From: Afipia sp. GAS231
GTDB lineage: Bacteria > Pseudomonadota > Alphaproteobacteria > Rhizobiales > Xanthobacteraceae
Assembly (NCBI RefSeq): GCF_900103365.1
Contig: NZ_LT629703.1
Location: forward strand, 7,054,501 to 7,118,500
Length of the DNA stretch: 64,000 nt
Reading direction: 5' to 3'
In this document: in pieces, positions 1 through 64,000 of the stretch
How positions within the stretch are numbered: position 1 is the first letter of the stretch
Layout: each line of letters begins with the position of its first letter
Position numbers and translations under genes: made by a program
The notes under the pieces: generated by a model
Told to the model about the DNA's origin: nothing
What the model saw: the letters and a program-made list of their open reading frames with translations, nothing else
Database searches by the model: none

Positions 1-93
1 GGCGGTCTTGTCCTGGGCGTAAGCCGGGGCGGCGAGGCCGACGCCGGCGACAGTGAGCAACGCGGCAAGGCGCCGCGCATTAATTGTATTCAT
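1..93 (-). CDS. Secreted protein, N-terminus only (cut by window edge)
   Basis: Only the first 31 codons are present. They read as a typical signal peptide: MNTINARR, a hydrophobic stretch (LAALLTVAGVGLAA), then a likely signal peptidase site at AYA-QD. A good ribosome-binding site (GGAGGA) lies just before the ATG at 93. The mature protein is outside the window, so no function can be given. It lies downstream of the NHL-repeat gene on the same strand, 102 bases away, and could be cotranscribed with it. Confidence 0.7.
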   Translation of the reverse strand, partial: MNTINARRLAALLTVAGVGLAAPAYAQDKTA

Positions 94-195
94 CGATTTC
101 CTCCATCAGGGGTAGCCGGGCGGCTCTCTTGGCGGAGCCGTCCCGGCGTTGAACTGGGGGCTGTCTAGTGAATCCCGGCGCCCCCGGCAATCCGC

Positions 196-1350
196 CTATC
201 GTAGCGCGTCTGACGTCAGCTTGAACTTCTGGATGCGCTTGCCGGTATCGACCTCGCCGGTATAGAGGCTGCCCTTGGCATCCACCGCCATGGTGTGGAC
301 CCAGTGGAATTGACCGGCGCTGCGGCCGTTGCTGCCGAAATGGCCGGCCACGCTGCCGTCCTCGCGCTTCAGCACCCGGATTTCGTTGTTGGCGCCGTCG
401 GCGCTCAACAGCCAGGTCTGCTTCGGATCGGGCCAGATCACGACGTCCCAGACTGCGCCGTTGGCGAGCGTATTCTTCTCGTAGAACCACTCTTTGACGA
501 AGGTGCCGTCCTTCTTGAAGACCTGGATACGGTTGTTGGTGCGGTCGCAGACATAGACCAGTCCGTCATTGGCAACCTTCACGCAATGCACGGGATTGCC
601 GAACTGCTGCGCCACCGGCGCCTTCGGATCGTAAGGCGGCTGCTTGTCGTCAACAGGCGGCTTGCCATAGGCGCCCCAGTACCGCTTGTAGGCGCCGGTG
701 GTGGCATCGAACACGATGACGCGCCGGTTGCCGTAACCGTCGGCGACGTAGACTTCGTTGGCGTCCTTGTCGACGGTGACCTCGGCGGGCCTGCCGAGCT
801 GGGTGGTGTCGTTGCTTCCCTTGGCGGGTGCGATCTTGCCGATCTGCAGCACGAACTTGCCGTCGGGCGTGAACTTGAGGATCTGGCTGTCGTCGTTGGC
901 GTTGCCGGTCAGCCAGACAAATCCGCCGCTGACTTCGATGCCGTGTTCGTTGCCGAACCACTGATAGCCTTCGCCGGGGCCGCCCCACGAACGCAGCAGA
1001 TTGCCGTCGGCATCGAACTCCAGCACCGGTGGCGCCGGGACGCAGCATTTGGTGCGCGTCGGGGTGAGCGCCGCGGCCTTCTCGTCGTCGGTCAGCGAGC
1101 GCGGACGCTGAAACACCCAGATGTGTCCCTCCGCGTCTGATGTGATGCCGCCGACCTGTCCCATGATCCAGTTGTTCGGCAGCGCCTTCGGCCAGGATGC
1201 GTCAACGGCGAAGGTCGGGACGTCGCCGGCCTGCGCGCTGCGCATCGACAGCGGCGCGCCGATCAGCACGACAGCGGCGGCACAGGCGGCGATGGTTTTG
1301 GTGAAATGCTGGATGGCGGGTATCGAGCGCGCGCGATGTTGCATCGGCAT
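196..1350 (-). CDS. Secreted NHL-repeat beta-propeller protein
   Basis: A 384-residue exported protein. The N-terminus carries a signal peptide (hydrophobic core AACAAAVVLIGAPLS, cleavage near AQA-GDV at about residue 41). The mature part has repeated NHL-type blades with motifs such as ITSDAEGHIWVF, VTVDKDANEVYVADGYGNRR, VANDGLVYVCDRTNNRIQVF and MAVDAKGSLYTGEV, as in six-bladed propellers related to peptidyl-alpha-hydroxyglycine lyases. Ligand and reaction are unknown; a periplasmic binding or enzymatic role is inferred. The start at 1350 is chosen because AAGGGAG precedes it and the signal peptide follows directly; the frame stays open far upstream but that part is not protein-like. A CC pair (residues near 102) is unusual in an exported protein. 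Confidence 0.8.
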   Translation of the reverse strand: MPMQHRARSIPAIQHFTKTIAACAAAVVLIGAPLSMRSAQAGDVPTFAVDASWPKALPNNWIMGQVGGITSDAEGHIWVFQRPRSLTDDEKAAALTPTRTKCCVPAPPVLEFDADGNLLRSWGGPGEGYQWFGNEHGIEVSGGFVWLTGNANDDSQILKFTPDGKFVLQIGKIAPAKGSNDTTQLGRPAEVTVDKDANEVYVADGYGNRRVIVFDATTGAYKRYWGAYGKPPVDDKQPPYDPKAPVAQQFGNPVHCVKVANDGLVYVCDRTNNRIQVFKKDGTFVKEWFYEKNTLANGAVWDVVIWPDPKQTWLLSADGANNEIRVLKREDGSVAGHFGSNGRSAGQFHWVHTMAVDAKGSLYTGEVDTGKRIQKFKLTSDALR

Positions 1351-1460
1351 GGGTTGCTCCCTTGATTTTTCTGACGGGTTTTTTCCCGCTTGGCGTGCAG
1401 TCAATCGTGGGGAGGGGCGCAAGTCAACGGTTTGCCCGTTTGCCGTCATTGCGACGTAAC

Positions 1461-1548
1461 CGCTGTCATTCCGGGGCGATGCGAAGCATCGAACCCGGAA
1501 GTTCGAGATTCCGGGTTCGCCGCGTTGCGGCGCCCCGGAATGACGGCG
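1461..1548. repeat. Intergenic nested palindrome
   Basis: The outer arms 1461-1478 and 1531-1548 match in 17 of 18 positions (CGCTGTCATTCCGGGGCG). The inner arms GAACCCGGAA (1491-1500) and TTCCGGGTTC (1509-1518) are perfect. The whole could fold as a cruciform or a long hairpin in RNA. Elements of this look are frequent between Bradyrhizobium genes. It lies upstream of the NHL gene, so it is not that gene's terminator. Confidence 0.75.
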
Positions 1549-1550
1549 GA

Positions 1551-1945
1551 TAGATACGACTTCACTGTCTCGCAGCATGCTTTGCCCGAGTTTTTCCATT
1601 TCATCTGCCCTCCGAAACATAGAGGGCGCAGGGAAGACCGGGTGCGCGCCGCACCCGCGGTCTTGCGTGCGATAGTTGCAACAAAATGGCGCACGCAAGC
1701 ATACAGGTTTGGCGGAGGCATCCGGCCTTCCCTGCGCAATGGCTTTACGGCTTATACGAGATCGTCCTGGTGACCCTGCTTTTTGTGACACCATCGCTCT
1801 CGGGCAGCGTTGGCCGCCTTCGAACTTGACGCCTGCATCGGGGCGTCGGACCCAAACGATTTCACCGTACGCAAATGCCACGCTCGTCAGTCGTAGCCTC
1901 GCGTCCACCGCATCTCTCCGCACGTCGTGACGATCGCGAGCGCCC
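1551..1945. other. Gene-free stretch, probable decayed intergenic repeat
   Basis: I see no gene with a start, ribosome-binding site and protein-like composition here. From about 1740 the sequence resembles non-coding relics common in Bradyrhizobium-type genomes (recalled, not searched). It seems to continue at 3258 on the other side of the first IS110 element, as expected if that element split it. Confidence 0.4.
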
Positions 1946-1976
1946 CTTGTGTCGGCAAAAACTGGCAGAATGTGCG

Positions 1977-2123
1977 AACGGGCGGTTGAATCAGAACCGC
2001 CCGTTGCTGGAACTGAGCCCGTTACGCCCCAAAGCGGCAGAGCCTGTATGAGAGCGAGGGACAGCTCCGGTGTCTTCCTCAACCCGAACAGTTGCAAGGG
2101 CCGTTGAGCCCGTACCGAGCAAG
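1977..2123 (+). ncRNA. Predicted bridge RNA of IS110 copy 1
   Basis: Directly visible, in order: a perfect 11-base-pair stem (1977-1987 with 1995-2005); CGCCCC at 2025-2030, equal to the left flank at 1941-1946 apart from one base shift into the core; ATGAGAG at 2048-2054, the reverse complement of CTCTCAT at 3256-3262; ACAGTTGC at 2088-2095, identical to the right end at 3249-3256; CAAG at 2120-2123, the complement of left-end CTTG. This is the order 5' stem-loop, target loop (two guides), donor loop (two guides) known for the IS621 bridge RNA. Spacing parallels the copies below. The left target guide (6 nt) is the weakest match. RNA ends are approximate. Confidence 0.65.
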
Positions 2124-2134
2124 GAAGGGAGTGG

Positions 2135-3097
2135 ATGATGGCACAAAATGGTCTCGTTGTCGTCGGCATCGATGTAGCAAAGGACAAGGTCGATGCGTGC
2201 ATTCGCGAGTTGGCGCTGCGGCAGACGTATCCGAGCACTGCCCAGGGTCATCGCAAGCTGGTTGCCTGGCTTCGCAAGCACAAGGTGAACAGGGCGGTGA
2301 TGGAGGCCAGCGGCGGCTATGAGCGCGATTGGGGGAAGGTGCTCCGCCTGGCCGGCATCGCCGTACGGATCGTCGACCCCAAGCGAGTCCGCAGCTTTGC
2401 GCAGTCGGCCGGACGCCTGGCCAAGAACGATACGATTGATGCAGAGATGATCGCTTGGTTCGCAGAGACGTTCAGCGAGGCGCCGGGCCAAGTGCACGAT
2501 GCCGCGCGCGAAGAGCTGCAGGCGCTGGTGAAAGCTCGTCTCAATCTGGTCGATCTCAAGATACGACTGGAAGCTCAAAACGAGCATGCTGCACCAGGAC
2601 AGGCTCGGAAAGCGCGGACCCGTATCTTGAAGAGCTTGCTCGAGGAAATTGCCAAGCTCGAAGTCGCGATCTCGGCCCAGGTCAGGGCCACACCTCATCT
2701 TGCCGAACGCGCCGAGATCGTCGAGAGCGTGCCGGGCTTTGCCGAAACGAGCTCAGCGAACCTCATTGCTGGAATGCCGGAGCTTGGGCAAGTGAGCGAC
2801 GAGATCGCCGCGGCGTTGTTAGGCGTTGCCCCTTATGACGATGATAGCGGAAAGCGCCGCGGCGAACGCCACATCAAGGGCGGCCGCCGTTGGGTCCGAA
2901 ACGCCCTCTACATGCCGTGCCTCGGCGCGGCCACACAGAACAATCCTGTCTTCAAGGCCTACTATCAACGGCTACTTGCCAAGGGGAAGGAGCCGAAGGT
3001 TGCGCTCGTCGCCTGCATGCGAAAGCTGATCATCATCCTCAACACAATGATCGCACGCCGGCAGAAATGGGATCCCAGCCGTTACGCACTGAATTGA
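2135..3097 (+). CDS. IS110-family transposase (bridge-RNA-type recombinase), copy 1
   Basis: A 320-residue protein with the IS110 layout. The N-terminal RuvC-like domain has D13 (GIDVAKDK), E57 (MEASGGYE), D99 and D102 (AKNDTIDAEMI). The C-terminal Tnp domain has the serine motif PYDDDSGK with S238. All DEDD residues and the serine are present, so the enzyme looks active. In this family the protein dimerises on the bridge RNA and recombines donor and target DNA through a serine-linked intermediate. GGAAGGGAG precedes the ATG; a second ATG follows at once (2138). Only about 35 percent of residues seem shared with the other two transposases by eye. Confidence 0.92.
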   Translation: MMAQNGLVVVGIDVAKDKVDACIRELALRQTYPSTAQGHRKLVAWLRKHKVNRAVMEASGGYERDWGKVLRLAGIAVRIVDPKRVRSFAQSAGRLAKNDTIDAEMIAWFAETFSEAPGQVHDAAREELQALVKARLNLVDLKIRLEAQNEHAAPGQARKARTRILKSLLEEIAKLEVAISAQVRATPHLAERAEIVESVPGFAETSSANLIAGMPELGQVSDEIAAALLGVAPYDDDSGKRRGERHIKGGRRWVRNALYMPCLGAATQNNPVFKAYYQRLLAKGKEPKVALVACMRKLIIILNTMIARRQKWDPSRYALN

Positions 3098-3257
3098 GCG
3101 AGCGCACTTCACCGCGCTCGGTCCTCGACCGAGCGCATGCCTAGCCAACAGACCGGGGGAGCGGACGGCGTCAAGGCCGTAAGCCGCCGAAGGCGGGGGC
3201 GCGCCTCGCGCCAGCCTTGAGGCCAGCCGATCACCGGTCTACTTCAGCACAGTTGCT
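3098..3257 (+). other. Non-coding right end of IS110 copy 1
   Basis: A perfect 10-base-pair hairpin (GCGCTCGGTC 3114-3123, loop CTC, GACCGAGCGC 3127-3136) follows the transposase stop, then a GC-rich stretch with further self-complementarity (GTCAAGGC near 3170, GCCTTGAGGC near 3214). There is no T-run, so a classical terminator is unlikely. This right end is far longer than the 13-base right ends of the other two copies. Confidence 0.55.
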
Positions 3258-3428
3258 CTCATCGCGGGAGACGGGCGGAGTTAGACAACTGATTTGCCCG
3301 ACGGCTCAACAGAAATATTTTTGCGCGAAGGGCTGGACAGACTTTTGGTGATTTGCCCGTCGGGCTACTTTGTCGCAGGTGCTGCCGCAAGATTTCGCTT
3401 GCGCCGGTGGTGAAGCAGTTTGCGGGAT

Positions 3429-3507
3429 CGTAGCCCGCATGAGCGAAGCGATATGCGGGGGGGCCGGTTATTCAATTACGATACCGGATGTTGCTTCGTT
3501 CATCCGG
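3429..3507. repeat. Inverted pair of REP sequences
   Basis: REP 1 (3429-3461) has stem CCCGCAT/ATGCGGG around GAGCGAAGCG. REP 2 (3481-3510) is the same kind of unit in opposite orientation, with stem CCGGATG/CATCCGG around TTGCTTCGTT. Two inverted REPs about 25 bases apart form the doublet called REPIN. The rest of 3258-3539 holds no gene; TTTGCCCG occurs at 3293 and again near 3352, part of a degenerate repeat. Confidence 0.7.
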
Positions 3508-3539
3508 GCTGCGCTCGCCAAGGATAATCAAGTGCACCG

Positions 3540-3890
3540 TCACTGATTGGTAAGTGGCCCAAGACCGAAGAGGCGTAAGAAGCATGCGCCCGACCATACG
3601 AGCCCGCCAAGAGCGACTTCCATTTTCTTGATTCCACCGCCAAGGAAGGTTCGGTCATCGGCTGGATCGAAAAAAGCGGGTGTGTTTTTTTCAAATACGA
3701 GATGTCCAATCCAAGACAGGAGGAAGGCAATCACGATAAGTCCTCCTCCGATCAGAGGACGCCAGAAAAGACTGATGATGCCGATCGCCGCGATCGTATG
3801 CGCGACGTGATGAATGCGCCGGTTTGCTGAATCGCGATGCGCAGATTCGTAAAAATTGAGAAAGCCGCTGCCTGATTTTGAATTGGTCAT
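3540..3890 (-). CDS. Mpo1-like (DUF962) small membrane protein
   Basis: A 116-residue protein of the Mpo1/YGL010w (DUF962) family. It has the conserved HHVAHTIAAIG segment, two or three hydrophobic helices (IIVAF-type segment GGGLIVIAFLLSWIG) and the motif GHLVFEKNTPAFF with conserved His and Asn. The yeast member is an iron-dependent dioxygenase in 2-hydroxy fatty acid alpha-oxidation; bacterial substrates are unknown. The start at 3890 has AAGGAG five bases upstream; an upstream in-frame extension is not conserved-looking. It is divergent from the TetR gene at 4094, and the paired operators between them suggest that regulator controls it. Confidence 0.8.
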   Translation of the reverse strand: MTNSKSGSGFLNFYESAHRDSANRRIHHVAHTIAAIGIISLFWRPLIGGGLIVIAFLLSWIGHLVFEKNTPAFFDPADDRTFLGGGIKKMEVALGGLVWSGACFLRLFGLGPLTNQ

Positions 3891-3986
3891 GGACTCTCCT
3901 TGGAGCGTTATAACCGTCCTCTTCTCGCGCACATCCTCGCAGAGGGGAGTTCGAGCAGGAGCGAAAATGGAAGGCACCAACAAACA

Positions 3987-4032
3987 CGATACGTATAGTA
4001 TCGAATTATCGGAAAGTCAATACGGTGCGTAT
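3987..4032. promoter_or_regulatory. Two predicted TetR operators, ATAC-N5-GTAT
   Basis: A perfect 17-bp inverted repeat, CGATAC-N5-GTATCG, lies at 3987-4003. A second copy, ATAC-N5-GTAT, lies at 4020-4032. Their centres are 31 bp apart, about three helical turns. They sit in the divergent region between the Mpo1-like gene and the TetR gene, the usual place for autoregulation plus control of the neighbour. Confidence 0.65.
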
Positions 4033-4093
4033 CGTAGTTGTCGCGCGCCGACACAGACGCTATGAGTTAGTATTAATGACCGGAGGTCGCAGC

Positions 4094-4702
4094 GTGTCGC
4101 CAAGCGCAACCAGAAGACCGAGACAACGGCCAACACGCGATATGACGAGAGCGACCGTCCTGCTTGCCGCGGAGGCCGTCTTTGTCGAATTTGGCTTTCA
4201 TCGCGCAACGATCGAGCTGATCGCAGAACGAGCCGGTTTTACGAAAGGTGCGGTATATTCCAGCTTCGCCAACAAGGATGAGATATTTCTTGAGCTATTC
4301 AGGGTCCGAGTAAAACAGCGTGCCGCCATTGTTGCGACCGCGGTTGCACGTGAAACCGACGTTGCGGCGAAACCGCGGGCGCTTGGCGAGGCGCTGACGC
4401 TCCTTGCGAAGAAAGACCCGCACTGGACGCCTCTGCTGATGGAATTCTGGATCCATGCGCTTCGTGAGCCGGGACTGAGGCAGGCGCTGGCGGATGTACG
4501 CAATCAGCTGCGAAACGCCGTCTCCGAGGGCTTCGCCAAATCACCGCGCTCGCGAGGCAAAGCTGACTTGAGCGCCGACGCATTGGCGACGATCGTCTTC
4601 GCCCTGTCGAACGGATTGGCCATGGAATGGGCCACCGATCCCCGGGCGACCGATCCCGAAATATTGCCGACTGTACTCGAACGGCTTCTTTCTGGAACGT
4701 AA
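4094..4702 (+). CDS. TetR/AcrR-family transcriptional regulator
   Basis: A 202-residue regulator. The N-terminal helix-turn-helix is clear (AAEAVFVEFGFHRATIEL, AERAGFTKGAVYSSFANKDE), followed by an all-helical ligand domain of unknown specificity. I choose the GTG at 4094 because GGAGG lies at 4082-4086, seven bases upstream. An ATG at 4076 and another at 4025 are in frame but lack a ribosome-binding site, and 4025 would place the second operator inside the gene. It probably represses itself and the divergent Mpo1-like gene. An IS110 right end lies 28 bases past the stop. Confidence 0.85.
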   Translation: MSPSATRRPRQRPTRDMTRATVLLAAEAVFVEFGFHRATIELIAERAGFTKGAVYSSFANKDEIFLELFRVRVKQRAAIVATAVARETDVAAKPRALGEALTLLAKKDPHWTPLLMEFWIHALREPGLRQALADVRNQLRNAVSEGFAKSPRSRGKADLSADALATIVFALSNGLAMEWATDPRATDPEILPTVLERLLSGT

Positions 4703-4743
4703 CTCCGTCCGGTTAGGGTGACAGCTCGTAGCAACCATTAAAG

Positions 4744-5691
4744 CTAAGCATCTTTTTCGATCCACGGGGTACCGCGTTGAACGACGGTGTTGGCGTAGAT
4801 CAGGAGCTTGCGGGCGCAGGCGATGAGTGCGGCGTTATGATGCTTTCCGGATGCTATTAGGCGTGCGTAGAGCATGGTGAGGGCCTTGTTCCACCGGAAC
4901 ACTGCTGGGAGGGCTGCCGCGAACAGGGAGCGCCGCAAGCGAGCTCGGCCGCCGGCGATGTGGCGTTGCCCTTTTTGCTGCCCGCTGTCGTTGTCGAAGG
5001 GAGCAAGTCCGGCGAGGGCTGCGGCTTCCTCCCGGCTCACGCGACCAAGCTCGGGCATACGGATAATGATTGCCAGTGCAGTCCGCTCACCGATTCCAGG
5101 AATACTGAGCACCAGATCAAAGCGAGCGGCGAGATCGGGGTGAGAGCGTAATTGCTTGGCAATGTAACGAACCTGGGCGAGCCGTCGCGCGTTCCATCGA
5201 GCAATTTCGCCAAGAACCATTCGCCGCAACCGAGGCTCGTGGATATGTTCCAGCCGGGTCTTGAAGCGCCTGAGATCCTCATCGATTTGATCGAGGAAAG
5301 TCAGATTTTCAGCCAATTCAGCCAGACGTGAATCTGGCGTAGTCTTCGGCGGATCGAGCGTTGCTGTGCAAGCCGCGATCAAGACCGCGTCGAGCGCATC
5401 GTTCTTGGCGCGGCACAGATGCACCCGGCCAAACGCCTTGACCTGGATCGGCTGCAGCACCAGCACGGTAAAGCCTGCCTCGCGTAAATGCTCCACCACA
5501 CCACGTTCATACCCGCCGGTCGCCTCGATGCCGACGCGCGTCACGCCGGCCTTGGCTAGGTAACCGGCAAGGGCTCGCCAGCCAGGCAAGACGTTTGCGA
5601 CCTGCCAACGCTCGGCACGATCGTGAACTGCGATGTCCAGTTTGGACTTGGACGTATCGATTCCAGCCGTCGTTATGATAATCTGTGTCAT
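4744..5691 (-). CDS. IS110-family transposase, copy 2
   Basis: A 315-residue recombinase. DEDD residues are D12 (AGIDTSKSK), E56 (GIEATGGYE), D98 and D101 (AKNDALDAVLI); the C-terminal serine is S236 in PFDNDSGQQ. All catalytic residues are intact. The start at 5691 (MTQIIITTAG) aligns exactly with that of copy 3; the frame is open for 60 further codons upstream, but those codons lie across the RNA region and are not protein. The enzyme should act with the RNA encoded just upstream on the same strand. Confidence 0.93.
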   Translation of the reverse strand: MTQIIITTAGIDTSKSKLDIAVHDRAERWQVANVLPGWRALAGYLAKAGVTRVGIEATGGYERGVVEHLREAGFTVLVLQPIQVKAFGRVHLCRAKNDALDAVLIAACTATLDPPKTTPDSRLAELAENLTFLDQIDEDLRRFKTRLEHIHEPRLRRMVLGEIARWNARRLAQVRYIAKQLRSHPDLAARFDLVLSIPGIGERTALAIIIRMPELGRVSREEAAALAGLAPFDNDSGQQKGQRHIAGGRARLRRSLFAAALPAVFRWNKALTMLYARLIASGKHHNAALIACARKLLIYANTVVQRGTPWIEKDA

Positions 5692-5706
5692 CTTCGTCGA
5701 CCCTGC

Positions 5707-5855
5707 CTTGTGAAGCGAACCAAGTTGTTCCGGCAACCATCCGGGTCCGATGAAGGTGCTGACGACGATCTCGCTACGGAGCAGCCAAAAGTGGCTCTGG
5801 ATGGGTACGATCCGATCGCCAGCGGCCTGCCGCGGATTGCCGTCCGTGGCAGGCC
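5707..5855 (-). ncRNA. Predicted bridge RNA of IS110 copy 2
   Basis: On the reverse strand: a 13-base-pair stem with one mismatch (5855-5843 with 5836-5824); ACCCATCC (5806-5799), equal to the REP target flank; CGTAG (5778-5774), the complement of target-right CTACG; ATGGTTGC (5740-5733), equal to the right end at 4738-4731; ACAAG (5711-5707), the complement of left-end CTTGT. The left target guide is followed by A where copy 3 has T, so the second core base is not matched. Ends are approximate. Confidence 0.78.
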
Positions 5856-5901
5856 ATTCCTTTCGGAACACACCGACAATAATCGATTTTGCTATTACAA
5901 G

Positions 5902-5975
5902 GATGGGTTGAGCCTCGCGAAACCCATCATTCTTGCATCGACCGAAATGATGGGTTTCGCTGCGCTCAACCCATC
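5902..5975. repeat. Inverted REP pair whose two arms each carry an IS110 insertion
   Basis: The left REP hairpin GATGGGTT (5902-5909)/AACCCATC (5921-5928) and the right hairpin GATGGGTT (5949-5956)/AACCCATC (5968-5975) are mirror copies, separated by 20 bases. Copy 2 begins directly outside the left hairpin and copy 3 directly outside the right one, both at a CT that follows AACCCATC. The outer ends of both elements continue with CTACGA, which would complete each REP arm. The sequence between the transposase starts (5692-6184) therefore forms an imperfect inverted repeat of about 490 bases. Confidence 0.85.
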
Positions 5976-6021
5976 CTTGTAATAGCGCAATCGGTTATCG
6001 TCGGCCTGTTCCGAAAGGAAT

Positions 6022-6169
6022 GGCCTGCCGTGGACGGCCATCCACGGCAGGCCGCTGGCGATCGGATCGAACCCATCCTGAGCAGTTTGTGGCTGCCCCG
6101 TAGCGTGATCGCGCCAGCACCTTCATCGGACCCGGATGGTTGCCGGAACAACTTGGTTCGCTTCACAAG
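6022..6169 (+). ncRNA. Predicted bridge RNA of IS110 copy 3
   Basis: All four guides are readable. A perfect 13-base-pair stem (6022-6034 with 6041-6053) opens the RNA. AACCCATCCT (6070-6079) is identical over 10 bases to the left target at 5968-5977 including the CT core. CGTAG (6099-6103) is the complement of right target CTACG (7146-7150). ATGGTTGC (6136-6143) is identical to the right end at 7139-7146. ACAAG (6165-6169) is the complement of left-end CTTGT (5976-5980). Order and spacing follow the IS621 bridge RNA. The transcript ends cannot be read from sequence. Confidence 0.85.
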
Positions 6170-6184
6170 GCGGGGTCGACGAAG

Positions 6185-7132
6185 ATGACACAGACTATCA
6201 TAACGACGGCTGGAATCGATACATCCAAGGCCAAACTGGACGTTGCTGTTCATGATCGGTCCGAGCGCTGGCAGGTTGCCAATGCTTTACCTGGCTGGCG
6301 CGCCTTGGCGGCCAACCTGTCCAAAGCCGGCGTGACGCGCGTCGGGATCGAGGCGACGGGCGGCTATGAACGCGGTGTGGTGGAGTATTTGCGCAAGGCG
6401 GGCTTCACCGTGCTGGTGCTGCAGCCGACCCAGGTCAAGGCTTTTGGCCGGGTCCATCTGCGTCGCGCCAAGAACGATGCGCTCGATGCGTTCTTGATCG
6501 CGGCTTGCACAGCGACACTCGATCAGCCGAAGACTGCGCCAGATCCTCGACTGGCACAACTGGCTGGATATCTGACCTTTCTCGAACAGATCGAGGAAGA
6601 CATCGCGCGTCACAAGACCCGGCTCGAACATATCGACGAACCTGGCCTGCGGCGCATTGTTAACAGCGACATCGTCCGGCTGAAGGCACGACGGGCCGCG
6701 CAGATACGCGACATTGCCAAGCGACTTCGCGCCAGTGACGATCTTGCCATGCGACTCAATCTGGTGCTGAGCATTCCCGGCATCGGAGAACGCACGGCGC
6801 TGGCGCTTCTGATCCGCATGCCCGAGCTTGGGCAAGTCAGCCGCGAGGAAGCTGCAGCCTTGGCCGGCCTGGCTCCCTTCGACGACGACAGCGGAAAACA
6901 TAAAGGCCTACGTCGCATAGCTGGCGGGCGAAGTCGCCTACGCCGCTCCCTGTTCGCGGCTGCCCTCCCAGCGGCCTTCCGCTGGAACAAGGCACTCGTC
7001 GCGCTCTATGCCCGCCTGACGGCCGCTGGAAAGGCCCACACCGCAGCGCTCATCGCTTGCGCCCGAAAGCTCCTGATCTACGCCAACACCGTGGTCCAGC
7101 GCGGTACGCCGTGGACCGAAAAAGCCGCCTAG
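6185..7132 (+). CDS. IS110-family transposase, copy 3
   Basis: A 315-residue recombinase with the complete DEDD set D12, E56, D98 and D101 and the serine S236 in PFDDDSGKHK. An RuvC-like N-terminal domain, a coiled linker around residues 110-190 and the C-terminal Tnp domain (VLSIPGIGERTALAL onwards) are recognisable. The start MTQTIITTAG at 6185 lies 15 bases after the predicted right donor guide. The full guide set and intact active site make this the copy most likely to be functional. Confidence 0.94.
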   Translation: MTQTIITTAGIDTSKAKLDVAVHDRSERWQVANALPGWRALAANLSKAGVTRVGIEATGGYERGVVEYLRKAGFTVLVLQPTQVKAFGRVHLRRAKNDALDAFLIAACTATLDQPKTAPDPRLAQLAGYLTFLEQIEEDIARHKTRLEHIDEPGLRRIVNSDIVRLKARRAAQIRDIAKRLRASDDLAMRLNLVLSIPGIGERTALALLIRMPELGQVSREEAAALAGLAPFDDDSGKHKGLRRIAGGRSRLRRSLFAAALPAAFRWNKALVALYARLTAAGKAHTAALIACARKLLIYANTVVQRGTPWTEKAA

Positions 7133-7156
7133 CTCTTAATGGTTGCTACGAAATGC

Positions 7157-7244
7157 CGTCGTCATTGCGAGGGAAGCGAAGCAATCCATGCTTCAGCAGC
7201 GAAGAACTGGATTGCTTCGTCGCTTCGCTCCTCGCAATGACGGC
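7157..7244. repeat. Intergenic palindrome with GTCATTGCGAG arms
   Basis: The arms start CGTCATTGCGAG (7160) and end CTCGCAATGACG (7231-7242), with inner GCAATCCA/TGGATTGC arms. The near-perfect palindrome lies between IS110 copy 3 and the SDR gene stop. It may act as a terminator-like hairpin for the SDR gene, but no T-run is present. It is a different sequence family from the palindromes at 1461 and 8007. Confidence 0.7.
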
Positions 7245-7250
7245 GAACGC

Positions 7251-7991
7251 CTACGCCGGCGCGCGGAAACTCATCAACGTCCGCGTCTTGAAGTCGTAGA
7301 ACTTGCCGGTCGAGTCCCAGCTAGGCGCGCACATCGGCACGATGAATTCGGCGGCCTGCTCCGGCGTGTCCAGGGTCGCCGGATCTTCGCCGGGAAACAT
7401 CGTGGCGCGCATGCGGGTGCGGATCGGGCCGGGGTTGAACAGGTTGACGCGCATCCTGGTGCTCGCGGTTTCTTCCGCCCAGACCCGCACCAGGGCTTCG
7501 AGGGCGGCCTTCGAGGCGGCGTAGGGGCCGATATAGGCGGGGGCTTTGTTGGCGGCGCCTGAGGTGACGAACACGGCGCGGCCGGCGTCGGACTGTTTCA
7601 GCAACGGCTCCATACAGCGGACCAACTGAAAATTGGCGGTCACGTTGACGGCCATGACGTCATTCCACGGCTTCACCTCGATATGGCCGAGCGGCGAGGA
7701 GGGGCCGGCGACGCCGGCGTTGCCGACGAGAATGTCGATCTTGCCGTGGCGCTCGTGCAGCGCGGCGCCGAGCCGCGCGATGCCGTCATAGTCAGTGAGG
7801 TTGAGCGGCACCAGCGTGGCGCTGCCGCCGTCTTTGCGGATCTCGTCGTCGAGTTCTTCCAGGCCGCCTTGCGTGCGCGCCACGGCAACGACATGCGCGC
7901 CGGCTTTGGCGAGTGCCACGGCGGTGGCACGGCCGATGCCGCGTGAGGCGCCGGTGACGACGGCGATGCGGGAAGCGAAGGGTTTGGTCAT
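7251..7991 (-). CDS. SDR-family NAD(P)-dependent oxidoreductase
   Basis: A 246-residue classical short-chain dehydrogenase. The cofactor motif is TGASRGIG near residue 13, NAG appears in VGNAGVAG, and the catalytic Ser, Tyr and Lys are in VTSGAANKAPAYIGPYAASKAA. The C-terminal NPGPIRTRMR matches the family. Substrate unknown. The start at 7991 (MTKPFASRIAVVTG) places the Rossmann fold at the usual position; a longer frame upstream runs through the palindrome and is rejected. It lies directly downstream of purF on the same strand, an arrangement seen in related genomes, but a large palindrome between them makes separate transcription possible. Confidence 0.88.
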   Translation of the reverse strand: MTKPFASRIAVVTGASRGIGRATAVALAKAGAHVVAVARTQGGLEELDDEIRKDGGSATLVPLNLTDYDGIARLGAALHERHGKIDILVGNAGVAGPSSPLGHIEVKPWNDVMAVNVTANFQLVRCMEPLLKQSDAGRAVFVTSGAANKAPAYIGPYAASKAALEALVRVWAEETASTRMRVNLFNPGPIRTRMRATMFPGEDPATLDTPEQAAEFIVPMCAPSWDSTGKFYDFKTRTLMSFRAPA

Positions 7992-8006
7992 GGTAACAGC
8001 TTGCTC

Positions 8007-8094
8007 CGTCATGCCCGGGCTTGTCCCGGGCATCCACGTTCTTTGCGGCGGGGTATTACAGACGTGGATGGCCGGGACAAGCCCGGCCATGACG
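8007..8094. repeat. Large intergenic palindrome with 30-base arms
   Basis: The left arm (8007-8039, CGTCATGCCCGGGCTTGTCC...) and right arm (8062-8094, ending GACAAGCCCGGCCATGACG) are complementary over about 30 positions with few mismatches, around a 22-base loop. It occupies the purF-SDR gap and could form a strong hairpin in the purF transcript. I recognise it as a common Bradyrhizobium-type intergenic palindrome. Confidence 0.75.
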
Positions 8095-8169
8095 TGAAAT
8101 TATTGATCTGAGCCGGTGGCTATGGGTCCCTGCGCCCGTGCGCAATTGCGCACTAGGCAGGGACGACAG

Positions 8170-9696
8170 CTAGCTCGCCTCCGCCAGCAGCGACAATTGC
8201 CGGGGCTGCGGTTCAACCTGGGTCTGGTCGGTGAGGTGGGTCGGATAGGCGCCCGTAAAGCAGTGATCCGAGAATTTCGGACTGGCGGGATCGCGGCCGG
8301 GTTCACCCATGGCGCGGTACATGCCGTCGATCGACAGGAACGCCAGCGAATCCGCGCCGATGATCTCGCGCATTTCCTCCAGCGAATGGGTCGCGGCCAG
8401 CAGTCCGCCACGGTCCGGCAGGTCGATGCCGTAATAGTCGGGATACAGGATCGGCGGCGAGGCGAGGCGGAAGTGCACTTCGCGCGCGCCGGCATCGCGC
8501 ATCATGCGGACGATCTTCTTCGACGTGGTGCCGCGCACCAGGGAGTCGTCGATCAGCATGATGCGCTTGCCTTCGATCGCAGCGCGGTTGGCCGAATGCT
8601 TCATGCGCACGCCGAGTTCGCGCACGCTCTGGGTCGGCTGAATGAAGGTGCGGCCAACATAGTGGTTGCGGATGATGCCGAGTTCGAACGGCACACCGGA
8701 ATGCTGGCTGTAGCCGAGGGCGGCGGGCACGCCGGAATCCGGCACCGGCACCACGACGTCGATATCGACATGGCTTTCACGCGCCAACTGTGCGCCGAAG
8801 GCCTTGCGGACATCGTAGACCGAGCGGCCGCCGACGATCGAATCCGGCCGCGAGAAGTAGATGTATTCGAAGATGCAGGGCCGCGGCGGTTTTGGCGGGA
8901 ACGGCTTGTGGGTGCTGGCGCCGTGTTCGTCGAACACGACGATCTCGCCGGGTTCGACATCGCGGACATATTTGGCGCCGATCATGTCGAGCGCGCAGGT
9001 TTCCGAAGTCAGGATCGGGCGGCCGTCGAGGTCGCCGAGCACCAGCGGGCGGATGCCGAGCGGGTCGCGGGCGCCGATCAGCTTCTTGTTGGTCAGCGAC
9101 ACCAGCGCGTAGGCGCCCTCGATGGCGCGCAGCGATTCGATGAAGCGGTCGATGAAGCGGCTGCGCTTGGACTGCGCCACCAGGTGCAGGATCACCTCGG
9201 TGTCGGTGGTCGACTGCATCATGGCGCCGTTCTTCACCAGTTCGCGGCGCAAGGTCAGGCCGTTGGTGAGATTGCCGTTATGGCCGACCGCGAAGCCGCC
9301 GGCATTGAGCTCGGCGAACAGCGGCTGCACGTTGCGCAGGATGGTGGCGCCTGTCGTGGAGTAGCGGACATGGCCGACGGCGGCGTTACCGGGCAGACGC
9401 TCGATCACTTCGCGGCGGGAGAAGGTGTCGCCGACCAGGCCGAGGCGGCGTTCCGAATGGAAGCGGGCGCCGTCGAAGGTGACGATGCCGGCGGCTTCCT
9501 GGCCGCGGTGCTGGAGGGCGTGGAGGCCGAGTGCGGTGATCGCGGCAGCTTCCGGGTGGCCGTAAATGCCGAACACGCCGCACTCCTCGCGGAGCGTGTC
9601 GCCTTCGAGGTCGTCCTGTAGTTCGATGCCGAGATTCAGATCAGGTTTAGAGTCAGACTGGTGGGCGGGATCGGAAGGGTTCTGCATCTCGTCCAT
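8170..9696 (-). CDS. purF: Amidophosphoribosyltransferase
   Basis: The first committed enzyme of purine synthesis: PRPP plus glutamine gives phosphoribosylamine. It has 508 residues, normal for the family. The Ntn-hydrolase nucleophile is C39 in REECGVFGIYG, so the first 38 residues are a propeptide. The glutaminase part includes ALQHRGQEAAGI and VGHVRYSTTG; the PRTase part has the PRPP loop VLIDDSLVRGTTSKK-like segment (MLIDDSLVRGTTS). AGAGAGG precedes the ATG at 9696; another ATG at 9687 is possible. cvpA lies 22 bases upstream on the same strand, the classical cvpA-purF pair. Confidence 0.97.
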   Translation of the reverse strand: MDEMQNPSDPAHQSDSKPDLNLGIELQDDLEGDTLREECGVFGIYGHPEAAAITALGLHALQHRGQEAAGIVTFDGARFHSERRLGLVGDTFSRREVIERLPGNAAVGHVRYSTTGATILRNVQPLFAELNAGGFAVGHNGNLTNGLTLRRELVKNGAMMQSTTDTEVILHLVAQSKRSRFIDRFIESLRAIEGAYALVSLTNKKLIGARDPLGIRPLVLGDLDGRPILTSETCALDMIGAKYVRDVEPGEIVVFDEHGASTHKPFPPKPPRPCIFEYIYFSRPDSIVGGRSVYDVRKAFGAQLARESHVDIDVVVPVPDSGVPAALGYSQHSGVPFELGIIRNHYVGRTFIQPTQSVRELGVRMKHSANRAAIEGKRIMLIDDSLVRGTTSKKIVRMMRDAGAREVHFRLASPPILYPDYYGIDLPDRGGLLAATHSLEEMREIIGADSLAFLSIDGMYRAMGEPGRDPASPKFSDHCFTGAYPTHLTDQTQVEPQPRQLSLLAEAS

Positions 9697-9718
9697 CGCG
9701 CCTCTCTTCTGGCCAGAA

Positions 9719-10348
9719 TTATTTGCCCGCGGGTTTCTCGATCAGCTTTTTAAGGCTGTCACGGGCAGGTTTACTGTAGCCATCACCGGACGCAGGGGCT
9801 GCCTGGTCGGTGTCAGTTTGATCGTCTTCAGGTTTATTCTTCTTGAATCTCTTTAAGATGGTGTTCTCGGGGTCATCAGGCAAGAGCGACATTAACCAAT
9901 CGCCGGTTCCCTGCAGCACCACCCGGGACTTGGCCCCGGTAATCCAGTCGGGCCGCTGCTTGTCCGGAACCAGCCAGACGAAGAACTGGTAGGCCACCAC
10001 CACGATCAGAAGGCCGCGGCCGAGCCCGAACAGGAACCCGAGCGTGCGGTCCAGCGCACCGATCCGGGAATCCAGGATCATGTCCGAAATCCGCACCGTG
10101 ATGATCGACACCACGATCAGGGTACCGATGAAGGTGCCGGCCACCACCACGACGGAGGCGACGGTGTCGTTGTTGAAATAGGTTTTTGCGGTCGGCAGCA
10201 GCTTGGCGAAGGCGTAAAGCGTGACCAGCGCCGCAGCGCCCCAGGCCGCGATCGACAGGATTTCGCGCATGAAGCCGCGCACCAGGGCAAGCAGCCCCGA
10301 AATCAGCATCACTCCAAGCAGGACGAGATCGAGTATCGTTATCGGCAT
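9719..10348 (-). CDS. cvpA: CvpA-family inner-membrane protein
   Basis: A 209-residue membrane protein with four hydrophobic segments (ILDLVLLGVMLISGLLALV at about 5-23, IAAWGAAALVTLYAF, VASVVVVAGTFIGTLIVVS, and FLFGLGRGLLIVVVAYQFFVW) and the family signature GALDRTLGFLFGLGRG. The C-terminal 60 residues are charged and cytoplasmic. CvpA was named for colicin V production and is linked to envelope homeostasis. It lies immediately upstream of purF, 22 bases apart, probably one transcript. Confidence 0.94.
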   Translation of the reverse strand: MPITILDLVLLGVMLISGLLALVRGFMREILSIAAWGAAALVTLYAFAKLLPTAKTYFNNDTVASVVVVAGTFIGTLIVVSIITVRISDMILDSRIGALDRTLGFLFGLGRGLLIVVVAYQFFVWLVPDKQRPDWITGAKSRVVLQGTGDWLMSLLPDDPENTILKRFKKNKPEDDQTDTDQAAPASGDGYSKPARDSLKKLIEKPAGK

Positions 10349-10512
10349 CGGCTGGTCAGGTCCGCTCGTAGGTTCTCAAGCAGCGAATCGGCATGTTCAG
10401 GACGTCCTAGGTGACGGGCATAAGGTATATCCCGCAAGGCCGGATATCGCGCCATCCCGCTCGCCCTTCGCGCGCGTTGTATAGCGGCGAGGGCGGGGCG
10501 CGTCACGCCGCT

Positions 10513-11976
<1,464 letters not shown>

Positions 11977-12078
11977 GGAGGGGTGAGTCGCTCTTTACCG
12001 GTAAAACCCTGATAGCATAGAAACTCTCAAAATGTTCCTAATTTGTTCTTTGTCACCGTTTGGGTGCTGTGCTGTTTC

Positions 12079-12117
12079 GGCCTCATTCGAAAATCGCAGT
12101 GGCCTCATTTGAATTGT
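12079..12117 (+). repeat. Degenerate repeat A, possible IS-end remnant
   Basis: GGCC-N8-A-type units are spaced so that GTGGCCTCATTTGAATT ends the block. The same 38-base pattern recurs at 13100-13138 (GTGGCCTGGTTTGAATT) with roughly 70 percent identity by eye and the same orientation. Repeated GGCC(C/T)-N-TTTGA units resemble the multiple terminal repeats of IS21-type elements, but no transposase gene is present nearby. Confidence 0.35.
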
Positions 12118-12267
12118 TAATGATTCAGCAGGGGTGAGCTGTATTGACCAGATGCCGTCCTCCGGACGTGTCAGACTGTCTCCGTCACCGCCCCAGCCAT
12201 TGGCATCCATCGGTGATGAGAACGCCAAGCCGCGCTCCCGCCTTCCTACAAGGAACGGAGCAGTGCT

Positions 12268-12468
12268 ATGCAGCAGCGACGCCATCTCAAGCTATCTCAG
12301 CCTCTGGAACAGCGCCTTGCAGAGGAGGCACACCGCCTGCGTGAGCAGGCCAAATTGCTTCCACTTGGTGCGGTTCGCGAAGCGACAATCCGCAAGGCCC
12401 GACAGGCCGAGACCGGATCGCACATGAGCGAATGGCTGCGATCACCCGGCCTGCAGCCGCCCCGCTGA
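12268..12468 (+). CDS. Small conserved hydrophilic protein (66 aa)
   Basis: A 66-residue charged protein with one long amphipathic helix (RLAEEAHRLREQAKLLPLG, then REATIRKARQAETGSHMSEW) and the ending LRSPGLQPPR. I recognise this pattern as a very common small hypothetical protein of Bradyrhizobium, present in several copies per genome; no function is known. GGAG lies seven bases before the ATG. It overlaps the start of the next small gene by 37 bases in another frame. Confidence 0.75.
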   Translation: MQQRRHLKLSQPLEQRLAEEAHRLREQAKLLPLGAVREATIRKARQAETGSHMSEWLRSPGLQPPR

Positions 12469-12581
12469 AAATGCTTACGCTGGTGGCGATATTGGCCGGA
12501 CCTATCGTGGTGACGACAATCGTGACGATTGTCGTCTTCGAGATCAAGGACGCATGGGACCGTAACCGCCAGATGAAGTAG
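12432..12581 (+). CDS. Small single-pass membrane protein (49 aa)
   Basis: A 49-residue reading frame. A hydrophobic segment of about 22 residues (MLTLVAILAGPIVVTTIV then TIVVF) is followed by a charged tail (EIKDAWDRNRQMK). It overlaps the 3' end of the preceding gene in a different frame, so translational coupling is possible, but no strong ribosome-binding site is visible. The clean membrane topology argues for a real gene. Confidence 0.45.
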   Translation: MAAITRPAAAPLKMLTLVAILAGPIVVTTIVTIVVFEIKDAWDRNRQMK

Positions 12582-12601
12582 GGCCTCTCAGACGGCCCAT
12601 T

Positions 12602-12838
12602 CTATCCGGCCGGGTTCTCGTATGAAGGCTTGGAATAGACGGGTACGGTACCAATCTCCCGTCCCGCATCGTTGATTATTGCGACGCGGCGCTCTGGATC
12701 ATCCTCTGGCTTATCGAGGGAAACACCGACGGCCAATACCATTGCCCGAATGATTGCATCAGTATCGTCGTCACAAACAAAGCCTATTGAATCAAAAAGC
12801 CGGTGGCCGTCCTTCACAACAAAAAAGTATCTGGGCAT
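12602..12838 (-). CDS. DUF6894-type small protein
   Basis: A 78-residue protein starting MPRYFFVVKDGHRLFDSIG, the hallmark of a small soluble family (DUF6894) abundant in Bradyrhizobium. The C-terminal part has VAIINDAGREIGTVPVY, also typical. Function unknown. GGAGG lies before the ATG at 12838. An upstream in-frame GTG would add 35 residues through the hairpin at 12890 and is rejected. It is convergent with the two small genes before it. Confidence 0.75.
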   Translation of the reverse strand: MPRYFFVVKDGHRLFDSIGFVCDDDTDAIIRAMVLAVGVSLDKPEDDPERRVAIINDAGREIGTVPVYSKPSYENPAG

Positions 12839-12889
12839 GGGCAACCTCCGGATTGCCAAGCCCCCATAACCAAGATTGTTCCGGAGTAA

Positions 12890-12919
12890 GGCCGCCTCAG
12901 TTGGCGGCCTCTTTGTTTT
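12890..12919 (+). terminator. Hairpin GGCCGCC-TCAGTT-GGCGGCC with T-rich tail
   Basis: A perfect 7-base-pair stem (12890-12896 with 12903-12909), six-base loop TCAGTT, then TCTTTGTTTT. On the plus strand it has the form of a Rho-independent terminator, yet no gene ends just before it; the nearest plus gene stops at 12581. Two related copies occur at 13515 and 13671, which suggests a repeated element. Confidence 0.55.
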
Positions 12920-13099
12920 GGCAAGATACAGAGTCAATTGCACCGGCTCTTACCCATAGTGCAATGCCACTCTATCTCGTAGTTCCTTGATCGTTGAGCA
13001 CGTTTTGCTCATGCCAATGATCTCGTAACAGCGCGACACAAGTTTTCTTGCGCCCAAATTTTCCGTGATGCTTGGTACTGGCCTGTTTTAACCCCTAGT

Positions 13100-13138
13100 G
13101 GCCCAGTTTGATTTTGGCGGTGGCCTGGTTTGAATTTT
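13100..13138 (+). repeat. Degenerate repeat B, possible IS-end remnant
   Basis: This is the second copy of the pattern at 12079-12117, starting GGCCCAGTTTGATTTTGG and ending GTGGCCTGGTTTGAATT. The 12839-13196 interval otherwise holds only the hairpin at 12890 and no gene. Confidence 0.35.
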
Positions 13139-13196
13139 GGAACCCGGGCCGCGCCATTCTCGTTGACCAGCAACGCAACCACGACTGGGTGCCATC

Positions 13197-13355
13197 ATGT
13201 GGTGGGAACTAGTAGCGTTGGTAACTGCAACCGTATTGATCCCGAGCATTGCAATAATCGCCCTTTTCCATCTCGGGATACTGAAGCGGGTCGAAGACCT
13301 CGCGCCCCGGGTTGACGATGGTGCGGCCTCGCAAGATCGAAAGACGCCGAAGTAA
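13197..13355 (+). CDS. Small single-pass membrane protein (52 aa)
   Basis: Starting MWWELVALVTATVLIPSIAI, a hydrophobic helix of about 25 residues is followed by a charged tail (LKRVEDLAPRVDDGAASQDR, ending KTPK). The organisation matches small membrane proteins with a cytoplasmic tail. The ribosome-binding site is weak. It lies in an accessory stretch with no recognisable partner, so this is a plausible but unproven gene. Confidence 0.4.
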   Translation: MWWELVALVTATVLIPSIAIIALFHLGILKRVEDLAPRVDDGAASQDRKTPK

Positions 13356-13860
13356 GGTCGGGTGCTGTCCGTATTTGACCCCAAGTGGGGCCGCCCGCCT
13401 TGCTCTAAAATTCAGACGGCCCCTGCCAGCCATATCAATCGTCCTGCCCCATTGGCAGTGGCCATAGCCAGCCCACGAAACACAAGCAAACCGATTTGAA
13501 AGTCTTACGACAAAGGCCGCCTCAGTTGGCTGCTCCGCACGGAAAGCGAAGACCCGGCAACTATGCCGGGCCGAACGCAAGTATACTCTGTTGAGAAGAA
13601 AGTGAAATTTTGAGGCAATGCCTGGTAGCCGTCTATCCGGGGCAATACCGTCAACCTGCCTGACAGAAAGGGCGCCGCAGTTGGCGGCCTCTTTCAACAA
13701 GCACTTCAATCGGATCAACCCCTTGAATTTGATGCTCGCAGCAAATTGCGAGGAGATGGCCTTGCCGTCGTAAGCCGATGGCACTGCCTCTGGAGGGACG
13801 TTCGTCGCTTCGCGTCAAACAAAAGCGCAATCGCGTAAAGCGCGCGAGCTGATCAGAAAA
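13356..13860. other. Gene-free stretch with two more GGCCGCC-type hairpins
   Basis: GGCCGCCTCAGTTGGC at 13515-13530 and GGCGCCGCAGTTGGCGGCC at 13671-13689 (followed by TCTTT) repeat the hairpin at 12890. The first has a decayed right arm. No gene with support is visible on either strand. Confidence 0.5.
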
Positions 13861-13896
13861 CGACAATGCCCGGGATCGCAATCCCGGGCATTGTCG
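13861..13896 (-). terminator. Rho-independent terminator of the SPFH gene
   Basis: A perfect 16-base-pair stem (CGACAATGCCCGGGAT with its complement, loop CGCA). On the reverse strand it is followed by TTTTCTG. It starts 20 bases after the SPFH gene stop. Confidence 0.85.
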
Positions 13897-13916
13897 CTTG
13901 CAGATGAATCTCAGCT

Positions 13917-14801
13917 CTACTTGATCGACACGAACGGCACCGAAGAGCCCGGCACCATCGTGGTCGGCAGCACGCCGTTCCAGCGTTCGGCCTGGACCAG
14001 CGTCACCAGGTTCGGGTTGTTGCCGAGCGCCTTGCCGCGTGCCTCGATGGCGGCGGCTTCGGCTTCGCCCGTGATCTTGATGTTGGAGGCCTTGGCTTCG
14101 CCGTTCAGGCGGGTGGCTTCGGCGTTGGCCTGCGCCTCGGCGCGGACCGCGTTGGCTTTCGCCGTGGCCTGCGTCACCGTGATCTGGGCCTGGACTTTTT
14201 CGCGCTCGGCGTTCTGCTGCAGTTTCTGCACTTCAACTTCCGCCAGCATGCGCTGCTCGATCGAATGCAGGTAGGTCTGGCTGAACTCGATGTTCTCGAG
14301 CTGGACGCTCTCGATGATGATCATCGGATCGTTGTTCAGCGTCGCGGTGATGGCGTCCTTGATCGCGCTGTTCAGCTGACCGCGCTCCTGGATGGCTCTC
14401 ACGGCGGTGTAGCGGCCGAACACGACCTTGACCTGCTGGTTGACGACCGGGCTGACGACCTGGTTGACCGCGGTCTGCAGTGCGCCGAACCTCGCGTAGA
14501 GGTCCGAGACTTTTTCCGGCGCCGCACGCAGGGTGACGCTGATCTTCAGGTCGGCCGGCTGCTGGTCGAACGAGTAGGAGTTCATCTTGTCCCAGGTAAA
14601 GGTCGTGGTCTTGACGCTGACCTTCTCGACGGTGTCCATCAGCGGGACCTTGAAGCCGAGGCCCGGCTGGGCGGTGCCGACCACCGCGCCATAGCGCAGC
14701 AGCACGCCGCGCTCGGTCTGATCGACGGTGTACCAGCTACCCGCGGCAATGATCACGGCAATAGCGACGGCGACGATGGCGCCAATAATTCCCCGGTTCA
14801 T
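13917..14801 (-). CDS. SPFH/prohibitin-family membrane protein
   Basis: A 294-residue protein. An N-terminal membrane anchor (IIGAIVAVAIAVIIAAGSWY) is followed by the SPFH domain (QTERGVLLRYGAVVGT, AQPGLGFKVPLMDTVEKV, with the prohibitin-like turn ERGQLNSAIKDAI) and a long Ala/Glu-rich coiled coil from about 190 to 265 (AEVEVQKLQQNAEREKVQAQ onwards). Members form large ring assemblies in the inner membrane, often around proteases; HflC is a relative. No NfeD or HflK partner gene is adjacent. The start at 14801 has GGAGAG upstream and puts the anchor at the N-terminus. Confidence 0.88.
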   Translation of the reverse strand: MNRGIIGAIVAVAIAVIIAAGSWYTVDQTERGVLLRYGAVVGTAQPGLGFKVPLMDTVEKVSVKTTTFTWDKMNSYSFDQQPADLKISVTLRAAPEKVSDLYARFGALQTAVNQVVSPVVNQQVKVVFGRYTAVRAIQERGQLNSAIKDAITATLNNDPMIIIESVQLENIEFSQTYLHSIEQRMLAEVEVQKLQQNAEREKVQAQITVTQATAKANAVRAEAQANAEATRLNGEAKASNIKITGEAEAAAIEARGKALGNNPNLVTLVQAERWNGVLPTTMVPGSSVPFVSIK

Positions 14802-15130
14802 CTTGGTCTCTCCAGGCTTGGGGCGGTTGAAATACCTCACCAGCCAATATCTGTGGTCACTAACCGAAATGATGTGACTCGCGTCACTTCGTCGGGCTTT
14901 CGCCACGATTGGTTCAGATCGATCGGATGGGTTCAGGGAAATTTTATGAAAATGCTACGGACCACAGCAAGGACAGACCGGCTGTCGCAAGTCCCGGGAC
15001 GCACCGGCAGTGCGACGCGCGCGCCGCGGGGCGTTAGGTCAGCGACTACCGAACGGTCACTGCTGACAGCATGCTGGCAGCAGGCCCCGGTTATCAGCTT
15101 GCATCGGGATCAACCGGCGAGGAGCCAATC
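14802..15130. other. Divergent intergenic region, nothing recognised
   Basis: It must contain the promoters of the SPFH gene and the GFA gene. No clear operator, repeat or additional gene was seen. Confidence 0.4.
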
Positions 15131-15499
15131 GTGCCAATCAAGGGAAGCTGCCATTGCGGCCAGACGCAATTCGAGGTGAGCGAGGCGCCGGCCGGCGTGA
15201 CCCGTTGCACCTGTTCGCTGTGCGCCAAGCGCGGCGCGCTGTGGGCCTACTACACGCCGGCGCAATTTCGCCTGACGTCGCCGCCTGAAAACGTCGCGAC
15301 CTATCGCTGGGGCAGCCGTACCGTCAAACATCATTTCTGCGCCAGTTGCGGCTGCGGCACCTATTCGGAATCGCCGGACTGGTCGACCGGCAAGCCGGAC
15401 TTCGACAATCCGAAGGTCGGCATCAATGCGCGGCTGTTCGACGAATTCGATCTCGATGCGGTGCCGGTAACCGTCATCGACGGCAAGAACCTGTGGTGA
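15131..15499 (+). CDS. GFA-family zinc protein (CENP-V/Gfa fold)
   Basis: A 122-residue Mss4-like-fold protein related to glutathione-dependent formaldehyde-activating enzyme. The zinc motifs are complete: CHCGQTQFEV near the N-terminus, CTCSLC, and CASCGCGTYSES. Substrate unknown; many members are not formaldehyde enzymes. I choose the GTG at 15131 because GAGGAG lies six bases upstream and homologues begin just before the first CxC; an ATG 20 codons earlier is in frame but lacks support. Confidence 0.85.
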   Translation: MPIKGSCHCGQTQFEVSEAPAGVTRCTCSLCAKRGALWAYYTPAQFRLTSPPENVATYRWGSRTVKHHFCASCGCGTYSESPDWSTGKPDFDNPKVGINARLFDEFDLDAVPVTVIDGKNLW

Positions 15500-15602
15500 T
15501 GATGCGGTCATCTTCGCTGCAACGCGGTCATGGCCGGGTACCGGCTGACGGCTGCGGCGAAAGCTGTTATGATCGCCGCAAAATAACACCGGGAGGATTG
15601 CC

Positions 15603-16049
15603 ATGGACGCCGTGACGCCGCAGCGCGCGACCGCAGACACCCATTCCCATCTGGTTCGCCCCGACGGCATGGAATGGCAGAAGACCCGCTTTCCCGGCTG
15701 CGAAGCCAAGACGCTGCTGTTCGATAAGAAGACCGGGCTGATGACCGCGCTGATGCGTTTTGCGCCGGGTGCGGTACTGCCCGACCACGAGCACGTCAAC
15801 ATCGAGCAGACCTATGTGCTCGAAGGCTCGCTGGTCGACAAGGAAGGGCCGGCCCAGGGTATCGAATGCAAGGCCGGCGAATTCATCTGGCGCGAGGAAG
15901 GCAGCCGCCATGTCGCCTGGTGTCCGCAGGGTGGGCTGATGCTCGCGATCTTCCAGGTCCCGAACAAGTTCTTCGAGGCCGACGGGCGGGTCATCGACGC
16001 CGCGGGCGAGGATTGGGACGCCGCCTGGGGTCACACCGGCAAGGGCTGA
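15603..16049 (+). CDS. Cupin-domain protein (ChrR-like)
   Basis: A 148-residue protein with one cupin barrel. Motif 1 is visible as LPDHEHVNIEQTYVLEGSL (metal ligands H, H, E) and motif 2 as GEFIWREEGSRHVAWCP (ligand H). The pattern matches the anti-ECF ChrR-type cupin, but no zinc anti-sigma domain or sigma gene is present, so a small metal-dependent enzyme or binding protein is more likely. GGGAGG precedes the ATG. It lies about 100 bases after the GFA gene on the same strand, possibly one transcript. Confidence 0.82.
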   Translation: MDAVTPQRATADTHSHLVRPDGMEWQKTRFPGCEAKTLLFDKKTGLMTALMRFAPGAVLPDHEHVNIEQTYVLEGSLVDKEGPAQGIECKAGEFIWREEGSRHVAWCPQGGLMLAIFQVPNKFFEADGRVIDAAGEDWDAAWGHTGKG

Positions 16050-16069
16050 TTTTTCGGATTTGCCCCCGA

Positions 16070-17047
16070 TCATTGTTGCGGAATCTTTGCCGCGCCGATC
16101 ACCTGTTTCCAGCGCGTGATCTCGGAGGCGATCATGGTCCGCATCTCCTCGCGCGAGGTGCCGCGGACTTCGTTGCCCATGGCTTCCAATTTGCCTTTGA
16201 CTTCCGGCAACTCGAGCACGGCCCGCACTTCGCGGTTGAGCCTCTCGACCACAGGTGCAGGCACGCCTTTGCTGGTGGCAATGCCGAGCCATGACCGGAC
16301 CTCGTAATCCCTGACGGTCGCGGCGACCGGCGGCACGGCGGGGATCGAGAACCAGGGTTTTGCGCTGGTGACGCCGAGGCCATGGATCGTGCCGGCCGCA
16401 AGCTGCGGGGCTGATATCGTCAGCGTGTCGATCATGATATCGATCTGGCCGCCCAGGAGGTCGTTGATCGGGCCGCCACCACCTTTGTAGGGCACATGGA
16501 TCATCTTGATGCCGGCCATCGACGACAGCAGCTCACCGGCCAGATGCTGGGTCGATCCGACGCCGACCGAGCTGTAGGTCAGCGTATCCGGCTTGGCTTT
16601 TGCTTCCTTGATCACATCCGCCAGCGTCTGAAACCGCGAGCCCGTCTTGACCGCGACGACGAGCGGAAAGAACACCGTGGTCGAGATCATCTGAAAATCG
16701 TCGACCGGATCGAACGGCAGCGTCTTGTACATCGCCCCCGATACCGCATGGGCGCCGGTCAGCATGATCAAGGTATAGCCATCGGGTGCGGCCTTGGCGA
16801 CGCGGTCGGACGCGATGTTGCCGCCGGCGCCGGGACGGCCCTCGACGATGACGGGCTTGCCGAGCCGCCGGGACAGGCCATCCGCCACGATCCGGGCGAT
16901 CGTATCCGCGTTGCCGCCGGCGCCAAATCCATGCGTCAGCGTAATGGCGCGGGAAGGGTAGTCCTCGTCGGCGCGGGCGCCCACACTCGCAACGGCAGAA
17001 AACAGGGCTGCGACCGCAGCGATCGTTCTGAAGAATTTCACGCGCAT
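16070..17047 (-). CDS. TctC/Bug-family periplasmic solute-binding protein
   Basis: A 325-residue receptor. The signal peptide is MRVKFFRTIAAVAALFSA to VGARA, followed by DYPSRAITLTHGFGAGGNAD, the classical Bug start with the ligand loop, then RPGAGGNIASDRVAKAAPDG and VPYKGGGGPINDLLGGQIDI. Such proteins bind carboxylates for tripartite TctABC importers, but no tctA or tctB lies here, so it is an orphan receptor. GGGGGAGG precedes the ATG at 17047. It is divergent from a second receptor of the same family at 17211. Confidence 0.9.
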   Translation of the reverse strand: MRVKFFRTIAAVAALFSAVASVGARADEDYPSRAITLTHGFGAGGNADTIARIVADGLSRRLGKPVIVEGRPGAGGNIASDRVAKAAPDGYTLIMLTGAHAVSGAMYKTLPFDPVDDFQMISTTVFFPLVVAVKTGSRFQTLADVIKEAKAKPDTLTYSSVGVGSTQHLAGELLSSMAGIKMIHVPYKGGGGPINDLLGGQIDIMIDTLTISAPQLAAGTIHGLGVTSAKPWFSIPAVPPVAATVRDYEVRSWLGIATSKGVPAPVVERLNREVRAVLELPEVKGKLEAMGNEVRGTSREEMRTMIASEITRWKQVIGAAKIPQQ

Positions 17048-17210
17048 TCCTCCCCCGACGTGTTTTGCAGTTTCATAGCAGACGTTGGTTCGCATGGCGA
17101 AACAAACCCGCTCATGCTGCGGCATTTTGCGCGTGCAGGAAGTTTCATGCCGTGCTTCATTTTGCGCGAGAGCGATTGAAGTCGCCGATAGATTTGCAGG
17201 GAGATCGACC

Positions 17211-18194
17211 ATGCCAGGGGACAGGATCGACCGTCGTCGCGCGCTCGCTTTGCTTGGCGCAGCACCTTTGTTTCCCCGCCTCGCATGGGCGCAACAGAGT
17301 TGGCCGGCGCGCTCGGTGCGTTATGTGCTCGGCTTCGCCGCGGGCGGCGCCACCGACAGTCTGTCACGCGTGTTCTGCCAGAAGATGAGCGCGCTGACCG
17401 GCCAGCAATTCGTCGTCGAGAATCGTGTCGGCGCCGGCGGCGTGATCGCCAACGATGCCGTCGCCAAATCCACCCCGGACGGTTACACCGTCGGCATGGG
17501 CGGCATCGCCAACAACGTGATCGCGATCGGCACCTATGCGAAACTGCCTTACCGGCCGGCTGATGATTTCACCTTCATCAGCGGCCTGTGGCAGTTGCCG
17601 AACATCCTGGTGGCCGCCAAAGACTTTCCCGCATCGAACGCCAAGGATCTGCTCGCATTGCTCAAGCAAAATCCGGGCAAGTACAATTACGCCTCGGCCG
17701 GCATCGGCACCACGCTGCATCTCTCCGGCGAGATGATGAAGAGCATGGCCGGCGTCGATGTGCAGCATATTCCCTACAAGGGCGGCAATCCCGCGCTGAT
17801 GGACCTGTTGGCCGGGCGGGTGAACATGCTGTTCGACAATCTGCCGGGCTCGCTGTCCGCTGTGCGCGAAGGCTCGGTCAAGCCGATCGCCGTGACCGGG
17901 CGGACGCGGAGCCCGGCTCTCCCTGATACGCCGGCGATGGCCGAACTGCTGCCGGGCTACGAGATGACGTCATGGGCCGCGTTGTGCGGTCCGGCCGGGG
18001 TGCCGGCGGACATGATCGCGCAGATCAACGGACAGACGCTGAAGGCGCTAGGCGATCCGGATCTGAAGCGACGCTTCGAAGAACTCGGCGCCACCGCATG
18101 GCCGACATCGCCCGCAGAACTGATCGCATTCCGCGCCAGCGAAGAAGCGCGTTTGCTGCCGCTCATCAAGGCGGCGGGCATTGTGCCGCAATAA
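17211..18194 (+). CDS. TctC/Bug-family solute-binding protein with Tat-like signal
   Basis: A 327-residue orphan receptor. The N-terminus (MPGDRIDRRRALALLGAAP, cleavage near AWA-QQ) has a twin-arginine motif, unlike the neighbouring receptor, which suggests export in folded form. Family motifs are FAAGGATDSLSR, NRVGAGGVIANDAVAKSTPD and IPYKGGNPALMDLLAGRVNM. The ligand is unknown. GGGAG lies before the ATG; an earlier in-frame ATG at 17085 would bury the signal peptide and is rejected. Its stop is 2 bases from the stop of the convergent exonuclease gene. Confidence 0.88.
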   Translation: MPGDRIDRRRALALLGAAPLFPRLAWAQQSWPARSVRYVLGFAAGGATDSLSRVFCQKMSALTGQQFVVENRVGAGGVIANDAVAKSTPDGYTVGMGGIANNVIAIGTYAKLPYRPADDFTFISGLWQLPNILVAAKDFPASNAKDLLALLKQNPGKYNYASAGIGTTLHLSGEMMKSMAGVDVQHIPYKGGNPALMDLLAGRVNMLFDNLPGSLSAVREGSVKPIAVTGRTRSPALPDTPAMAELLPGYEMTSWAALCGPAGVPADMIAQINGQTLKALGDPDLKRRFEELGATAWPTSPAELIAFRASEEARLLPLIKAAGIVPQ

Positions 18195-18196
18195 CT

Positions 18197-18967
18197 TCAC
18201 TTCAACACGATCCACGCCGGCGCGTGATCGCTGGCGCCTTCTTCGCCGCGGACCTGGCGGTCGACGCCGGCCTTGAGCAGGCGCGGCGCGACGGCCGGGC
18301 TCAGCAAGAGATGATCGAGCCGCAATCCGGCATCGCGTGGCCAGCGGTTGCGCTTGTAGTCCCAGAACGTGAACATCGGCTTGGTCGGATGCAGGGCGCG
18401 GATCGCATCAGTCCAACCTTGGTCCACCAGCGTCTTGAACGCGGCGCGGCTCTTCGGCTGGATCAGCGCATCCTTGTCCCATGACTTCGTCGGATAGATA
18501 TCCAACTCGGTCGGCGCGACATTGTAGTCGCCCGCCAGCACCACGGGGACATCCTGCTTCAACAGCTTGGCGGCGTGCGCGCGCAGCCGCTTGAACCAGT
18601 CGAGTTTGTAGTCGAATTTCGGCCCCGGCTGCGGGTTGCCGTTCGGTAGATAGATGCTGGTGAGGATCAGGCCGTTGACGGCGGCTTCGATATAGCGGGC
18701 CTCGTGATCGTCGCGGTCGCCGGGCAGGGCGGTGCGGGTCAACACCGGCTCGGCGTTGCGCGCCAGAATGGCGACGCCGTTCCAGGTCTTCTGGCCCTGC
18801 CACACCGCGCCGTAACCGGCTTTTTCGAACGCCGCGGCGGGAAAGTCGGCGTCGGTCGATTTCAGCTCCTGCAAGCTTACTGCGTCCGGCTTCGCCGTGC
18901 GCAGCCAGGCCAGCAGGTTCGGCAGGCGCCGGTTGACGTTGTTGATGTTGAAGGTAGCGATCTTCAT
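18197..18967 (-). CDS. xthA: Exodeoxyribonuclease III (AP endonuclease family)
   Basis: A 256-residue member of the exonuclease III/APE1 family that cleaves at abasic sites and trims 3' ends in base excision repair. Motifs: MKIATFNINNVN at the start, LQELKSTD with the metal-binding Glu, SIYLPNG, the catalytic GDYNVAP, and the C-terminal DHAPAWIVL with the family Asp-His pair (RLDHLLLS and ASDHAP). Length is normal. It is a single gene in its own orientation. Confidence 0.94.
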   Translation of the reverse strand: MKIATFNINNVNRRLPNLLAWLRTAKPDAVSLQELKSTDADFPAAAFEKAGYGAVWQGQKTWNGVAILARNAEPVLTRTALPGDRDDHEARYIEAAVNGLILTSIYLPNGNPQPGPKFDYKLDWFKRLRAHAAKLLKQDVPVVLAGDYNVAPTELDIYPTKSWDKDALIQPKSRAAFKTLVDQGWTDAIRALHPTKPMFTFWDYKRNRWPRDAGLRLDHLLLSPAVAPRLLKAGVDRQVRGEEGASDHAPAWIVLK

Positions 18968-19450
18968 GCGCGCATGTGACCGCAGATCTCGTTATCCCGC
19001 TAGGCCGTGAACCCATAAATCTGCCGGCGGAAGGCCCGCCCCGGTCCGCAGTGCCCCGATAGCGGACCAAGTTCTGCATCGCAGCGAAACGTCGCGGTGT
19101 GCCATAGGCGGACGTCAGCAGTGCCACATCTTGCGACCCTGCACGTGAGGTTTTTCCCGCATCGACTTCTGTATCTCAGCCGACCCGTGATCAAGAAAAC
19201 GCGATTGCCGCTGCTGCTAACCGCCGCAATCTCAACCCTCCCATATGCGCCTCTCCAATCACGACATGGCTCGCCGGTACAGAAGTGGCCCTGCCTTGCC
19301 GTGAACCCATGCAATGTCTGCCTCATCGAGACAGATGGCAAAACCGCCAAACATTTGCGTGATCGGGAAATATCCAGACTCCAATCTCGATCTTCCTTTC
19401 AGAAGCGGACATGCCTCCGCTAGCGCGAGGCTCAATCAAGGAAGTGAACG
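18968..19450. other. Gene-free stretch, probable degenerate sequence
   Basis: No supported gene. Short frames on both strands lack ribosome-binding sites. The first 150 bases look like a decayed non-coding relic. The promoter of the two small secreted-protein genes at 19451 must lie near its end. Confidence 0.35.
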
Positions 19451-19732
19451 ATGAAGATCACATACCTTCTGGCGGCGCTATTGCTTGTGCCATCTTTCGC
19501 GACCCAAGCCACGACTCCTGTGCGAACCGACAAAAGCAGCAATCGAGCGCATGTCGGCACTCGACCGGCAGTTGGCAGTCGGTTGCAGGGATACAGGATC
19601 GAAGGCCGCGAGATCGTAGCTCCTCCCTGGAGCTTCGCCTGCATGAACGACCAAGGCCCACAACAATGTGACGAGCCCATGTGGGTCTATGGGAGCCCCG
19701 ACTACCTCGCGCAATTTAAGAATGCATTCTGA
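19451..19732 (+). CDS. Small secreted protein (93 aa), unknown function
   Basis: A signal peptide (MKITYLLAALLLVPSFATQA) is followed by a hydrophilic mature part with two cysteines (FACMNDQGPQQCDEPMW) that could form a disulphide, ending VYGSPDYLAQFKNAF. AAGGAAGTG precedes the ATG. I do not recognise the family. It lies 37 bases before another small secreted protein, probably in one operon. Confidence 0.65.
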   Translation: MKITYLLAALLLVPSFATQATTPVRTDKSSNRAHVGTRPAVGSRLQGYRIEGREIVAPPWSFACMNDQGPQQCDEPMWVYGSPDYLAQFKNAF

Positions 19733-19769
19733 CATTGACCCGCGCGTGGAGCCACACGAGGACGAAAAC

Positions 19770-20003
19770 ATGAAACTCACGACAATAGCATTAGCCTCTG
19801 CCGTCGCGCTCTCGAGTACGTTCGCGCTTGCAAACACGGTTCGTCATAAGCCGAGCGTCAGGACCTACCACTTGCATAGGGATATACCGCTGGTCAGATC
19901 AGGTTCTTCGCACCCGAATTACGGCAAACCAAACGGTCCAACCAGCGTGTCCGCGGGCGGATTGATGTGGAACGGAAGGAGCGCCTCCGAGTGGGGCGGC
20001 TAG
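19770..20003 (+). CDS. Small secreted protein (77 aa), unknown function
   Basis: The signal peptide is MKLTTIALASAVALSSTFALA with cleavage before NTVRH. The mature part of about 56 residues is basic and rich in His, Ser and Gly (RTYHLHRDIPLVRSG, ending MWNGRSASEWGG). GAGGA precedes the ATG. An in-frame earlier ATG (19668) lies inside the preceding gene and is rejected. Function unknown. Confidence 0.6.
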   Translation: MKLTTIALASAVALSSTFALANTVRHKPSVRTYHLHRDIPLVRSGSSHPNYGKPNGPTSVSAGGLMWNGRSASEWGG

Positions 20004-20392
20004 GGAGACGTCGGAATTGGCCAACCTGATTGAAGGTCGCCAAGTCGTCGTGAAGCGCGAATGTCTCCCTTGGGTCATTCGCTACCGAGTCGGATTGGCA
20101 GCAAGTCCGGCCATGTCCGCTATCGCGCCGAGAGCGGAAGTAAATGCAGGGCCCTAGCGGTCCTGCGGCCAGCCAGATCGATTCTCTATCGCGCGCGCAA
20201 CCCGATCGAACGGCTGCTTATCAACATCAAGGTCGGAGTGTCGCGACCCGATAGGATAAACTCGCGGCAAAATATTTGATCTTAGGGCGCGTACTCAAAA
20301 ATCTTCGTCGATGTCCGGCTCGCCCCGACACCAACCACCTTTGTGCAACCGCAGCAAATGTCGCGATGGGCCAGAAGCGGATATGCCATCCA
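20004..20392. other. Gap between the small secreted protein and the hydrolase gene
   Basis: It contains the first IS5-type transposase remnant (20177-20279, listed separately) and otherwise non-coding relic sequence with no supported gene. Confidence 0.4.
20177..20279 (+). pseudogene. IS5-type transposase remnant (C-terminal fragment)
   Basis: The reading ILYRARNPIERLLINIKV...RPDRINS corresponds to the end of IS5-family (IS427-like) transposases, where YRxRNxIERFF precedes the C-terminus and carries the last catalytic Glu. The fragment has drifted and lacks everything upstream. A better-preserved fragment of the same kind lies at 21619, on the other side of the hydrolase gene. Confidence 0.55.
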
Positions 20393-21523
20393 TCAAAACA
20401 GCGTCAGCGCCAAACGTCCGGTGTTTGTCAAATGATCGCAACGGTAGATGGCAAAGCCTTCGCGGCTGTCGAGCCACGCATAGTAGAACAGGCCGAGGAC
20501 TCGTCTGTTGGCGACATAGGGCCGAAAATTAGCCCGCGTTTCGTTGACCAGAGCGATCTGATTGGTCTCATGAGGAGGACAGGACGTATCGTGATTGGGG
20601 ATACCCCACTCAGTGATCCAGCAAGGCTTGCCACCTCGGCTATCTGACGGCCGGCACTCCGCGAGAACGTACTTCTGTAATCGATTGCGGCGTCCCGCGA
20701 CGGCAGTCGGATTTCCCGGGTCATTCGTCCAAGGGTAGGTATGAACGCCGTAAACGTCGACGAGTTCATCGAGACCGTTCGCGCGCATGAAGTCCAGCGT
20801 TGCGACAGCACCGACAGCGTCCAGCCGCGCCGTTCGCGGTGCCTCCGGAGCTTCGTTGAACACCAGGCCTGCGCTGACGATCGGCGCATGTTGGTTCAGC
20901 TTCGACCGGGCGCGAACTTCCTTGATCACCTTGAGCAGCTTAAGATATTGCAGATAACCCTTGGCGACCTGTTGTGCCTCCGGATCACGCGAAAGGTTCT
21001 CGAGGGTGAACTCTCTAGATCGGGTCGGGTTCTCAGCCGGCAAGCTGAAATCTGCGTTGAACATGGCGGAATTGATTTCATTTCCCAATTCGAACCCCGC
21101 GAGCTTAACGCCGGCGGCCTCGAGTTTTTCGAGCAGCGGTTCGAAGTACTTGCGGAACTGATCCGGATCTGCAGCGGACAACGGAGGTCCGCCCCATACG
21201 CCGAAGGCATTGGGCCATGGTCGGCTGGGTGCACCCGGCCGGTATTGTAGTTGGACCAGCCATTCGATCTGGATCCCCTGCGCTTGGGCGCGCCGGGCAA
21301 AATCTATTCCCTTCTCATCGGGCGTAATGCCCGACCGGATAAAATGAACGTTGGCTGCGTGCAATTGCGCGAGGATTGCATTCTGCTGGTCGACGCTCAG
21401 TGAACCCACCGACGCGTTCACGCCGACAACCGCGTCGGTCGCCTGGGCCAATAACGGATGGAATCCGAGAAACGCATAAAGAACGGATGCGAAGGCAACA
21501 ATTCCGCCGCTGAAGCTTTTCAT
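20393..21523 (-). CDS. Secreted clan GH-A-like glycoside hydrolase
   Basis: A 376-residue exported protein: signal peptide MKSFSGGIVAFASVLYAFLG to LLAQA, then an (alpha/beta)8-barrel. Candidate acid/base Glu is E149 in FELGNEINSAMF and candidate nucleophile is E305 in CWITEWGIP, the usual clan GH-A spacing after strands 4 and 7. VYGVHTYPWT is a typical strand-6 segment. The substrate is unknown; GH5-, GH39- or GH79-like enzymes are possible. No strong ribosome-binding site precedes the ATG at 21523; earlier ATGs would add a non-signal leader. It is flanked by IS5-type remnants on both sides, which suggests acquisition or rearrangement. Confidence 0.75.
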   Translation of the reverse strand: MKSFSGGIVAFASVLYAFLGFHPLLAQATDAVVGVNASVGSLSVDQQNAILAQLHAANVHFIRSGITPDEKGIDFARRAQAQGIQIEWLVQLQYRPGAPSRPWPNAFGVWGGPPLSAADPDQFRKYFEPLLEKLEAAGVKLAGFELGNEINSAMFNADFSLPAENPTRSREFTLENLSRDPEAQQVAKGYLQYLKLLKVIKEVRARSKLNQHAPIVSAGLVFNEAPEAPRTARLDAVGAVATLDFMRANGLDELVDVYGVHTYPWTNDPGNPTAVAGRRNRLQKYVLAECRPSDSRGGKPCWITEWGIPNHDTSCPPHETNQIALVNETRANFRPYVANRRVLGLFYYAWLDSREGFAIYRCDHLTNTGRLALTLF

Positions 21524-21618
21524 TCGGCCGGCCCCATGTTCGCATTCTCCTTCGTAGTCGAGAAATAGATGCGGCGACATGAACCGGTTGTGAACGCTCT
21601 GGCTCAACCAAAAGCACG

Positions 21619-21876
21619 GAGTGGACCCGGATCAGGGAGCTTGCCATGAAGAACGGCGCGTGGGCCAACATCCCGCCGAAAAGCAACCGCAGCAATCCGA
21701 TCTGCTTCAGCCCCTATCTCTACCGCGCTCGCAACCGGGTCGAGCGGTTCTTCAACAGGATCAAACAATGTCGTCGGATAGCGACGCGCTATGACAGGCT
21801 TGCTGCCAACTACCTTGCCTTCGTTCAACTCGCGTCAATCAGGCTATGGCTGCGCCTTAATGAGTCCGCATCCTAG
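21619..21876 (+). pseudogene. IS5-type transposase remnant (C-terminal fragment)
   Basis: About 85 codons remain: RIRELAMKNGAWANIPPKSN, LYRARNRVERFFNRIK, RRIATRYDRLAANYLAF and a terminal WLRLNES. These match the last third of IS5-family DDE transposases; the Glu of the catalytic triad is in NRVERFF. The N-terminal two-thirds, including both Asp residues, are missing, so it is inactive. Its stop abuts the stop of the RidA gene. Confidence 0.8.
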
Positions 21877-22242
21877 CTAGTTCTTCGTAGCTACAATTTC
21901 GATCTCTACCAGCATCGCCGGGTGCACCAAATCGCAAATGACGAGCGTGGACGCTGGGCGTACCTCGCCCATCACTTCCAGGAAAACGGCGCGATACGCG
22001 GAAACGTAATTTCGATCGACAACATAACCGGTGACCTTAACCACGTCGGTCAACGTCATTCCGGCCTCATTGAGCAGGACCTCGATTTGCGTCCAGGCCT
22101 TCCGCGCCTGGATTTCGAAGTCTCCGGTCACGTCGCCCTGACCGGCGACGTAGAGTGTGGGACCGGGAACCTCAACCAAGACCGCTTGACTGAAGTGTGC
22201 GAAGCGCCTGACACCCTCCGGATCGAGCTTTCGTACCGCCAC
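21877..22242 (-). CDS. RidA/YjgF-family protein
   Basis: A 121-residue member of the Rid family, trimeric enzymes that hydrolyse reactive enamine/imine intermediates. Conserved features are YVAGQGDVTGDFEIQARKAW, LTDVVKVTGYV, and RPASTLVICDLVHPAMLVEIE, in which the Arg binds the substrate carboxylate. I choose the GTG at 22242 because CAGGAG lies six bases upstream and the length is then typical; the frame also contains an ATG 14 codons earlier. The sequence is closer to RidA subfamilies than to archetypal RidA, so the substrate is open. Confidence 0.82.
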   Translation of the reverse strand: MAVRKLDPEGVRRFAHFSQAVLVEVPGPTLYVAGQGDVTGDFEIQARKAWTQIEVLLNEAGMTLTDVVKVTGYVVDRNYVSAYRAVFLEVMGEVRPASTLVICDLVHPAMLVEIEIVATKN

Positions 22243-22468
22243 TGCACGCTCCTGTTTGCACACAAAAGGGCGCCCGCCGGCCATGTTTGGCTGATCGCAT
22301 CCCCGCAGACTAACGAATTACCTAGGGTAGGCTCAGTAGACAAGTCGAGACATTCTTGAACCGCACTTGACATTTTTCATCGTCCCATTCGTTCGTCTGA
22401 GAGACCGGGGACATGCGCTATTCCAGATTGACCGTCGACGGGTCATGTTCTTACAGAATCAAGCCGCC

Positions 22469-22635
22469 GTTTTCGACCTCCCTGCACGTTGGTCCGGGAA
22501 AATTCGGAGTGCTACGTCGTCAAGGACACCAACGTGCGTAACCTTGGCGTGGCTTTATTGCCGCGACGACGCGCAGCGCTACAGTTTCGGCGTTGGCAAG
22601 CTTTCGTCGGATGAAGCGCGCCGGACTAGCCGTCA
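22469..22635 (+). pseudogene. Frameshifted relic of a small conserved protein
   Basis: Pieces in two frames, FDLPARWSGK and ECYVVKDTN, then after a shift AWLYCRDD and [10 protein letters not shown], line up with a small protein common in Bradyrhizobium whose members read CFIVKD-NGQALAYVYFED and KLL-DEARRIA (recalled pattern). At least one frameshift is present, and the sequence runs directly into an IS701-type fragment. It is not functional. Confidence 0.4.
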
Positions 22636-22920
22636 CCATCAAGGCACGATGGATTTGCGAACAGGCGCATCAGCAGTTGAAAGAAAAACTCGGACTTGAT
22701 CACTTCGAGGGACGATCCTGGCAAGGTCTTCATCGTCACGCATTGATGACCATGATCGCCTACGCCTTCCTGCAACATCGTCACCTCACACAAGTGGGGC
22801 GAAAAAAGAATCAACGGACCGCCGCCTCAGCCTAGCCTGCCGGCCGTACGCCACGCCATCGTCGATCTCATTCTTCGACCACTATCTCAGCAATGCCCAC
22901 ACTGCCGAAGACGAAGCCGT
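22605..22920 (+). pseudogene. IS701-type transposase remnant (C-terminal fragment)
   Basis: The reading [38 protein letters not shown] and [14 protein letters not shown] is the conserved C-terminal part of IS701/IS4-related transposases with the catalytic Glu region ([20 protein letters not shown]). A stop at 22835 interrupts it, while another frame continues SLPAVRHAIVDLI and QQCPHCRR up to about 22910, so a frameshift has occurred. The N-terminal two-thirds are missing. Confidence 0.75.
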
Positions 22921-22957
22921 GAAAAACAGTGGCGTGGGTAAATCTGCCAAAGTAGTG

Positions 22958-24202
22958 CTAGTTCGATGGAGAGGCAGGATCTGCCGGAGCAGGCACCGCA
23001 GCGGCGGGCTCCTTCGCCGGTACCTCGCCGCCTTTGTAGATCCGCGCATAGCGCTTGCCGAGACTGGTCAGCACCTCGTAGCCGATGGTGCCGAAGTGAT
23101 GGGCGAGTTCGTCGACCGTGATGCCTTCGCCGATCAGCGTCACCATATGACCGCGGCGCGCCGCGTTCTTCTCGATATCGGTGATATCGACCGCGATCAG
23201 GTCCATCGAAACCCGTCCCGCGATCGGGCAGCGCTTGCCGGCTACCACGACCTCGGCGCCGCGGGTGCCGTCATTGGCGCTGGCGGCGCGGAAATAGCCG
23301 TCGGCATAGCCGGCCGACACCAGCGCGATCCGGGTCGGCCGCCGCGCGGTCCAGGTGCCGCCATAGCCGACGGTTTCGCCGCGCTCGACATTGCGCACCT
23401 GGACGATACGGGCCTTCAGCTCGACGACCGGCTGCATCGGATTGTCGGACTCGGGTGTGGGGTTGATGCCATAGAGCGCCGCCCCCGGCCGCACCAGATC
23501 GAACTGGAACTGGGCGCCCAAGAACACGCCGGAAGAATTCGACAGCGATGCCGGCACGCCCGAGAACAGGCTGGCGATTTCGCGGAAGGTCGTGAGCTGC
23601 CTGGCATTGAGCGGATTGTTGAGCAGTTCGGCGGAGGCGAGGTGGCTCATCACGAGCGTGATGCCGTGGTCGCCGGCATTGATGCGGGGGATAATGCCCT
23701 GCGCCTCGGCAACCGTGAGGCCGAGCCGGTTCATACCGGTGTCGATGTGAATGGCAGCGCCGCCCGACCAGCCGGAGCGGCGGCAGAATACGTCCCATTC
23801 CGCGAGTTCGTTGAGGTCGCCGATGACGGGTTTGCAGTCGATCGCGGCGTAGCTGTCGCCGGTGTTCTGGAAGAAGCCGTCGAGCGTATAGATCGCGGCC
23901 GCCGGCACCGCTGATCGGACCACGCGCGCTTCGTCGAGGGTGGCTGTGAAAAATGTCTTGCAGCCGGCATTGGCAAGCGCGCGCGCGACCTGGTCGGCGC
24001 CGCAGCCATAGGCGTCGGCCTTCACCACGCCGGCACATTCGGCGGGAACCGCCGTCTTCTCGAGCTTGCGCCAGTTGGCGACGATGGCGTCGAGGTCGAC
24101 CGTCAGCACACCGATCGCGCTGGCGAGCGCTGCGGCCTGGTTGGCCTCGGGCGAGAGCAGGGTGCTCGGCGGGATGGATTTGGGGTCAGAGGCGATGTTC
24201 AT
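22958..24202 (-). CDS. alr: Alanine racemase
   Basis: A PLP-dependent enzyme converting L- to D-alanine for peptidoglycan. It has 414 residues, with a fold-type III barrel and a C-terminal beta domain. The PLP lysine is K61 in VVKADAYGCGA; the catalytic tyrosine is Y299 in LVSAGYADGYFR; IDTGMNRLG and SNSSG are typical. The C-terminus has an Ala/Pro-rich tail (about 20 residues) not found in most homologues. The gene lies 47 bases downstream of dnaB on the same strand, and the dnaB-alr order is conserved in relatives. Confidence 0.96.
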   Translation of the reverse strand: MNIASDPKSIPPSTLLSPEANQAAALASAIGVLTVDLDAIVANWRKLEKTAVPAECAGVVKADAYGCGADQVARALANAGCKTFFTATLDEARVVRSAVPAAAIYTLDGFFQNTGDSYAAIDCKPVIGDLNELAEWDVFCRRSGWSGGAAIHIDTGMNRLGLTVAEAQGIIPRINAGDHGITLVMSHLASAELLNNPLNARQLTTFREIASLFSGVPASLSNSSGVFLGAQFQFDLVRPGAALYGINPTPESDNPMQPVVELKARIVQVRNVERGETVGYGGTWTARRPTRIALVSAGYADGYFRAASANDGTRGAEVVVAGKRCPIAGRVSMDLIAVDITDIEKNAARRGHMVTLIGEGITVDELAHHFGTIGYEVLTSLGKRYARIYKGGEVPAKEPAAAVPAPADPASPSN

Positions 24203-24249
24203 GCCGCATTTTACGCGGGCCCCTGCGGCGGTTCAACCGCGTAGCCGCC

Positions 24250-25752
24250 TCAATAGAGGTTGCGGTCCGGCAAATTGCCGTCATGCGCCAGGTCGCTGAA
24301 TCGCGTGAACTGGCCCTCGAACTGGACTTCCACCGTGCCGGTGGGGCCGTGGCGCTGCTTGCCGATGATGATTTCGGCCTTGCCGTGCACCAGCGACATA
24401 TCGAGCTGCCACTTTTCGTATTCGGGGGTCCCGATCCGGGGCTCCTTGTTGGCGAGGTAATATTCCTCGCGATACACGAAGATGACGACGTCGGCGTCCT
24501 GTTCGATCGAGCCGGATTCACGCAGGTCGGCCAGTTGCGGGCGCTTGTCGTCGCGGTTTTCGACCTGACGCGAGAGCTGCGACAGCGCGATGATCGGGAC
24601 GTTCAGCTCCTTCGCCAGCGCCTTGAGGTTGGTGGTGATCTCGGTGACTTCCTGCACGCGGTTGTCGGAACGCTTGCCCGATCCCGACAGCAGCTGGATG
24701 TAGTCGATCACGATCATGTCGAGACCCTTCTGCCGCTTCAGCCGGCGCGCACGCGCGGTCAGCTGGGAGATCGACAGGCCGCCGGTTTCGTCGACATAGA
24801 GCGGCAGCGATTGCAGCTCGATCGAATAGTCGCGGATCTTCTCGAAGTCGGATTCGGTGATGCCGCCGCGGCGGATCATGCTGGAGGCGATGCTGGTCTG
24901 CTCGGCGAGAATACGCGTGGCGAGCTGTTCGGCCGACATTTCGCAGGAGAAGAACCCGACGATGCCGCCGTTGACCGATTTCATGGTGCCGTCGGGCTGC
25001 ACCTCGGCGCGATGCGCCTTGGCGATGTTATAGGCGATATTGGTCGCCAGTGCGGTCTTGCCCATGCCGGGGCGGCCGGCGACTATGATCAAGTCGGATG
25101 CCTGCAGCCCGCCCATCTTGGTGTCGAGGTCGCGCAGGCCGGTGGCGATACCGGACAGGCTGCCGTCGCGCTGGAACGCCTTGGCCGCCATGTCGACGGC
25201 CACCGTGAGCGCCTGCGAAAAGCGCTGGAAGCCGCCGTCATACCGGCCGGATTCCGCCAGTTCATAAAGCTGGCGCTCGGCATCCTCGATCTGCGCACGC
25301 GGCGCAAAATCAACCGGTGCATCGAAGGCGACATTGACCATGTCCTCGCCGATCCGGATCAGGTCGCGGCGCAGCGCCATGTCGTAGATCGTCCGGCCGT
25401 AGTCCTGCGCGTTGATGATCGTGGTCGCCTCGGCCGCGACGCGGGCGAGGTACTGGCCGACCGTCATGCCGCCGATATCGGTATCGGCCGGCAGGAACGT
25501 CTTCAGCGTGACGGGGGTGGCGACCTTGCCCATCCGGATCAGGCTGCCGGCGGTTTCATAAATGGTCTGATGCAGCGGCTCGAAGAAATGCTTCGGCTCC
25601 AGGAAGTCCGAAACCCGGTAGAACGCGTCGTTATTGACCAGGATGGCGCCCAGCAGGCTCTGTTCCGCTTCGATATTGTGCGGTGCGCTCCGATAGGCCG
25701 GAGTTCCCGCGTCGGGAGCAAGCTTGAGGACGTTCGAATCAGTCATGGCCAT
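24250..25752 (-). CDS. dnaB: Replicative DNA helicase DnaB
   Basis: A 500-residue hexameric helicase that unwinds DNA ahead of the replisome. The N-terminal domain (residues 25-125, PHNIEAEQSLLGAILVNND) binds primase; the RecA-like domain has Walker A GRPGMGKT at 226-233, Walker B MIVIDYIQLL and the DnaB motif LSQLSRQVENRDDKRPQLAD. The start is MAMTD at 25752 or the ATG two codons later; neither has a strong ribosome-binding site. alr follows closely. A 28-base inverted repeat lies 107 bases upstream. Confidence 0.97.
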   Translation of the reverse strand: MAMTDSNVLKLAPDAGTPAYRSAPHNIEAEQSLLGAILVNNDAFYRVSDFLEPKHFFEPLHQTIYETAGSLIRMGKVATPVTLKTFLPADTDIGGMTVGQYLARVAAEATTIINAQDYGRTIYDMALRRDLIRIGEDMVNVAFDAPVDFAPRAQIEDAERQLYELAESGRYDGGFQRFSQALTVAVDMAAKAFQRDGSLSGIATGLRDLDTKMGGLQASDLIIVAGRPGMGKTALATNIAYNIAKAHRAEVQPDGTMKSVNGGIVGFFSCEMSAEQLATRILAEQTSIASSMIRRGGITESDFEKIRDYSIELQSLPLYVDETGGLSISQLTARARRLKRQKGLDMIVIDYIQLLSGSGKRSDNRVQEVTEITTNLKALAKELNVPIIALSQLSRQVENRDDKRPQLADLRESGSIEQDADVVIFVYREEYYLANKEPRIGTPEYEKWQLDMSLVHGKAEIIIGKQRHGPTGTVEVQFEGQFTRFSDLAHDGNLPDRNLY

Positions 25753-26069
25753 AGTGTGTGATGTTCTTCGGATTTTTGGCTTTTGTCAGGATTCTCGTAC
25801 GGGGCGGCGATAAGGCGCTCCCTCTGTGCAATCCGAAAGTCCGAGTAGGCCTTATGCCCGATTCACACAATGCGATTTGTGAATCGCGACCGCGCTTGCG
25901 CATTCCGCTTGACGGGGATTGGCCGGAACCAGCCGGCGTCGGGAGTCGCAGCCGAAGCGCATTCGATAAAATGCCATATAAAATCTTGGGGGCGCCTGAA
26001 CCTAATCGCCACAAGGATGGACTTAATCCAAGGGCGCAGGTGTGTCCGGGCCGCGATCTTAAGCGTTGA
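25753..26069. other. dnaB upstream region with a 28-base inverted repeat
   Basis: CGATTCACA at 25859-25867 and TGTGAATCG at 25878-25886 are perfect 9-base arms around a 10-base spacer. No protein gene is visible in this gap. The repeat could be an operator or an RNA hairpin in the dnaB leader. Confidence 0.55.
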
Positions 26070-26189
26070 TCAAATCAGAATGAGATAGATCAAGGCGATC
26101 AGGGCAGCAGCTACGCCAGTTGCGATCAAGGCGTAGTCGGTCCTGAGGTCGGCTTTCGGATCGACCGATGGGTAGGTTTTCTCGGGCAT
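26070..26189 (-). CDS. Small single-pass membrane protein (39 aa)
   Basis: The frame reads MPEKTYPSVDPKADLRTDY followed by a hydrophobic segment (ALIATGVAAALIALIYLILI) to the stop. A polar N-terminus with a C-terminal helix is the layout of small tail-anchored proteins. The ribosome-binding site is poor, so support rests on composition only. It stands alone between dnaB and a hypothetical gene. Confidence 0.42.
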   Translation of the reverse strand: MPEKTYPSVDPKADLRTDYALIATGVAAALIALIYLILI

Positions 26190-26355
26190 GCCGGGAGGTC
26201 TACGCCAGACCGCCAGGGGGCTCTGTGAACTGGATCACATCAGTCCGTATTTCTTCGGGGCACGGTGGTGCACCAGGGAACCGGGCGGAAATCGGGAACG
26301 GACCGGCGGTTGTTGGGTTGGTAACGGCGACGGACTTGGACGGTCAGGAGACACC

Positions 26356-26562
26356 ATGGGTCAGGCACTCCAAACGTGGCGGTCGGGAAGCGAACAGCGC
26401 GCATGGCTGTCGTTGCTGATCGATACCTTTGAGGAGGTGTCGCGCCCTGAACTGCGGACTGTTCCCTGCGACAGCCATGTGCTTGCCGCCCTGCGCGCGC
26501 AGCTTGCTTGTCCGGCAGGTGTCTACGGGCCGTACGGCTCGCCCTACGGCCTGCGGCACTGA
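26356..26562 (+). CDS. Hypothetical protein (68 aa)
   Basis: A short frame starting MGQALQTWRSGSEQRAWLS with GGAG nine bases... upstream in CAGGAGACACC. The middle part (LLIDTFEEVSRPELRTVPC) looks helical; the end (GPYGSPYGLRH) is Gly/Tyr-rich. It is convergent with cfa, 19 bases from that gene's stop. I do not recognise a family, and it may not be real. Confidence 0.35.
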   Translation: MGQALQTWRSGSEQRAWLSLLIDTFEEVSRPELRTVPCDSHVLAALRAQLACPAGVYGPYGSPYGLRH

Positions 26563-26581
26563 AACATCCGCCTTTATCAAC

Positions 26582-27832
26582 TCATTCGCCTGCCAATTGC
26601 AGCCGTGGTTGCTTGCGGCTCTCGATTCCGCGCAGCTTGGCTTCTTCACGCGCGATGTAGTCGCGGGTGATCGGCACAACGCCCTGGCGCTTGGTGAGCT
26701 GGATCTGGAAATTCATCAGATTTTGCTTGCGGAACGACATTTCCGAACCCGCCAGATAAAACTCCCACATGCGCGCAAAGCGCTCGTCGTATAGCCGCAC
26801 GGCCTCTTCCCGCCGCGCCATGAAGCGTTCGCGCCAGGCCTTCAGCGTTTCCGCATAATGCAGCCTGAGGATCTCGATGTCGCATACCAGCAGGCCGGCG
26901 CGCTCGATCGCGGGAAGGACCTCGGAGACGGCGGGAATATAACCGCCCGGAAAAATATACTTGGTGATCCAGGGGCTGGTCACGTCGGGGCCGGTCGAGC
27001 GGCCGATCGAATGCAGCACCATCACGCCGTCGTCGCTGAGAAGCTCGGCGCATCGCCGAAAGAATTTTTCGTAGAAACCGACGCCGACATGCTCGAACAT
27101 GCCCACTGACACGATCCGGTCGAATTGGCCAGGAATATCGCGGTAGTCGCTGAGGAGAAATCGAGCCGATCCAGTCAGGCGCTTCTCCTCGGCGCGGGCA
27201 TTCGCAGCCTGCAACTGTTCGGTCGAGAGCGTGATGCCGGTAACGTCGGCGCCGGTCATTTCGGCGAGATAGAGGCCCAGGCCGCCCCAGCCGGAGCCGA
27301 TATCGAGGACGCGGTTGCCGGGCCCCATCAGCAGCTTGGCGGCAAGGTGGCGCTTCTTGGCGAGTTGGGCATCGTCGAGCGTGGTATCCGGCGCATCAAA
27401 ATAGGCGCAGCTATATTGCCGGTCGGCGTCGAGAAAGAGCGAATAGAGCCGCCCGTCCAGATCATAATGATGAGCGACATTGTCTCGCGCGCGGCCGCGC
27501 CAGTTGAATTGCCCGATATGCCGGCCGAAATAGCGCAGCCACCACTGTAGCCCGGCCCAGCGCGGCACCATGTCGGGCTGATCGAGCAGGATTTCGAGCG
27601 CATCCGCGATCGAGCCGTTCTCGACCACAAACGTGCCGTCCATATAGGCTTCGCCGAGCGCCAGTTCCGGATTGAGCAGGATCCGGCGCTGGGTCCGTTC
27701 GCTCAGGAACCTGGCCTCGACCGGCCGGCCGGTGCCGTCGCCGCAGGTAAAGCGGGCCCCGCTCGCGGCCGTGAACGTCATCGAGCCGCGGCGAATGAAC
27801 TGACCCAGGAAATAACGCAACAAACGATCCAT
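26582..27832 (-). CDS. cfa: Cyclopropane-fatty-acyl-phospholipid synthase
   Basis: A 416-residue SAM-dependent enzyme that methylenates unsaturated acyl chains of membrane phospholipids. The N-terminal lipid-binding domain includes LALGEAYMDGTFVVENGS. The SAM site is VLDIGSGWGGLGLYLAE, followed by GITLSTEQL and VSVGMFEHVG, the classical active-site segment, and SIGRSTGPDVTSPWITKYIF. The start at 27832 (MDRLLRYFLGQF) is chosen by family similarity; there is no strong ribosome-binding site and an ATG at 27859 is possible. Confidence 0.93.
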   Translation of the reverse strand: MDRLLRYFLGQFIRRGSMTFTAASGARFTCGDGTGRPVEARFLSERTQRRILLNPELALGEAYMDGTFVVENGSIADALEILLDQPDMVPRWAGLQWWLRYFGRHIGQFNWRGRARDNVAHHYDLDGRLYSLFLDADRQYSCAYFDAPDTTLDDAQLAKKRHLAAKLLMGPGNRVLDIGSGWGGLGLYLAEMTGADVTGITLSTEQLQAANARAEEKRLTGSARFLLSDYRDIPGQFDRIVSVGMFEHVGVGFYEKFFRRCAELLSDDGVMVLHSIGRSTGPDVTSPWITKYIFPGGYIPAVSEVLPAIERAGLLVCDIEILRLHYAETLKAWRERFMARREEAVRLYDERFARMWEFYLAGSEMSFRKQNLMNFQIQLTKRQGVVPITRDYIAREEAKLRGIESRKQPRLQLAGE

Positions 27833-28090
27833 GGAAGCACCAATGGAACGACCTGTCATTACACCTGACGCACTGTGGAAAGTATGGTTCCAATGTACAT
27901 CAACAAGATCATAATTGTGATTATTTTGGTGGGTTAGTGCATTGTCCTCAAAGCAGATATTCCCAATTCGCGCGATCACGCATATGCGTCATAAGTGCGC
28001 TTCCATTCGCGCGATAATCGGCTAAAAGGTGACCGCCGCCGGCCGCGCTGTGTGACGCTGGCCGCGATTCCAATTCTGGAGAAGCAGGGA

Positions 28091-29224
28091 ATGTTGAGCC
28101 GAGCGCTCAGTTTAGCGACGGTGACGCTTCTGATCGGCTGTTTTGCGGCGGGATCTGCGCACGCACAGGCGACCAACCTCGAAGCCGGCAAGAGCCCCTC
28201 CCAGATTTTCGCCGGTACCTGCAATGCCTGCCACAAGAGCCCGCGCGGCCTCCTGAAGTCGGTGCCGGCGTCGTCGCTGCCGGGGTTCCTGCGCCAGCAT
28301 TATACGACCTCCAGCGACATGGCCTCGGTGTTGGCTTCCTTCCTGGTTTCGAATGGCGCCACCGATACCCGCTACCAGGCCAAGGATGCCCCGAAGCAGG
28401 ATCCGTCCAAGAAGCCGGACGGCAGGCAGGAAGCGAAGCAGGACGGAAGGCCCGAAACCAAGCCGGAGCAACTCGACCGCTTTGGCCGCAGGCTGCATCC
28501 ATCCGCGCCGGCGCAAGAGGCCTCGAAACCTGGTGCCGCAAAACCTGACGCTGATGGACTGGCGCCGCAAGGCGAGGGCGGAAGACCCGGCCGCGACGCC
28601 AAGCGACTGGCGCGTCCGGGACAGACACCCGAAGGGGCCAAGCCCGAGGATGGTCAGACACCGGCGCAGGCAGCGAGCGACGGCAAGTCGGGCGGCAAGC
28701 AGAGGCTGGGCAAGCGCGGCAGGCCCGGCGCCGAAGAGCCGAAGACGGACGAGGCCAAAGGCAACGCCGCCAAGGACGATGCCGGCAAGACCGAGACCGC
28801 CAAAACCGAGTCTGGCAAGACTGAAACCGGCAAGACTGAAACCGGCAAGACTGAAACCGGCAAGGCTGAAACCGGCAGCGATGCAGGCAAGGGCGAGGAC
28901 AAGCCCGATTCAGGCAAAGAGGCAGCCAAACCTGCCAGTGAAGGCAAGTCCGAGACGGCCAAATCTGAAACCGCGAAGATCGACGCATCAAAGGAAAGCG
29001 GCGGTGAGCCGAAGTCGCTGCGGCCTGATCCGGTTCCGGCGGTCACACCTGCGCCCGCGGGAGGATCCTCGACCACTGCCGGCGGCACGCCTGAGCCTGC
29101 GGTGAGTCCGTCTGCGCCAGCCCCGGCCGCAGTCCCACCGCCTGCACCTGTGGCCGTGACGGCGTCAGCTCCGCCCCCGCCGGCAGCCCCCGCGGGTCCG
29201 CCCGCGCCGCCGATCTCCCAATAA
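28091..29224 (+). CDS. Secreted cytochrome c-like protein with long low-complexity tail
   Basis: A 377-residue exported protein. The signal peptide ends at AHA-QA near residue 25. A single heme-binding motif CNACH (44-48) sits in a short domain of about 75 residues (SQIFAGTCNACHKSPRGLLK, then YTTSSDMASVLASFLVS), which resembles half of a small class I cytochrome. The remaining 280 residues are Lys/Glu/Thr/Ala/Pro-rich and probably disordered, with a GKTET pentapeptide repeat around 240-262 and a Pro-Ala tail like those that cross the peptidoglycan. Redox partner unknown. GGAG and AGGG precede the ATG at 28091. Confidence 0.8.
   Translation: MLSRALSLATVTLLIGCFAAGSAHAQATNLEAGKSPSQIFAGTCNACHKSPRGLLKSVPASSLPGFLRQHYTTSSDMASVLASFLVSNGATDTRYQAKDAPKQDPSKKPDGRQEAKQDGRPETKPEQLDRFGRRLHPSAPAQEASKPGAAKPDADGLAPQGEGGRPGRDAKRLARPGQTPEGAKPEDGQTPAQAASDGKSGGKQRLGKRGRPGAEEPKTDEAKGNAAKDDAGKTETAKTESGKTETGKTETGKTETGKAETGSDAGKGEDKPDSGKEAAKPASEGKSETAKSETAKIDASKESGGEPKSLRPDPVPAVTPAPAGGSSTTAGGTPEPAVSPSAPAPAAVPPPAPVAVTASAPPPPAAPAGPPAPPISQ
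28814..28873 (+). repeat. Coding minisatellite: 15-base unit, four copies
   Basis: Three identical units GGCAAGACTGAAACC (28814-28858) and a fourth with one change (GGCAAGGCTGAAACC, 28859-28873) encode GKTET. More decayed units flank it. Identical codon use between copies points to recent expansion and to likely length variation between strains. Confidence 0.85.
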
Positions 29225-29268
29225 ATTTCGTGACGGGGCCGACGGTCGTCGGCTTCGCTTGACTGCGA

Positions 29269-29312
29269 CTAGAGTGATACTCTAGTAAGATGCTGAGTAG
29301 AGTATTGCTCTA
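29269..29312. promoter_or_regulatory. Two predicted TetR operators, TAGAG-N5-CTCTA
   Basis: CTAGAGT-N3-ACTCTAG is a perfect 17-bp inverted repeat at 29269-29285. TAGAG-N5-CTCTA recurs at 29298-29312, 28 bp further on. Both lie within 90 bases upstream of the TetR gene at 29354, as expected for autorepression. Confidence 0.68.
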
Positions 29313-29353
29313 GCTGATAGCGATGATCCGGTGCGGATTCAGGGACGGATGCG

Positions 29354-29956
29354 GTGACCACGGCGCGCGAGGATTTGCTGGCGGCGGGATTGGCGGTGTT
29401 CGACCGCGACGGCTTTGAGGGCGCGACGGTTGCCGCGATCCGAACCCGTGCGCGGGCTTCCAACGGCAGCTTCTTTCACTTCTTCGGATCGAAGAAGGAA
29501 TTGGCCGGCACCCTGTTTCTGGAAATCCTCGGCCGCTATCACGCCTCCGTCCTTGCGGCGATCGGCGAAACCTGCGGCGCGCAGGAGGGGGTGCGGCGGC
29601 TGATCCATGCGCATCTCGACTGGGTCGTGAACAACAGGCGGGAAGCGCGGTATCTATTTGAGATTTCCCGCAGCGAATGGACCGAAGAGGTCCGCGGTGC
29701 GCAACGTGAGCAGAATTCGCGGCTGGCGGAAGCCGTCGAGCGATGGCGGGCGCCGCTGCTTGCGCGCGGCGAATTGCTGCCGATGACGGCAACGCTGTTC
29801 TTCAGCCAGATCATCGGGCCGGCGCAGATTTTCTGCCGCGCGTGGCTGTCGGGCCGCGACCGCGCCGATCCAAGAGACCAGATCGACACCCTGATCGCCT
29901 GCGCCATCCGTGCGGTGGTCGTGCCGGATGCAGGCAACGAGCCGGGAGAAAAATAA
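29354..29956 (+). CDS. TetR-family transcriptional regulator
   Basis: A 200-residue regulator starting at GTG (AGGGACGG eight bases upstream). The helix-turn-helix is LAVFDRDGFEGATVAAI, then ARASNGSFFHFFGSKKELAG. The C-terminal ligand domain resembles the TetR_C_33-type group but its ligand cannot be told. The stop TAA shares a base with the ATG of the thioesterase gene (TAATG), so the two are translationally coupled. It probably represses this two-gene operon through the paired operators upstream. Confidence 0.88.
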   Translation: MTTAREDLLAAGLAVFDRDGFEGATVAAIRTRARASNGSFFHFFGSKKELAGTLFLEILGRYHASVLAAIGETCGAQEGVRRLIHAHLDWVVNNRREARYLFEISRSEWTEEVRGAQREQNSRLAEAVERWRAPLLARGELLPMTATLFFSQIIGPAQIFCRAWLSGRDRADPRDQIDTLIACAIRAVVVPDAGNEPGEK

Positions 29957-30414
29957 TGACGTCAACGACCGACCCTGATTTCACTCCGATCGAAACCCGC
30001 ATTCGCGACAATGTCGGCCGGCAGGGCTTTATGCGCCATATCGGCGCGGAACTGTCCGAATTGACGCGCGGCTCGTGCACGCTCGAGGTCGACCGCCGGC
30101 CGGAGCTGTTGCAGCAACACGGGCTGTTCCACGGCGGCGTCACCGCTTTCCTGGTCGACAATGCCACGACGATCGCGGCGGCGACGTCGCGCGGGCAGTC
30201 GGCGCTGACGGCGGAATTCAAATTGAATCTGTTGTCGCCGGCGGCCGGCGAACGCCTGATCTGCCGGGCGCGCGTGATCAAGCCGGGGCGTCAGGTCGCC
30301 GTCGTCGCGGCCGACGTGTTCTGCATCACTGATGGCGTCGAGAAACACACCGCGACCGCACTGGCGTCGATCGCGATGCTCGACGAGAAGGCGGCCGCCA
30401 GGATCGCAGGCTGA
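29956..30414 (+). CDS. PaaI-type hotdog thioesterase
   Basis: A 152-residue hotdog-fold protein with the PaaI signature HGLFHGGVTAFLVDNATTIAA and the sheet segments TAEFKLNLLSPA and ICRARVIKPGRQVAVVAADV. Such enzymes hydrolyse acyl- or aryl-CoA thioesters and act as tetramers. The substrate is unknown; coupling to a TetR regulator suggests that an acyl-CoA or a related ligand induces it. The ATG overlaps the stop of the regulator. Confidence 0.87.
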   Translation: MTSTTDPDFTPIETRIRDNVGRQGFMRHIGAELSELTRGSCTLEVDRRPELLQQHGLFHGGVTAFLVDNATTIAAATSRGQSALTAEFKLNLLSPAAGERLICRARVIKPGRQVAVVAADVFCITDGVEKHTATALASIAMLDEKAAARIAG

Positions 30415-30420
30415 AAAATT

Positions 30421-30449
30421 TCAAGCCCGGCCTGAGGGGCCGGGCTTGA
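30421..30449 (-). terminator. Terminator of the rpsF-rplI operon
   Basis: A 12-base-pair stem (TCAAGCCCGGCC with GGCCGGGCTTGA, loop of five). On the reverse strand it is followed by AATTTTTC, which gives the U-run after rplI. The thioesterase gene is convergent and may use the same hairpin. Confidence 0.88.
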
Positions 30450-30483
30450 GGGTCGTCACGAAGCGTTACAGCATAGAATGCTT

Positions 30484-31077
30484 TTACTCGGTCTCGGCCG
30501 CCGGTGCCGCATCGTCGTGCTGGGCTTCCGGATCGAAGAACTCGCCGGCGGCGGCGAGCGCCTCGGCGGCGGCGTCCTGGTCTTCCTGGCGGGTCGAGAT
30601 GTCTTCGCCGCGGTTGATGCGCTCGGCTTCATCGGCGCTGCGCGCCACGGTGACGCTGACGCTGACCTCGACTTCGGGATGCACGGCGATCGAGATCGTG
30701 TGCTTGCCGATGGTCTTGACCGGCGCGTCGAGCAGCACCTGGCTGCGGCTGATGGTGACGCCATCGGCCTCGAACGAGGCGATGATGTCGCGCACGCTGA
30801 CCGAACCGAACAACTGGCCGGTTTCGGAGGCCTGACGCAGCACGACGACGTTGCGGCCGTTGATCTTCTCCGCGACCTTGGTCGCTTCGCCCTTGGCCTT
30901 GATGTTGTTGGCCTCGAGTTCGGCCTTCATGCCGTCGAACTTGGAGCGGTTGTCGGCGGTGGCGCGCAGCGCCTTGCCGCGCTTGAGCAGAAAGTTACGG
31001 GCAAACCCGTCCTTGACGCGGACGACTTCGCCCATCTGGCCGAGCTTGGCGACGCGTTCCAGCAAAATGACTTCCAT
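30484..31077 (-). CDS. rplI: 50S ribosomal protein L9
   Basis: A 197-residue ribosomal protein, last gene of the rpsF operon. The N-terminal rRNA-binding domain ([39 protein letters not shown]) is classical, followed by the long connecting helix and the C-terminal domain ([20 protein letters not shown]). A tail of some 45 residues rich in Glu, Asp and Ala extends the protein beyond the usual 150, as in other Bradyrhizobiaceae. AAGGAG precedes the ATG. Confidence 0.97.
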
Positions 31078-31130
31078 TTTCGTTCTCCTTTGATGTGATC
31101 GATGTTTGGTTTCAGTGGATGGTGGAATTC

Positions 31131-32105
31131 TCAGGAAGCGGGCAAGGGTGGTGGCTGCTTGCTGCGCAGATAGCGTTCACGAAATCCGAACACGGCGTCG
31201 GCAAGGCCGAGTGCAACCATCGCCAGCACCGGCCAGCCGAACACCACGACGATGGCGTAGGTGCAGGACAGCCAGATCGCGCGGCTCTTCAGCGCCAGCG
31301 TCAGCGTGTGCAGGACGGCAAAACCGGTAAAGGCGTAGGCCATCATCAGTGCCGTGGTCGCGATCTGCGCAAACAGGGCGGCAAGTCCGCCGATGAAACA
31401 GAAAGCCAGCGCGACCGACAGCACCACCAGCGTCATCGGCGGCAGTTGGGCGGTTCGAAGATCCGGCCAGGGCCGGTGCAGCCGGCCTGAGGTCGCCGCG
31501 ATCTTGCCGGCAAGCCAGAGGTTGAGAGATAGCGTCATCATCGAGACGATCGCCGCCGCCGGCGGCGCGATGAGAGCGATCGCTGCCACCCAACGTTCGA
31601 CATCGCCCGAAGAGGCGGCATCGCGGGGGCCGAGAATCCGCAACAGCCCGCGGCGCAGTGTGCCGGTGATGGCTTCCGCATCGGTGCCGAGTGTCAGCAA
31701 CGCCGCCATGGTCGTCAGCGCGGCAAAGGCTGCGATCCAGAGCAGGATGCGGCCAACCGGATACCATTCGAGCGCGGGGGCAGCCGGCGCGGCGCCGATC
31801 GCGGGCGCGGCGTTGGCGATCGGCCGGCCGAGCAGCGCGAGATGGCCGAGCCACCAGGCCGGCAGTGCGACGGTGAGGGCAAAGGCTGCGCAGTAGGGCA
31901 GGCCGAACATCGCGCCGAGACCGGAGGCGGCGGCAATGCCGCCGAGCGTGGCCGCGAGCGGTCCCCATCCGAGCGCCGTCACCATCAGCGGCAGCGGCGA
32001 CAGATAGAACAGCACGAGCGAGATCAGTGCGCCCGAAATGATCGAGGCGAACATCAGCGCCGACGCAGAGCCGGCCGCAAGCGCAATGAGGATAACTGCG
32101 ATCAT
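31131..32105 (-). CDS. DUF2232 multi-pass membrane protein
   Basis: A 324-residue membrane protein with about eight hydrophobic segments ([19 protein letters not shown] at the start, then [20 protein letters not shown], and [20 protein letters not shown] near the end). DUF2232 members sit between rpsR and rplI in alphaproteobacteria, exactly as here, but their role is unknown. The start at 32105 is inferred from the first membrane helix; GGAG lies upstream but 11 bases away. A longer frame reaches into the intergenic region and is rejected. Confidence 0.85.
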
Positions 32106-32226
32106 CAGCTGTCCCGCTCCTTTCGAGCGGTTAGAGGTCGTTCGACCCCAACCATCGGCGACCGGACGACCCGGAAGCCTCTTGAAGAATGCGGTCCGCG
32201 GCGTAAGCGCCGCGGACCAAAGTAGT

Positions 32227-32466
32227 TTAGCGAATAACGTAGGGCAGCAGGCCGAGGAACCGCGAGCGCTTGATGGCGCGGGCGAGTTCACGCTGCTTCT
32301 TGGCGGAGACGGCGGTGATGCGGCTCGGCACGATCTTGCCGCGCTCGGAGACGTAACGCATCAGCAGCTTGGAATCCTTGTAGTCGATCTTCGGCGCATT
32401 CGGACCCGTGAACGGGCAGGTCTTGCGGCGACGGAAAAACGGACGGCGTGCACCAGCTTCAGCCAT
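32227..32466 (-). CDS. rpsR: 30S ribosomal protein S18
   Basis: A 79-residue protein of normal length with the S18 signature ([39 protein letters not shown]). It pairs with S6 on the 30S platform. It lies 5 bases after rpsF in the same operon. The Cys in KTCPF is the single conserved cysteine of non-zinc-ribbon S18 forms. Confidence 0.97.
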
Positions 32467-32471
32467 GATTC

Positions 32472-32969
32472 TTACTCCTCAACCGCTGCGGTGGTTGCTT
32501 CGTCGTCACGCGGCCGACGCGGGCCACGGTCGCCGCGGAAGCCGCCACCTTCGCCACCCCGGAAACCGCCTTCGCGATCGCCACGGAAGCCGCCTTCACG
32601 GTCGCCGCGGAAGCCGCCGCCACGATCGTCACGTTCGCGATCGCGATCGGCCTTGCGCATCATCGCCGAGGGACCTTCCTCGTGCTCTTCGACGCGGACG
32701 GTGAGATAACGGATCACGTCTTCGCTGATCCGCTCCTGCCGCTCGATCTCGGTGACCGCGGAAGAGGGAGCATCGATGTTCATCAGAACGAAATGCGCCT
32801 TGCGATTCTTGTTCATGCGATAGGTGAGCGAACGCACGCCCCAGTTTTCCATCTTCACGACCTTGCCGCCGAGACCTTCGACGATGCCGGTCATCTGGGT
32901 GGTCAGTTCTTCGACCTGCTGGGTGCTCGCATCCTGACGCGCGAGAAAAACATGCTCATAAAGAGGCAT
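32472..32969 (-). CDS. rpsF: 30S ribosomal protein S6 with Arg/Gly-rich tail
   Basis: A 165-residue protein. The first 100 residues are classical S6 ([40 protein letters not shown]). The last 55 residues are a charged tail with repeated GGFRGDRE units, unlike the Glu tail that RimK adds in enterics. The tail is encoded, not added later, and could bind RNA. GGAAAGG precedes the ATG at 32969; the frame extends further upstream but homology starts here. It is the first gene of the rpsF-rpsR-DUF2232-rplI operon. Confidence 0.96.
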
Positions 32970-33160
32970 GGGTGTCCTTTCCTGTGTTAGCGCGGTTCCA
33001 GGCGGCAAGCCCTTCGAGACCTCCGGAAAGGACTCGATAATGCTCAGAAGGCGGAAGCACGGGACGACGGGCCGACTGGCCCTGCCACATCAACATCGCC
33101 GAAAGGTGAGATTGCTGAGACCGTCCGTTCAGCTCCCGGCCGGGATCCACGGATGCGCGG

Positions 33161-33188
33161 GTTATAAGGATTTTGGGCTCGCTGGCAA
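33161..33188 (-). promoter_or_regulatory. Predicted rpsF operon promoter
   Basis: On the reverse strand TTGCCA (33188-33183) and TATAAC (33166-33161) are 16 bases apart and preceded by C, giving the CTTGNC form common in alphaproteobacteria. Transcription would start near 33153, leaving a long 5' leader before rpsF. Confidence 0.55.
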
Positions 33189-33269
33189 GCGTTGATGCCT
33201 GACTTGGCGGGGTTTCTGGCCGGATGGCTGCCCCGCCGGGACAGCGCAGGGGATAGCACAGGCCCTCGA

Positions 33270-33298
33270 TTGACATATTTGTTTGTATATCATACAAA
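33270..33298 (+). promoter_or_regulatory. TetR promoter overlapped by its operator
   Basis: TTGACA (33270-33275) and TACAAA (33293-33298) are 17 bases apart. The 17-bp perfect inverted repeat TTTGTAT-N3-ATACAAA (33282-33298) covers the spacer and the -10 box. Repressor binding would block RNA polymerase directly. Confidence 0.72.
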
Positions 33299-33317
33299 TA
33301 AAGATCGAGAGGGCAAA

Positions 33318-34043
33318 ATGGCTCCCAAATCCGTCCAATCCGCTCCCGAAGCGTCCAGCAGCGATCCCAAGCATGCTGCCCGCGCCACCCGTTCTGCCGG
33401 GCGCGAGATGCGCTCGCGCCTGCTCGACGGCGCCAGCCGGCTGTTCAGGGAGCAGGGGCTCGCCGGCACCTCGATCTCGGATATCGCAGCCGCTGCCGAC
33501 GCTTTCCCGAGCCAGATCACCTATTACTTCCGCACCAAGGAAGCGCTGTTCGTCGAAGCCGCCTGCCGCGACATGCTGTATGTGGCGCGCGCGGCGGAGC
33601 AGGCGGCGCTGCAGGTGCATACGCCGCGGGATTACACCCGCGCGCTGGTCGAGAGCGTGACGGCGACCGATTCGGTGGCATTCTTCGCCGAGGCGCTGAC
33701 CCTGACGCGCCGCCGCCAGGATCTCGCGCCGCTGGTCGAGCGCACCATCGAGCGGTTGCACGGCGAGGGGCTGCGCGCCTATTCGAACCAGATCGAACGG
33801 CACGGTTGGAGCACCTTGCGCGATCCTGACGCGACTTCGCGGCGGTTCTGGGCGATCGCGATCGGTGTGATGGTCGAGGGCTATGCGATGGGCCGCTCGG
33901 CCGAGGAGCTTTGCGCCGAGATGCTGCGCGTGCTGGGCGAGCAGGCGACGACAAGCAAGGCCGGCGACCGCGCGCGCCTGCGCGTCGTCGATGACAACAA
34001 TGCATCCGTTTCAGCGCCACCCGGCGGGGAGACTTCATCATGA
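33318..34043 (+). CDS. TetR-family regulator of the desaturase operon
   Basis: A 241-residue regulator. After a polar leader of about 35 residues comes the helix-turn-helix (LFREQGLAGTSISDIAAAAD, FPSQITYYFRTKEALFVE). The C-terminal domain is of the TetR_C type found next to lipid genes. GAGAGGG precedes the ATG at 33318. The stop overlaps the ATG of the desaturase gene by four bases (ATGA). It presumably represses itself and the desaturase, like fatty-acid-responsive TetR proteins; the ligand is an inference. Confidence 0.88.
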   Translation: MAPKSVQSAPEASSSDPKHAARATRSAGREMRSRLLDGASRLFREQGLAGTSISDIAAAADAFPSQITYYFRTKEALFVEAACRDMLYVARAAEQAALQVHTPRDYTRALVESVTATDSVAFFAEALTLTRRRQDLAPLVERTIERLHGEGLRAYSNQIERHGWSTLRDPDATSRRFWAIAIGVMVEGYAMGRSAEELCAEMLRVLGEQATTSKAGDRARLRVVDDNNASVSAPPGGETSS

Positions 34044-35065
34044 CCGCGCTTCGCATGCGGGCCCGCGATTTTCTGACCGAGGATCAACTGATCGCCGTGC
34101 GCGAGCGTTCGACGTGGAAAGGCGTGGCGATGATCGCGCACGTCTGGGTGCTGATATTGGGCTCGATCGCACTGGTGGCGTGGTGGCCGAATCCGCTGAC
34201 GTTCGTTCTGGCGGTCGGCATCATCGGTTCGCGCCAACTTGGATTGGCGATCCTGATGCATGACGGCGCGCATGGCTGTCTGTCGGCGGACGAGAAGGTC
34301 AATCTGACGCTGAGCCAGTGGTTCTGCGCCTATCCGGTTTTCGCCGAGACGCGGGCCTATCGTCGCTATCATCTGCAGCATCATGCGAAGACGCAGCAGG
34401 AAGACGACCCTGATCTCGTCCTGTCGGCGCCGTTCCCGATCACCGGGATGAGCTACCGCCGCAAATTCCTGCGCGATATCACCGGACAGACCGGTTATCA
34501 GCAGCGCAAGGCGCAATGGCTCAATGCGCTCGGACCGAAAGAGTGGCCGCTGGCGCAGCGCGCCGCGCATTTCTGGGAGAAGCTCGGCCCGCAATGTGCC
34601 GTCAACGCTGTGCTGTTCGCGGGTCTCGCCGCCGCCGGCGTCTGGTGGGCCTATCCGCTGCTATGGCTGTTGCCGCTCGTCACCTGGCAGATGGTGATCA
34701 CCCGCATCCGCAACATCGCCGAGCACGCGGTGGTGCCCGACAGCGCCGATCCCTTGCGCAATACCCGCACCACCCAGGCCAATTTCCTCGAGCGGCTGTT
34801 TATCGCGCCGTATTACGTCAACTATCACCTCGAGCATCATCTGCTGTTCTATGTGCCCTGCTACAACCTGCCGCTGGTGCACCGCATCCTGAGCCAGAGC
34901 CGGCATGCGGAGCGCATGGAAGTGCAGCCGAATTACGCCACCGTGCTGCGGCTGGCGACGGCGAAGCCGAATCTCGAGGATCGCCCCGGGCAGTTGGCGA
35001 GCAGCGCACGCCGCGCGCGGGCCGGCGCAGAGGTCGGCAGCGACCAGGCGGCGGGCGGCTTCTAG
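34040..35065 (+). CDS. Membrane fatty acid desaturase
   Basis: A 341-residue membrane di-iron enzyme. The three histidine boxes are complete: HDGAH (74-78), HLQHH (111-115) and HLEHH (263-267). Hydrophobic segments lie around 30-70 and 195-225. Such enzymes insert double bonds in acyl lipids using oxygen and an electron donor; HLQHH/HLEHH spacing also fits beta-carotene hydroxylase-like members, but TetR coupling and the adjacent fab genes favour lipids. The ATG overlaps the stop of the regulator. fabD starts 103 bases downstream on the same strand. Confidence 0.88.
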   Translation: MTALRMRARDFLTEDQLIAVRERSTWKGVAMIAHVWVLILGSIALVAWWPNPLTFVLAVGIIGSRQLGLAILMHDGAHGCLSADEKVNLTLSQWFCAYPVFAETRAYRRYHLQHHAKTQQEDDPDLVLSAPFPITGMSYRRKFLRDITGQTGYQQRKAQWLNALGPKEWPLAQRAAHFWEKLGPQCAVNAVLFAGLAAAGVWWAYPLLWLLPLVTWQMVITRIRNIAEHAVVPDSADPLRNTRTTQANFLERLFIAPYYVNYHLEHHLLFYVPCYNLPLVHRILSQSRHAERMEVQPNYATVLRLATAKPNLEDRPGQLASSARRARAGAEVGSDQAAGGF

Positions 35066-35168
35066 TTGCTCAGCCGGTGGCCTGGACCGGCCCAGTCATC
35101 CCGCAGCACCGCTTGACATCCCGGCCCCCGTCAGTGTCTTACGGCCTCTTCTTGATGAGGGAGCGCCG

Positions 35169-36122
35169 ATGACGGCTGCATTTACATTTCCGGGGCAGGG
35201 ATCCCAGGCGGTCGGCATGGGCAAGGCCCTGGCGGAGGCCTTTCCGGCCGCACGGGCAGTATTCGACGAGGTCGATGCGGCGCTCGGCGAGAAGCTGACG
35301 GCGATCATCTGGGAAGGCCCGGCCGAAACCCTCCAGCTCACCGAAAACGCCCAACCGGCCCTGATGGCGGTCTCGCTCGCGACATTGCGCGTGCTGGAGA
35401 CCGAAGCGGGCTTTTCGGTCGGGCGGGATGCCGCTTATGTCGCGGGCCATTCGCTTGGCGAATATTCGGCGCTGGCCGCCGCCGGCAGCCTCAGCATCAG
35501 CGACACCGCGCGCCTGCTGCGCATCCGTGGGTTGGCCATGCAGAAGGCAGTACCGGTCGGCGCCGGTGCGATGGCAGCACTACTCGGGCTCGACTACGAG
35601 GCCGCCGTGGCGGTTGCCGCCGAAGCCGCGGAGGGACAGGTCTGCCAGGCCGCCAACGACAATGGCGGCGGGCAGGTGGTGGTGTCCGGCGACAAGGCTG
35701 CGGTGGAGCGCGCGCTCGAGATCGCCAAGACCAAGGGCGCCAAGCGGGCGATGCTGCTGCCGGTGTCGGCGCCGTTCCATTGCAAGCTGATGCAGCCGGC
35801 CGCCGACGCGATGGCAAAGGCATTGGCGGACGTGACGATCAAGGCGCCGGCCTCGCCGCTGGTGTCGAACGTGCTGGCGTCAGCGATCACCGATCCCGAC
35901 GAGATCCGCCGCCGGCTGGTCGAACAGGTCACCGGCACCGTGCGCTGGCGCGAGTCGGTCGCCTACATGGCGGCCCACGGCGTCACCAGGTTCTTCGAGA
36001 TCGGCGCCGGCAAGGTGTTGAGCGGGCTGGTCAAGCGCATCGCCGATGGGGCGGTCGGCGTGTCCATAAGCGGGCCGGGCGACATTGCCGCCGCCAAGGA
36101 CGCATTGGCTGCATCGGCGTAA
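35169..36122 (+). CDS. fabD: Malonyl-CoA:ACP transacylase
   Basis: A 317-residue enzyme that loads malonate on acyl carrier protein. Motifs: FPGQGSQAVGMGK, the nucleophile S95 in AGHSLGEYSALAAAG, and the catalytic His in VSAPFHCKLM. GGGAG precedes the ATG at 35169; the longer frame upstream overlaps the desaturase and is rejected. fabG follows after 18 bases. Confidence 0.97.
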   Translation: MTAAFTFPGQGSQAVGMGKALAEAFPAARAVFDEVDAALGEKLTAIIWEGPAETLQLTENAQPALMAVSLATLRVLETEAGFSVGRDAAYVAGHSLGEYSALAAAGSLSISDTARLLRIRGLAMQKAVPVGAGAMAALLGLDYEAAVAVAAEAAEGQVCQAANDNGGGQVVVSGDKAAVERALEIAKTKGAKRAMLLPVSAPFHCKLMQPAADAMAKALADVTIKAPASPLVSNVLASAITDPDEIRRRLVEQVTGTVRWRESVAYMAAHGVTRFFEIGAGKVLSGLVKRIADGAVGVSISGPGDIAAAKDALAASA

Positions 36123-36140
36123 AGTGCGGTTAAGGAGATT

Positions 36141-36881
36141 ATGATGTTCGATTTGACGGGCAGGACGGCACTGGTGACCGGCGCGACCGGCGGCATCGGC
36201 GGGGCGATCGCGCTGGCCCTGCACAAGCAGGGCGCCACGGTTGCGATTTCCGGAACCCGGCGCGAAGTGCTGGATTCTTTCGCCGGCCAACTGGGCGAGC
36301 GCGTCCATGTGCTGCCATGCAACCTTTCCGACAGTGCCGAGGTCGAGGCGCTGGTGCCCGCGGCGGAAGCAGCGTTAGGGCAGGTTGACATCCTGATCGC
36401 CAACGCCGGCATCACGCGTGACAATTTATTTGTGCAGTTGCGCGACGAGGACTGGGACGACGTCATCAAGGTCAACCTGACCGCGACGTTCCGATTGGCC
36501 CGCGCCGCAACCAAATTGATGATGCGCAAACGCTTCGGCCGCATCATCGCGATCACCTCGATCGTAGGCGTCACCGGCAACCCCGGCCAGGCCAACTACA
36601 CCGCCTCGAAGGCCGGAATCATCGGTCTGATCAAGACGCTGGGCGCGGAATATGCCAAGCGCAACGTCACCGCCAATTGCATCGCGCCGGGATTCATCAA
36701 GACGCCGATGACCGACGCGCTCAACGACAAGCAGCGTGAGGCCATCCTGGCCAAGGTTCCTGCCGCACGGCTGGGGACGCCGGAGGACATTGCTGCAGCC
36801 GCGGTCTATCTGGCTTCGAACGAGGCCGCTTACGTCACCGGCCAGACGATTCACGTCAACGGCGGAATGGCCATGATTTGA
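36141..36881 (+). CDS. fabG: 3-oxoacyl-ACP reductase
   Basis: A 246-residue NADPH-dependent SDR of the elongation cycle. Cofactor motif TGATGGIGGAIA, NAG in IANAGITRDNL, and catalytic Ser-Tyr-Lys in TSIVGVTGNPGQANYTASKAG. The start has AAGGAG upstream; the ATG is doubled (36141 or 36144). It is second in the fabD-fabG-acpP-fabF cluster. Confidence 0.97.
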   Translation: MMFDLTGRTALVTGATGGIGGAIALALHKQGATVAISGTRREVLDSFAGQLGERVHVLPCNLSDSAEVEALVPAAEAALGQVDILIANAGITRDNLFVQLRDEDWDDVIKVNLTATFRLARAATKLMMRKRFGRIIAITSIVGVTGNPGQANYTASKAGIIGLIKTLGAEYAKRNVTANCIAPGFIKTPMTDALNDKQREAILAKVPAARLGTPEDIAAAAVYLASNEAAYVTGQTIHVNGGMAMI

Positions 36882-37184
36882 GCGATTTACCGGCCCGGCC
36901 GATGCGGCGAAAGGCCGTTTCGGGCGGTTGGGCGAGGTTTGTAGTCAAGGTGAGGGAAGTATGATAACCGAACCCCCGACGGATGGGCAAAGAAGGCCAT
37001 TGCAGGATATTGAAACCCTGTATATTGGCGTGGCGACGCCTGCCGTTCGCCGGGCTTTGTCGGCTACCACCGGGCCGAATCAAGACTATGCGCGATAGCG
37101 AAGGAAGTTTAACGACCACGATGGCTCGTAGCGTCTCTGTAGCGTCTTGGGTCGGGTCCATTGGAACAAGCACGAGGTTGAACG
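36882..37184. other. acpP upstream region
   Basis: About 300 bases without a gene. The length and the separate terminator after acpP suggest that acpP has its own promoter here; TATATT near 37020 is a candidate -10 box but its -35 spacing is short. Confidence 0.4.
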
Positions 37185-37424
37185 ATGAGTGAGATTGGCG
37201 AGCGGGTTAAGAAGATTGTTGTCGAACATCTCGGTGTTGAGCCGGACAAGGTGGTCGACGCTGCAAGTTTCATCGACGACCTCGGCGCCGACAGCCTCGA
37301 CACGGTCGAGCTTGTGATGGCATTTGAAGAAGAGTTCGGTTGCGAAATTCCCGATGACGCCGCCGAGACGATTTTGACCGTCGGCGACGCGACCAAGTTT
37401 CTCGAAAAGAACGCGAAAAGCTGA
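37185..37424 (+). CDS. acpP: Acyl carrier protein
   Basis: A 79-residue acidic protein that carries growing acyl chains. The phosphopantetheine serine is S37 in [19 protein letters not shown]. Length and sequence are standard. It is followed by a strong hairpin before fabF, so ACP can be made in excess. Confidence 0.98.
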
Positions 37425-37450
37425 CGTCCCGGGCGCGGTGCAATAGAGCC

Positions 37451-37490
37451 GGACGGACCGTTGTTGAACGGTCCCCCGGTTTCTTGTTTT
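37451..37490 (+). terminator. Terminator or attenuator after acpP
   Basis: GGACCGTT (37455-37462) and AACGGTCC (37467-37474) form a perfect stem with loop GTTG, extended by CCGG/CCGG, then a T-rich tail TTTCTTGTTTT. It lies 30 bases after acpP and 47 before the fabF start. Confidence 0.82.
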
Positions 37491-37521
37491 GGGCCGCCAG
37501 TTTCGGGCTGGAGTTTTTGAC

Positions 37522-38787
37522 ATGAGACGGGTTGTCGTCACGGGGCTGGGCATGGTTACGCCGCTCGGCTGCGGCGTTGACACAACGTGGGCGCGTATTC
37601 TCAACGGCGACAGCGGCGCCAGGAAGATCGAGACGTTTGAAGTCGCCGATCTCTCCAGCCAGATCGCCTGTGTGATTCCGCGTGGCGACGGCTCCGACGG
37701 TACGTTCAATCCCGACCAGTGGATGGAGCCAAAGGACCAGCGCAAGGTCGACGACTTCATCATCTTTGCGATGGCGGCCGCGCGCCAGGCGCTCGACGAT
37801 GCCGGCTGGCATCCGGAGTCCGAGGCGGACAAATGCGCGACCGGCACCCTGATCGGTTCCGGCATCGGCGGCCTGTCCGGCATTGCCGACACCGCGCTGC
37901 TCTTGAAGGAACGCGGCCCGCGCAAGGTCTCGCCGTTCTTCATTCCAGGCCGGCTGATCAATCTTGCTTCCGGCTATGTCTCGATCGAGCACGGCCTCAA
38001 GGGACCCAATCATTCCGTGGTGACGGCCTGTTCGACCGGCGCGCACGCGATCGGCGACGCCTCCCGGCTGATTGTGCTCGGCGACGCCGACGTCATGGTC
38101 GCAGGTGGAACCGAATCGCCGATCTGCCGGCTGGCGATGGCGGGCTTTTGCGCCGCGCGCGCGCTCTCGACCGGCTTCAACGAGACGCCGGAAAGGGCTT
38201 CGCGCCCCTATGACAAGGATCGCGACGGCTTCGTGATGGGCGAGGGCGCCGGCATCGTGGTGCTCGAGGAATACGAGCACGCGAAAAACCGTGGCGCGAA
38301 GATCTACGCCGAAGTGGTCGGCTACGGCCTGTCGGGCGACGCCTATCACATCACGTCGCCGGCGCCGGATGGCGACGGCGCTTTCCGCAGCATGAGCGCG
38401 GCGCTGAAGCGCGCCGGCATCGCTGCGTCGGATATCGACTATATCAACGCGCACGGCACGTCGACGCAGATCGGCGACGAGATCGAGCTCGGCGCGGTGG
38501 AACGGCTGCTCGGCAACGCCGCCTCGAAGGTGGCGATGTCGTCGACCAAATCTTCGACCGGGCATCTGCTGGGCGCTGCCGGCGCCATCGAGGCGATCTT
38601 CAGCATCCTTGCGATTCGCGACAACATCGTTCCGCCCACCATCAATCTGGAAAATCCGTCGGTGGAAACCGCGATCGATCTGGTGCCGCTGACGGCGCGC
38701 AAGCGCGAGATCGACGTCGCGCTGTCCAATTCCTTCGGTTTCGGGGGTACCAACGCCTCCGTGATCGTGCGGCGCGTGATTGACTAG
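37522..38787 (+). CDS. fabF: Beta-ketoacyl-ACP synthase II
   Basis: A 421-residue condensing enzyme. The catalytic triad is C170 (VTACSTGAHA), H311 (INAHGTSTQ) and H348 (SSTGHLLGAAG). The C-terminal FGFGGTNAS is standard. The start at 37522 (MRRVVVTGLGMVTPLG) matches the family; GGAG lies ten bases upstream. mltG follows after 124 bases. Confidence 0.97.
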   Translation: MRRVVVTGLGMVTPLGCGVDTTWARILNGDSGARKIETFEVADLSSQIACVIPRGDGSDGTFNPDQWMEPKDQRKVDDFIIFAMAAARQALDDAGWHPESEADKCATGTLIGSGIGGLSGIADTALLLKERGPRKVSPFFIPGRLINLASGYVSIEHGLKGPNHSVVTACSTGAHAIGDASRLIVLGDADVMVAGGTESPICRLAMAGFCAARALSTGFNETPERASRPYDKDRDGFVMGEGAGIVVLEEYEHAKNRGAKIYAEVVGYGLSGDAYHITSPAPDGDGAFRSMSAALKRAGIAASDIDYINAHGTSTQIGDEIELGAVERLLGNAASKVAMSSTKSSTGHLLGAAGAIEAIFSILAIRDNIVPPTINLENPSVETAIDLVPLTARKREIDVALSNSFGFGGTNASVIVRRVID

Positions 38788-38911
38788 CAAGTGTTTAGAT
38801 CGACTCCACCGTTTTGCCGTATTCGGCGATGACTTCTAAGTGCGGGCGTATGCTATTGGCTGGGCAGATTTGTCAGGCCACGATTGAACCGGCAGGATTC
38901 AGGTTGCATCG

Positions 38912-40192
38912 ATGAGTGAGAGGCCGCCCATTTCACCACGGAGCCCGCGCGCTGCGCTGGAGCCCGAGCAGGTGCCGCCGCCGCCGAAGCGGTCGGAGCG
39001 CGCCCGCAATCCCTTCGTGGTGATAGGCAATGCCATCATCACCATCCTGATCATCCTGATGATCGGTGCGGGAACTGCGTATTATTACGGACGGCAGCTC
39101 CTGGAAACGCCGGGCCCGCTCGGGGAAGACAAGGTCGTCAACATTCCCGCGCGTGCCGGCAAGCGCGACATCGCGGACGCCCTGCAGCGCGAGGGCGTGA
39201 TCAACGTCAATCCGTGGGCGTTCATCGGCGGCGTGTTTGCGCTGAAGGCGAGTTCCGATCTCAAGCCCGGCGAATATGAGTTCAGGAAGAACGCCAGCCT
39301 GCGCGACGTCATTGCCACCATGGTCGAAGGCAAGGTGGTGCAGCACGCCGTCACCATTCCCGAAGGCCTGACCTCGGAACAGATCGTGGCGCGGCTCACC
39401 GACAACGACATCTTCGCAGGCAGCGTGCGCGAGCTGCCGCGTGAGGGCACGCTGCTGCCCGAGACCTACAAGTTCCCGCGCGGCACCACGCGCGATCAGG
39501 TGATCCAGCGGATGCAGCAGACCCAGAAGCGGGTGCTTGCGGAGATCTGGGAACGCCGCAATCCGGACGTTCCCGTCAAGTCGCCGGAAGCGCTGGTCAC
39601 GCTGGCTTCGATCATCGAAAAGGAAACCGGCAAGGCCGACGAACGCAGCCGCGTTGCCGCGGTATACGTCAACCGGCTGCGCCAGAAGATGAAGCTGCAG
39701 TCCGATCCGACCATCATCTACGGCCTGGTCGGCGGCAAGGGTACGCTGGGCCGGCCGATCAAGCGCTCGGAGATCACGCAGCCGTCGCCCTACAACACCT
39801 ATGTGATCGACGGTCTGCCGCCGGGCCCGATCGCCAATCCCGGCCGCGCCTCGCTGGAAGCGGCCGCCAACCCGGCGCGCACGCGCGACCTGTTCTTCGT
39901 TGCCGACGGCACCGGCGGTCATAGCTTCACCGAAACCTACGACCAGCATCAGAAGAACGTCGCCAAGCTCAGGGCGCTCGAAAAGCAGATCCAGAACGAC
40001 ACCGTCGAACCCGCCGACGACGCGCCGCCGCCGGCGGCCGCAGCGGGGGCGGCCGCCGATACCAATCCGACCGCGGCGACGCCAAAGCCTGCCGCGCCGA
40101 AGAAGCCCGCGCGTCCTGCGGCGCCCGCCGCTGCACCGGCCCGTCAGGGCGCGGCGCAATCGACCACAACGCCGCCGGTGGTTCAGCGTTGA
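38912..40192 (+). CDS. mltG: Endolytic murein transglycosylase MltG
   Basis: A 426-residue inner-membrane protein that cuts nascent glycan strands. A cytoplasmic Pro-rich leader is followed by one membrane helix at about 35-58. The YceG domain has the LysM-like part and the catalytic Glu (E236 in TLASIIEKETG), then QSDPTIIYGL and SPYNTYVIDGLPPGPI. The last 70 residues are an Ala/Pro/Lys-rich tail absent from E. coli MltG. The fabF-mltG link is conserved widely. Confidence 0.95.
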   Translation: MSERPPISPRSPRAALEPEQVPPPPKRSERARNPFVVIGNAIITILIILMIGAGTAYYYGRQLLETPGPLGEDKVVNIPARAGKRDIADALQREGVINVNPWAFIGGVFALKASSDLKPGEYEFRKNASLRDVIATMVEGKVVQHAVTIPEGLTSEQIVARLTDNDIFAGSVRELPREGTLLPETYKFPRGTTRDQVIQRMQQTQKRVLAEIWERRNPDVPVKSPEALVTLASIIEKETGKADERSRVAAVYVNRLRQKMKLQSDPTIIYGLVGGKGTLGRPIKRSEITQPSPYNTYVIDGLPPGPIANPGRASLEAAANPARTRDLFFVADGTGGHSFTETYDQHQKNVAKLRALEKQIQNDTVEPADDAPPPAAAAGAAADTNPTAATPKPAAPKKPARPAAPAAAPARQGAAQSTTTPPVVQR

Positions 40193-40312
40193 TACCCTCG
40201 CCGCGGATTGGAACCTAATTCCACTTTGGCGGAAATCGTTTTAAGCTCGCCAGGTTCTTGGCGAGTCCCGCCCAGCGAGTCCCGCACCCCGCCTTTCGGA
40301 GAGATTGACGCA

Positions 40313-41200
40313 ATGGCGCTATCGAGCATGACCGGTTTTGCCCGGAGCCACGGCGCCAGCGGTCCCTACACGTTCGAATGGGAATTGAAGTCGGTCAATG
40401 CCAAGGGCTTTGACCTGCGGCTGCGGCTGCCGCCGGGATGGGACGAACTCGAGGCCCTGGCCAAGAAGCGCGCCGGCGAGGTGCTCTCGCGTGGCACGGT
40501 GTACGCCAACCTCAACGTCAAGCGCGCCAATGCGGTCTCGACGGTGCGCATCAACGAGGACGTGCTGGCCTCGATCGTGAAGGTGGCCGGCGTGCTCGCC
40601 GGCAAGATCGATGCGGTGGCGCCGAGCATCGACGGTCTGCTGGGCCTCAAGGGTGTCATCGAGGTCGTTGAACCCGAGAGCGACGAGACCGAAGAGAAGG
40701 CGGCAAAGGAAGCCGCGGCTCTGGCATTCGAGCAGGCGCTCTCCAACCTGGTCGAGATGCGCCGACGCGAGGGTGCGACGCTCGGGCAAATTCTGGCCCA
40801 GCGCATGGACGAGATCGAGAAGCTGGCGAAGAAGGCCGAGGCCGCACCGGGCCGCAAGCCCGAGGCGATCAAGGCGCGCCTGGCCGAGCAGATCGCGGCG
40901 CTGCTGGAGACCTCCGATCGTTTTGATCAGGATCGGCTCAATCAGGAAGCGATCATGATCGCGACCAAGGCCGACATCCGCGAGGAGCTCGACCGCATCG
41001 CCTCGCATGTCGCCCAGGCGCGCGAAATGATCCGCAAGGGCGGACCGGTCGGGCGGCGGCTCGATTTCCTCGCGCAGGAATTCAACCGCGAGGTCAACAC
41101 CTGTTGCTCCAAATCGAACGATCTGGAATTGACCCAGACCGGGCTCGAGATGAAAAACGTGGTCGAGCAGTTTCGCGAACAGGTCCAGAATCTGGAGTGA
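40313..41200 (+). CDS. yicC: YicC-family endoribonuclease
   Basis: A 295-residue protein with the YicC N-terminal signature (MALSSMTGFARS, SVNAKGFDLRLRLPPG) and the C-terminal DUF1732 block (GRRLDFLAQEFNREVNT then CCSKSNDLELTQTGLEMKN). E. coli YicC is an RNase that clips small RNAs. The start at 40313 aligns with the family. gmk begins 3 bases after the stop, a conserved pair. Confidence 0.95.
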   Translation: MALSSMTGFARSHGASGPYTFEWELKSVNAKGFDLRLRLPPGWDELEALAKKRAGEVLSRGTVYANLNVKRANAVSTVRINEDVLASIVKVAGVLAGKIDAVAPSIDGLLGLKGVIEVVEPESDETEEKAAKEAAALAFEQALSNLVEMRRREGATLGQILAQRMDEIEKLAKKAEAAPGRKPEAIKARLAEQIAALLETSDRFDQDRLNQEAIMIATKADIREELDRIASHVAQAREMIRKGGPVGRRLDFLAQEFNREVNTCCSKSNDLELTQTGLEMKNVVEQFREQVQNLE

Positions 41201-41203
41201 CCG

Positions 41204-41857
41204 ATGACGGCTGTTGGCTTCGACGGGGTGGAACGCCGTGGACTGATGTTCGTGCTGTCGTCGCCGTCAGGCGCGGGCAAGACCACGCTGTCGCGCATGT
41301 TGATCGAGCGCTCGCCGGGCCTGAAGATGTCGGTCTCGGCGACCACGCGGCCGATGCGGCCGGGTGAGGTCGACGGCCGCGATTATTTCTTCGTCGACAA
41401 ACCCAAATTCGAGGCGATGGCCGACAAGGGCGAACTGCTCGAATGGGCCACCGTGTTCGACAATCGCTACGGCACGCCGCGCGCGCCGGTCGAGAGCGCG
41501 CTGACGGCCGGGCAGGACGTGCTGTTCGATATCGACTGGCAGGGCACGCAGCAACTGCGGGAAAAGGCCTCCACCGACGTCGTCAGCGTGTTCATCCTGC
41601 CGCCGTCGGCCGCCGATCTCGAGAAGCGGCTGCATACCCGGGCCCAGGACTCGGACGAGGTCATTCGCGGGCGCATGGATCGCGCCAGCCACGAGCTCAG
41701 CCATTGGGCCGAATACGATTACATCATCGTCAATCAGAGCGTCGACGAGGCTTTTGCCGAAGTGCAGTCGATCCTCAAGGCCGAGCGGCTCAAGCGTGTC
41801 CGCCGCACCGGCCTGACCGAGTTCGTTCGCGGCCTGCAGCGCCAGCTGGAAAAGTAA
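41204..41857 (+). CDS. gmk: Guanylate kinase
   Basis: A 217-residue enzyme phosphorylating GMP to GDP. P-loop SSPSGAGKTTLSR, GMP-binding SVSATTRPMRPGEVDGRDYF, and DIDWQGTQQL. Length normal. It closes the plus-strand cluster that starts at fabD; the next gene is convergent. Confidence 0.97.
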   Translation: MTAVGFDGVERRGLMFVLSSPSGAGKTTLSRMLIERSPGLKMSVSATTRPMRPGEVDGRDYFFVDKPKFEAMADKGELLEWATVFDNRYGTPRAPVESALTAGQDVLFDIDWQGTQQLREKASTDVVSVFILPPSAADLEKRLHTRAQDSDEVIRGRMDRASHELSHWAEYDYIIVNQSVDEAFAEVQSILKAERLKRVRRTGLTEFVRGLQRQLEK

Positions 41858-41872
41858 CTGCTTTCTCTCACG

Positions 41873-42817
41873 TCAGTTCTGCGCGCTTCGCGCCAGCCGC
41901 GACAGCATTTCCGTGACGCGTCGCTGCGGATCGTCCGGCGCGCGTGGATCGTGGGGTTCGTCACGGCGCCACATCGGAACGTCCTCATCAGGCAGCATCG
42001 ACGGCGAAGGACGTTCATGGTGAATCGAATCCCAGATCGCGCGGCGCTCGCGGCGAATCTCACGATGGCGCGCCCGTGCCCGCGCGCGGCCGAACCGGTA
42101 GACCAGGCTCGCGGTGATGCCCGCCAGCGCCAGCGCGCCGGCCATCACCAGAAACAGCATCTGCATCGACGCCGGCTGCTTGGCCATCGATGAGTCGGCT
42201 GCGGCAAGTGCGACCGGCGCCGGTGCGGGCGGAGGTGCCGCCTGACTGTTGTCCGGCGGTGCGGCCTCGGGTTCGGCGGCAGCGGTACGCAAAGTGTTGG
42301 ACGAACTCATCCCGGAGGAATCCGGCCAGCGCGTCGCGACCGTCGACGACGACATCGTTGTATCGGGGGCGATGGCGGCCGGGCTGTTTTGGAACGGGCT
42401 ATTCTGAAACGCAGGCGCGGGCGCCATGCCGACGGTCCGCGGTTCGGCAACGGCGGCCGGTTCCTGTTCGACGCGCTGTTGCGCGGAGGTCAGTTCGGCA
42501 TGCGCGTTCGCGACCGATTTTCGCACCGCCGGGCGCGCCGGAGGAGGGGCCGGATCCGCCGCCGCTTCGTCGGTGGAGTCCTGCGGCGCGGCGCGTGCGC
42601 TCTTGTCGTTCTCGTCGCGTAGATACCAGCACTGGCGCTTGGTGCCGCGTTCAAGCCGATAGTACCAATGGCTGCCCGCGGGTGTCTTGTCTTTCGGAGC
42701 CGTCAGGCAGTTGTCTGCGGCGGCTTGTGCGCGGACATTCGTCACAGAGGTGAAACTGGCTGCTGTCAGAATGCTGGCGAACAGAGCCGCGACGAATTTC
42801 GCTGAGCGGTTTGACAT
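41873..42817 (-). CDS. Hypothetical exported protein with C-terminal membrane anchor
   Basis: A 314-residue protein: signal peptide (SAKFVAALFASILTAASFTS to VRAQA), a short domain with two cysteines (DNCLTAPKDKTPAGSHWYYR, KRQCWYLRD), a long Pro/Ala/Ser-rich linker, then one membrane helix (MLFLVMAGALALAGITASLV) and a basic tail (RARARARHREIRRERRA). The N-terminal Cys/Trp domain with SHWYYRLERG is common in Bradyrhizobium envelope proteins. Function unknown. Start at 42817 is chosen for the signal peptide. Confidence 0.7.
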   Translation of the reverse strand: MSNRSAKFVAALFASILTAASFTSVTNVRAQAAADNCLTAPKDKTPAGSHWYYRLERGTKRQCWYLRDENDKSARAAPQDSTDEAAADPAPPPARPAVRKSVANAHAELTSAQQRVEQEPAAVAEPRTVGMAPAPAFQNSPFQNSPAAIAPDTTMSSSTVATRWPDSSGMSSSNTLRTAAAEPEAAPPDNSQAAPPPAPAPVALAAADSSMAKQPASMQMLFLVMAGALALAGITASLVYRFGRARARARHREIRRERRAIWDSIHHERPSPSMLPDEDVPMWRRDEPHDPRAPDDPQRRVTEMLSRLARSAQN

Positions 42818-42972
42818 CGATATCCCCGGTAATGACGCGACGCTTGACGCCGCAAATCTCGTTAAAGACTTGGGTGGCAATGAGCCGCAATTCCGGAGCA
42901 GATGGGGTATAATTAGGGCCTGCGCGCCGCCTCACATGGGGCAGGCCGCTGCCACAGGAATAGTGCTGAAAA

Positions 42973-43506
42973 TCACTGTTTGGACGCGGTCCAGCGTCCG
43001 GTACATCCATCGGATCGCACGAAGGAACCTGAGCCAGTTTTCCCTGAGAAGCGGCCGGTGCTGGTCCAGCTCAAACCTGAGGCGGATCCGCTGGTCCGCG
43101 TTGAGCCATTGGAGCTGACCTGACCCGAACTCAATTCGCCCGAAAGATTGCTGCCGGAGATGACAAATCGATCGGTGCTACTGCCGCAGGGTGTGCCCAC
43201 GGCAACGGCAATCCAGGCGCCGTCGAAATTGCCGCCTCCGCCTCCACCTCCACTTCCACTGCCACCTCCTCCGCTCTTCCGCGATGCGCGGCGCGGCTCT
43301 TCCGGCTCGGATTTACTCTTTCGTGCAGGTTTTTCGCTCTCCACCGCGCGCGGGGTCTGACGTGAGCCGGACAGCGATTTTTCGTCGTTGCCGATGCTGC
43401 CGCCCGTGCTGCCGGATTGCGCGCAGGCAAAGCCGGTTCCGAACGCGACTGAAATCAACAAAGAGAGCAGGCTAATCCTGATCGAACGTTGAGCGGTATT
43501 TTGCAT
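42973..43506 (-). CDS. Secreted Gly/Ser-rich small protein
   Basis: A 177-residue protein: signal peptide (ISLLSLLISVAFGTGFACAQ), a basic linker (KPARKSKSEPEEPRRASRK), a glycine tract, and a compact domain (FDGAWIAVAVGTPCGSSTDR, ending SDGCTGRWTASKQ) with two cysteines and repeated G-x-W turns, suggestive of a small beta-barrel. Function unknown. It lies 26 bases downstream of the caspase-like gene on the same strand and may be its partner. Confidence 0.65.
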   Translation of the reverse strand: MQNTAQRSIRISLLSLLISVAFGTGFACAQSGSTGGSIGNDEKSLSGSRQTPRAVESEKPARKSKSEPEEPRRASRKSGGGGSGSGGGGGGGNFDGAWIAVAVGTPCGSSTDRFVISGSNLSGELSSGQVSSNGSTRTSGSASGLSWTSTGRFSGKTGSGSFVRSDGCTGRWTASKQ

Positions 43507-43532
43507 GGTGCTTCCAATTTCTTGAAAAAAAT

Positions 43533-44894
43533 CTAGCGGCCGGACCCGTCGGCACAGACCGCACCAATCACGCGGCAAGATTTGCCAGTCTTGCCGCACT
43601 CGTCAAGCGCGGCCTCCCTGGCGCGGTCGACGGTTTCGCGCTGGACCAGCGACCAGGATTTGCCGGAAATCGCGAAAGCGCCGCACCGCTTGCCGTAGAA
43701 GCTCAATTCTTTCGGACATTTGCTGGCGCCACAACTGTTTTGCGCATCATCGACTGCGGCCCGACGCGACGTGTGATTCCACGACATTCCCCACTTGTCG
43801 CCGTCGGGGTTGTAGACGATCGACGCCCACGGTTTCAGATCATCCAGTTTTCGCAGCCGCGTCAGCACGCCTTCGGTCGCTTCACCGGTCGGCGTCATGC
43901 TGCTTTTCTCCTGAAACTTGCTGATCGCAAGCCGCATGCCGTTCTTGCTGTCGAGCGGTTCCGGATCGAAATTGTGCTCGTAAAGCCGGTCGCTCAATTC
44001 GCGTAACAGCACGGTATCCCTGATCGAAATCCGGTCCGGATCCGGACGCAACGAGGAGGCGAGGTTCGGTTCGGGCGGCGGCGTGACCGCGACCTGCGGC
44101 GATGCGGGCGCGGCTGCCGGCGCCACGAAATAGAAGGTGCCGTCGATCGGCGAGGAGGACACCCACGGCTGCTGCGAGCCGCCGGTCTCGCGCTTCACCG
44201 CGAGGCCGACCTGATTGAAGGTCTGGAAGATATCGAGCCCGGCCTGCCTGATCGTCGATGCCAGCGCCTTGGTGTAGGGGCTGTGGCCGTCGCTGCCGTC
44301 CTGCGCCACATTGCCGGGCTGCGTTGCGTAGGAGATCAGCGTGCCTTCCGGCGCGCGCATCTGGGCAAGGCCGCCGTCGGAGGCGCGCAATCCGCGCGCG
44401 CCGAACGGATTGTTCCGGCAGGCGTCAAGGATAACCATGTTGAGCCGGGTGCCCGAACCCTGCATCTGGCGCAGCACGAGGTTGACGTCGACCATCTGAA
44501 AATCGACATCCGCCTCGCGCGTCGGATTGGCACTGACCGGCACGAGATAATTGGAGCCGGAGACCTGAACGCCGTGGCCGGCATAATAGAACAGCGCGAC
44601 GTCGGCGCCCTGAACCTGCCGGCCGAAATTCTGCACGGCGGTATCCATGGCCGGCTTGTCGAGATCGAGCTGGGCACGGCCGCCGATCAGGGTGAAGCCG
44701 AGGCCTGCCAGTGTTTCGGCCATCAGCACAGCGTCGCTGCGGGGATTGTCCAGCCGGGTCACGTTTTGATAGGCGGAATTGCCGATGACCAACGCGACGC
44801 GCTTTTCGGCCGCAGCGGGTGAGGCGAGCGCCAGCGACAACAACAGCGCCGGCGCCCAAAACCCGAAGATCTTACCGCCGAGAGCTCCGCGCAT
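43533..44894 (-). CDS. Secreted caspase-like (C14) protein with DUF4189 domain
   Basis: A 453-residue exported protein. After the signal peptide (cleavage near AAA-EK), a caspase-fold domain covers about 31-260: RVALVIGNSAYQNV, the catalytic His H107 in FYYAGHGVQ and Cys C159 in VILDACRNNPF. A linker and a C-terminal cysteine-rich DUF4189-type domain follow (SWNHTSRRAAVDDAQNSCGA, CGAFAISGKSW, CRVIGAVCADG). Bacterial members are often called orthocaspases and cleave after basic residues; the substrate here is unknown. The dyad is intact, so activity is plausible. Confidence 0.86.
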   Translation of the reverse strand: MRGALGGKIFGFWAPALLLSLALASPAAAEKRVALVIGNSAYQNVTRLDNPRSDAVLMAETLAGLGFTLIGGRAQLDLDKPAMDTAVQNFGRQVQGADVALFYYAGHGVQVSGSNYLVPVSANPTREADVDFQMVDVNLVLRQMQGSGTRLNMVILDACRNNPFGARGLRASDGGLAQMRAPEGTLISYATQPGNVAQDGSDGHSPYTKALASTIRQAGLDIFQTFNQVGLAVKRETGGSQQPWVSSSPIDGTFYFVAPAAAPASPQVAVTPPPEPNLASSLRPDPDRISIRDTVLLRELSDRLYEHNFDPEPLDSKNGMRLAISKFQEKSSMTPTGEATEGVLTRLRKLDDLKPWASIVYNPDGDKWGMSWNHTSRRAAVDDAQNSCGASKCPKELSFYGKRCGAFAISGKSWSLVQRETVDRAREAALDECGKTGKSCRVIGAVCADGSGR

Positions 44895-45000
44895 CCCTGA
44901 TGCATCCTCGTCATGCGATGGCGGCAGACTATCAGCACCCGGCCGGTCCGAAAAGCGCCGGCAGGGCGTTCGGGCTGCGACCTAGTCGCTTCCGAGCACG

Positions 45001-46215
45001 CTAGTTGCTCTCGAGCACGTCGCTGAACAGCACGTAGCGCTCGCCGTTGAATCGGACCAGCCGCATCTGCTTGATCGGCCGCAGGTCGGTCGGCGTGGTC
45101 TTGAGCCGAATGCCCGGCAGCAGCAATGGCAGTTCCATGTCGAGATGGGACGCCTGCTTCATGATGTTCTCGCGCGTCAGATTGTCGCCGCACTGCTTGA
45201 GCAGTGCGACCACCGCGAAACCGATATTGTAGCCATAGGGCGCGTAGTAGTCGCTCTTGTTGATGCGCGGATTGTACTTGTCCATCCACACGTTCCAGGC
45301 CTTCATCGCGGGATCGTTGGCCCATTGCGGATCGGCCGGGTCTTTCTGATAGGCCGCCGAGATGATGCCCTTGGCCGCCTCGAAGCCGGCCGGCTTGATC
45401 GCGCCCGCGATCGAGGAGCCGACGCTGGAAACGAATTCCTGCGGATGCCAGTCAATATCATAGGCCTTGCGTATGGCTTGGGCGGAGAATTTCGGCACCG
45501 AGACGATGAAGAAGACGTCCGCGCCGGAAGCCTTCAGCGTGACCACCTGGGAATCGACGGTAGGGTCGCTGGTATTGTAGGTCTGCGACGACACGATCAT
45601 CGTCGACGCCTTGTCGCCGAGCCCGCGCTTGAATCCCAACAGGTAGTCGCGGCCGAGATCGTCGTTCTGCGACAGGATGCCGATCTTCGCATTGGGCATG
45701 TTCGACAGAATGTAGTGGGCGTAGATCTCGCCTTCGGACGCATAATGCGGCGTCCAGCTCATCGTCCACGGAAAATGCTCGGGATCGTTGAAGACGGTGG
45801 CGCCGGTGCCGATGAAGAGATGCGGCACGCCCTTCTGGTTGATGTATTTGTACACCGCCATGTTGGTCGCGGTGCCGACGGGATTGACGAGGAACGATAC
45901 TTCGTCGCTTTCGATCAGCCTGCGGATTTGCTCCACCGTCTTGGGCGGGCTGTAGGCGTCGTCGAGGCTGATGTAATTGATCTTGCGGCCGTTGACGCCG
46001 CCTTGTTCGTTGATCATTTCGAAATAGGCGGTGGCGGAGATTGCACCTGCCGCATAGGCGGAGGCGGGGCCGCTATAGGGCGTCGTGGTGCCGATCTTGA
46101 TTTCGGTATCGGTAACGCCGGGGCCGTAGCGCTTCTGCGCCAGCGCGGGCGCGGTCAGCAGGGCGAGCACCAGTGCCGCGCCAGCGACAAGCTTCGAAAC
46201 AGTTCCGGAAGCCAT
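45001..46215 (-). CDS. ABC transporter substrate-binding protein (LivJ-type)
   Basis: A 404-residue periplasmic receptor of the Peripla_BP_6 group. Signal peptide MASGTVSKLVAGAALVLALL to ALAQ, then TDTEIKIGTTTPYSGPASAY and NEQGGVNGRKINYISLDDAY, typical of branched-chain amino acid or amide receptors. The downstream motifs (VNPVGTATNMAVYKYINQKG, ILSQNDDLGRDYLLGFK) fit the aromatic or short-chain amide subgroup. No permease or ATPase genes are adjacent, so the partner system is elsewhere. GAGGGAGA precedes the ATG. Confidence 0.9.
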   Translation of the reverse strand: MASGTVSKLVAGAALVLALLTAPALAQKRYGPGVTDTEIKIGTTTPYSGPASAYAAGAISATAYFEMINEQGGVNGRKINYISLDDAYSPPKTVEQIRRLIESDEVSFLVNPVGTATNMAVYKYINQKGVPHLFIGTGATVFNDPEHFPWTMSWTPHYASEGEIYAHYILSNMPNAKIGILSQNDDLGRDYLLGFKRGLGDKASTMIVSSQTYNTSDPTVDSQVVTLKASGADVFFIVSVPKFSAQAIRKAYDIDWHPQEFVSSVGSSIAGAIKPAGFEAAKGIISAAYQKDPADPQWANDPAMKAWNVWMDKYNPRINKSDYYAPYGYNIGFAVVALLKQCGDNLTRENIMKQASHLDMELPLLLPGIRLKTTPTDLRPIKQMRLVRFNGERYVLFSDVLESN

Positions 46216-46348
46216 CAGCGTCTCCCTCTGTCAATCGCGAAGCGTTGAGCTTTCCCGGCTCCGGTCGTGCCGAAGCCGGGTGCTCTATTCTTTTGAAGCT
46301 TTTCCTTTCTCGAAATTTTCGAGAATGTCGTGTTCGGAGGGCTCCGCG

Positions 46349-47407
46349 TCAGTTCTTCAACACGATACGTCCAACTACTTTGCCGGCCCGCAGCTCTTCG
46401 ATCCATTTCTGGACGTCGGCCATCGGCTCTTCCTTCATCGGCGTCGGTTTGATCTTACCGGCGCGTGCCAGCGACATCAACTCCTTGGCCTCTTCGAGCG
46501 TTCCGACCATGAAGCCCTCGATGGTCATGCGCTTGTAGACCCATTGCACCATCGGCAGGCTGAAATTGCCGCCCATCAGGCCGGAGACCACGATCTTGCC
46601 GCCGCGCGCCACCACCGACACCGCAAAGGCCATCGATTTCTCGTTGCCGGCAAAGTCGACGATCTCGTCAAAGCCGCCTTCGGTCTCCTTGATCATCCGC
46701 TTGACGACATCGGGCTCGCTGGGATCGTAGGCCACGGCCGCACCGTTCGCGAGCGCGGACTCGCGCGCGGCGGGACTGAGATCCGCCACCGCGATCTTCT
46801 GCTTGAACATCGCCTGCGCGAACGAAAGCCCCATCATGCCGACGCCGCCGAGGCCGATCAGTAGCAGATTGCGCTGCCGCGGACGATCGACCAGCCGCTT
46901 CAGCGCGCCATAGGCGGTGACGCCGGAGCACATCAGGGTCGCCGCCTGGTTGACCGGCAGCGGATCGTAGTCGAGCAGATATTTGGCGTCCGGCACCAGC
47001 ACGTGGCTGGCGAAGCCACCGTCGATGGAGACGCCGAGGAAGCGCTGCTTGACGCAAAGGTTTTCGTCGCCGCTGGCGCAGTCGCGGCACTGGCCGCAGC
47101 CGATCCAGGGAAACACGGCCTGCTTCTTTCCGATCAGGTCCTTCGGGGCGTCGGGGCCGACTTCCTCAACGACACCGGCGATCTCGTGACCGAGCGTGAA
47201 CGGCAGCGTCATGCCGCGCGTGGTATCGAGCTTCTTGCCGCCACCCAGATCAGCATAGCCGTCCTGGATGTGCAGGTCGGAGTGACAGAGGCCGCAGCGC
47301 TCGATGCGGACGAGAACTTCGCGTCCTTGCGGTTTCGGCGTGTCGACAATGGTTTCGCACAAAGGCGCGTCGAATTTGACCAGCGACTGGCGACGCATCA
47401 GCGCCAT
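46349..47407 (-). CDS. Zinc-dependent alcohol dehydrogenase
   Basis: A 352-residue MDR enzyme. Catalytic zinc ligands are in ERCGLCHSDLH and TLGHEIAGVVEE; the four structural-zinc cysteines are in CGQCRDCASGDENLC. The NAD site is LLIGLGGVGMMGL. The substrate is unknown; related enzymes oxidise short alcohols or reduce aldehydes. It lies 40 bases downstream of rsmA on the same strand but is not part of that conserved operon. Confidence 0.92.
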   Translation of the reverse strand: MALMRRQSLVKFDAPLCETIVDTPKPQGREVLVRIERCGLCHSDLHIQDGYADLGGGKKLDTTRGMTLPFTLGHEIAGVVEEVGPDAPKDLIGKKQAVFPWIGCGQCRDCASGDENLCVKQRFLGVSIDGGFASHVLVPDAKYLLDYDPLPVNQAATLMCSGVTAYGALKRLVDRPRQRNLLLIGLGGVGMMGLSFAQAMFKQKIAVADLSPAARESALANGAAVAYDPSEPDVVKRMIKETEGGFDEIVDFAGNEKSMAFAVSVVARGGKIVVSGLMGGNFSLPMVQWVYKRMTIEGFMVGTLEEAKELMSLARAGKIKPTPMKEEPMADVQKWIEELRAGKVVGRIVLKN

Positions 47408-47447
47408 GGCATTTCTCCTTGGGGATGGCTTTTTGGAAGGCGGATGT

Positions 47448-48314
47448 TCAGGAAGGTTGCGGTTTTGTCTTGCGTATATTGGTCAATTCGCGGGCCATGG
47501 CAACAAAGCCGGAGACCGCGATCGTCTCGGCGCGGCGGGTGGCTTCGACCCCTGCGGCGGCCGCCAGCAGTGCCGGATCGACCGAAAGCGATTTGAGGCT
47601 CTGCCGCAGCATTTTCCGGCGCTGGCCGAAGGCCGCAGCCGCCACCTGCTCGAGCGCGCGGCGGTCGCACGGCTCTGGTACCGCGCGCGGCACCAGCCGC
47701 ACCACCGAGGAGGTGACCTTGGGCTGCGGCACGAAGGCGGCAGGCGAAATGTCGAACAGGATCTTGGTTTCCGCGCGCCAGTTGGCGAGCACCGCGAGCC
47801 GGCCATAGGCCTCGTCGTTTTCGTGGGCGACGATCCGCTCGGCGACCTCGCGCTGGAACATCAGCACCATGATGTCATACCAGGGCGGCCACGGATCGAT
47901 CGAGAGCCAGTCCACCAGCAAAGCGGTGGCGATATTGTAGGGCAGGTTGGCGACGATCTTGGCCCGCTCGCCGCCGAGCATCGGACGCGGATCGAAATGC
48001 TGCGCGTCGGCGTGCACGATCTCGAGCCGGCCGGGATAGCGTTTGGCGATATAGTCGAGCGGCGCCAGCGCCCGCTCGTCGCGCTCGACCGCGATGACGC
48101 GTTTGGCCCCGAGCGCCAGCAGCGCCCGCGTCAGCCCGCCGGGACCGGGGCCGATCTCGATCACGGTGGCGCCTTCCAGCGGACCGGCGGCGCGCGCGAT
48201 CCGTGCCGTGAGGTTGAGGTCGAGCAGGAAGTTCTGGCCCAGCGACTTGCGCGCCGAAAGGGAGTGTTCGCGGATGACGTCGCGCAGCGGCGGCAGATCG
48301 TCGATCGCGCTCAT
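47448..48314 (-). CDS. rsmA: 16S rRNA dimethyladenosine transferase
   Basis: A 288-residue SAM methyltransferase (KsgA) that dimethylates two adenosines in helix 45 of 16S rRNA. Motifs: [36 protein letters not shown] and the catalytic [11 protein letters not shown]. The ATG overlaps the pdxA stop by four bases, so the two are coupled. It is the last gene of the lptF to rsmA run. Confidence 0.96.
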
Positions 48315-49315
48315 GCCGATCCGGTGGTGGCCATGCGCGCGGCGAGCCGCAGCGCCGCGACGAGGCTCGACGGGTTGGCCTTGCCGGTGCCGGCAATGTC
48401 GAACGCCGTGCCATGGTCCGGCGAGGTGCGGATGAACGGCAACCCCAGCGTGACGTTGACGGCGTCCTCGAACGCAATCGTCTTGATCGGGATCAGTGCC
48501 TGATCGTGGTACATGCAGATCGCGCAGTCATAGGTTTTTCGCGCGGCGGCGTGGAACATGGTGTCCGCCGGCAGCGGTCCCCGCGCGTCGATGCCGTCGC
48601 GGCGCAGGATCTCGATCGCCGGCGTAACGATGGTGATGTCCTCGGTGCCGAGCGAGCCGTCTTCGCCGGCATGCGGGTTGAGGCCGGAGACGGCCAGCCG
48701 CGGCGAAGCCAAGCCAAAGCGCGCCTTGAGGTCTGCTACCGCAATGCGCGCGGTCGACACGATCAACTCGGTCGTGAGATCGGCGAGCGCGTCGCGCAGC
48801 GAGACATGGATCGTTACCGGGATGACGGCGAGCGTCGGCGACCACAGCATCATCACCGGCTGCGGGGCAGCGCCGCCGTTGGCCGCAAGCTCGGCGAGGA
48901 ATTCGGTGTGGCCGGGATGACGGAAGCCGGCGCGGTAGAGCACGCTCTTGGCGATCGGGTTGGTCACGACCGCGCTCGCTTGTCCGGCCCGGACATGGTC
49001 GACCGCGTGCCTGATAGAGGCGAGCGCGGCGTTGGCGCTGGTCGTGTCCGGCAGCCCGGGCCCCGCCGTCGCGCTTTCGCCGGTGGCGACCACCGGGAGC
49101 GCGTTGGCAAAGGTTACGCGCGCGTCCTCAGGGCCGACATCGGCGAGTTCGACCTTCAGTCCGAGGATCTTTGCGCGCTCGGCGAAGAAGCCGCGATCGC
49201 CGAGCAGGTAGAATGGCGGGAGGTCCAGTTCGCGGCGCCGCAGCCAGGCTTCGAGGGCGATATCGGGGCCGATGCCCGCGGGCTCGCCTGATGTCAGCGC
49301 AAGAGGCTTTGGCAT
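48311..49315 (-). CDS. pdxA: 4-hydroxythreonine-4-phosphate dehydrogenase
   Basis: A 334-residue enzyme of pyridoxal phosphate synthesis. Motifs: [15 protein letters not shown] at the start, the metal-binding His in [30 protein letters not shown] and [12 protein letters not shown]. The start at 49315 shares a base with the surA stop (TGATG); an earlier frame overlaps surA and is rejected. The surA-pdxA-rsmA order is widely conserved. Confidence 0.96.
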
Positions 49316-50262
49316 CAGCGGTATTCGATCATCGCGGCCCTGCGGACTTCGTCGAGATAGTCCTTCGACTTCTTCTCGTATTTCTGCTGGTACATCTTGT
49401 CGCGGATTTCGCGCTTCTTCGGCGAATCGATCTTGGTCGCCTTCCTGTCGCACAGCGCCACCATCTCCACGCCCTGCTTGGTAACCTCGGGCGGGGTCAG
49501 ATGGCCGATCGGTGTCTTGTCGAGTAGTTCGCGAAGCGGAACCGGAAGGTCAGCGGAGGTTTTGGTGACGGAGTCGCGGATTGCGGCATTCTGCATCGAC
49601 TTGAAGTAGGCATTGGCCTGTTCGCAGGTCGTGACGCGTTCGCGCAGGTTCTCCGCTTCCTTCTTTCGCAATTCGATCGCCGTTGGCGCCGAACCGCGCG
49701 GCACGATCAGGACGATCGGCTGCATCTTGTATTCGAACGCCTCGGTCTGGACCGCCTCGCCACCTTCCTGGGCCACGGCGGCGACGTCCTTCTCGCCGAC
49801 CTGCAGGCTTTCCTTGTAGCGGCCGCGCACCAGGCTGGTCCAAACCATTTCGGCCTTGAGGCGGGCCTTCAGGGTCTCGGGCCGGATGCCCTGGGCCTCC
49901 AGCGTTTTCGACAGTTGGTCGCCCGAAATCCGCATCCGCGAAGCCATTCCCGTAAAGAGCTCATCGACGTCGCTCGAAGAGGGGTCAACGCCGAACTTCT
50001 TGGCTTCCTTGATCTTGACCTTCTCATTGATCAGTTCGTTGATCACGTCCTGTCGCTGCGACTGCTGGTGGGTCGTCAGGAAATTCAGCTTGGTGCGCTG
50101 GTCGATATCGTAGTTGGTGATGGGTTCGCCGTTGACCATCACGGCGACGGTCTGGGCTGCGAGCGGCGAGGCGCCCGATGTCAGGAGCCCGAGCACGATC
50201 GCGCAACCGGCGATCAGCGACCACAGGCGATGATGGGAGGGCTTTGAGGTCGTCATGGTCAT
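49315..50262 (-). CDS. surA: SurA-type periplasmic chaperone/peptidyl-prolyl isomerase
   Basis: A 315-residue exported protein. Signal peptide [20 protein letters not shown] to AAQT; the SurA N-terminal domain follows ([38 protein letters not shown]). One divergent parvulin-like domain (about 180-280) and the C-terminal helix complete it; E. coli SurA has two parvulin domains, so this is a shorter form. It helps outer-membrane proteins such as LptD to fold, and its gene follows lptD after 69 bases. The start is uncertain (50262, 50256 or GTG 50328). Confidence 0.88.
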
Positions 50263-50331
50263 GTCAGCCGTATCAACCAGTTTGATTCCAGCGATGCGAC
50301 GGGGTTTCTCCCGCACGGTCCCGGCCACGCG

Positions 50332-52827
50332 CTATTGAACTCCGCCGCCGGCGGCCGTTGAAGTCGATGTCGCAATGGTTCGCAGGCCAATCTGGAACAT
50401 GAACGCGTGAGAGAGCACAGGGGCGGTAACGCCGGTGGAATAGTTGTAGGACGTCACGTAGTTGGCGGCCAACACGAAGCAGTCGTCCACGTAGCCGGCG
50501 CCGACGATGTACTGGTTGATCTTGTTGGCCTCAAGGTCCCAGCGCGCCGAGCCTGACACCACCCAGTTCGCCGCCACCTTGACCGACGCTGAGCCGAGCA
50601 GGCCCTCGCGCCGGGTCAAGTATCCGAGTTCCGGTTGCGCGGCATAATTGCCGTACATCAGGCCGACCGACCAACGGTCGAACGCCGCGCGGCCCTCGGC
50701 CTCGAAGCGGTTGATGTTGAGCGTGCCTTCATCCATACGCGTGCGCACGCTGAACGTATAAGTCCGGTTCGGCGAGTAATTGACGCGGGCGACGTAGTCG
50801 GATCGCGCGTTCTGCAGCCCGGAGTCGACACCGGTATTGGTCGCATCCGCGACCGCAAACGAGTTCAAGCCGAACAACTGGTAGGACTGTCCGAACAACA
50901 CGTTGATGCTGCCGCCGCGATCGAACTGCGTGGTCGCCTGCACGCCGACATTGGCGCGGCCGCCGCCTTCGACACGGTCATAGCCCGAGAACTTGTCGAC
51001 CGAGAACAGGTTGCTGGCGTCGAACACCATGCTCTGCGCGTCTTCGTTGGGGAGCTTGCCGGCGTAGGTTTCATTGGGACGGATGATGATCTGCGCGATC
51101 GGTTCGATCGTGGTGGAGCCCCACGGCTGAACGTTGATGAAGGGATAGCGATATTCGAGGCCGACGGTCGGCATCAGGCGCAGCGCGTTGGTATCGCCTA
51201 CGGGCAGGAAGTTCGAGACGCCGGGCTGGTTGGAGATCGAGGCGTTGATGGCGTCGGCGCGCAGGATCGCAAACGGCGTCCAGATTTCGCCCGCGGAATC
51301 GGTGAACGACCGCCGCCACTGTGCTTCAGCCGTGAACCGCGTGTAGGTGCCGGGCATGCCGCGCAGCAGGCATTGCGAGGGTATCCGGGCCATCGGATCG
51401 GCCGACGCCGTCAGGCACAGACCATTGGTGTTGGCCAGCGTCGTGATCGGATCGAACGCCGCGGTCGAGCGCGTCAGGCTGGTGAAATTGGTCTTGTAGC
51501 TGAATTCGCCGCCGAAGATCGGGCTGTTGAGCACGTTGCTGTAGTCGACCACGGGATGAACGACCGGGACGTAGCTCTGGTTACCGGAGTAGCTCAAATA
51601 GTAGATCGTGCGGGCGTCGAAGAAGCTGCGACTGCCGACGCCGGTCAGATAAAGCTGCGAGATCGCTTCGGTCGGCAGAGTGAGGAACGATTGCAGTGGA
51701 TCGCGATACTGCGCCAGCCGGTAGTCGGTCATGAAGGCGTAGTCGGAAAGCGCCACGCCTTCCCAGCCCCAGGTCCATTTGTCGTTCAGTGCGAACTGAC
51801 CCTTGGTATCGATGCCGCCACGGAACTGGCGGTCACCGGGCAGACCGGCATAGGCCGACGGGTTGAGCTGGTCGATGCCATAGGCGCGGATCTGGTAGGC
51901 GCCGTCGATCAGGCGCTGGCGGAACTCGCCCTGGAACAGCACGCCTTGCCTGGAGGTGATGCGCGGGCTGAAGGTCGCGTCATAGTCCGGCGCGATTGCC
52001 CAGTAGAACGGAGTTTCGATACCGACGCCGTAGGCCGTAACGGTGCTGAAACCGGGCATCAGGAAGCCGGTCTTGCGCTTCACGGTCGGATCGGGCGTCG
52101 AGAAATACGGCAGATAGGCCATCGGCACGCCGAAGAACTCGAGCTGCGCGTTTTCGAAGTACAGCATCTTGTCGGTCTGGTCGTGGATGATGCGTGCACC
52201 CTTGACCTGCCACAATGGCGGTTTCTTCGGATCGTCCTTGCAGGGCGCGCAGGCGGTATAGACGCCGTTTTCGAACACGGTGTAATTGCCGCTGGAACGG
52301 TCGGCGCGGGTCGCCGCCATCCGCGTCGCGTCGGCGGTGTCGACGCGCAGCGAGTCGACGAAACCGTCACGGTAGTCGTCGCTGAGATCCATGATGTTGG
52401 CGTAGGTGACCTTGCCCTCGGCGTCGGTCAGGCGAATGTTGCCCTCGGCGTGCAGGCGCTTGGTCTTCTGGTCGTAGATGACCTTGTCGGCCTCGATGCT
52501 GGTGCCGTTGTAGAACATCTGCACGTTGCCGACCGCCGACACGCGCTGGTTATTGTAGTCGTAGTCCACCTCGGTCGCCTGCACGAGCATCTGCCCGTCG
52601 TTCTTGGCAGGCCGTGGCGGCGGCTTGGGCGGCCGCGGATTGTAGGTAAAGGACTGCGCTTGAGCCGGCACCGTCAGGGCAAGCTCGATCGCTCCGGCGA
52701 AAACCAGACCAGCGAGCAGGGCGATCACGGGGGCGCTGACGGCAGCCACGCGGGTTCGTTTGCGGCGCAGCAAGGTGCGCCGCCCGAACGCGGGCGACCT
52801 CAACTGGAGGGCGGCGACAACGGCCAC
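50332..52827 (-). CDS. lptD: LPS-assembly outer-membrane protein LptD
   Basis: An 831-residue protein that inserts LPS in the outer leaflet. After a long basic leader and a signal (PVIALLAGLVFAGAIELALT to AQAQ) come the OstA/LptA-like periplasmic domain (VQATEVDYDYNNQRVSAVGN, then YDQKTKRLHAEGNIRLTDA) and the beta-barrel (PYFSTPDPTVKRKTGFLMPG onward). The GTG at 52827 overlaps the lptG stop (TAGTG) with AGGAGG seven bases upstream, which fixes the start; a longer frame would run into lptG. Two cysteines (CAPC) sit in the periplasmic part. Confidence 0.95.
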   Translation of the reverse strand: MAVVAALQLRSPAFGRRTLLRRKRTRVAAVSAPVIALLAGLVFAGAIELALTVPAQAQSFTYNPRPPKPPPRPAKNDGQMLVQATEVDYDYNNQRVSAVGNVQMFYNGTSIEADKVIYDQKTKRLHAEGNIRLTDAEGKVTYANIMDLSDDYRDGFVDSLRVDTADATRMAATRADRSSGNYTVFENGVYTACAPCKDDPKKPPLWQVKGARIIHDQTDKMLYFENAQLEFFGVPMAYLPYFSTPDPTVKRKTGFLMPGFSTVTAYGVGIETPFYWAIAPDYDATFSPRITSRQGVLFQGEFRQRLIDGAYQIRAYGIDQLNPSAYAGLPGDRQFRGGIDTKGQFALNDKWTWGWEGVALSDYAFMTDYRLAQYRDPLQSFLTLPTEAISQLYLTGVGSRSFFDARTIYYLSYSGNQSYVPVVHPVVDYSNVLNSPIFGGEFSYKTNFTSLTRSTAAFDPITTLANTNGLCLTASADPMARIPSQCLLRGMPGTYTRFTAEAQWRRSFTDSAGEIWTPFAILRADAINASISNQPGVSNFLPVGDTNALRLMPTVGLEYRYPFINVQPWGSTTIEPIAQIIIRPNETYAGKLPNEDAQSMVFDASNLFSVDKFSGYDRVEGGGRANVGVQATTQFDRGGSINVLFGQSYQLFGLNSFAVADATNTGVDSGLQNARSDYVARVNYSPNRTYTFSVRTRMDEGTLNINRFEAEGRAAFDRWSVGLMYGNYAAQPELGYLTRREGLLGSASVKVAANWVVSGSARWDLEANKINQYIVGAGYVDDCFVLAANYVTSYNYSTGVTAPVLSHAFMFQIGLRTIATSTSTAAGGGVQ

Positions 52828-53924
52828 TACCCGTCCTCCTGGTACAGCAAGGCCAAAAAGCCGGTGAGGCCACCCACACAGACGGGCAACCACGCCGCAG
52901 CGATCGGATGCATCAACTCAGCCTTGCTCAAATCCTCGGTAACTTTCGACAAAACGTAGAGCAGAAAGCCTGCACCCACGCCACTCAAAACCATCTTTTG
53001 CACGCCGCCCATCCGGAAGAAGCGCAAGCTGACGGAAGCCGCCAACATGACCATTGCAGCCAGCAAAAACGGCTGTGCGATGAGCTTATGGTACTGCAGA
53101 CGGTACCCCGCGGTCGCGAAGCCCGAGCTCTCGGACGAACGGATGTAGGTCGGTAGTTGCCAAAAGGACACGGTCTCGGGGGTCGAGAAGCTGTTGCGGA
53201 CCTGGGCCGGTGTCAGAGCAGTGGTAAGATAGTAGGTGTCCTGGTCAATCGGCGGCTTGTCGAGGGAGAATCTGCGTACCGATTTGAACGCCCAGCGGCC
53301 TTCCTCGAGGGAGGCTTCGCGGGCTTCGATTCGCTCCTTGAACTGGAGGTCGGTATCGAACCGGAACACGGTCAGACCGGTCAGCCGGACGCCCTGCTGT
53401 TCGCTACGGGCGGCATTGATGATCGACTGGCCGTCGCTGTTGATCTGGTTGAGCCAGAAGCCCGCGGCATCCTGGATGCCGCCGCCCGGCGCCGAGCCGA
53501 ACAGTTCGGCCTCCATCCGCTTGGAGAGTTCGCGCAGGTTCGCCGACATCGGATTATAGGCGGTGGTCGCGATGATCCCGAGCAGGATCGCGCTGCCGAG
53601 CGCCGGCGCAATGAACTGCCAGGCCGAAACGCCGGCGGCGCGCGCGACCACCAGTTCGAGCCGTCGCGACAGCGCCAGATAGCAGGTCATGGCGCCGACC
53701 AGAACGCAGAACGGCATCAGCTTTTCGAGCAGTTGCGGCACCCGGAACAGCGACGTCTCCGCCACCGTGACTGCGGAAGCCGACACCAGCCCTGAAGTCT
53801 TGCGGACCATCTCGATGTAGTCGACCAGCACAAGCAATACGAAAATGCTCGCGAACACGCCCACCGCCGAGACCAGGAAGCGGCCGGCGAAATAGCGCCC
53901 AAGCGTATTGGTCATCATGCTCAT
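52827..53924 (-). CDS. lptG: LPS export permease LptG
   Basis: A 365-residue inner-membrane subunit of the LptB2FG exporter. Six membrane helices (three N-terminal within residues 1-115, three C-terminal after 275) enclose a periplasmic beta-jellyroll domain. GRYFAGRFLVSAVGVFASIF at the start and the coupling helix region ELVVARAAGVSAWQ are typical. The ATG at 53924 overlaps the lptF stop by four bases. Confidence 0.94.
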   Translation of the reverse strand: MSMMTNTLGRYFAGRFLVSAVGVFASIFVLLVLVDYIEMVRKTSGLVSASAVTVAETSLFRVPQLLEKLMPFCVLVGAMTCYLALSRRLELVVARAAGVSAWQFIAPALGSAILLGIIATTAYNPMSANLRELSKRMEAELFGSAPGGGIQDAAGFWLNQINSDGQSIINAARSEQQGVRLTGLTVFRFDTDLQFKERIEAREASLEEGRWAFKSVRRFSLDKPPIDQDTYYLTTALTPAQVRNSFSTPETVSFWQLPTYIRSSESSGFATAGYRLQYHKLIAQPFLLAAMVMLAASVSLRFFRMGGVQKMVLSGVGAGFLLYVLSKVTEDLSKAELMHPIAAAWLPVCVGGLTGFLALLYQEDG

Positions 53925-55090
53925 GCGGCGACCGGCCGTCCGAACAACCGCGCGATGCGCGCGTTCGATCTGTTGATGGCCTCGATCAGCGCCGCCGGCG
54001 GTTCCACCACGATGCCGCCGATGATCATCCACAGCCCGACGGCGATGGCGGCGATCAGCATCGAATACTGGAACAGGGCGGCGGCAGGCGTCTTCACCGT
54101 CATGACCGAACAGGCGAATCCCGCCATGCGCAGGCCGAACACCGCGAAAATCGATCCGCCGATCGAAAAATTGCGACTCTGGCGCGTGGTGCGCGGCGTG
54201 CCCAGAAACGCAAAGGTCAGGATAGCGAATGCAAAGGGATAGACCGGCGAGAGCAACCGGTCATGCAGCTCGGCGTTGAACTGCCCGCTCAATTGCTTGA
54301 AGACGGGATCGTTGTCCGGAGGCGAAAACAGCTCCCAGAGATAGCGTTCGCGAATTCCGAGCGTGACGTCGCGGCCTTGATTGGAGAATTTCGACATGTC
54401 GAAGGCATAGCGGCCGAACGCCACCAGCGCGGGATCGCGTTTTCCGGCCTCGAAACGTTCGAGATTGCCGTCTTCCAGCACCAGATAGGAGCCGCTCTCG
54501 TTCTTCAGCACGGTGCCGTGGTCGGCGATGATGGTGACGCGCTCCTTGGGATCTCTGCGGTCGTCGACGAAGATGCCGGAGAGCACGCCGCCGGGCACAC
54601 GTTCGCGGATGCGAATCGTCAGGTTCTGGTCGAGCTGGGCGAAGCGTCCGGGCTGCAGGATGTTGGTCAGGATGTCGGCGGTGATTTCGGCATCCCATTG
54701 CTTGATTCGGCGCATGCCGTCGGGGGCGAGGTAGGCGCCGATAAAAGCCACGACCAGAGCCACTACGCAGGTAGCGTAGAAGAACGGACGGAACAGCCGG
54801 AACGGCGAGAAGCCGGCGGCATTCATCACGATGATTTCGGAATCGGTCGCGAGCTTGTTTAGCGTGTGCGAGATCGCGATCATCAGCGCGATCGGCGCGA
54901 TGATCAGCACCAGCGCGGGAATCACCAGGCTGGTGATGCCGAGAAAGGTAATGATGGTCTGGCCCTGGCTCGTCATCAGGTCGATGCCGCGCAACGCCTG
55001 CGTAATCCAGATCACGCCGGTGAGGCTGACCAGGACCAGCGCAAACGACGCAAGCGTCGTGCGGAAAATGTACTTGTCGATCGACCCCAT
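53921..55090 (-). CDS. lptF: LPS export permease LptF
   Basis: A 389-residue partner of LptG with the same layout: MGSIDKYIFRTTLASFALVL, the coupling segment DSEIIVMNAAGFSPFRLF, a periplasmic domain, and three C-terminal helices (LSPVYPFAFAILTFAFLG and later). It is the first gene of the lptF-lptG-lptD-surA-pdxA-rsmA run and is divergent from pepA. Confidence 0.94.
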   Translation of the reverse strand: MGSIDKYIFRTTLASFALVLVSLTGVIWITQALRGIDLMTSQGQTIITFLGITSLVIPALVLIIAPIALMIAISHTLNKLATDSEIIVMNAAGFSPFRLFRPFFYATCVVALVVAFIGAYLAPDGMRRIKQWDAEITADILTNILQPGRFAQLDQNLTIRIRERVPGGVLSGIFVDDRRDPKERVTIIADHGTVLKNESGSYLVLEDGNLERFEAGKRDPALVAFGRYAFDMSKFSNQGRDVTLGIRERYLWELFSPPDNDPVFKQLSGQFNAELHDRLLSPVYPFAFAILTFAFLGTPRTTRQSRNFSIGGSIFAVFGLRMAGFACSVMTVKTPAAALFQYSMLIAAIAVGLWMIIGGIVVEPPAALIEAINRSNARIARLFGRPVAA

Positions 55091-55449
55091 CGCTACCGTA
55101 CGGTCCCACCGTTTGCGCGCCCATAGAGCGGCTTTCGACCAACCCTTATTAGAGGGTCCCCTTTGGTCGCGCCGCCCGCCGTCAAGTCCTCTAGTTTCTC
55201 ACTACCATCCCTTTGATCCGTCAACAAAATGGCCGGGCCGTGGCACCCTTAGGATATGGTTAATAATTCGCCGGATGTGACCTTCCGGCCACGCCGGCGC
55301 TTGGCAGTGTACCGCCTCACAGGCCATAGTGCTGGAAACCGGCGGTCTTGATGCGATTTTGAGGCCGTGGCCGATATAAAAACCAAAAATATCCCGGGCC
55401 GCGCCCGGGCGATTCCTGCTCTGCACACAGCCCTTCTGGAGGATTGCCT
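55091..55449. other. Divergent lptF-pepA promoter region
   Basis: About 360 bases without a gene. It must hold promoters for both operons. GGGCCGCGCCCGGGCG near 55396 is a short GC-rich inverted repeat in the pepA leader; nothing else was recognised. Confidence 0.4.
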
Positions 55450-56949
<1,500 letters not shown>

Positions 56950-57009
56950 CTCTTAGAAGTCGCTCGAAAAGCAGTTCGCGCAATCGCGTGAAGATATGAC
57001 CGAGGTCGG

Positions 57010-57462
57010 ATGACGGAAGTCCTGTTCTACCATCTGCAGAACATGTCGCTGGAAAGCGTGTTGCCGCCGCTGCTGGAAAAATCGCTGGAGCGCGGTTGGC
57101 GTGTGGTGGTGCAATCGACCTCGCCGGAGCGCACCGAGGCGCTCGACGCTCATTTGTGGACCTACAGCGACGATTCCTTCCTGCCACATGCCACCTGGCG
57201 CGCTGGCGATGCTTCAGATCATCCCGTCATCCTCTCGGTCGAGGAGGGCAATCCGAACCGCGCCAATGTCAGGTTCCTGATCGACAATGCGACGCTGCCG
57301 GCCGACGCCGACAGCTACGAGCGGCTGGTGCTGGTTTTCAACGGCGACGACACCGAGGCGCTCGGTGCGGCCCGCGGTGCCTGGACCGACTGCAAGGCCC
57401 GCGGATTTGAGGTAACTTACTGGCAGACCGACGACCGCGGCCGTTGGCAGCGGCGGCAATAG
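57010..57462 (+). CDS. holC: DNA polymerase III chi subunit
   Basis: A 150-residue replication factor that links the clamp loader to single-strand-binding protein. MTEVLFYHLQNMSLESVLPP, LEKSLERGWRVVVQ and LVLVFNGDDTEALGAARGAW fit the family. It follows pepA by 60 bases and is probably cotranscribed. Confidence 0.92.
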   Translation: MTEVLFYHLQNMSLESVLPPLLEKSLERGWRVVVQSTSPERTEALDAHLWTYSDDSFLPHATWRAGDASDHPVILSVEEGNPNRANVRFLIDNATLPADADSYERLVLVFNGDDTEALGAARGAWTDCKARGFEVTYWQTDDRGRWQRRQ

Positions 57463-57596
57463 CGATATAAGGCAATTAATGATAATTTGCGGTTTCTGCC
57501 CCGGACCTTGCGTGCAGCCATGGTCATGCCGCAAAGTGGTGTTGGGACAAATAGTTACAGTACGGGGTTAGAGTAGGGCGGGAGCCAGGGTCTAGC

Positions 57597-58142
57597 GTGC
57601 GACACGGAACCATCGGTCGAAAACCACTGCTGACGTTGATGTTGCTCGGGCCGGTCCTGGTGGGCTGCTCGGGCACGCCCGATTGGCTGAGCAAGGATGC
57701 CGACTGGTTCTCGCGTTCCGGCCGCGTGTTCATCCGCAACGTTTCGATCGAGACGCCGCCGTTGTCGCCGGACAGGGCGGTCACGCCGGACGAACTCGTC
57801 AGTGCCGACGGTGCGTGTCCGGGAATGGCGGCCCCCGGGCAAGACGCCAACGCGCTGGCTGATGGTGCTGCAGGTAGCCCGCCGCCGTCGTCGAGGGGAA
57901 CAGTGGCGCTCGGGCACACCGAATGCGACGTGGTCCGCGGCATCGGCGCGCCCGACAACGTCAATCTTTCCAACAATGCGCGCGGCGATCGCGTCGCTGT
58001 CGTCAACTATTCGCGCGGCCAGCGCGCCGGCATCTACACCTTTACCGCCGGACGCCTGACGTCGATCGAACGCGGCGCCGAGCCGGCGCCGCAGCCCAAG
58101 GTCGCCAAGCCGAAGGCAAAGAAGAAGCCCGCCGCGACGTAA
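57597..58142 (+). CDS. Hypothetical lipoprotein (181 aa)
   Basis: A GTG start with GGGAGCCAGGG upstream. The lipobox LVGC places the lipidated Cys at 24 (LTLMLLGPVLVGCSG). The mature part has a Pro-rich middle and a domain GHTECDVVRGIGAPDNVNLS that resembles the SmpA/OmlA-type fold (ECDVVRxxGxPxxV), then a Lys/Ala tail. A role in the envelope is inferred; the precise function is unknown. Confidence 0.75.
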   Translation: MRHGTIGRKPLLTLMLLGPVLVGCSGTPDWLSKDADWFSRSGRVFIRNVSIETPPLSPDRAVTPDELVSADGACPGMAAPGQDANALADGAAGSPPPSSRGTVALGHTECDVVRGIGAPDNVNLSNNARGDRVAVVNYSRGQRAGIYTFTAGRLTSIERGAEPAPQPKVAKPKAKKKPAAT

Positions 58143-58168
58143 GTCTTCACGCGAAGCCTGAAGGCGCG

Positions 58169-60049
58169 TTATCCCGCCGCCTGGTCGAATTGCGAACTCG
58201 CCTCGAGCCAGACCTCTTCGGCGCGCTGCAACGCGCTTGCGGCGCCGGCGCGGGCCTTGCTGAGCTGGGCGGCCTGCTTGGGATCGCGGCTGAACAGATC
58301 CGGCAGCGCCAGCGCGGTGTCGATCTTGGCGATGATGCCGTTGATGCGTTCGATCTCGGCCTCGGCCTCGGCGATCTTCTGCTTCAGCGGAGTCCGCTTT
58401 TCACTCTTTCCGCGTTCGGGCTTCAAGGTCTCCCGGCCATTTTCCCGCTCGTTGCCGCGATCGCGTGAATTGGTGCGCATGCCGCGCGCCGACAGCACCA
58501 TGCGCCGGTAGTCGTCGAGGTCGCCGTCATAGGTCGTCACCTTCTGATCGGCGACGACCCACAATTGATCGGCGCAGGCTTCGATCAGATAGCGGTCATG
58601 CGAGACCATGATGACGGCGCCAGGATAATCGTTGATCGCTTCGGCCAGCGCCGCGCGGCTGTCGATATCGAGATGGTTGGTCGGCTCGTCGAGGATGATC
58701 ATGTTGGGGGCGGCGAAGGTGGCAAGGCCGAGCAGCAGCCGCGCTTTCTCGCCACCGGACAAGCTCTTGACCAAGGTGTCGCCGGCCTTGCCGGAGAAGC
58801 CGATCGCGCCGACCCGTGCGCGCACCTTGCTCTCGGGCGTGTCGGGCATCAGCTTGCGGACGTGATCGTAGGGCGAGCCGTCCAGGTTGAGCTCATCGAC
58901 CTGGTGCTGCGCGAAATAGCCTACCGACAGTTTTTCTGCGCGCGTGACCCGGCCGGAGAACGGCGGCAGCTTGCCCGCCAGAAGCTTGACCAGCGTCGAC
59001 TTGCCGTTGCCGTTCGAGCCGAGCAAGGCGATGCGGTCGTCGGTGTCGATGCGCAAGGTAACGCGGTTGAGCACCGGCTTCTTCGGATCGTAGCCGACCG
59101 AGACCTCATCGACCGCGATGATCGGCGGCGACAGCATTTTTTCCGGCACTGGGAATGAAATCTCGCGCACGTCCTGCGTCACCAGCGCGGTGACCGGCTT
59201 CATCCGTTCCAGCATCTTGACGCGCGACTGGGCCTGACGGGCCTTGGAGGCCTTGGCCTTGAAGCGGTCGACGAAAGCCTGCAGCCGCTTGCGCTCGTCG
59301 GCCTGGCGCTTGGCGTGCTTGGCATCCAGCATCTCGCGGGTGGCGCGCTGTTCCTCGAACGAGGAATAGGTGCCCTTGTAGAGCGTCAGCTTGCCGCGAT
59401 CGAGATGCAGGATCTGGTCGACGGAGGTGTCGAGCAGGTCGCGGTCATGGCTGATGACGATGACCGTGCGCGGATAATTCGCCAGATGATCTTCCAGCCA
59501 GAGCGTGCCTTCGAGGTCGAGATAGTTGGTGGGCTCGTCGAGCAGCAACAGATCCGGCGCCGAGAACAGCGTAGCTGCAAGCGCCACGCGCATGCGCCAG
59601 CCGCCGGAGAACTCCGAACAGGGCCGCGCCTGATCTGCGGTCGAAAATCCGAGCCCGCTCAGGATCGCGGCGGCGCGCGCCGGCGCGGAGTGGGCGTCGA
59701 TGTCGACCAGCCGGGTCTGGATTTCGGCGATCCGGTGCGGATCGTGGGCGGTTTCCGCCTCCTGCAGCAGCGCGTCGCGTTCCAGATCGGCCTTCAGCAC
59801 CACGTTGACGAGGCTTTCCGGGCCGTCGGGGGCTTCCTGCGCGAGGCTGCCGATACGCCAGCGGGGCGGCAGCGAGATGCTTCCGGATTCGAGCGGCAGG
59901 TCGCCGCGAATCGCGTGAAATAGCGTCGATTTGCCGACGCCGTTGCGGCCGACAAAGCCGACGCGCGCGCCCGGCACGATCTGCGCCGAACTGTCGTCGA
60001 TCAGGAGCCGTCCGGCGATCCGGATGGAAATATCAGTGATTGAAAGCAT
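58169..60049 (-). CDS. ABC-F family ATPase (Uup/YheS-like)
   Basis: A 626-residue soluble protein with two ABC cassettes and no membrane domain. Walker A motifs are GRNGVGKS (about 35) and GSNGNGKS (about 345); signatures are SEFSGGWRMR and KSLSGGEKARL; the linker between them carries the ABC-F Lys/Arg-rich helices (RQADERKRLQAFVDRFKAKA). The C-terminal coiled coil (KQKIAEAEAEIERINGIIAK) is as in YheS/Uup. Such proteins act on ribosomes or DNA; which type this is cannot be decided here. Confidence 0.93.
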   Translation of the reverse strand: MLSITDISIRIAGRLLIDDSSAQIVPGARVGFVGRNGVGKSTLFHAIRGDLPLESGSISLPPRWRIGSLAQEAPDGPESLVNVVLKADLERDALLQEAETAHDPHRIAEIQTRLVDIDAHSAPARAAAILSGLGFSTADQARPCSEFSGGWRMRVALAATLFSAPDLLLLDEPTNYLDLEGTLWLEDHLANYPRTVIVISHDRDLLDTSVDQILHLDRGKLTLYKGTYSSFEEQRATREMLDAKHAKRQADERKRLQAFVDRFKAKASKARQAQSRVKMLERMKPVTALVTQDVREISFPVPEKMLSPPIIAVDEVSVGYDPKKPVLNRVTLRIDTDDRIALLGSNGNGKSTLVKLLAGKLPPFSGRVTRAEKLSVGYFAQHQVDELNLDGSPYDHVRKLMPDTPESKVRARVGAIGFSGKAGDTLVKSLSGGEKARLLLGLATFAAPNMIILDEPTNHLDIDSRAALAEAINDYPGAVIMVSHDRYLIEACADQLWVVADQKVTTYDGDLDDYRRMVLSARGMRTNSRDRGNERENGRETLKPERGKSEKRTPLKQKIAEAEAEIERINGIIAKIDTALALPDLFSRDPKQAAQLSKARAGAASALQRAEEVWLEASSQFDQAAG

Positions 60050-60119
60050 GCGGCCTTGTCACCGCTGCCGCCGCTAAACGCAACCCATTTATCGGTGAAA
60101 TCGACCCTCTGAACGACGC

Positions 60120-60293
60120 TTAATGCAGCTCGCCGTCGCGTCGGCTCAGTTGATCGAGAAGCTGCCGTAACGGCTGCGGAAGCTCGGCTTCCGGGCGCAG
60201 GCGCTGCTGCAGCCGTTCGCCGACGGCATCGCAGATCGAGCGGGATGTCTTGTGGTCGATTGATTCGTAATCGCTACTGTTTTGAGCATTCAT
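60120..60293 (-). CDS. Small conserved hydrophilic protein (57 aa)
   Basis: A 57-residue protein, MNAQNSSDYESIDHKTSRSI then CDAVGERLQQRLRP and a helical C-terminus. The pattern SICDAVGERLQQ-LRPE recalls small proteins of related genomes. A weak AAGAGA precedes the ATG. It may be a regulator or toxin-partner type protein, but nothing in the sequence decides this. Confidence 0.55.
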   Translation of the reverse strand: MNAQNSSDYESIDHKTSRSICDAVGERLQQRLRPEAELPQPLRQLLDQLSRRDGELH

Positions 60294-60453
60294 GATTGGT
60301 CTCTTGCGTGTTCCACCCCGCCTTTTTTCGCTGGGATCAATGATCTTTCGCTGGGTCAAGTCGCAGATGACCAATTTGTTTCCGTGTTGCATGGCCATAT
60401 GCATTCGCGTGCCGATGGCCGGGCGGCCTCCGAACGATTGGTTCCGTCGAAAC

Positions 60454-60483
60454 CAAAAAAAGCCCCGGCGCGATGGCCGGGGC
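60454..60483 (-). terminator. Terminator of the Gly/His-rich protein gene
   Basis: GCCCCGGC (60462-60469) pairs with GCCGGGGC (60476-60483). On the reverse strand the stem is followed by a run of seven T (60461-60455 region). It lies 27 bases after the stop at 60510. Confidence 0.88.
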
Positions 60484-60509
60484 GTTCAGTCAGGGGAGCT
60501 CAAATCAGA

Positions 60510-60800
60510 TCAGTAGCAGCGGTTCACCAGCCTCCAGCGCGGGCCCCAGGGGGTTCCGACCAACTGGCGCACATAGCAGCCGCCGCCATAGCCGTAGCCG
60601 CCGTAATAGGCCGGGCCACCGACGTAGAAGCGGGGTCCGCCCCAGCCCCAGCCGCGGTGCCAACCGCCACCATGCCAGCCACCACCGTGCCAACCGCCAC
60701 CGCCGTGCCATCCACCCCAGGCCGAGGCGGAGGTCGGCGCCAACGCGGCTACGCCCAGCGAAGCCGCGGCTACTGCAACAAGCGCGAGTTTGCGAAACAT
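60510..60800 (-). CDS. Secreted Gly/His/Trp-rich protein (96 aa)
   Basis: Signal peptide (FRKLALVAVAAASLGVAALA to SASA), then WGGWHGGGGWHGGGWHGGGW and later YYGGYGYGGGCYVRQLV. The (G)GGWH repeats form a likely metal-binding or surface-adhesive coat; the C-terminal CYVRQLVGTPWGPRWRLVNR with two cysteines is shared by many Bradyrhizobium small secreted proteins. Function unknown. Confidence 0.8.
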   Translation of the reverse strand: MFRKLALVAVAAASLGVAALAPTSASAWGGWHGGGGWHGGGWHGGGWHRGWGWGGPRFYVGGPAYYGGYGYGGGCYVRQLVGTPWGPRWRLVNRCY

Positions 60801-61172
60801 GATCGTCTCCTCAGGGTTTCGGCGCTGCCAGGCGCCATCGGTGAAATCGCCTCCCGTGGCGCCTCTGGCCAGCCCAAGGGTTGAACAAGGGCTGAAGGAG
60901 GCGTCCGATCGTGGATGATCCTAGGCCGGCGAAGCTGAACGATGCCGGGACGGCGGCTTCAGAGAGGGTTCACCTAAGTGAAATTGTTGTAATTTGCCGC
61001 CGCTTGGCGCTTTGGGGTGGCGGGGTTTGGGGGCCGCGGTTCGCGTCATGAAAACATGGCAAAACCCGAGGCAATACCCATGGGTTAACGCGTCATCGGG
61101 TCGCTTGCCGTCGTGGGGTGGCGCCGATATAAGCCCCGCAACTCCCACCCGGCGTTTTGCAAGGACGAAAAC
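60801..61172. other. Divergent upstream region of the Gly/His-rich gene and ndk
   Basis: No gene with support. It must hold promoters for both directions. Confidence 0.4.
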
Positions 61173-61595
61173 ATGGCGATTGAACGTACTTTCTCGATTA
61201 TCAAGCCCGACGCGACCGAGCGTAATCTGACCGGCGCGGTCAATGCGATCATCGAGAAGGCGGGCTTGCGGATTGTGGCCCAGAAGCGGATTCGCATGAC
61301 CCGCGAACAGGCCGAAACCTTCTATGCCGTGCACAAGGCGCGTCCGTTCTTCGGCGAGCTGGTCGACTTCATGACCTCGGGTCCGGTCGTGGTTCAGGTG
61401 CTGCAGGGCGAGGGCGCCGTGCTCAAGTACCGCGACGTGATGGGCGCCACCGATCCGTCGAAGGCGGCCGACGGCACCATCCGCAAGGTTCACGCCAAGT
61501 CGATCGGCGAAAACTCGGTGCATGGTTCGGATGCGACCGAGACCGCCGCGATCGAAATCGCGCAGTTTTTCTCCGGCAACGAAATCGTCGGCTAA
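61173..61595 (+). CDS. ndk: Nucleoside diphosphate kinase
   Basis: A 140-residue enzyme that balances NTP pools. The phosphorylated His is H117 in [29 protein letters not shown] opens the protein. AAGGA precedes the ATG at 61173. Confidence 0.97.
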
Positions 61596-61703
61596 ACATC
61601 ATGGGCGGCGCGCAATCGCCGCCCAAACCGGCCGCGAGGCCCAACTGAAGATGGCCGCAAGGCCGCAAACAAAGCGGCCCGCGAGGCCGAAGAAGGGTGC
61701 GCC

Positions 61704-62546
61704 GTGAACTGGCTGTGGCAGATCTTCGATCCGGCGAACATCGGAGCGTTCGTCACCCAGTTTCAAACTGAAATGACCCAGCCGGCGTTCTGGGTCGCGG
61801 TCGGCAAGATTATCTGGATCAACGTGCTGCTGTCCGGCGACAACGCGCTGGTGATCGCGCTGGCCTGCCGCGGGCTTGAGCCGCGGCATCGGCTGTGGGG
61901 CATGATCCTCGGCGCCGGCGCCGCGGTGATCCTGCGCATCATCTTCACCGGCATCGTCGCGACCCTGATGGAACTGCCGTACCTCAAGCTGGTCGGCGGA
62001 TTGGCGCTGGTCGTCATCGCAGCGAAGCTGCTGGTGCCCGAGCAGGAAGACGAGGAGGGCGTCGAATCCGCTTCCCATCTGTGGGCGGCGGTGCAGATCG
62101 TCGTCGTCGCCGATATCGTCATGAGCCTCGACAACGTGATCGCGGTGGCGGCTGCCGCCAATGGCAGCGTGCCGCTATTGGTGCTGGGCCTTGCGATCAG
62201 CGTTCCCCTGATCGTCGCCGGCGCGGCCCTGATCATGGCGCTGCTGTCGCGGCTGCCGATCCTGGTCTGGGCCGGCGCCGCGCTGCTCGGCTGGATCGCC
62301 GGCGATGTCATTGCCACCGACCCGGCCATTCATCCGAAACTCGATGCGCTGTTCGCGGGTCCGTTCGGCGCCAAGCTCGATTCGATGCTGGCGTCGCTTG
62401 GCGCAGCACCCCATTTTGCCAATCACGGCAACGGCGGCGAACTGGTTTGCGCCGTGCTCGGCGTCATCGTGGTGCTGGCCGTCGGCGCGATCTGGCGCAA
62501 GCGCGCGCTGCAAAAGCACGCCGCGCAATCCGCCACTGCGGCGTAG
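61704..62546 (+). CDS. TerC-family integral membrane protein
   Basis: A 280-residue protein starting at GTG. It has about seven hydrophobic segments and the TerC signatures LSGDNALVIALACRGL and SLDNVIAVAAAANG, with Asp residues in the membrane thought to bind metal. Family members export manganese or help metalation of exported enzymes. An insertion of about 45 residues (AIHPKLDALFAGPFGAKLDS) lies between the last two helices. Confidence 0.9.
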   Translation: MNWLWQIFDPANIGAFVTQFQTEMTQPAFWVAVGKIIWINVLLSGDNALVIALACRGLEPRHRLWGMILGAGAAVILRIIFTGIVATLMELPYLKLVGGLALVVIAAKLLVPEQEDEEGVESASHLWAAVQIVVVADIVMSLDNVIAVAAAANGSVPLLVLGLAISVPLIVAGAALIMALLSRLPILVWAGAALLGWIAGDVIATDPAIHPKLDALFAGPFGAKLDSMLASLGAAPHFANHGNGGELVCAVLGVIVVLAVGAIWRKRALQKHAAQSATAA

Positions 62547-62658
62547 CGGTTAGAGCGAAACCGGTAGTTAGGGCGTGGTCGAAGCTTTGCCGCCTTCGTG
62601 GCGCGCCGGCTCGGTTGCTGTCGGTCGTCGCAGCGGCTTTCGTTCCGCTGTCGGCCAA

Positions 62659-63249
62659 TCATTTGGGATCGACGGCCGTCAGCGTTGCGCCGTCGGCAAT
62701 GGACAAAATCGTTTTGACAAGTTGCGCCCGTTGTTTGGCCGAGAACGGCGATAGGCCAAGTACGTCCATGAACCACAGACCCTCTGTGGCGGCGTGCACC
62801 AGGGCGGCGCGCTCGAAGCCGACGTCATCGGCAAAGGGCGGGAAACGCTCTTTGAAGTAGCGACGAATTGGCTCGGCAGCCTCTGCCGTCATGGACCCCG
62901 CCACCAGCAGCTTCGTGCTGATCTGGTCGTCTCCATGGCTGTTATTTGCCGACGCCAGGACATAGGCCTTGAGCTGGCGGCCTCTGCCCTTGGGCAGACG
63001 TGTTGCCTCGGTCTCCCGCGCTGCCATGCGTCGATGCACAAGATGCTCGTTGGCGGCGGCGAGGAGTTGTTCCTTGAACCGAAAATGGTAGAGCAAGCCA
63101 CCCTTGCTGACACCCGCCCGGGCCGCGACGCCATCGAGTGTGACGGCAGGCACCCCGATATCTCCAATCAACTCAAGCGTGGCGTCCAGAATTTTGTCGC
63201 GGGCACTGGGACGTCCCCGCCTGCTGTTCGTTGCCTTCGATTCGCGCAT
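62659..63249 (-). CDS. TetR-family transcriptional regulator
   Basis: A 196-residue regulator. The helix-turn-helix is LELIGDIGVPAVTLDGVAAR, AGVSKGGLLYHFRFKEQL. The C-terminal TetR_C_37-like domain has LVHAATEGLWFMDVLGLSPF. The start at 63249 (MRESKATNSRRGRPSARD) is by analogy; upstream frame crosses the operator. It is divergent from the PLP-enzyme gene and probably represses both through the palindrome at 63301. Confidence 0.86.
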   Translation of the reverse strand: MRESKATNSRRGRPSARDKILDATLELIGDIGVPAVTLDGVAARAGVSKGGLLYHFRFKEQLLAAANEHLVHRRMAARETEATRLPKGRGRQLKAYVLASANNSHGDDQISTKLLVAGSMTAEAAEPIRRYFKERFPPFADDVGFERAALVHAATEGLWFMDVLGLSPFSAKQRAQLVKTILSIADGATLTAVDPK

Positions 63250-63300
63250 TTGACCCGCCAGTTCGTGAGCTTGCGATCGCCCTTGTCTTTCCGACGCGTA

Positions 63301-63330
63301 TTTACTATACCGTCTGGACGGTACAGTAAA
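63301..63330. promoter_or_regulatory. 30-base near-perfect palindrome, TetR operator
   Basis: Arms TTTACT-A-TACCGTC (63301-63314) and GACGGTA-C-AGTAAA (63317-63330) are complementary except at one position. A forward promoter TTGTCT (63283-63288), 17 bases, TATACC (63306-63311) has its -10 box inside it. The site lies between the divergent TetR and PLP-enzyme genes. Confidence 0.75.
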
Positions 63331-63356
63331 GTTAGCCCGAAACACCGGAGCGCCGC

Positions 63357-64000
63357 ATGTTACGACGTAACTTCCTTCTCGGCACGCTTGGGACGCTCGG
63401 GCTAGGCAGCGCGGGAGCCTTTGCCTTGCGCCCGACCGACGATGGCGCGCCGTATGACGAATACTTCAGGTCGTTGAACGAGGAGCTCAAGAAAAATGGC
63501 CCGATGCGGCCCTGCATGGTCATCGATCTCGACCGCATGGACCGCAACCTCGACCTCGTCACACAAACGCTGCACCGCGGCGCCAAGCACTACCGCATCG
63601 TCGAGAAATCGCTGCCGAACCGCTCGCTGATTCGCTACGTCGCCGAGCGTTCCGGCGCCAGGCGGCTGATGTCCTTTCATCAGCCCTTCCTCAATATCGA
63701 CGCTGAAGTGTTTCCCGACTTCGACATCCTGATGGGCAAACCGCTGCCGGTTCACTCCGCGTCGCTTTTCTACCGGCAGCTGAGGGGCCCGTTCGACCCA
63801 TCTCGTCAACTGCAATGGCTAATCGATACGCCCGCGCGCCTGCAGCAATACCTGCAGCTGGCCCAGAGTCTCGGCACCCGGCTGCGCGCCAACATCGAGA
63901 TCGATGTCGGGCTGCATCGCGGCGGGGTCGACAGCAATGCGACCCTGGGCCAGATGCTCGACATCATCAGCGCCAACCCGCAGCAACTCGAGTTTGCCGG
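63357..64000 (+). CDS. Exported fold-type III PLP enzyme (alanine racemase/DSD1-like), truncated by window end
   Basis: At least 214 residues, open at 64000. A Tat-type signal (MLRRNFLLGTLGTLGLGSAG) starts it. The barrel begins MRPCMVIDLDRMDRNLDLVT, like alanine racemase N-domains and D-threonine aldolase or D-serine dehydratase relatives. The likely PLP lysine is K84 in RIVEKSLPN; IEIDVGLHRGGVDS is a typical substrate-side segment. The C-terminal metal-binding part is outside the window, so the reaction is open. GGAG precedes the ATG. Confidence 0.82.
   Translation, partial: MLRRNFLLGTLGTLGLGSAGAFALRPTDDGAPYDEYFRSLNEELKKNGPMRPCMVIDLDRMDRNLDLVTQTLHRGAKHYRIVEKSLPNRSLIRYVAERSGARRLMSFHQPFLNIDAEVFPDFDILMGKPLPVHSASLFYRQLRGPFDPSRQLQWLIDTPARLQQYLQLAQSLGTRLRANIEIDVGLHRGGVDSNATLGQMLDIISANPQQLEFA

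Follow-up and report, generated by a model that had tools for sequence, protein, structure and literature searches.

Among the described systems closest to the element reported here is IS621, whose bridge RNA has a 5′ stem-loop, then a target loop and a donor loop, with the transposase gene after them (PMC11208160, PMC11208158, PDB 8wt6). IS621 has a CT core, pairs of target guides (left, LTG, and right, RTG) and donor guides (left, LDG, and right, RDG), a promoter that is reconstituted at the RE-LE junction (PMC11208160), a recombinase whose DEDD and Ser residues have been named (PMC11208158), and a habit of inserting into REPs, all of which have likenesses in our element; its target, ATCAGGCCTAC (PMC11208160), ends CT-AC, as the targets described below do. 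That IS110 elements have a bridge RNA, and that it covaries with their targets across the family, was shown in 2024 (PMC11208160, PMC11187229). The seekRNA of IS110-type elements is likewise an RNA of the non-coding region that selects the target and lies upstream of the transposase, as here, whereas in the IS1111 type the RNA usually lies downstream and the target words are reversed in order, unlike here (PMC11187229).

Certain insertion sequences use REPs as targets (PMC2817692), and IS110 elements that insert into them were on record by 2003-2006 at the latest (Choi et al., by its title, cited in PMC2817692; PMC1525189). Every copy of each of ISPpu9, ISPpu10, ISPa11, ISPsy8, ISRm19 and ISRm22 was found in REPs and, like the copies we describe, at one exact REP position (PMC1525189; for the REP-targeting of ISPpu9 see also PMC8450116). 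These six come from Pseudomonas and Sinorhizobium, and their description predates the discovery of bridge RNAs; ISPsy8, with its two transposase ORFs, belongs to another family (PMC1525189). REPs typically end in GTAG, a motif that is cleaved by an E. coli RAYT, and GTAG REPs with head-to-head dimers are known from Bradyrhizobium (PMC3733652), with Br-REP1 and Br-REP2 named in B. japonicum (PMC5082802).

The mechanism of such elements is already established, and, donor-guide covariation apart, the defining features of IS110 were found here wherever they could be tested. As to the REP-targeting elements named above, ISPpu9 and ISPa11 are of the IS1111 type. The present element differs from IS621 in that its recombinase is distant (PDB match E 1e-22), its guides read another REP stem and its host is Bradyrhizobium-type. 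Its natural copies amount to an unusually clean experiment in retargeting, run by a recombinase remote from that of IS621. Searches of open-licence PMC papers brought to our notice no description of the element, nor of guides that switch among REP variants in Bradyrhizobium. From comparative sequence analysis we consider it very probable that the element is an IS110-type RNA-guided insertion sequence, in which the LTG would pick the REP variant and the recombinase would insert the circle at the REP end.

Anatomy of the element

The element occupies positions 5976..7147 (+ strand) of the window, the 64,000-nucleotide stretch of Afipia sp. GAS231 DNA that was analysed, and measures 1172 bp with both CT cores or 1170 bp with one. 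Its boundaries were set from eight copies in the genome together with copy-to-copy breakpoints in relatives, and the CT core is present at both junctions in 8/8 home-genome copies. The left end is 209 nt long and holds the RNA upstream of the transposase, and the right end consists of 13 nt after the stop codon plus the core; terminal inverted repeats are absent when the ends CTTGTAAT and ATGGTTG are compared by eye. The insertion lies in a REP-like palindromic dimer (5898..5977, strand unassigned) with two inverted arms ending CCCATCCT, of which one holds copy 2 on the − strand and the other holds the present element on the + strand. The initial annotation called the latter copy 3, a numbering that fits the window, where an ORF of a 38%-identity clade is found at 2135-3097 and the 82% sister copy at about 4730-5901 (−).

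The mechanically called ORF starts at TTG 6140, within the RNA, and we place the gene start at ATG 6185, giving a recombinase of 315 aa (6185..7132, +). This protein matches PF01548 (E 3.6e-22) and PF02371 (E 2e-17) and scores 171.4 bits against a cut-off of 140 with the NCBIfam model NF033542, ‘IS110 family RNA-guided transposase’. Residues 9-310 align with the solved IS621 and ISCro4 recombinases in the PDB, the best PDB match being ISCro4 (9t56), which has the same catalytic residues, a likeness of protein sequence. Both the DEDD RuvC-like domain and the Ser transposase domain are present, and D12, E56, D98, D101 and S236, which had been reported as intact, are so and align with the DEDD and Ser residues of the IS621 and ISCro4 chains.

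Each of four guide words is present exactly once in the 209-nt non-coding region. The LTG, AACCCATCCT (6070..6079, +), equals the left target with its core, AACCCATC-CT (5968..5977, +), and the RTG, CGTAG (6099..6103, +), is the complement of CTACG (7146..7150, +), the core and right target, whose CTAC is the complement of the REP GTAG tag. On the donor side, the LDG, ATGGTTGC (6136..6143, +), equals the right end at 7139-7146, within the left donor ATGGTTG-CT (7139..7147, +), and the RDG, ACAAG (6165..6169, +), is the complement of the right donor CTTGT (5976..5980, +) at the left end. All four positions and partners had been proposed in the initial annotation and are exact. The LDG ends at the C of the core: position 6144 is a C, whereas the element end has T. 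Upstream of the guides there is, as also claimed, a perfect 13-bp stem, 6022-6034 pairing with 6041-6053 without mismatch, which forms the 5′ stem-loop (6022..6053, +). It is followed by the target-binding loop (6054..6118, +), with an outer stem of 6054-6063 with 6107-6111 and 6114-6118 and an inner hairpin at about 6081-6096 (+), and by the donor-binding loop (6129..6177, +), with an outer stem of 6129-6133 with 6173-6177 and an inner hairpin of 6146-6149 with 6156-6159. The succession of stem, target loop, donor loop and transposase had been likened to the IS621 bridge RNA, and the two orders are the same.

Chance occurrence of the guides

How often would such a pattern arise by chance? In 20,000 dinucleotide shuffles of the non-coding region minus its first five bases, all four guides in order were found in none (0/20,000). 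Singly, the LTG appeared in 5 of these shuffles, the LDG in 88, the RTG in 1381 and the RDG in 2086, and as pairs within 60 nt, LTG then RTG appeared in 1 and LDG then RDG in 4. The 5-nt right guides are frequent in shuffles and so carry little alone, and it is the two left guides and the arrangement that carry weight. The fold of the single sequence is mildly better than that of shuffles (z −1.68; 14/200 shuffles fold equally well) and by itself would be unconvincing.

That ordinary fold, together with the extension of the region right up to the transposase start codon, could be taken to mean that the upstream region is merely a 5′ leader regulating translation of the transposase and that the matches are accidental. 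Such a reading is already contradicted by our data, namely by the ordered pattern that no shuffle reproduced, by flanks that follow the guides in relatives and by conserved helices, and we give it practically no credence.

Structure of the predicted bridge RNA and the circle junction

We compared 26 distinct sequences, that of copy 5976-7147 included, over six proposed helices. The helices were paired in 96.7% of cells, against 24-51% in slid controls, and two-sided changes were seen in 10 pairs, eight of them in the 5′ stem (8/13 stem pairs). This count of two-sided pairs was matched in 1/500 shuffles and the covariation score in 0/500; further pair types were no more numerous than in shuffles (17 observed, mean 18.5, 497/500 as high). 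The stems of the target loop and donor loop are mostly invariant: the target-loop outer stem and the donor-loop inner stem each have a single two-sided pair. In the inner target hairpin one pair is broken in 11/26 sequences, so that the loop helices are less supported than the 5′ stem. The RNA architecture as a whole is supported by compensatory changes.

A covariance model built from stem through donor loop (R1) spans 159 positions, compared with the 177-nt RNA measured for IS621 (PMC11208160, PMC11208158). Of 8675 first-look candidates in the home genome 150 were scored, and among these R1 detected one full-length RNA at each of the eight copies and no orphan bridge RNA; its 16 matches were these eight and eight antisense ones at the same places, which arise because the stem is self-complementary. 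Three further R1 matches within the window were at chance level. No Rfam family was found in the whole window at the gathering threshold, nor in six relatives (three of them from a sister clade of 52-55% identity), and a search of 5900-7200 with E up to 1 gave nothing beyond weak matches of two miRNA models to the palindrome, which we dismissed as chance.

In an excised circle, the joined ends would complete a promoter-like TTGCTT-17-TATCGT. The −35-like TTGCTT is formed by 7143-7145 joined to 5976-5978, at a spacing of 17 from the −10-like box TATCGT (5996..6001, +), and the motif is complete only once the ends join; in the integrated element the target sequence takes the place of the −35 half. 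Joined in sequence, the ends have TTGCTT-N17-TANNNT in 28/28 distinct junctions, with TATAAT at −10 in three junctions from two genomes, and the mean match to TATAAT is 4.5 of 6 bases at this spacing but no more than 2.4 at the spacings next to it. Because TTGCTT served to locate the junction and is made of end bases that are conserved in any case, and because the junctions are mutually related, the informative part is the constant spacing and TA...T. The promoter-like motif at the predicted circle junction is conserved and, by analogy with IS621, would transcribe the bridge RNA from the left end.

The element's own boxes are weak, its −10 TATCGT having 4/6 consensus bases and its −35 TTGCTT 3/6, compared with TATAAT in two related genomes, as might be expected if the bridge-RNA anatomy is real and copy 5976-7147 has since decayed and cannot now move. 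On the other hand, four copies that are 99-100% identical lie at distinct sites in the one genome and the ORF is intact, which suggests recent movement. We regard decay as a minority prospect, albeit one to be taken seriously, and favour a copy that would still be active.

On our reading, the 5′ stem-loop of the bridge RNA would be followed by a target loop reading AACCCATC-CT and CT-ACG and by a donor loop reading ATGGTTG-CT and CT-TGT. The DEDD/Ser recombinase would bind this RNA and, as in the strand exchange of IS621, would use the CT core to insert the circle where a GTAG-tagged REP palindrome ends, with the LTG deciding the REP variant and the right guide reading the invariant tag.

Guides and flanks across the genus

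The recombinase was searched for in 195 genomes of the genus (E up to 1e-50; for most, at most 11 candidates scored per genome), and matches were found in at least 38 of the 195 genomes, at no fewer than 143 places. We analysed 108 of these, eight home copies and 100 others, leaving out 35 that were further copies in sampled genomes or fragments; 27 of the 108 were set aside before counting, 26 because they belong to a clade of about 36-40% identity with different ends and one (L101) because it has no left end. In L101 (G067:C10:317306-319350) the left end and left core are deleted into the REP arm, and this copy is probably immobile.

In 74 of the 81 copies that were counted, the left flank equals the copy's own 7-nt guide. 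There are three main guide classes, ACCCATC, ACCCACC and GCCCACC, and the flanks follow them. As for the exceptions, L003 and three of the five G047 copies have an ACCCATC guide in ACCCACC (U-G wobble), L117 has guide ACCCATC and flank GGTCATC, L122 has guide GCCACCC and flank GCCCACC, and in L166 the flank is displaced by one base; U over G is the commonest departure of guide from flank (4/7). When guides were permuted over 24 genome-by-guide lineages, the observed matched fraction of 0.88 compared with a mean of 0.45 and was reached in 0/100,000 permutations.

Does the guide select a site, or does each genome merely offer what its copies happen to match? All three repeat variants occur in each of 11 genomes in which they were counted, so that each has internal controls in the form of near-identical decoy repeats, and how often these are used can be measured. 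The guide-matched variant holds 56 of the 60 classifiable insertions in these genomes, where the abundance of sites would predict 28.8 (P about 7e-22); here classifiable means that guide and flank both fall within the three classes (the mismatching L117, with its flank in no class, is outside), empty sites are exact matches ending CTACG, and each copy is assumed to be one insertion event. Genome G055 has 102 empty ACCCACC sites and 7 empty GCCCACC sites, and its four analysed copies (of six found), with GCCCACC guides, are all in GCCCACC. Genome G087 has 117 empty GCCCACC sites and 8 empty ACCCATC sites, and all four of its copies that carry ACCCATC guides occupy ACCCATC sites. The initial annotation had set as its test whether the flanks of related copies follow changes in the guides, and for the LTG the flank counts and site-choice counts both came out in its favour; its broader reading of the element as RNA-guided is supported by these flanks together with the compensatory changes in the RNA helices and the conserved junction motif.

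These data also bear on the proposal that the REP hairpin or palindrome is recognised directly by the recombinase protein, the guide-like words being REP relics picked up by the element. It could draw on the fact that palindromic REP ends are the targets of 7/8 home copies, and a paper cited by PMC2817692 credits the transposase, in its title, with the REP-targeting of IS1397 and ISKpn1. Yet the guide words match only the recognised bases, with neighbouring bases unlike REP, and the donor guides match the element's ends and not REPs. Moreover, in genome G176 copies with two guide types (one with ACCCATC, four with ACCCACC) each lie in their own repeat variant. We judge that recognition by the protein is quite improbable and retain selection by the LTG, for which the natural genomes provide an independent test of whether bridge-RNA base-pairing, and not the protein, sets the integration site.

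On the recombinase tree, the two variable guide positions require six changes each, and well-supported branches imply a minimum of five gains or losses of the GCCCACC label. Independent guide differences on well-supported branches number only four, with the flank differing the same way in two to four, according to position and pairing, and the opposite way in none; a sign test on these is not significant. Such independent pairs are too few, and we therefore place the weight on the site-choice counts.

The right guide presents a different picture. With a pattern allowing only C or T before GTAGC used to locate the RTG, and one containing GTTGCTAC used for the right end, the RTG reads CGTAG in 72/81 copies and TGTAG in 9/81, ending GTAG in 81/81, and CTAC is at the right end in 81/81. 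The same test of flanks against guide changes, when put to the RTG, meets a partner that is nearly invariant in the 81 copies, and hence no covariation is visible. The partner ends of the donor guides are nearly invariant across copies too, and the sole lineage with a changed right end, that of G087, disagrees with its own guides. In these copies (L151-L154) the right end has gone from AATGGTTG to GATAGTTG, with ATTGTTG as LDG and CAAG in the RDG region; the alteration falls at the same place in guide and end, but the two are not compatible.

Outside the genus, eight of 14 loci were read. A copy on a Luteimonas MAG contig (L051) has GCCCACC as both guide and flank, and the flank resembles the Bradyrhizobium repeat, so its assignment to Luteimonas may be a binning error. 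Two copies from a Hyphomicrobium MAG (L054, L055) have guide ACCCGCC and flank ATCCGCC, which agree at 6/7 positions, the new G being common to both. L052 and L053 appear to coincide with L101 and L106, and L056, L060 and L062 gave no guide-flank pair.

Site use in the home genome

The eight home-genome copies comprise four of subfamily A, 99-100% identical to copy 5976-7147, and four of subfamily B (82%). In 8/8 the left flank is (A/C)ACCCA(T/C)C followed by CT and the right flank is ACG, and a recognisable REP-like palindrome is found at 7/8, the other (L008) being at an arm end with no evident palindrome adjoining. The seven non-core guide positions read ACCCATC in both subfamilies. In the subfamily B copy at 4730-5901 (−) the LTG reads TACCCATCCA, leaving the second core base unmatched; 4/4 subfamily B copies nevertheless sit in AACCCATC-CT.

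Occupancy follows the guide. Of the sites that match it perfectly, AACCCATC-CTACG, five are occupied and one is empty (intact form AACCCATCCTACG). The class CACCCATC has two occupied and 12 empty sites (empty form CACCCATCCTACG), and the commonest one-mismatch class, AACCCACC, has one occupied and 69 empty (empty form AACCCACCCTACG), that is, 1/70 used. The perfect class differs in occupancy from the two other classes with a Fisher P of 7e-6.

At two places, A and B copies lie head to head in both arms of one REP dimer (copies 2 and 3 of the window, and G000:2600492-2602914). We considered whether the two pairs could be one duplicated block and rejected this because their REP dimers and outer flanks differ; the pairs look like separate insertions.

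REP targets and possible retargeting

The site MACCCAYCCTAC occurs 107 times in the home genome, against once for the reversed control, and among the 100 of 107 sites listed many are in inverted pairs about 65-115 bp apart with their arms unoccupied. The target is a palindromic, many-copy repeat with GTAG at one end and head-to-head dimers, as in GTAG REPs, and it differs from the Br-REP1 consensus given in PMC5082802.

With the right guide apparently held to the GTAG tag and the left guide changing, we incline to the idea that one bridge-RNA lineage within the genus has on several occasions switched from one REP family to another through changes of one or two bases in the LTG, with the RTG locked on the RAYT-cut GTAG tag. 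IS110 elements and RAYTs would then read one tag, and changes in the guide would follow the spread of REP variants. If this is true, a perfect-match class can be nearly exhausted, as with five of the six sites in the home genome. The link between an invariant right guide and GTAG also suggests a reason for the recurrence of IS110 elements in the REPs of unrelated bacteria. The natural guide variants, which differ by one or two bases, are ready-made for measuring mismatch tolerance, and the element would be expected to be programmable in the laboratory.

Related IS110 clades

A further IS110 element, of the 38% clade, lies on the + strand of the window, with an RNA at 1977-2131 and an ORF at 2135-3097; R1 matches it weakly (E 0.0075). 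Home-genome copies of this clade have a structured right end of about 185 nt, and by eye their targets are different and their guides match the flanks partly.

The sister clade of 52-55% identity (L119:1669-1877, L127:1656-1843 and 13 further relatives) carries extended non-coding sequence to either side of the gene. Its right end, mostly 225-275 nt, comes in addition to the upstream bridge RNA and is absent from element 5976-7147. We considered that its hairpin might be common to the 38% clade or to element 5976-7147, but searches with a model of it (R2) gave no support: among 22 sources R2 matched only L119 and L151 of its own clade, and in the home genome it matched nothing among the 150 of 13471 candidates scored. 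Within the sister clade the hairpin, GACGYCGCGC...GCCGTCAAGG / CCTTGACGGC..., is paired in 98.9% of cells, and 6/29 pairs are changed on both sides, which 0/500 shuffles equalled. In a circle it would sit just upstream of the junction promoter, where it is possibly a terminator or a second RNA.
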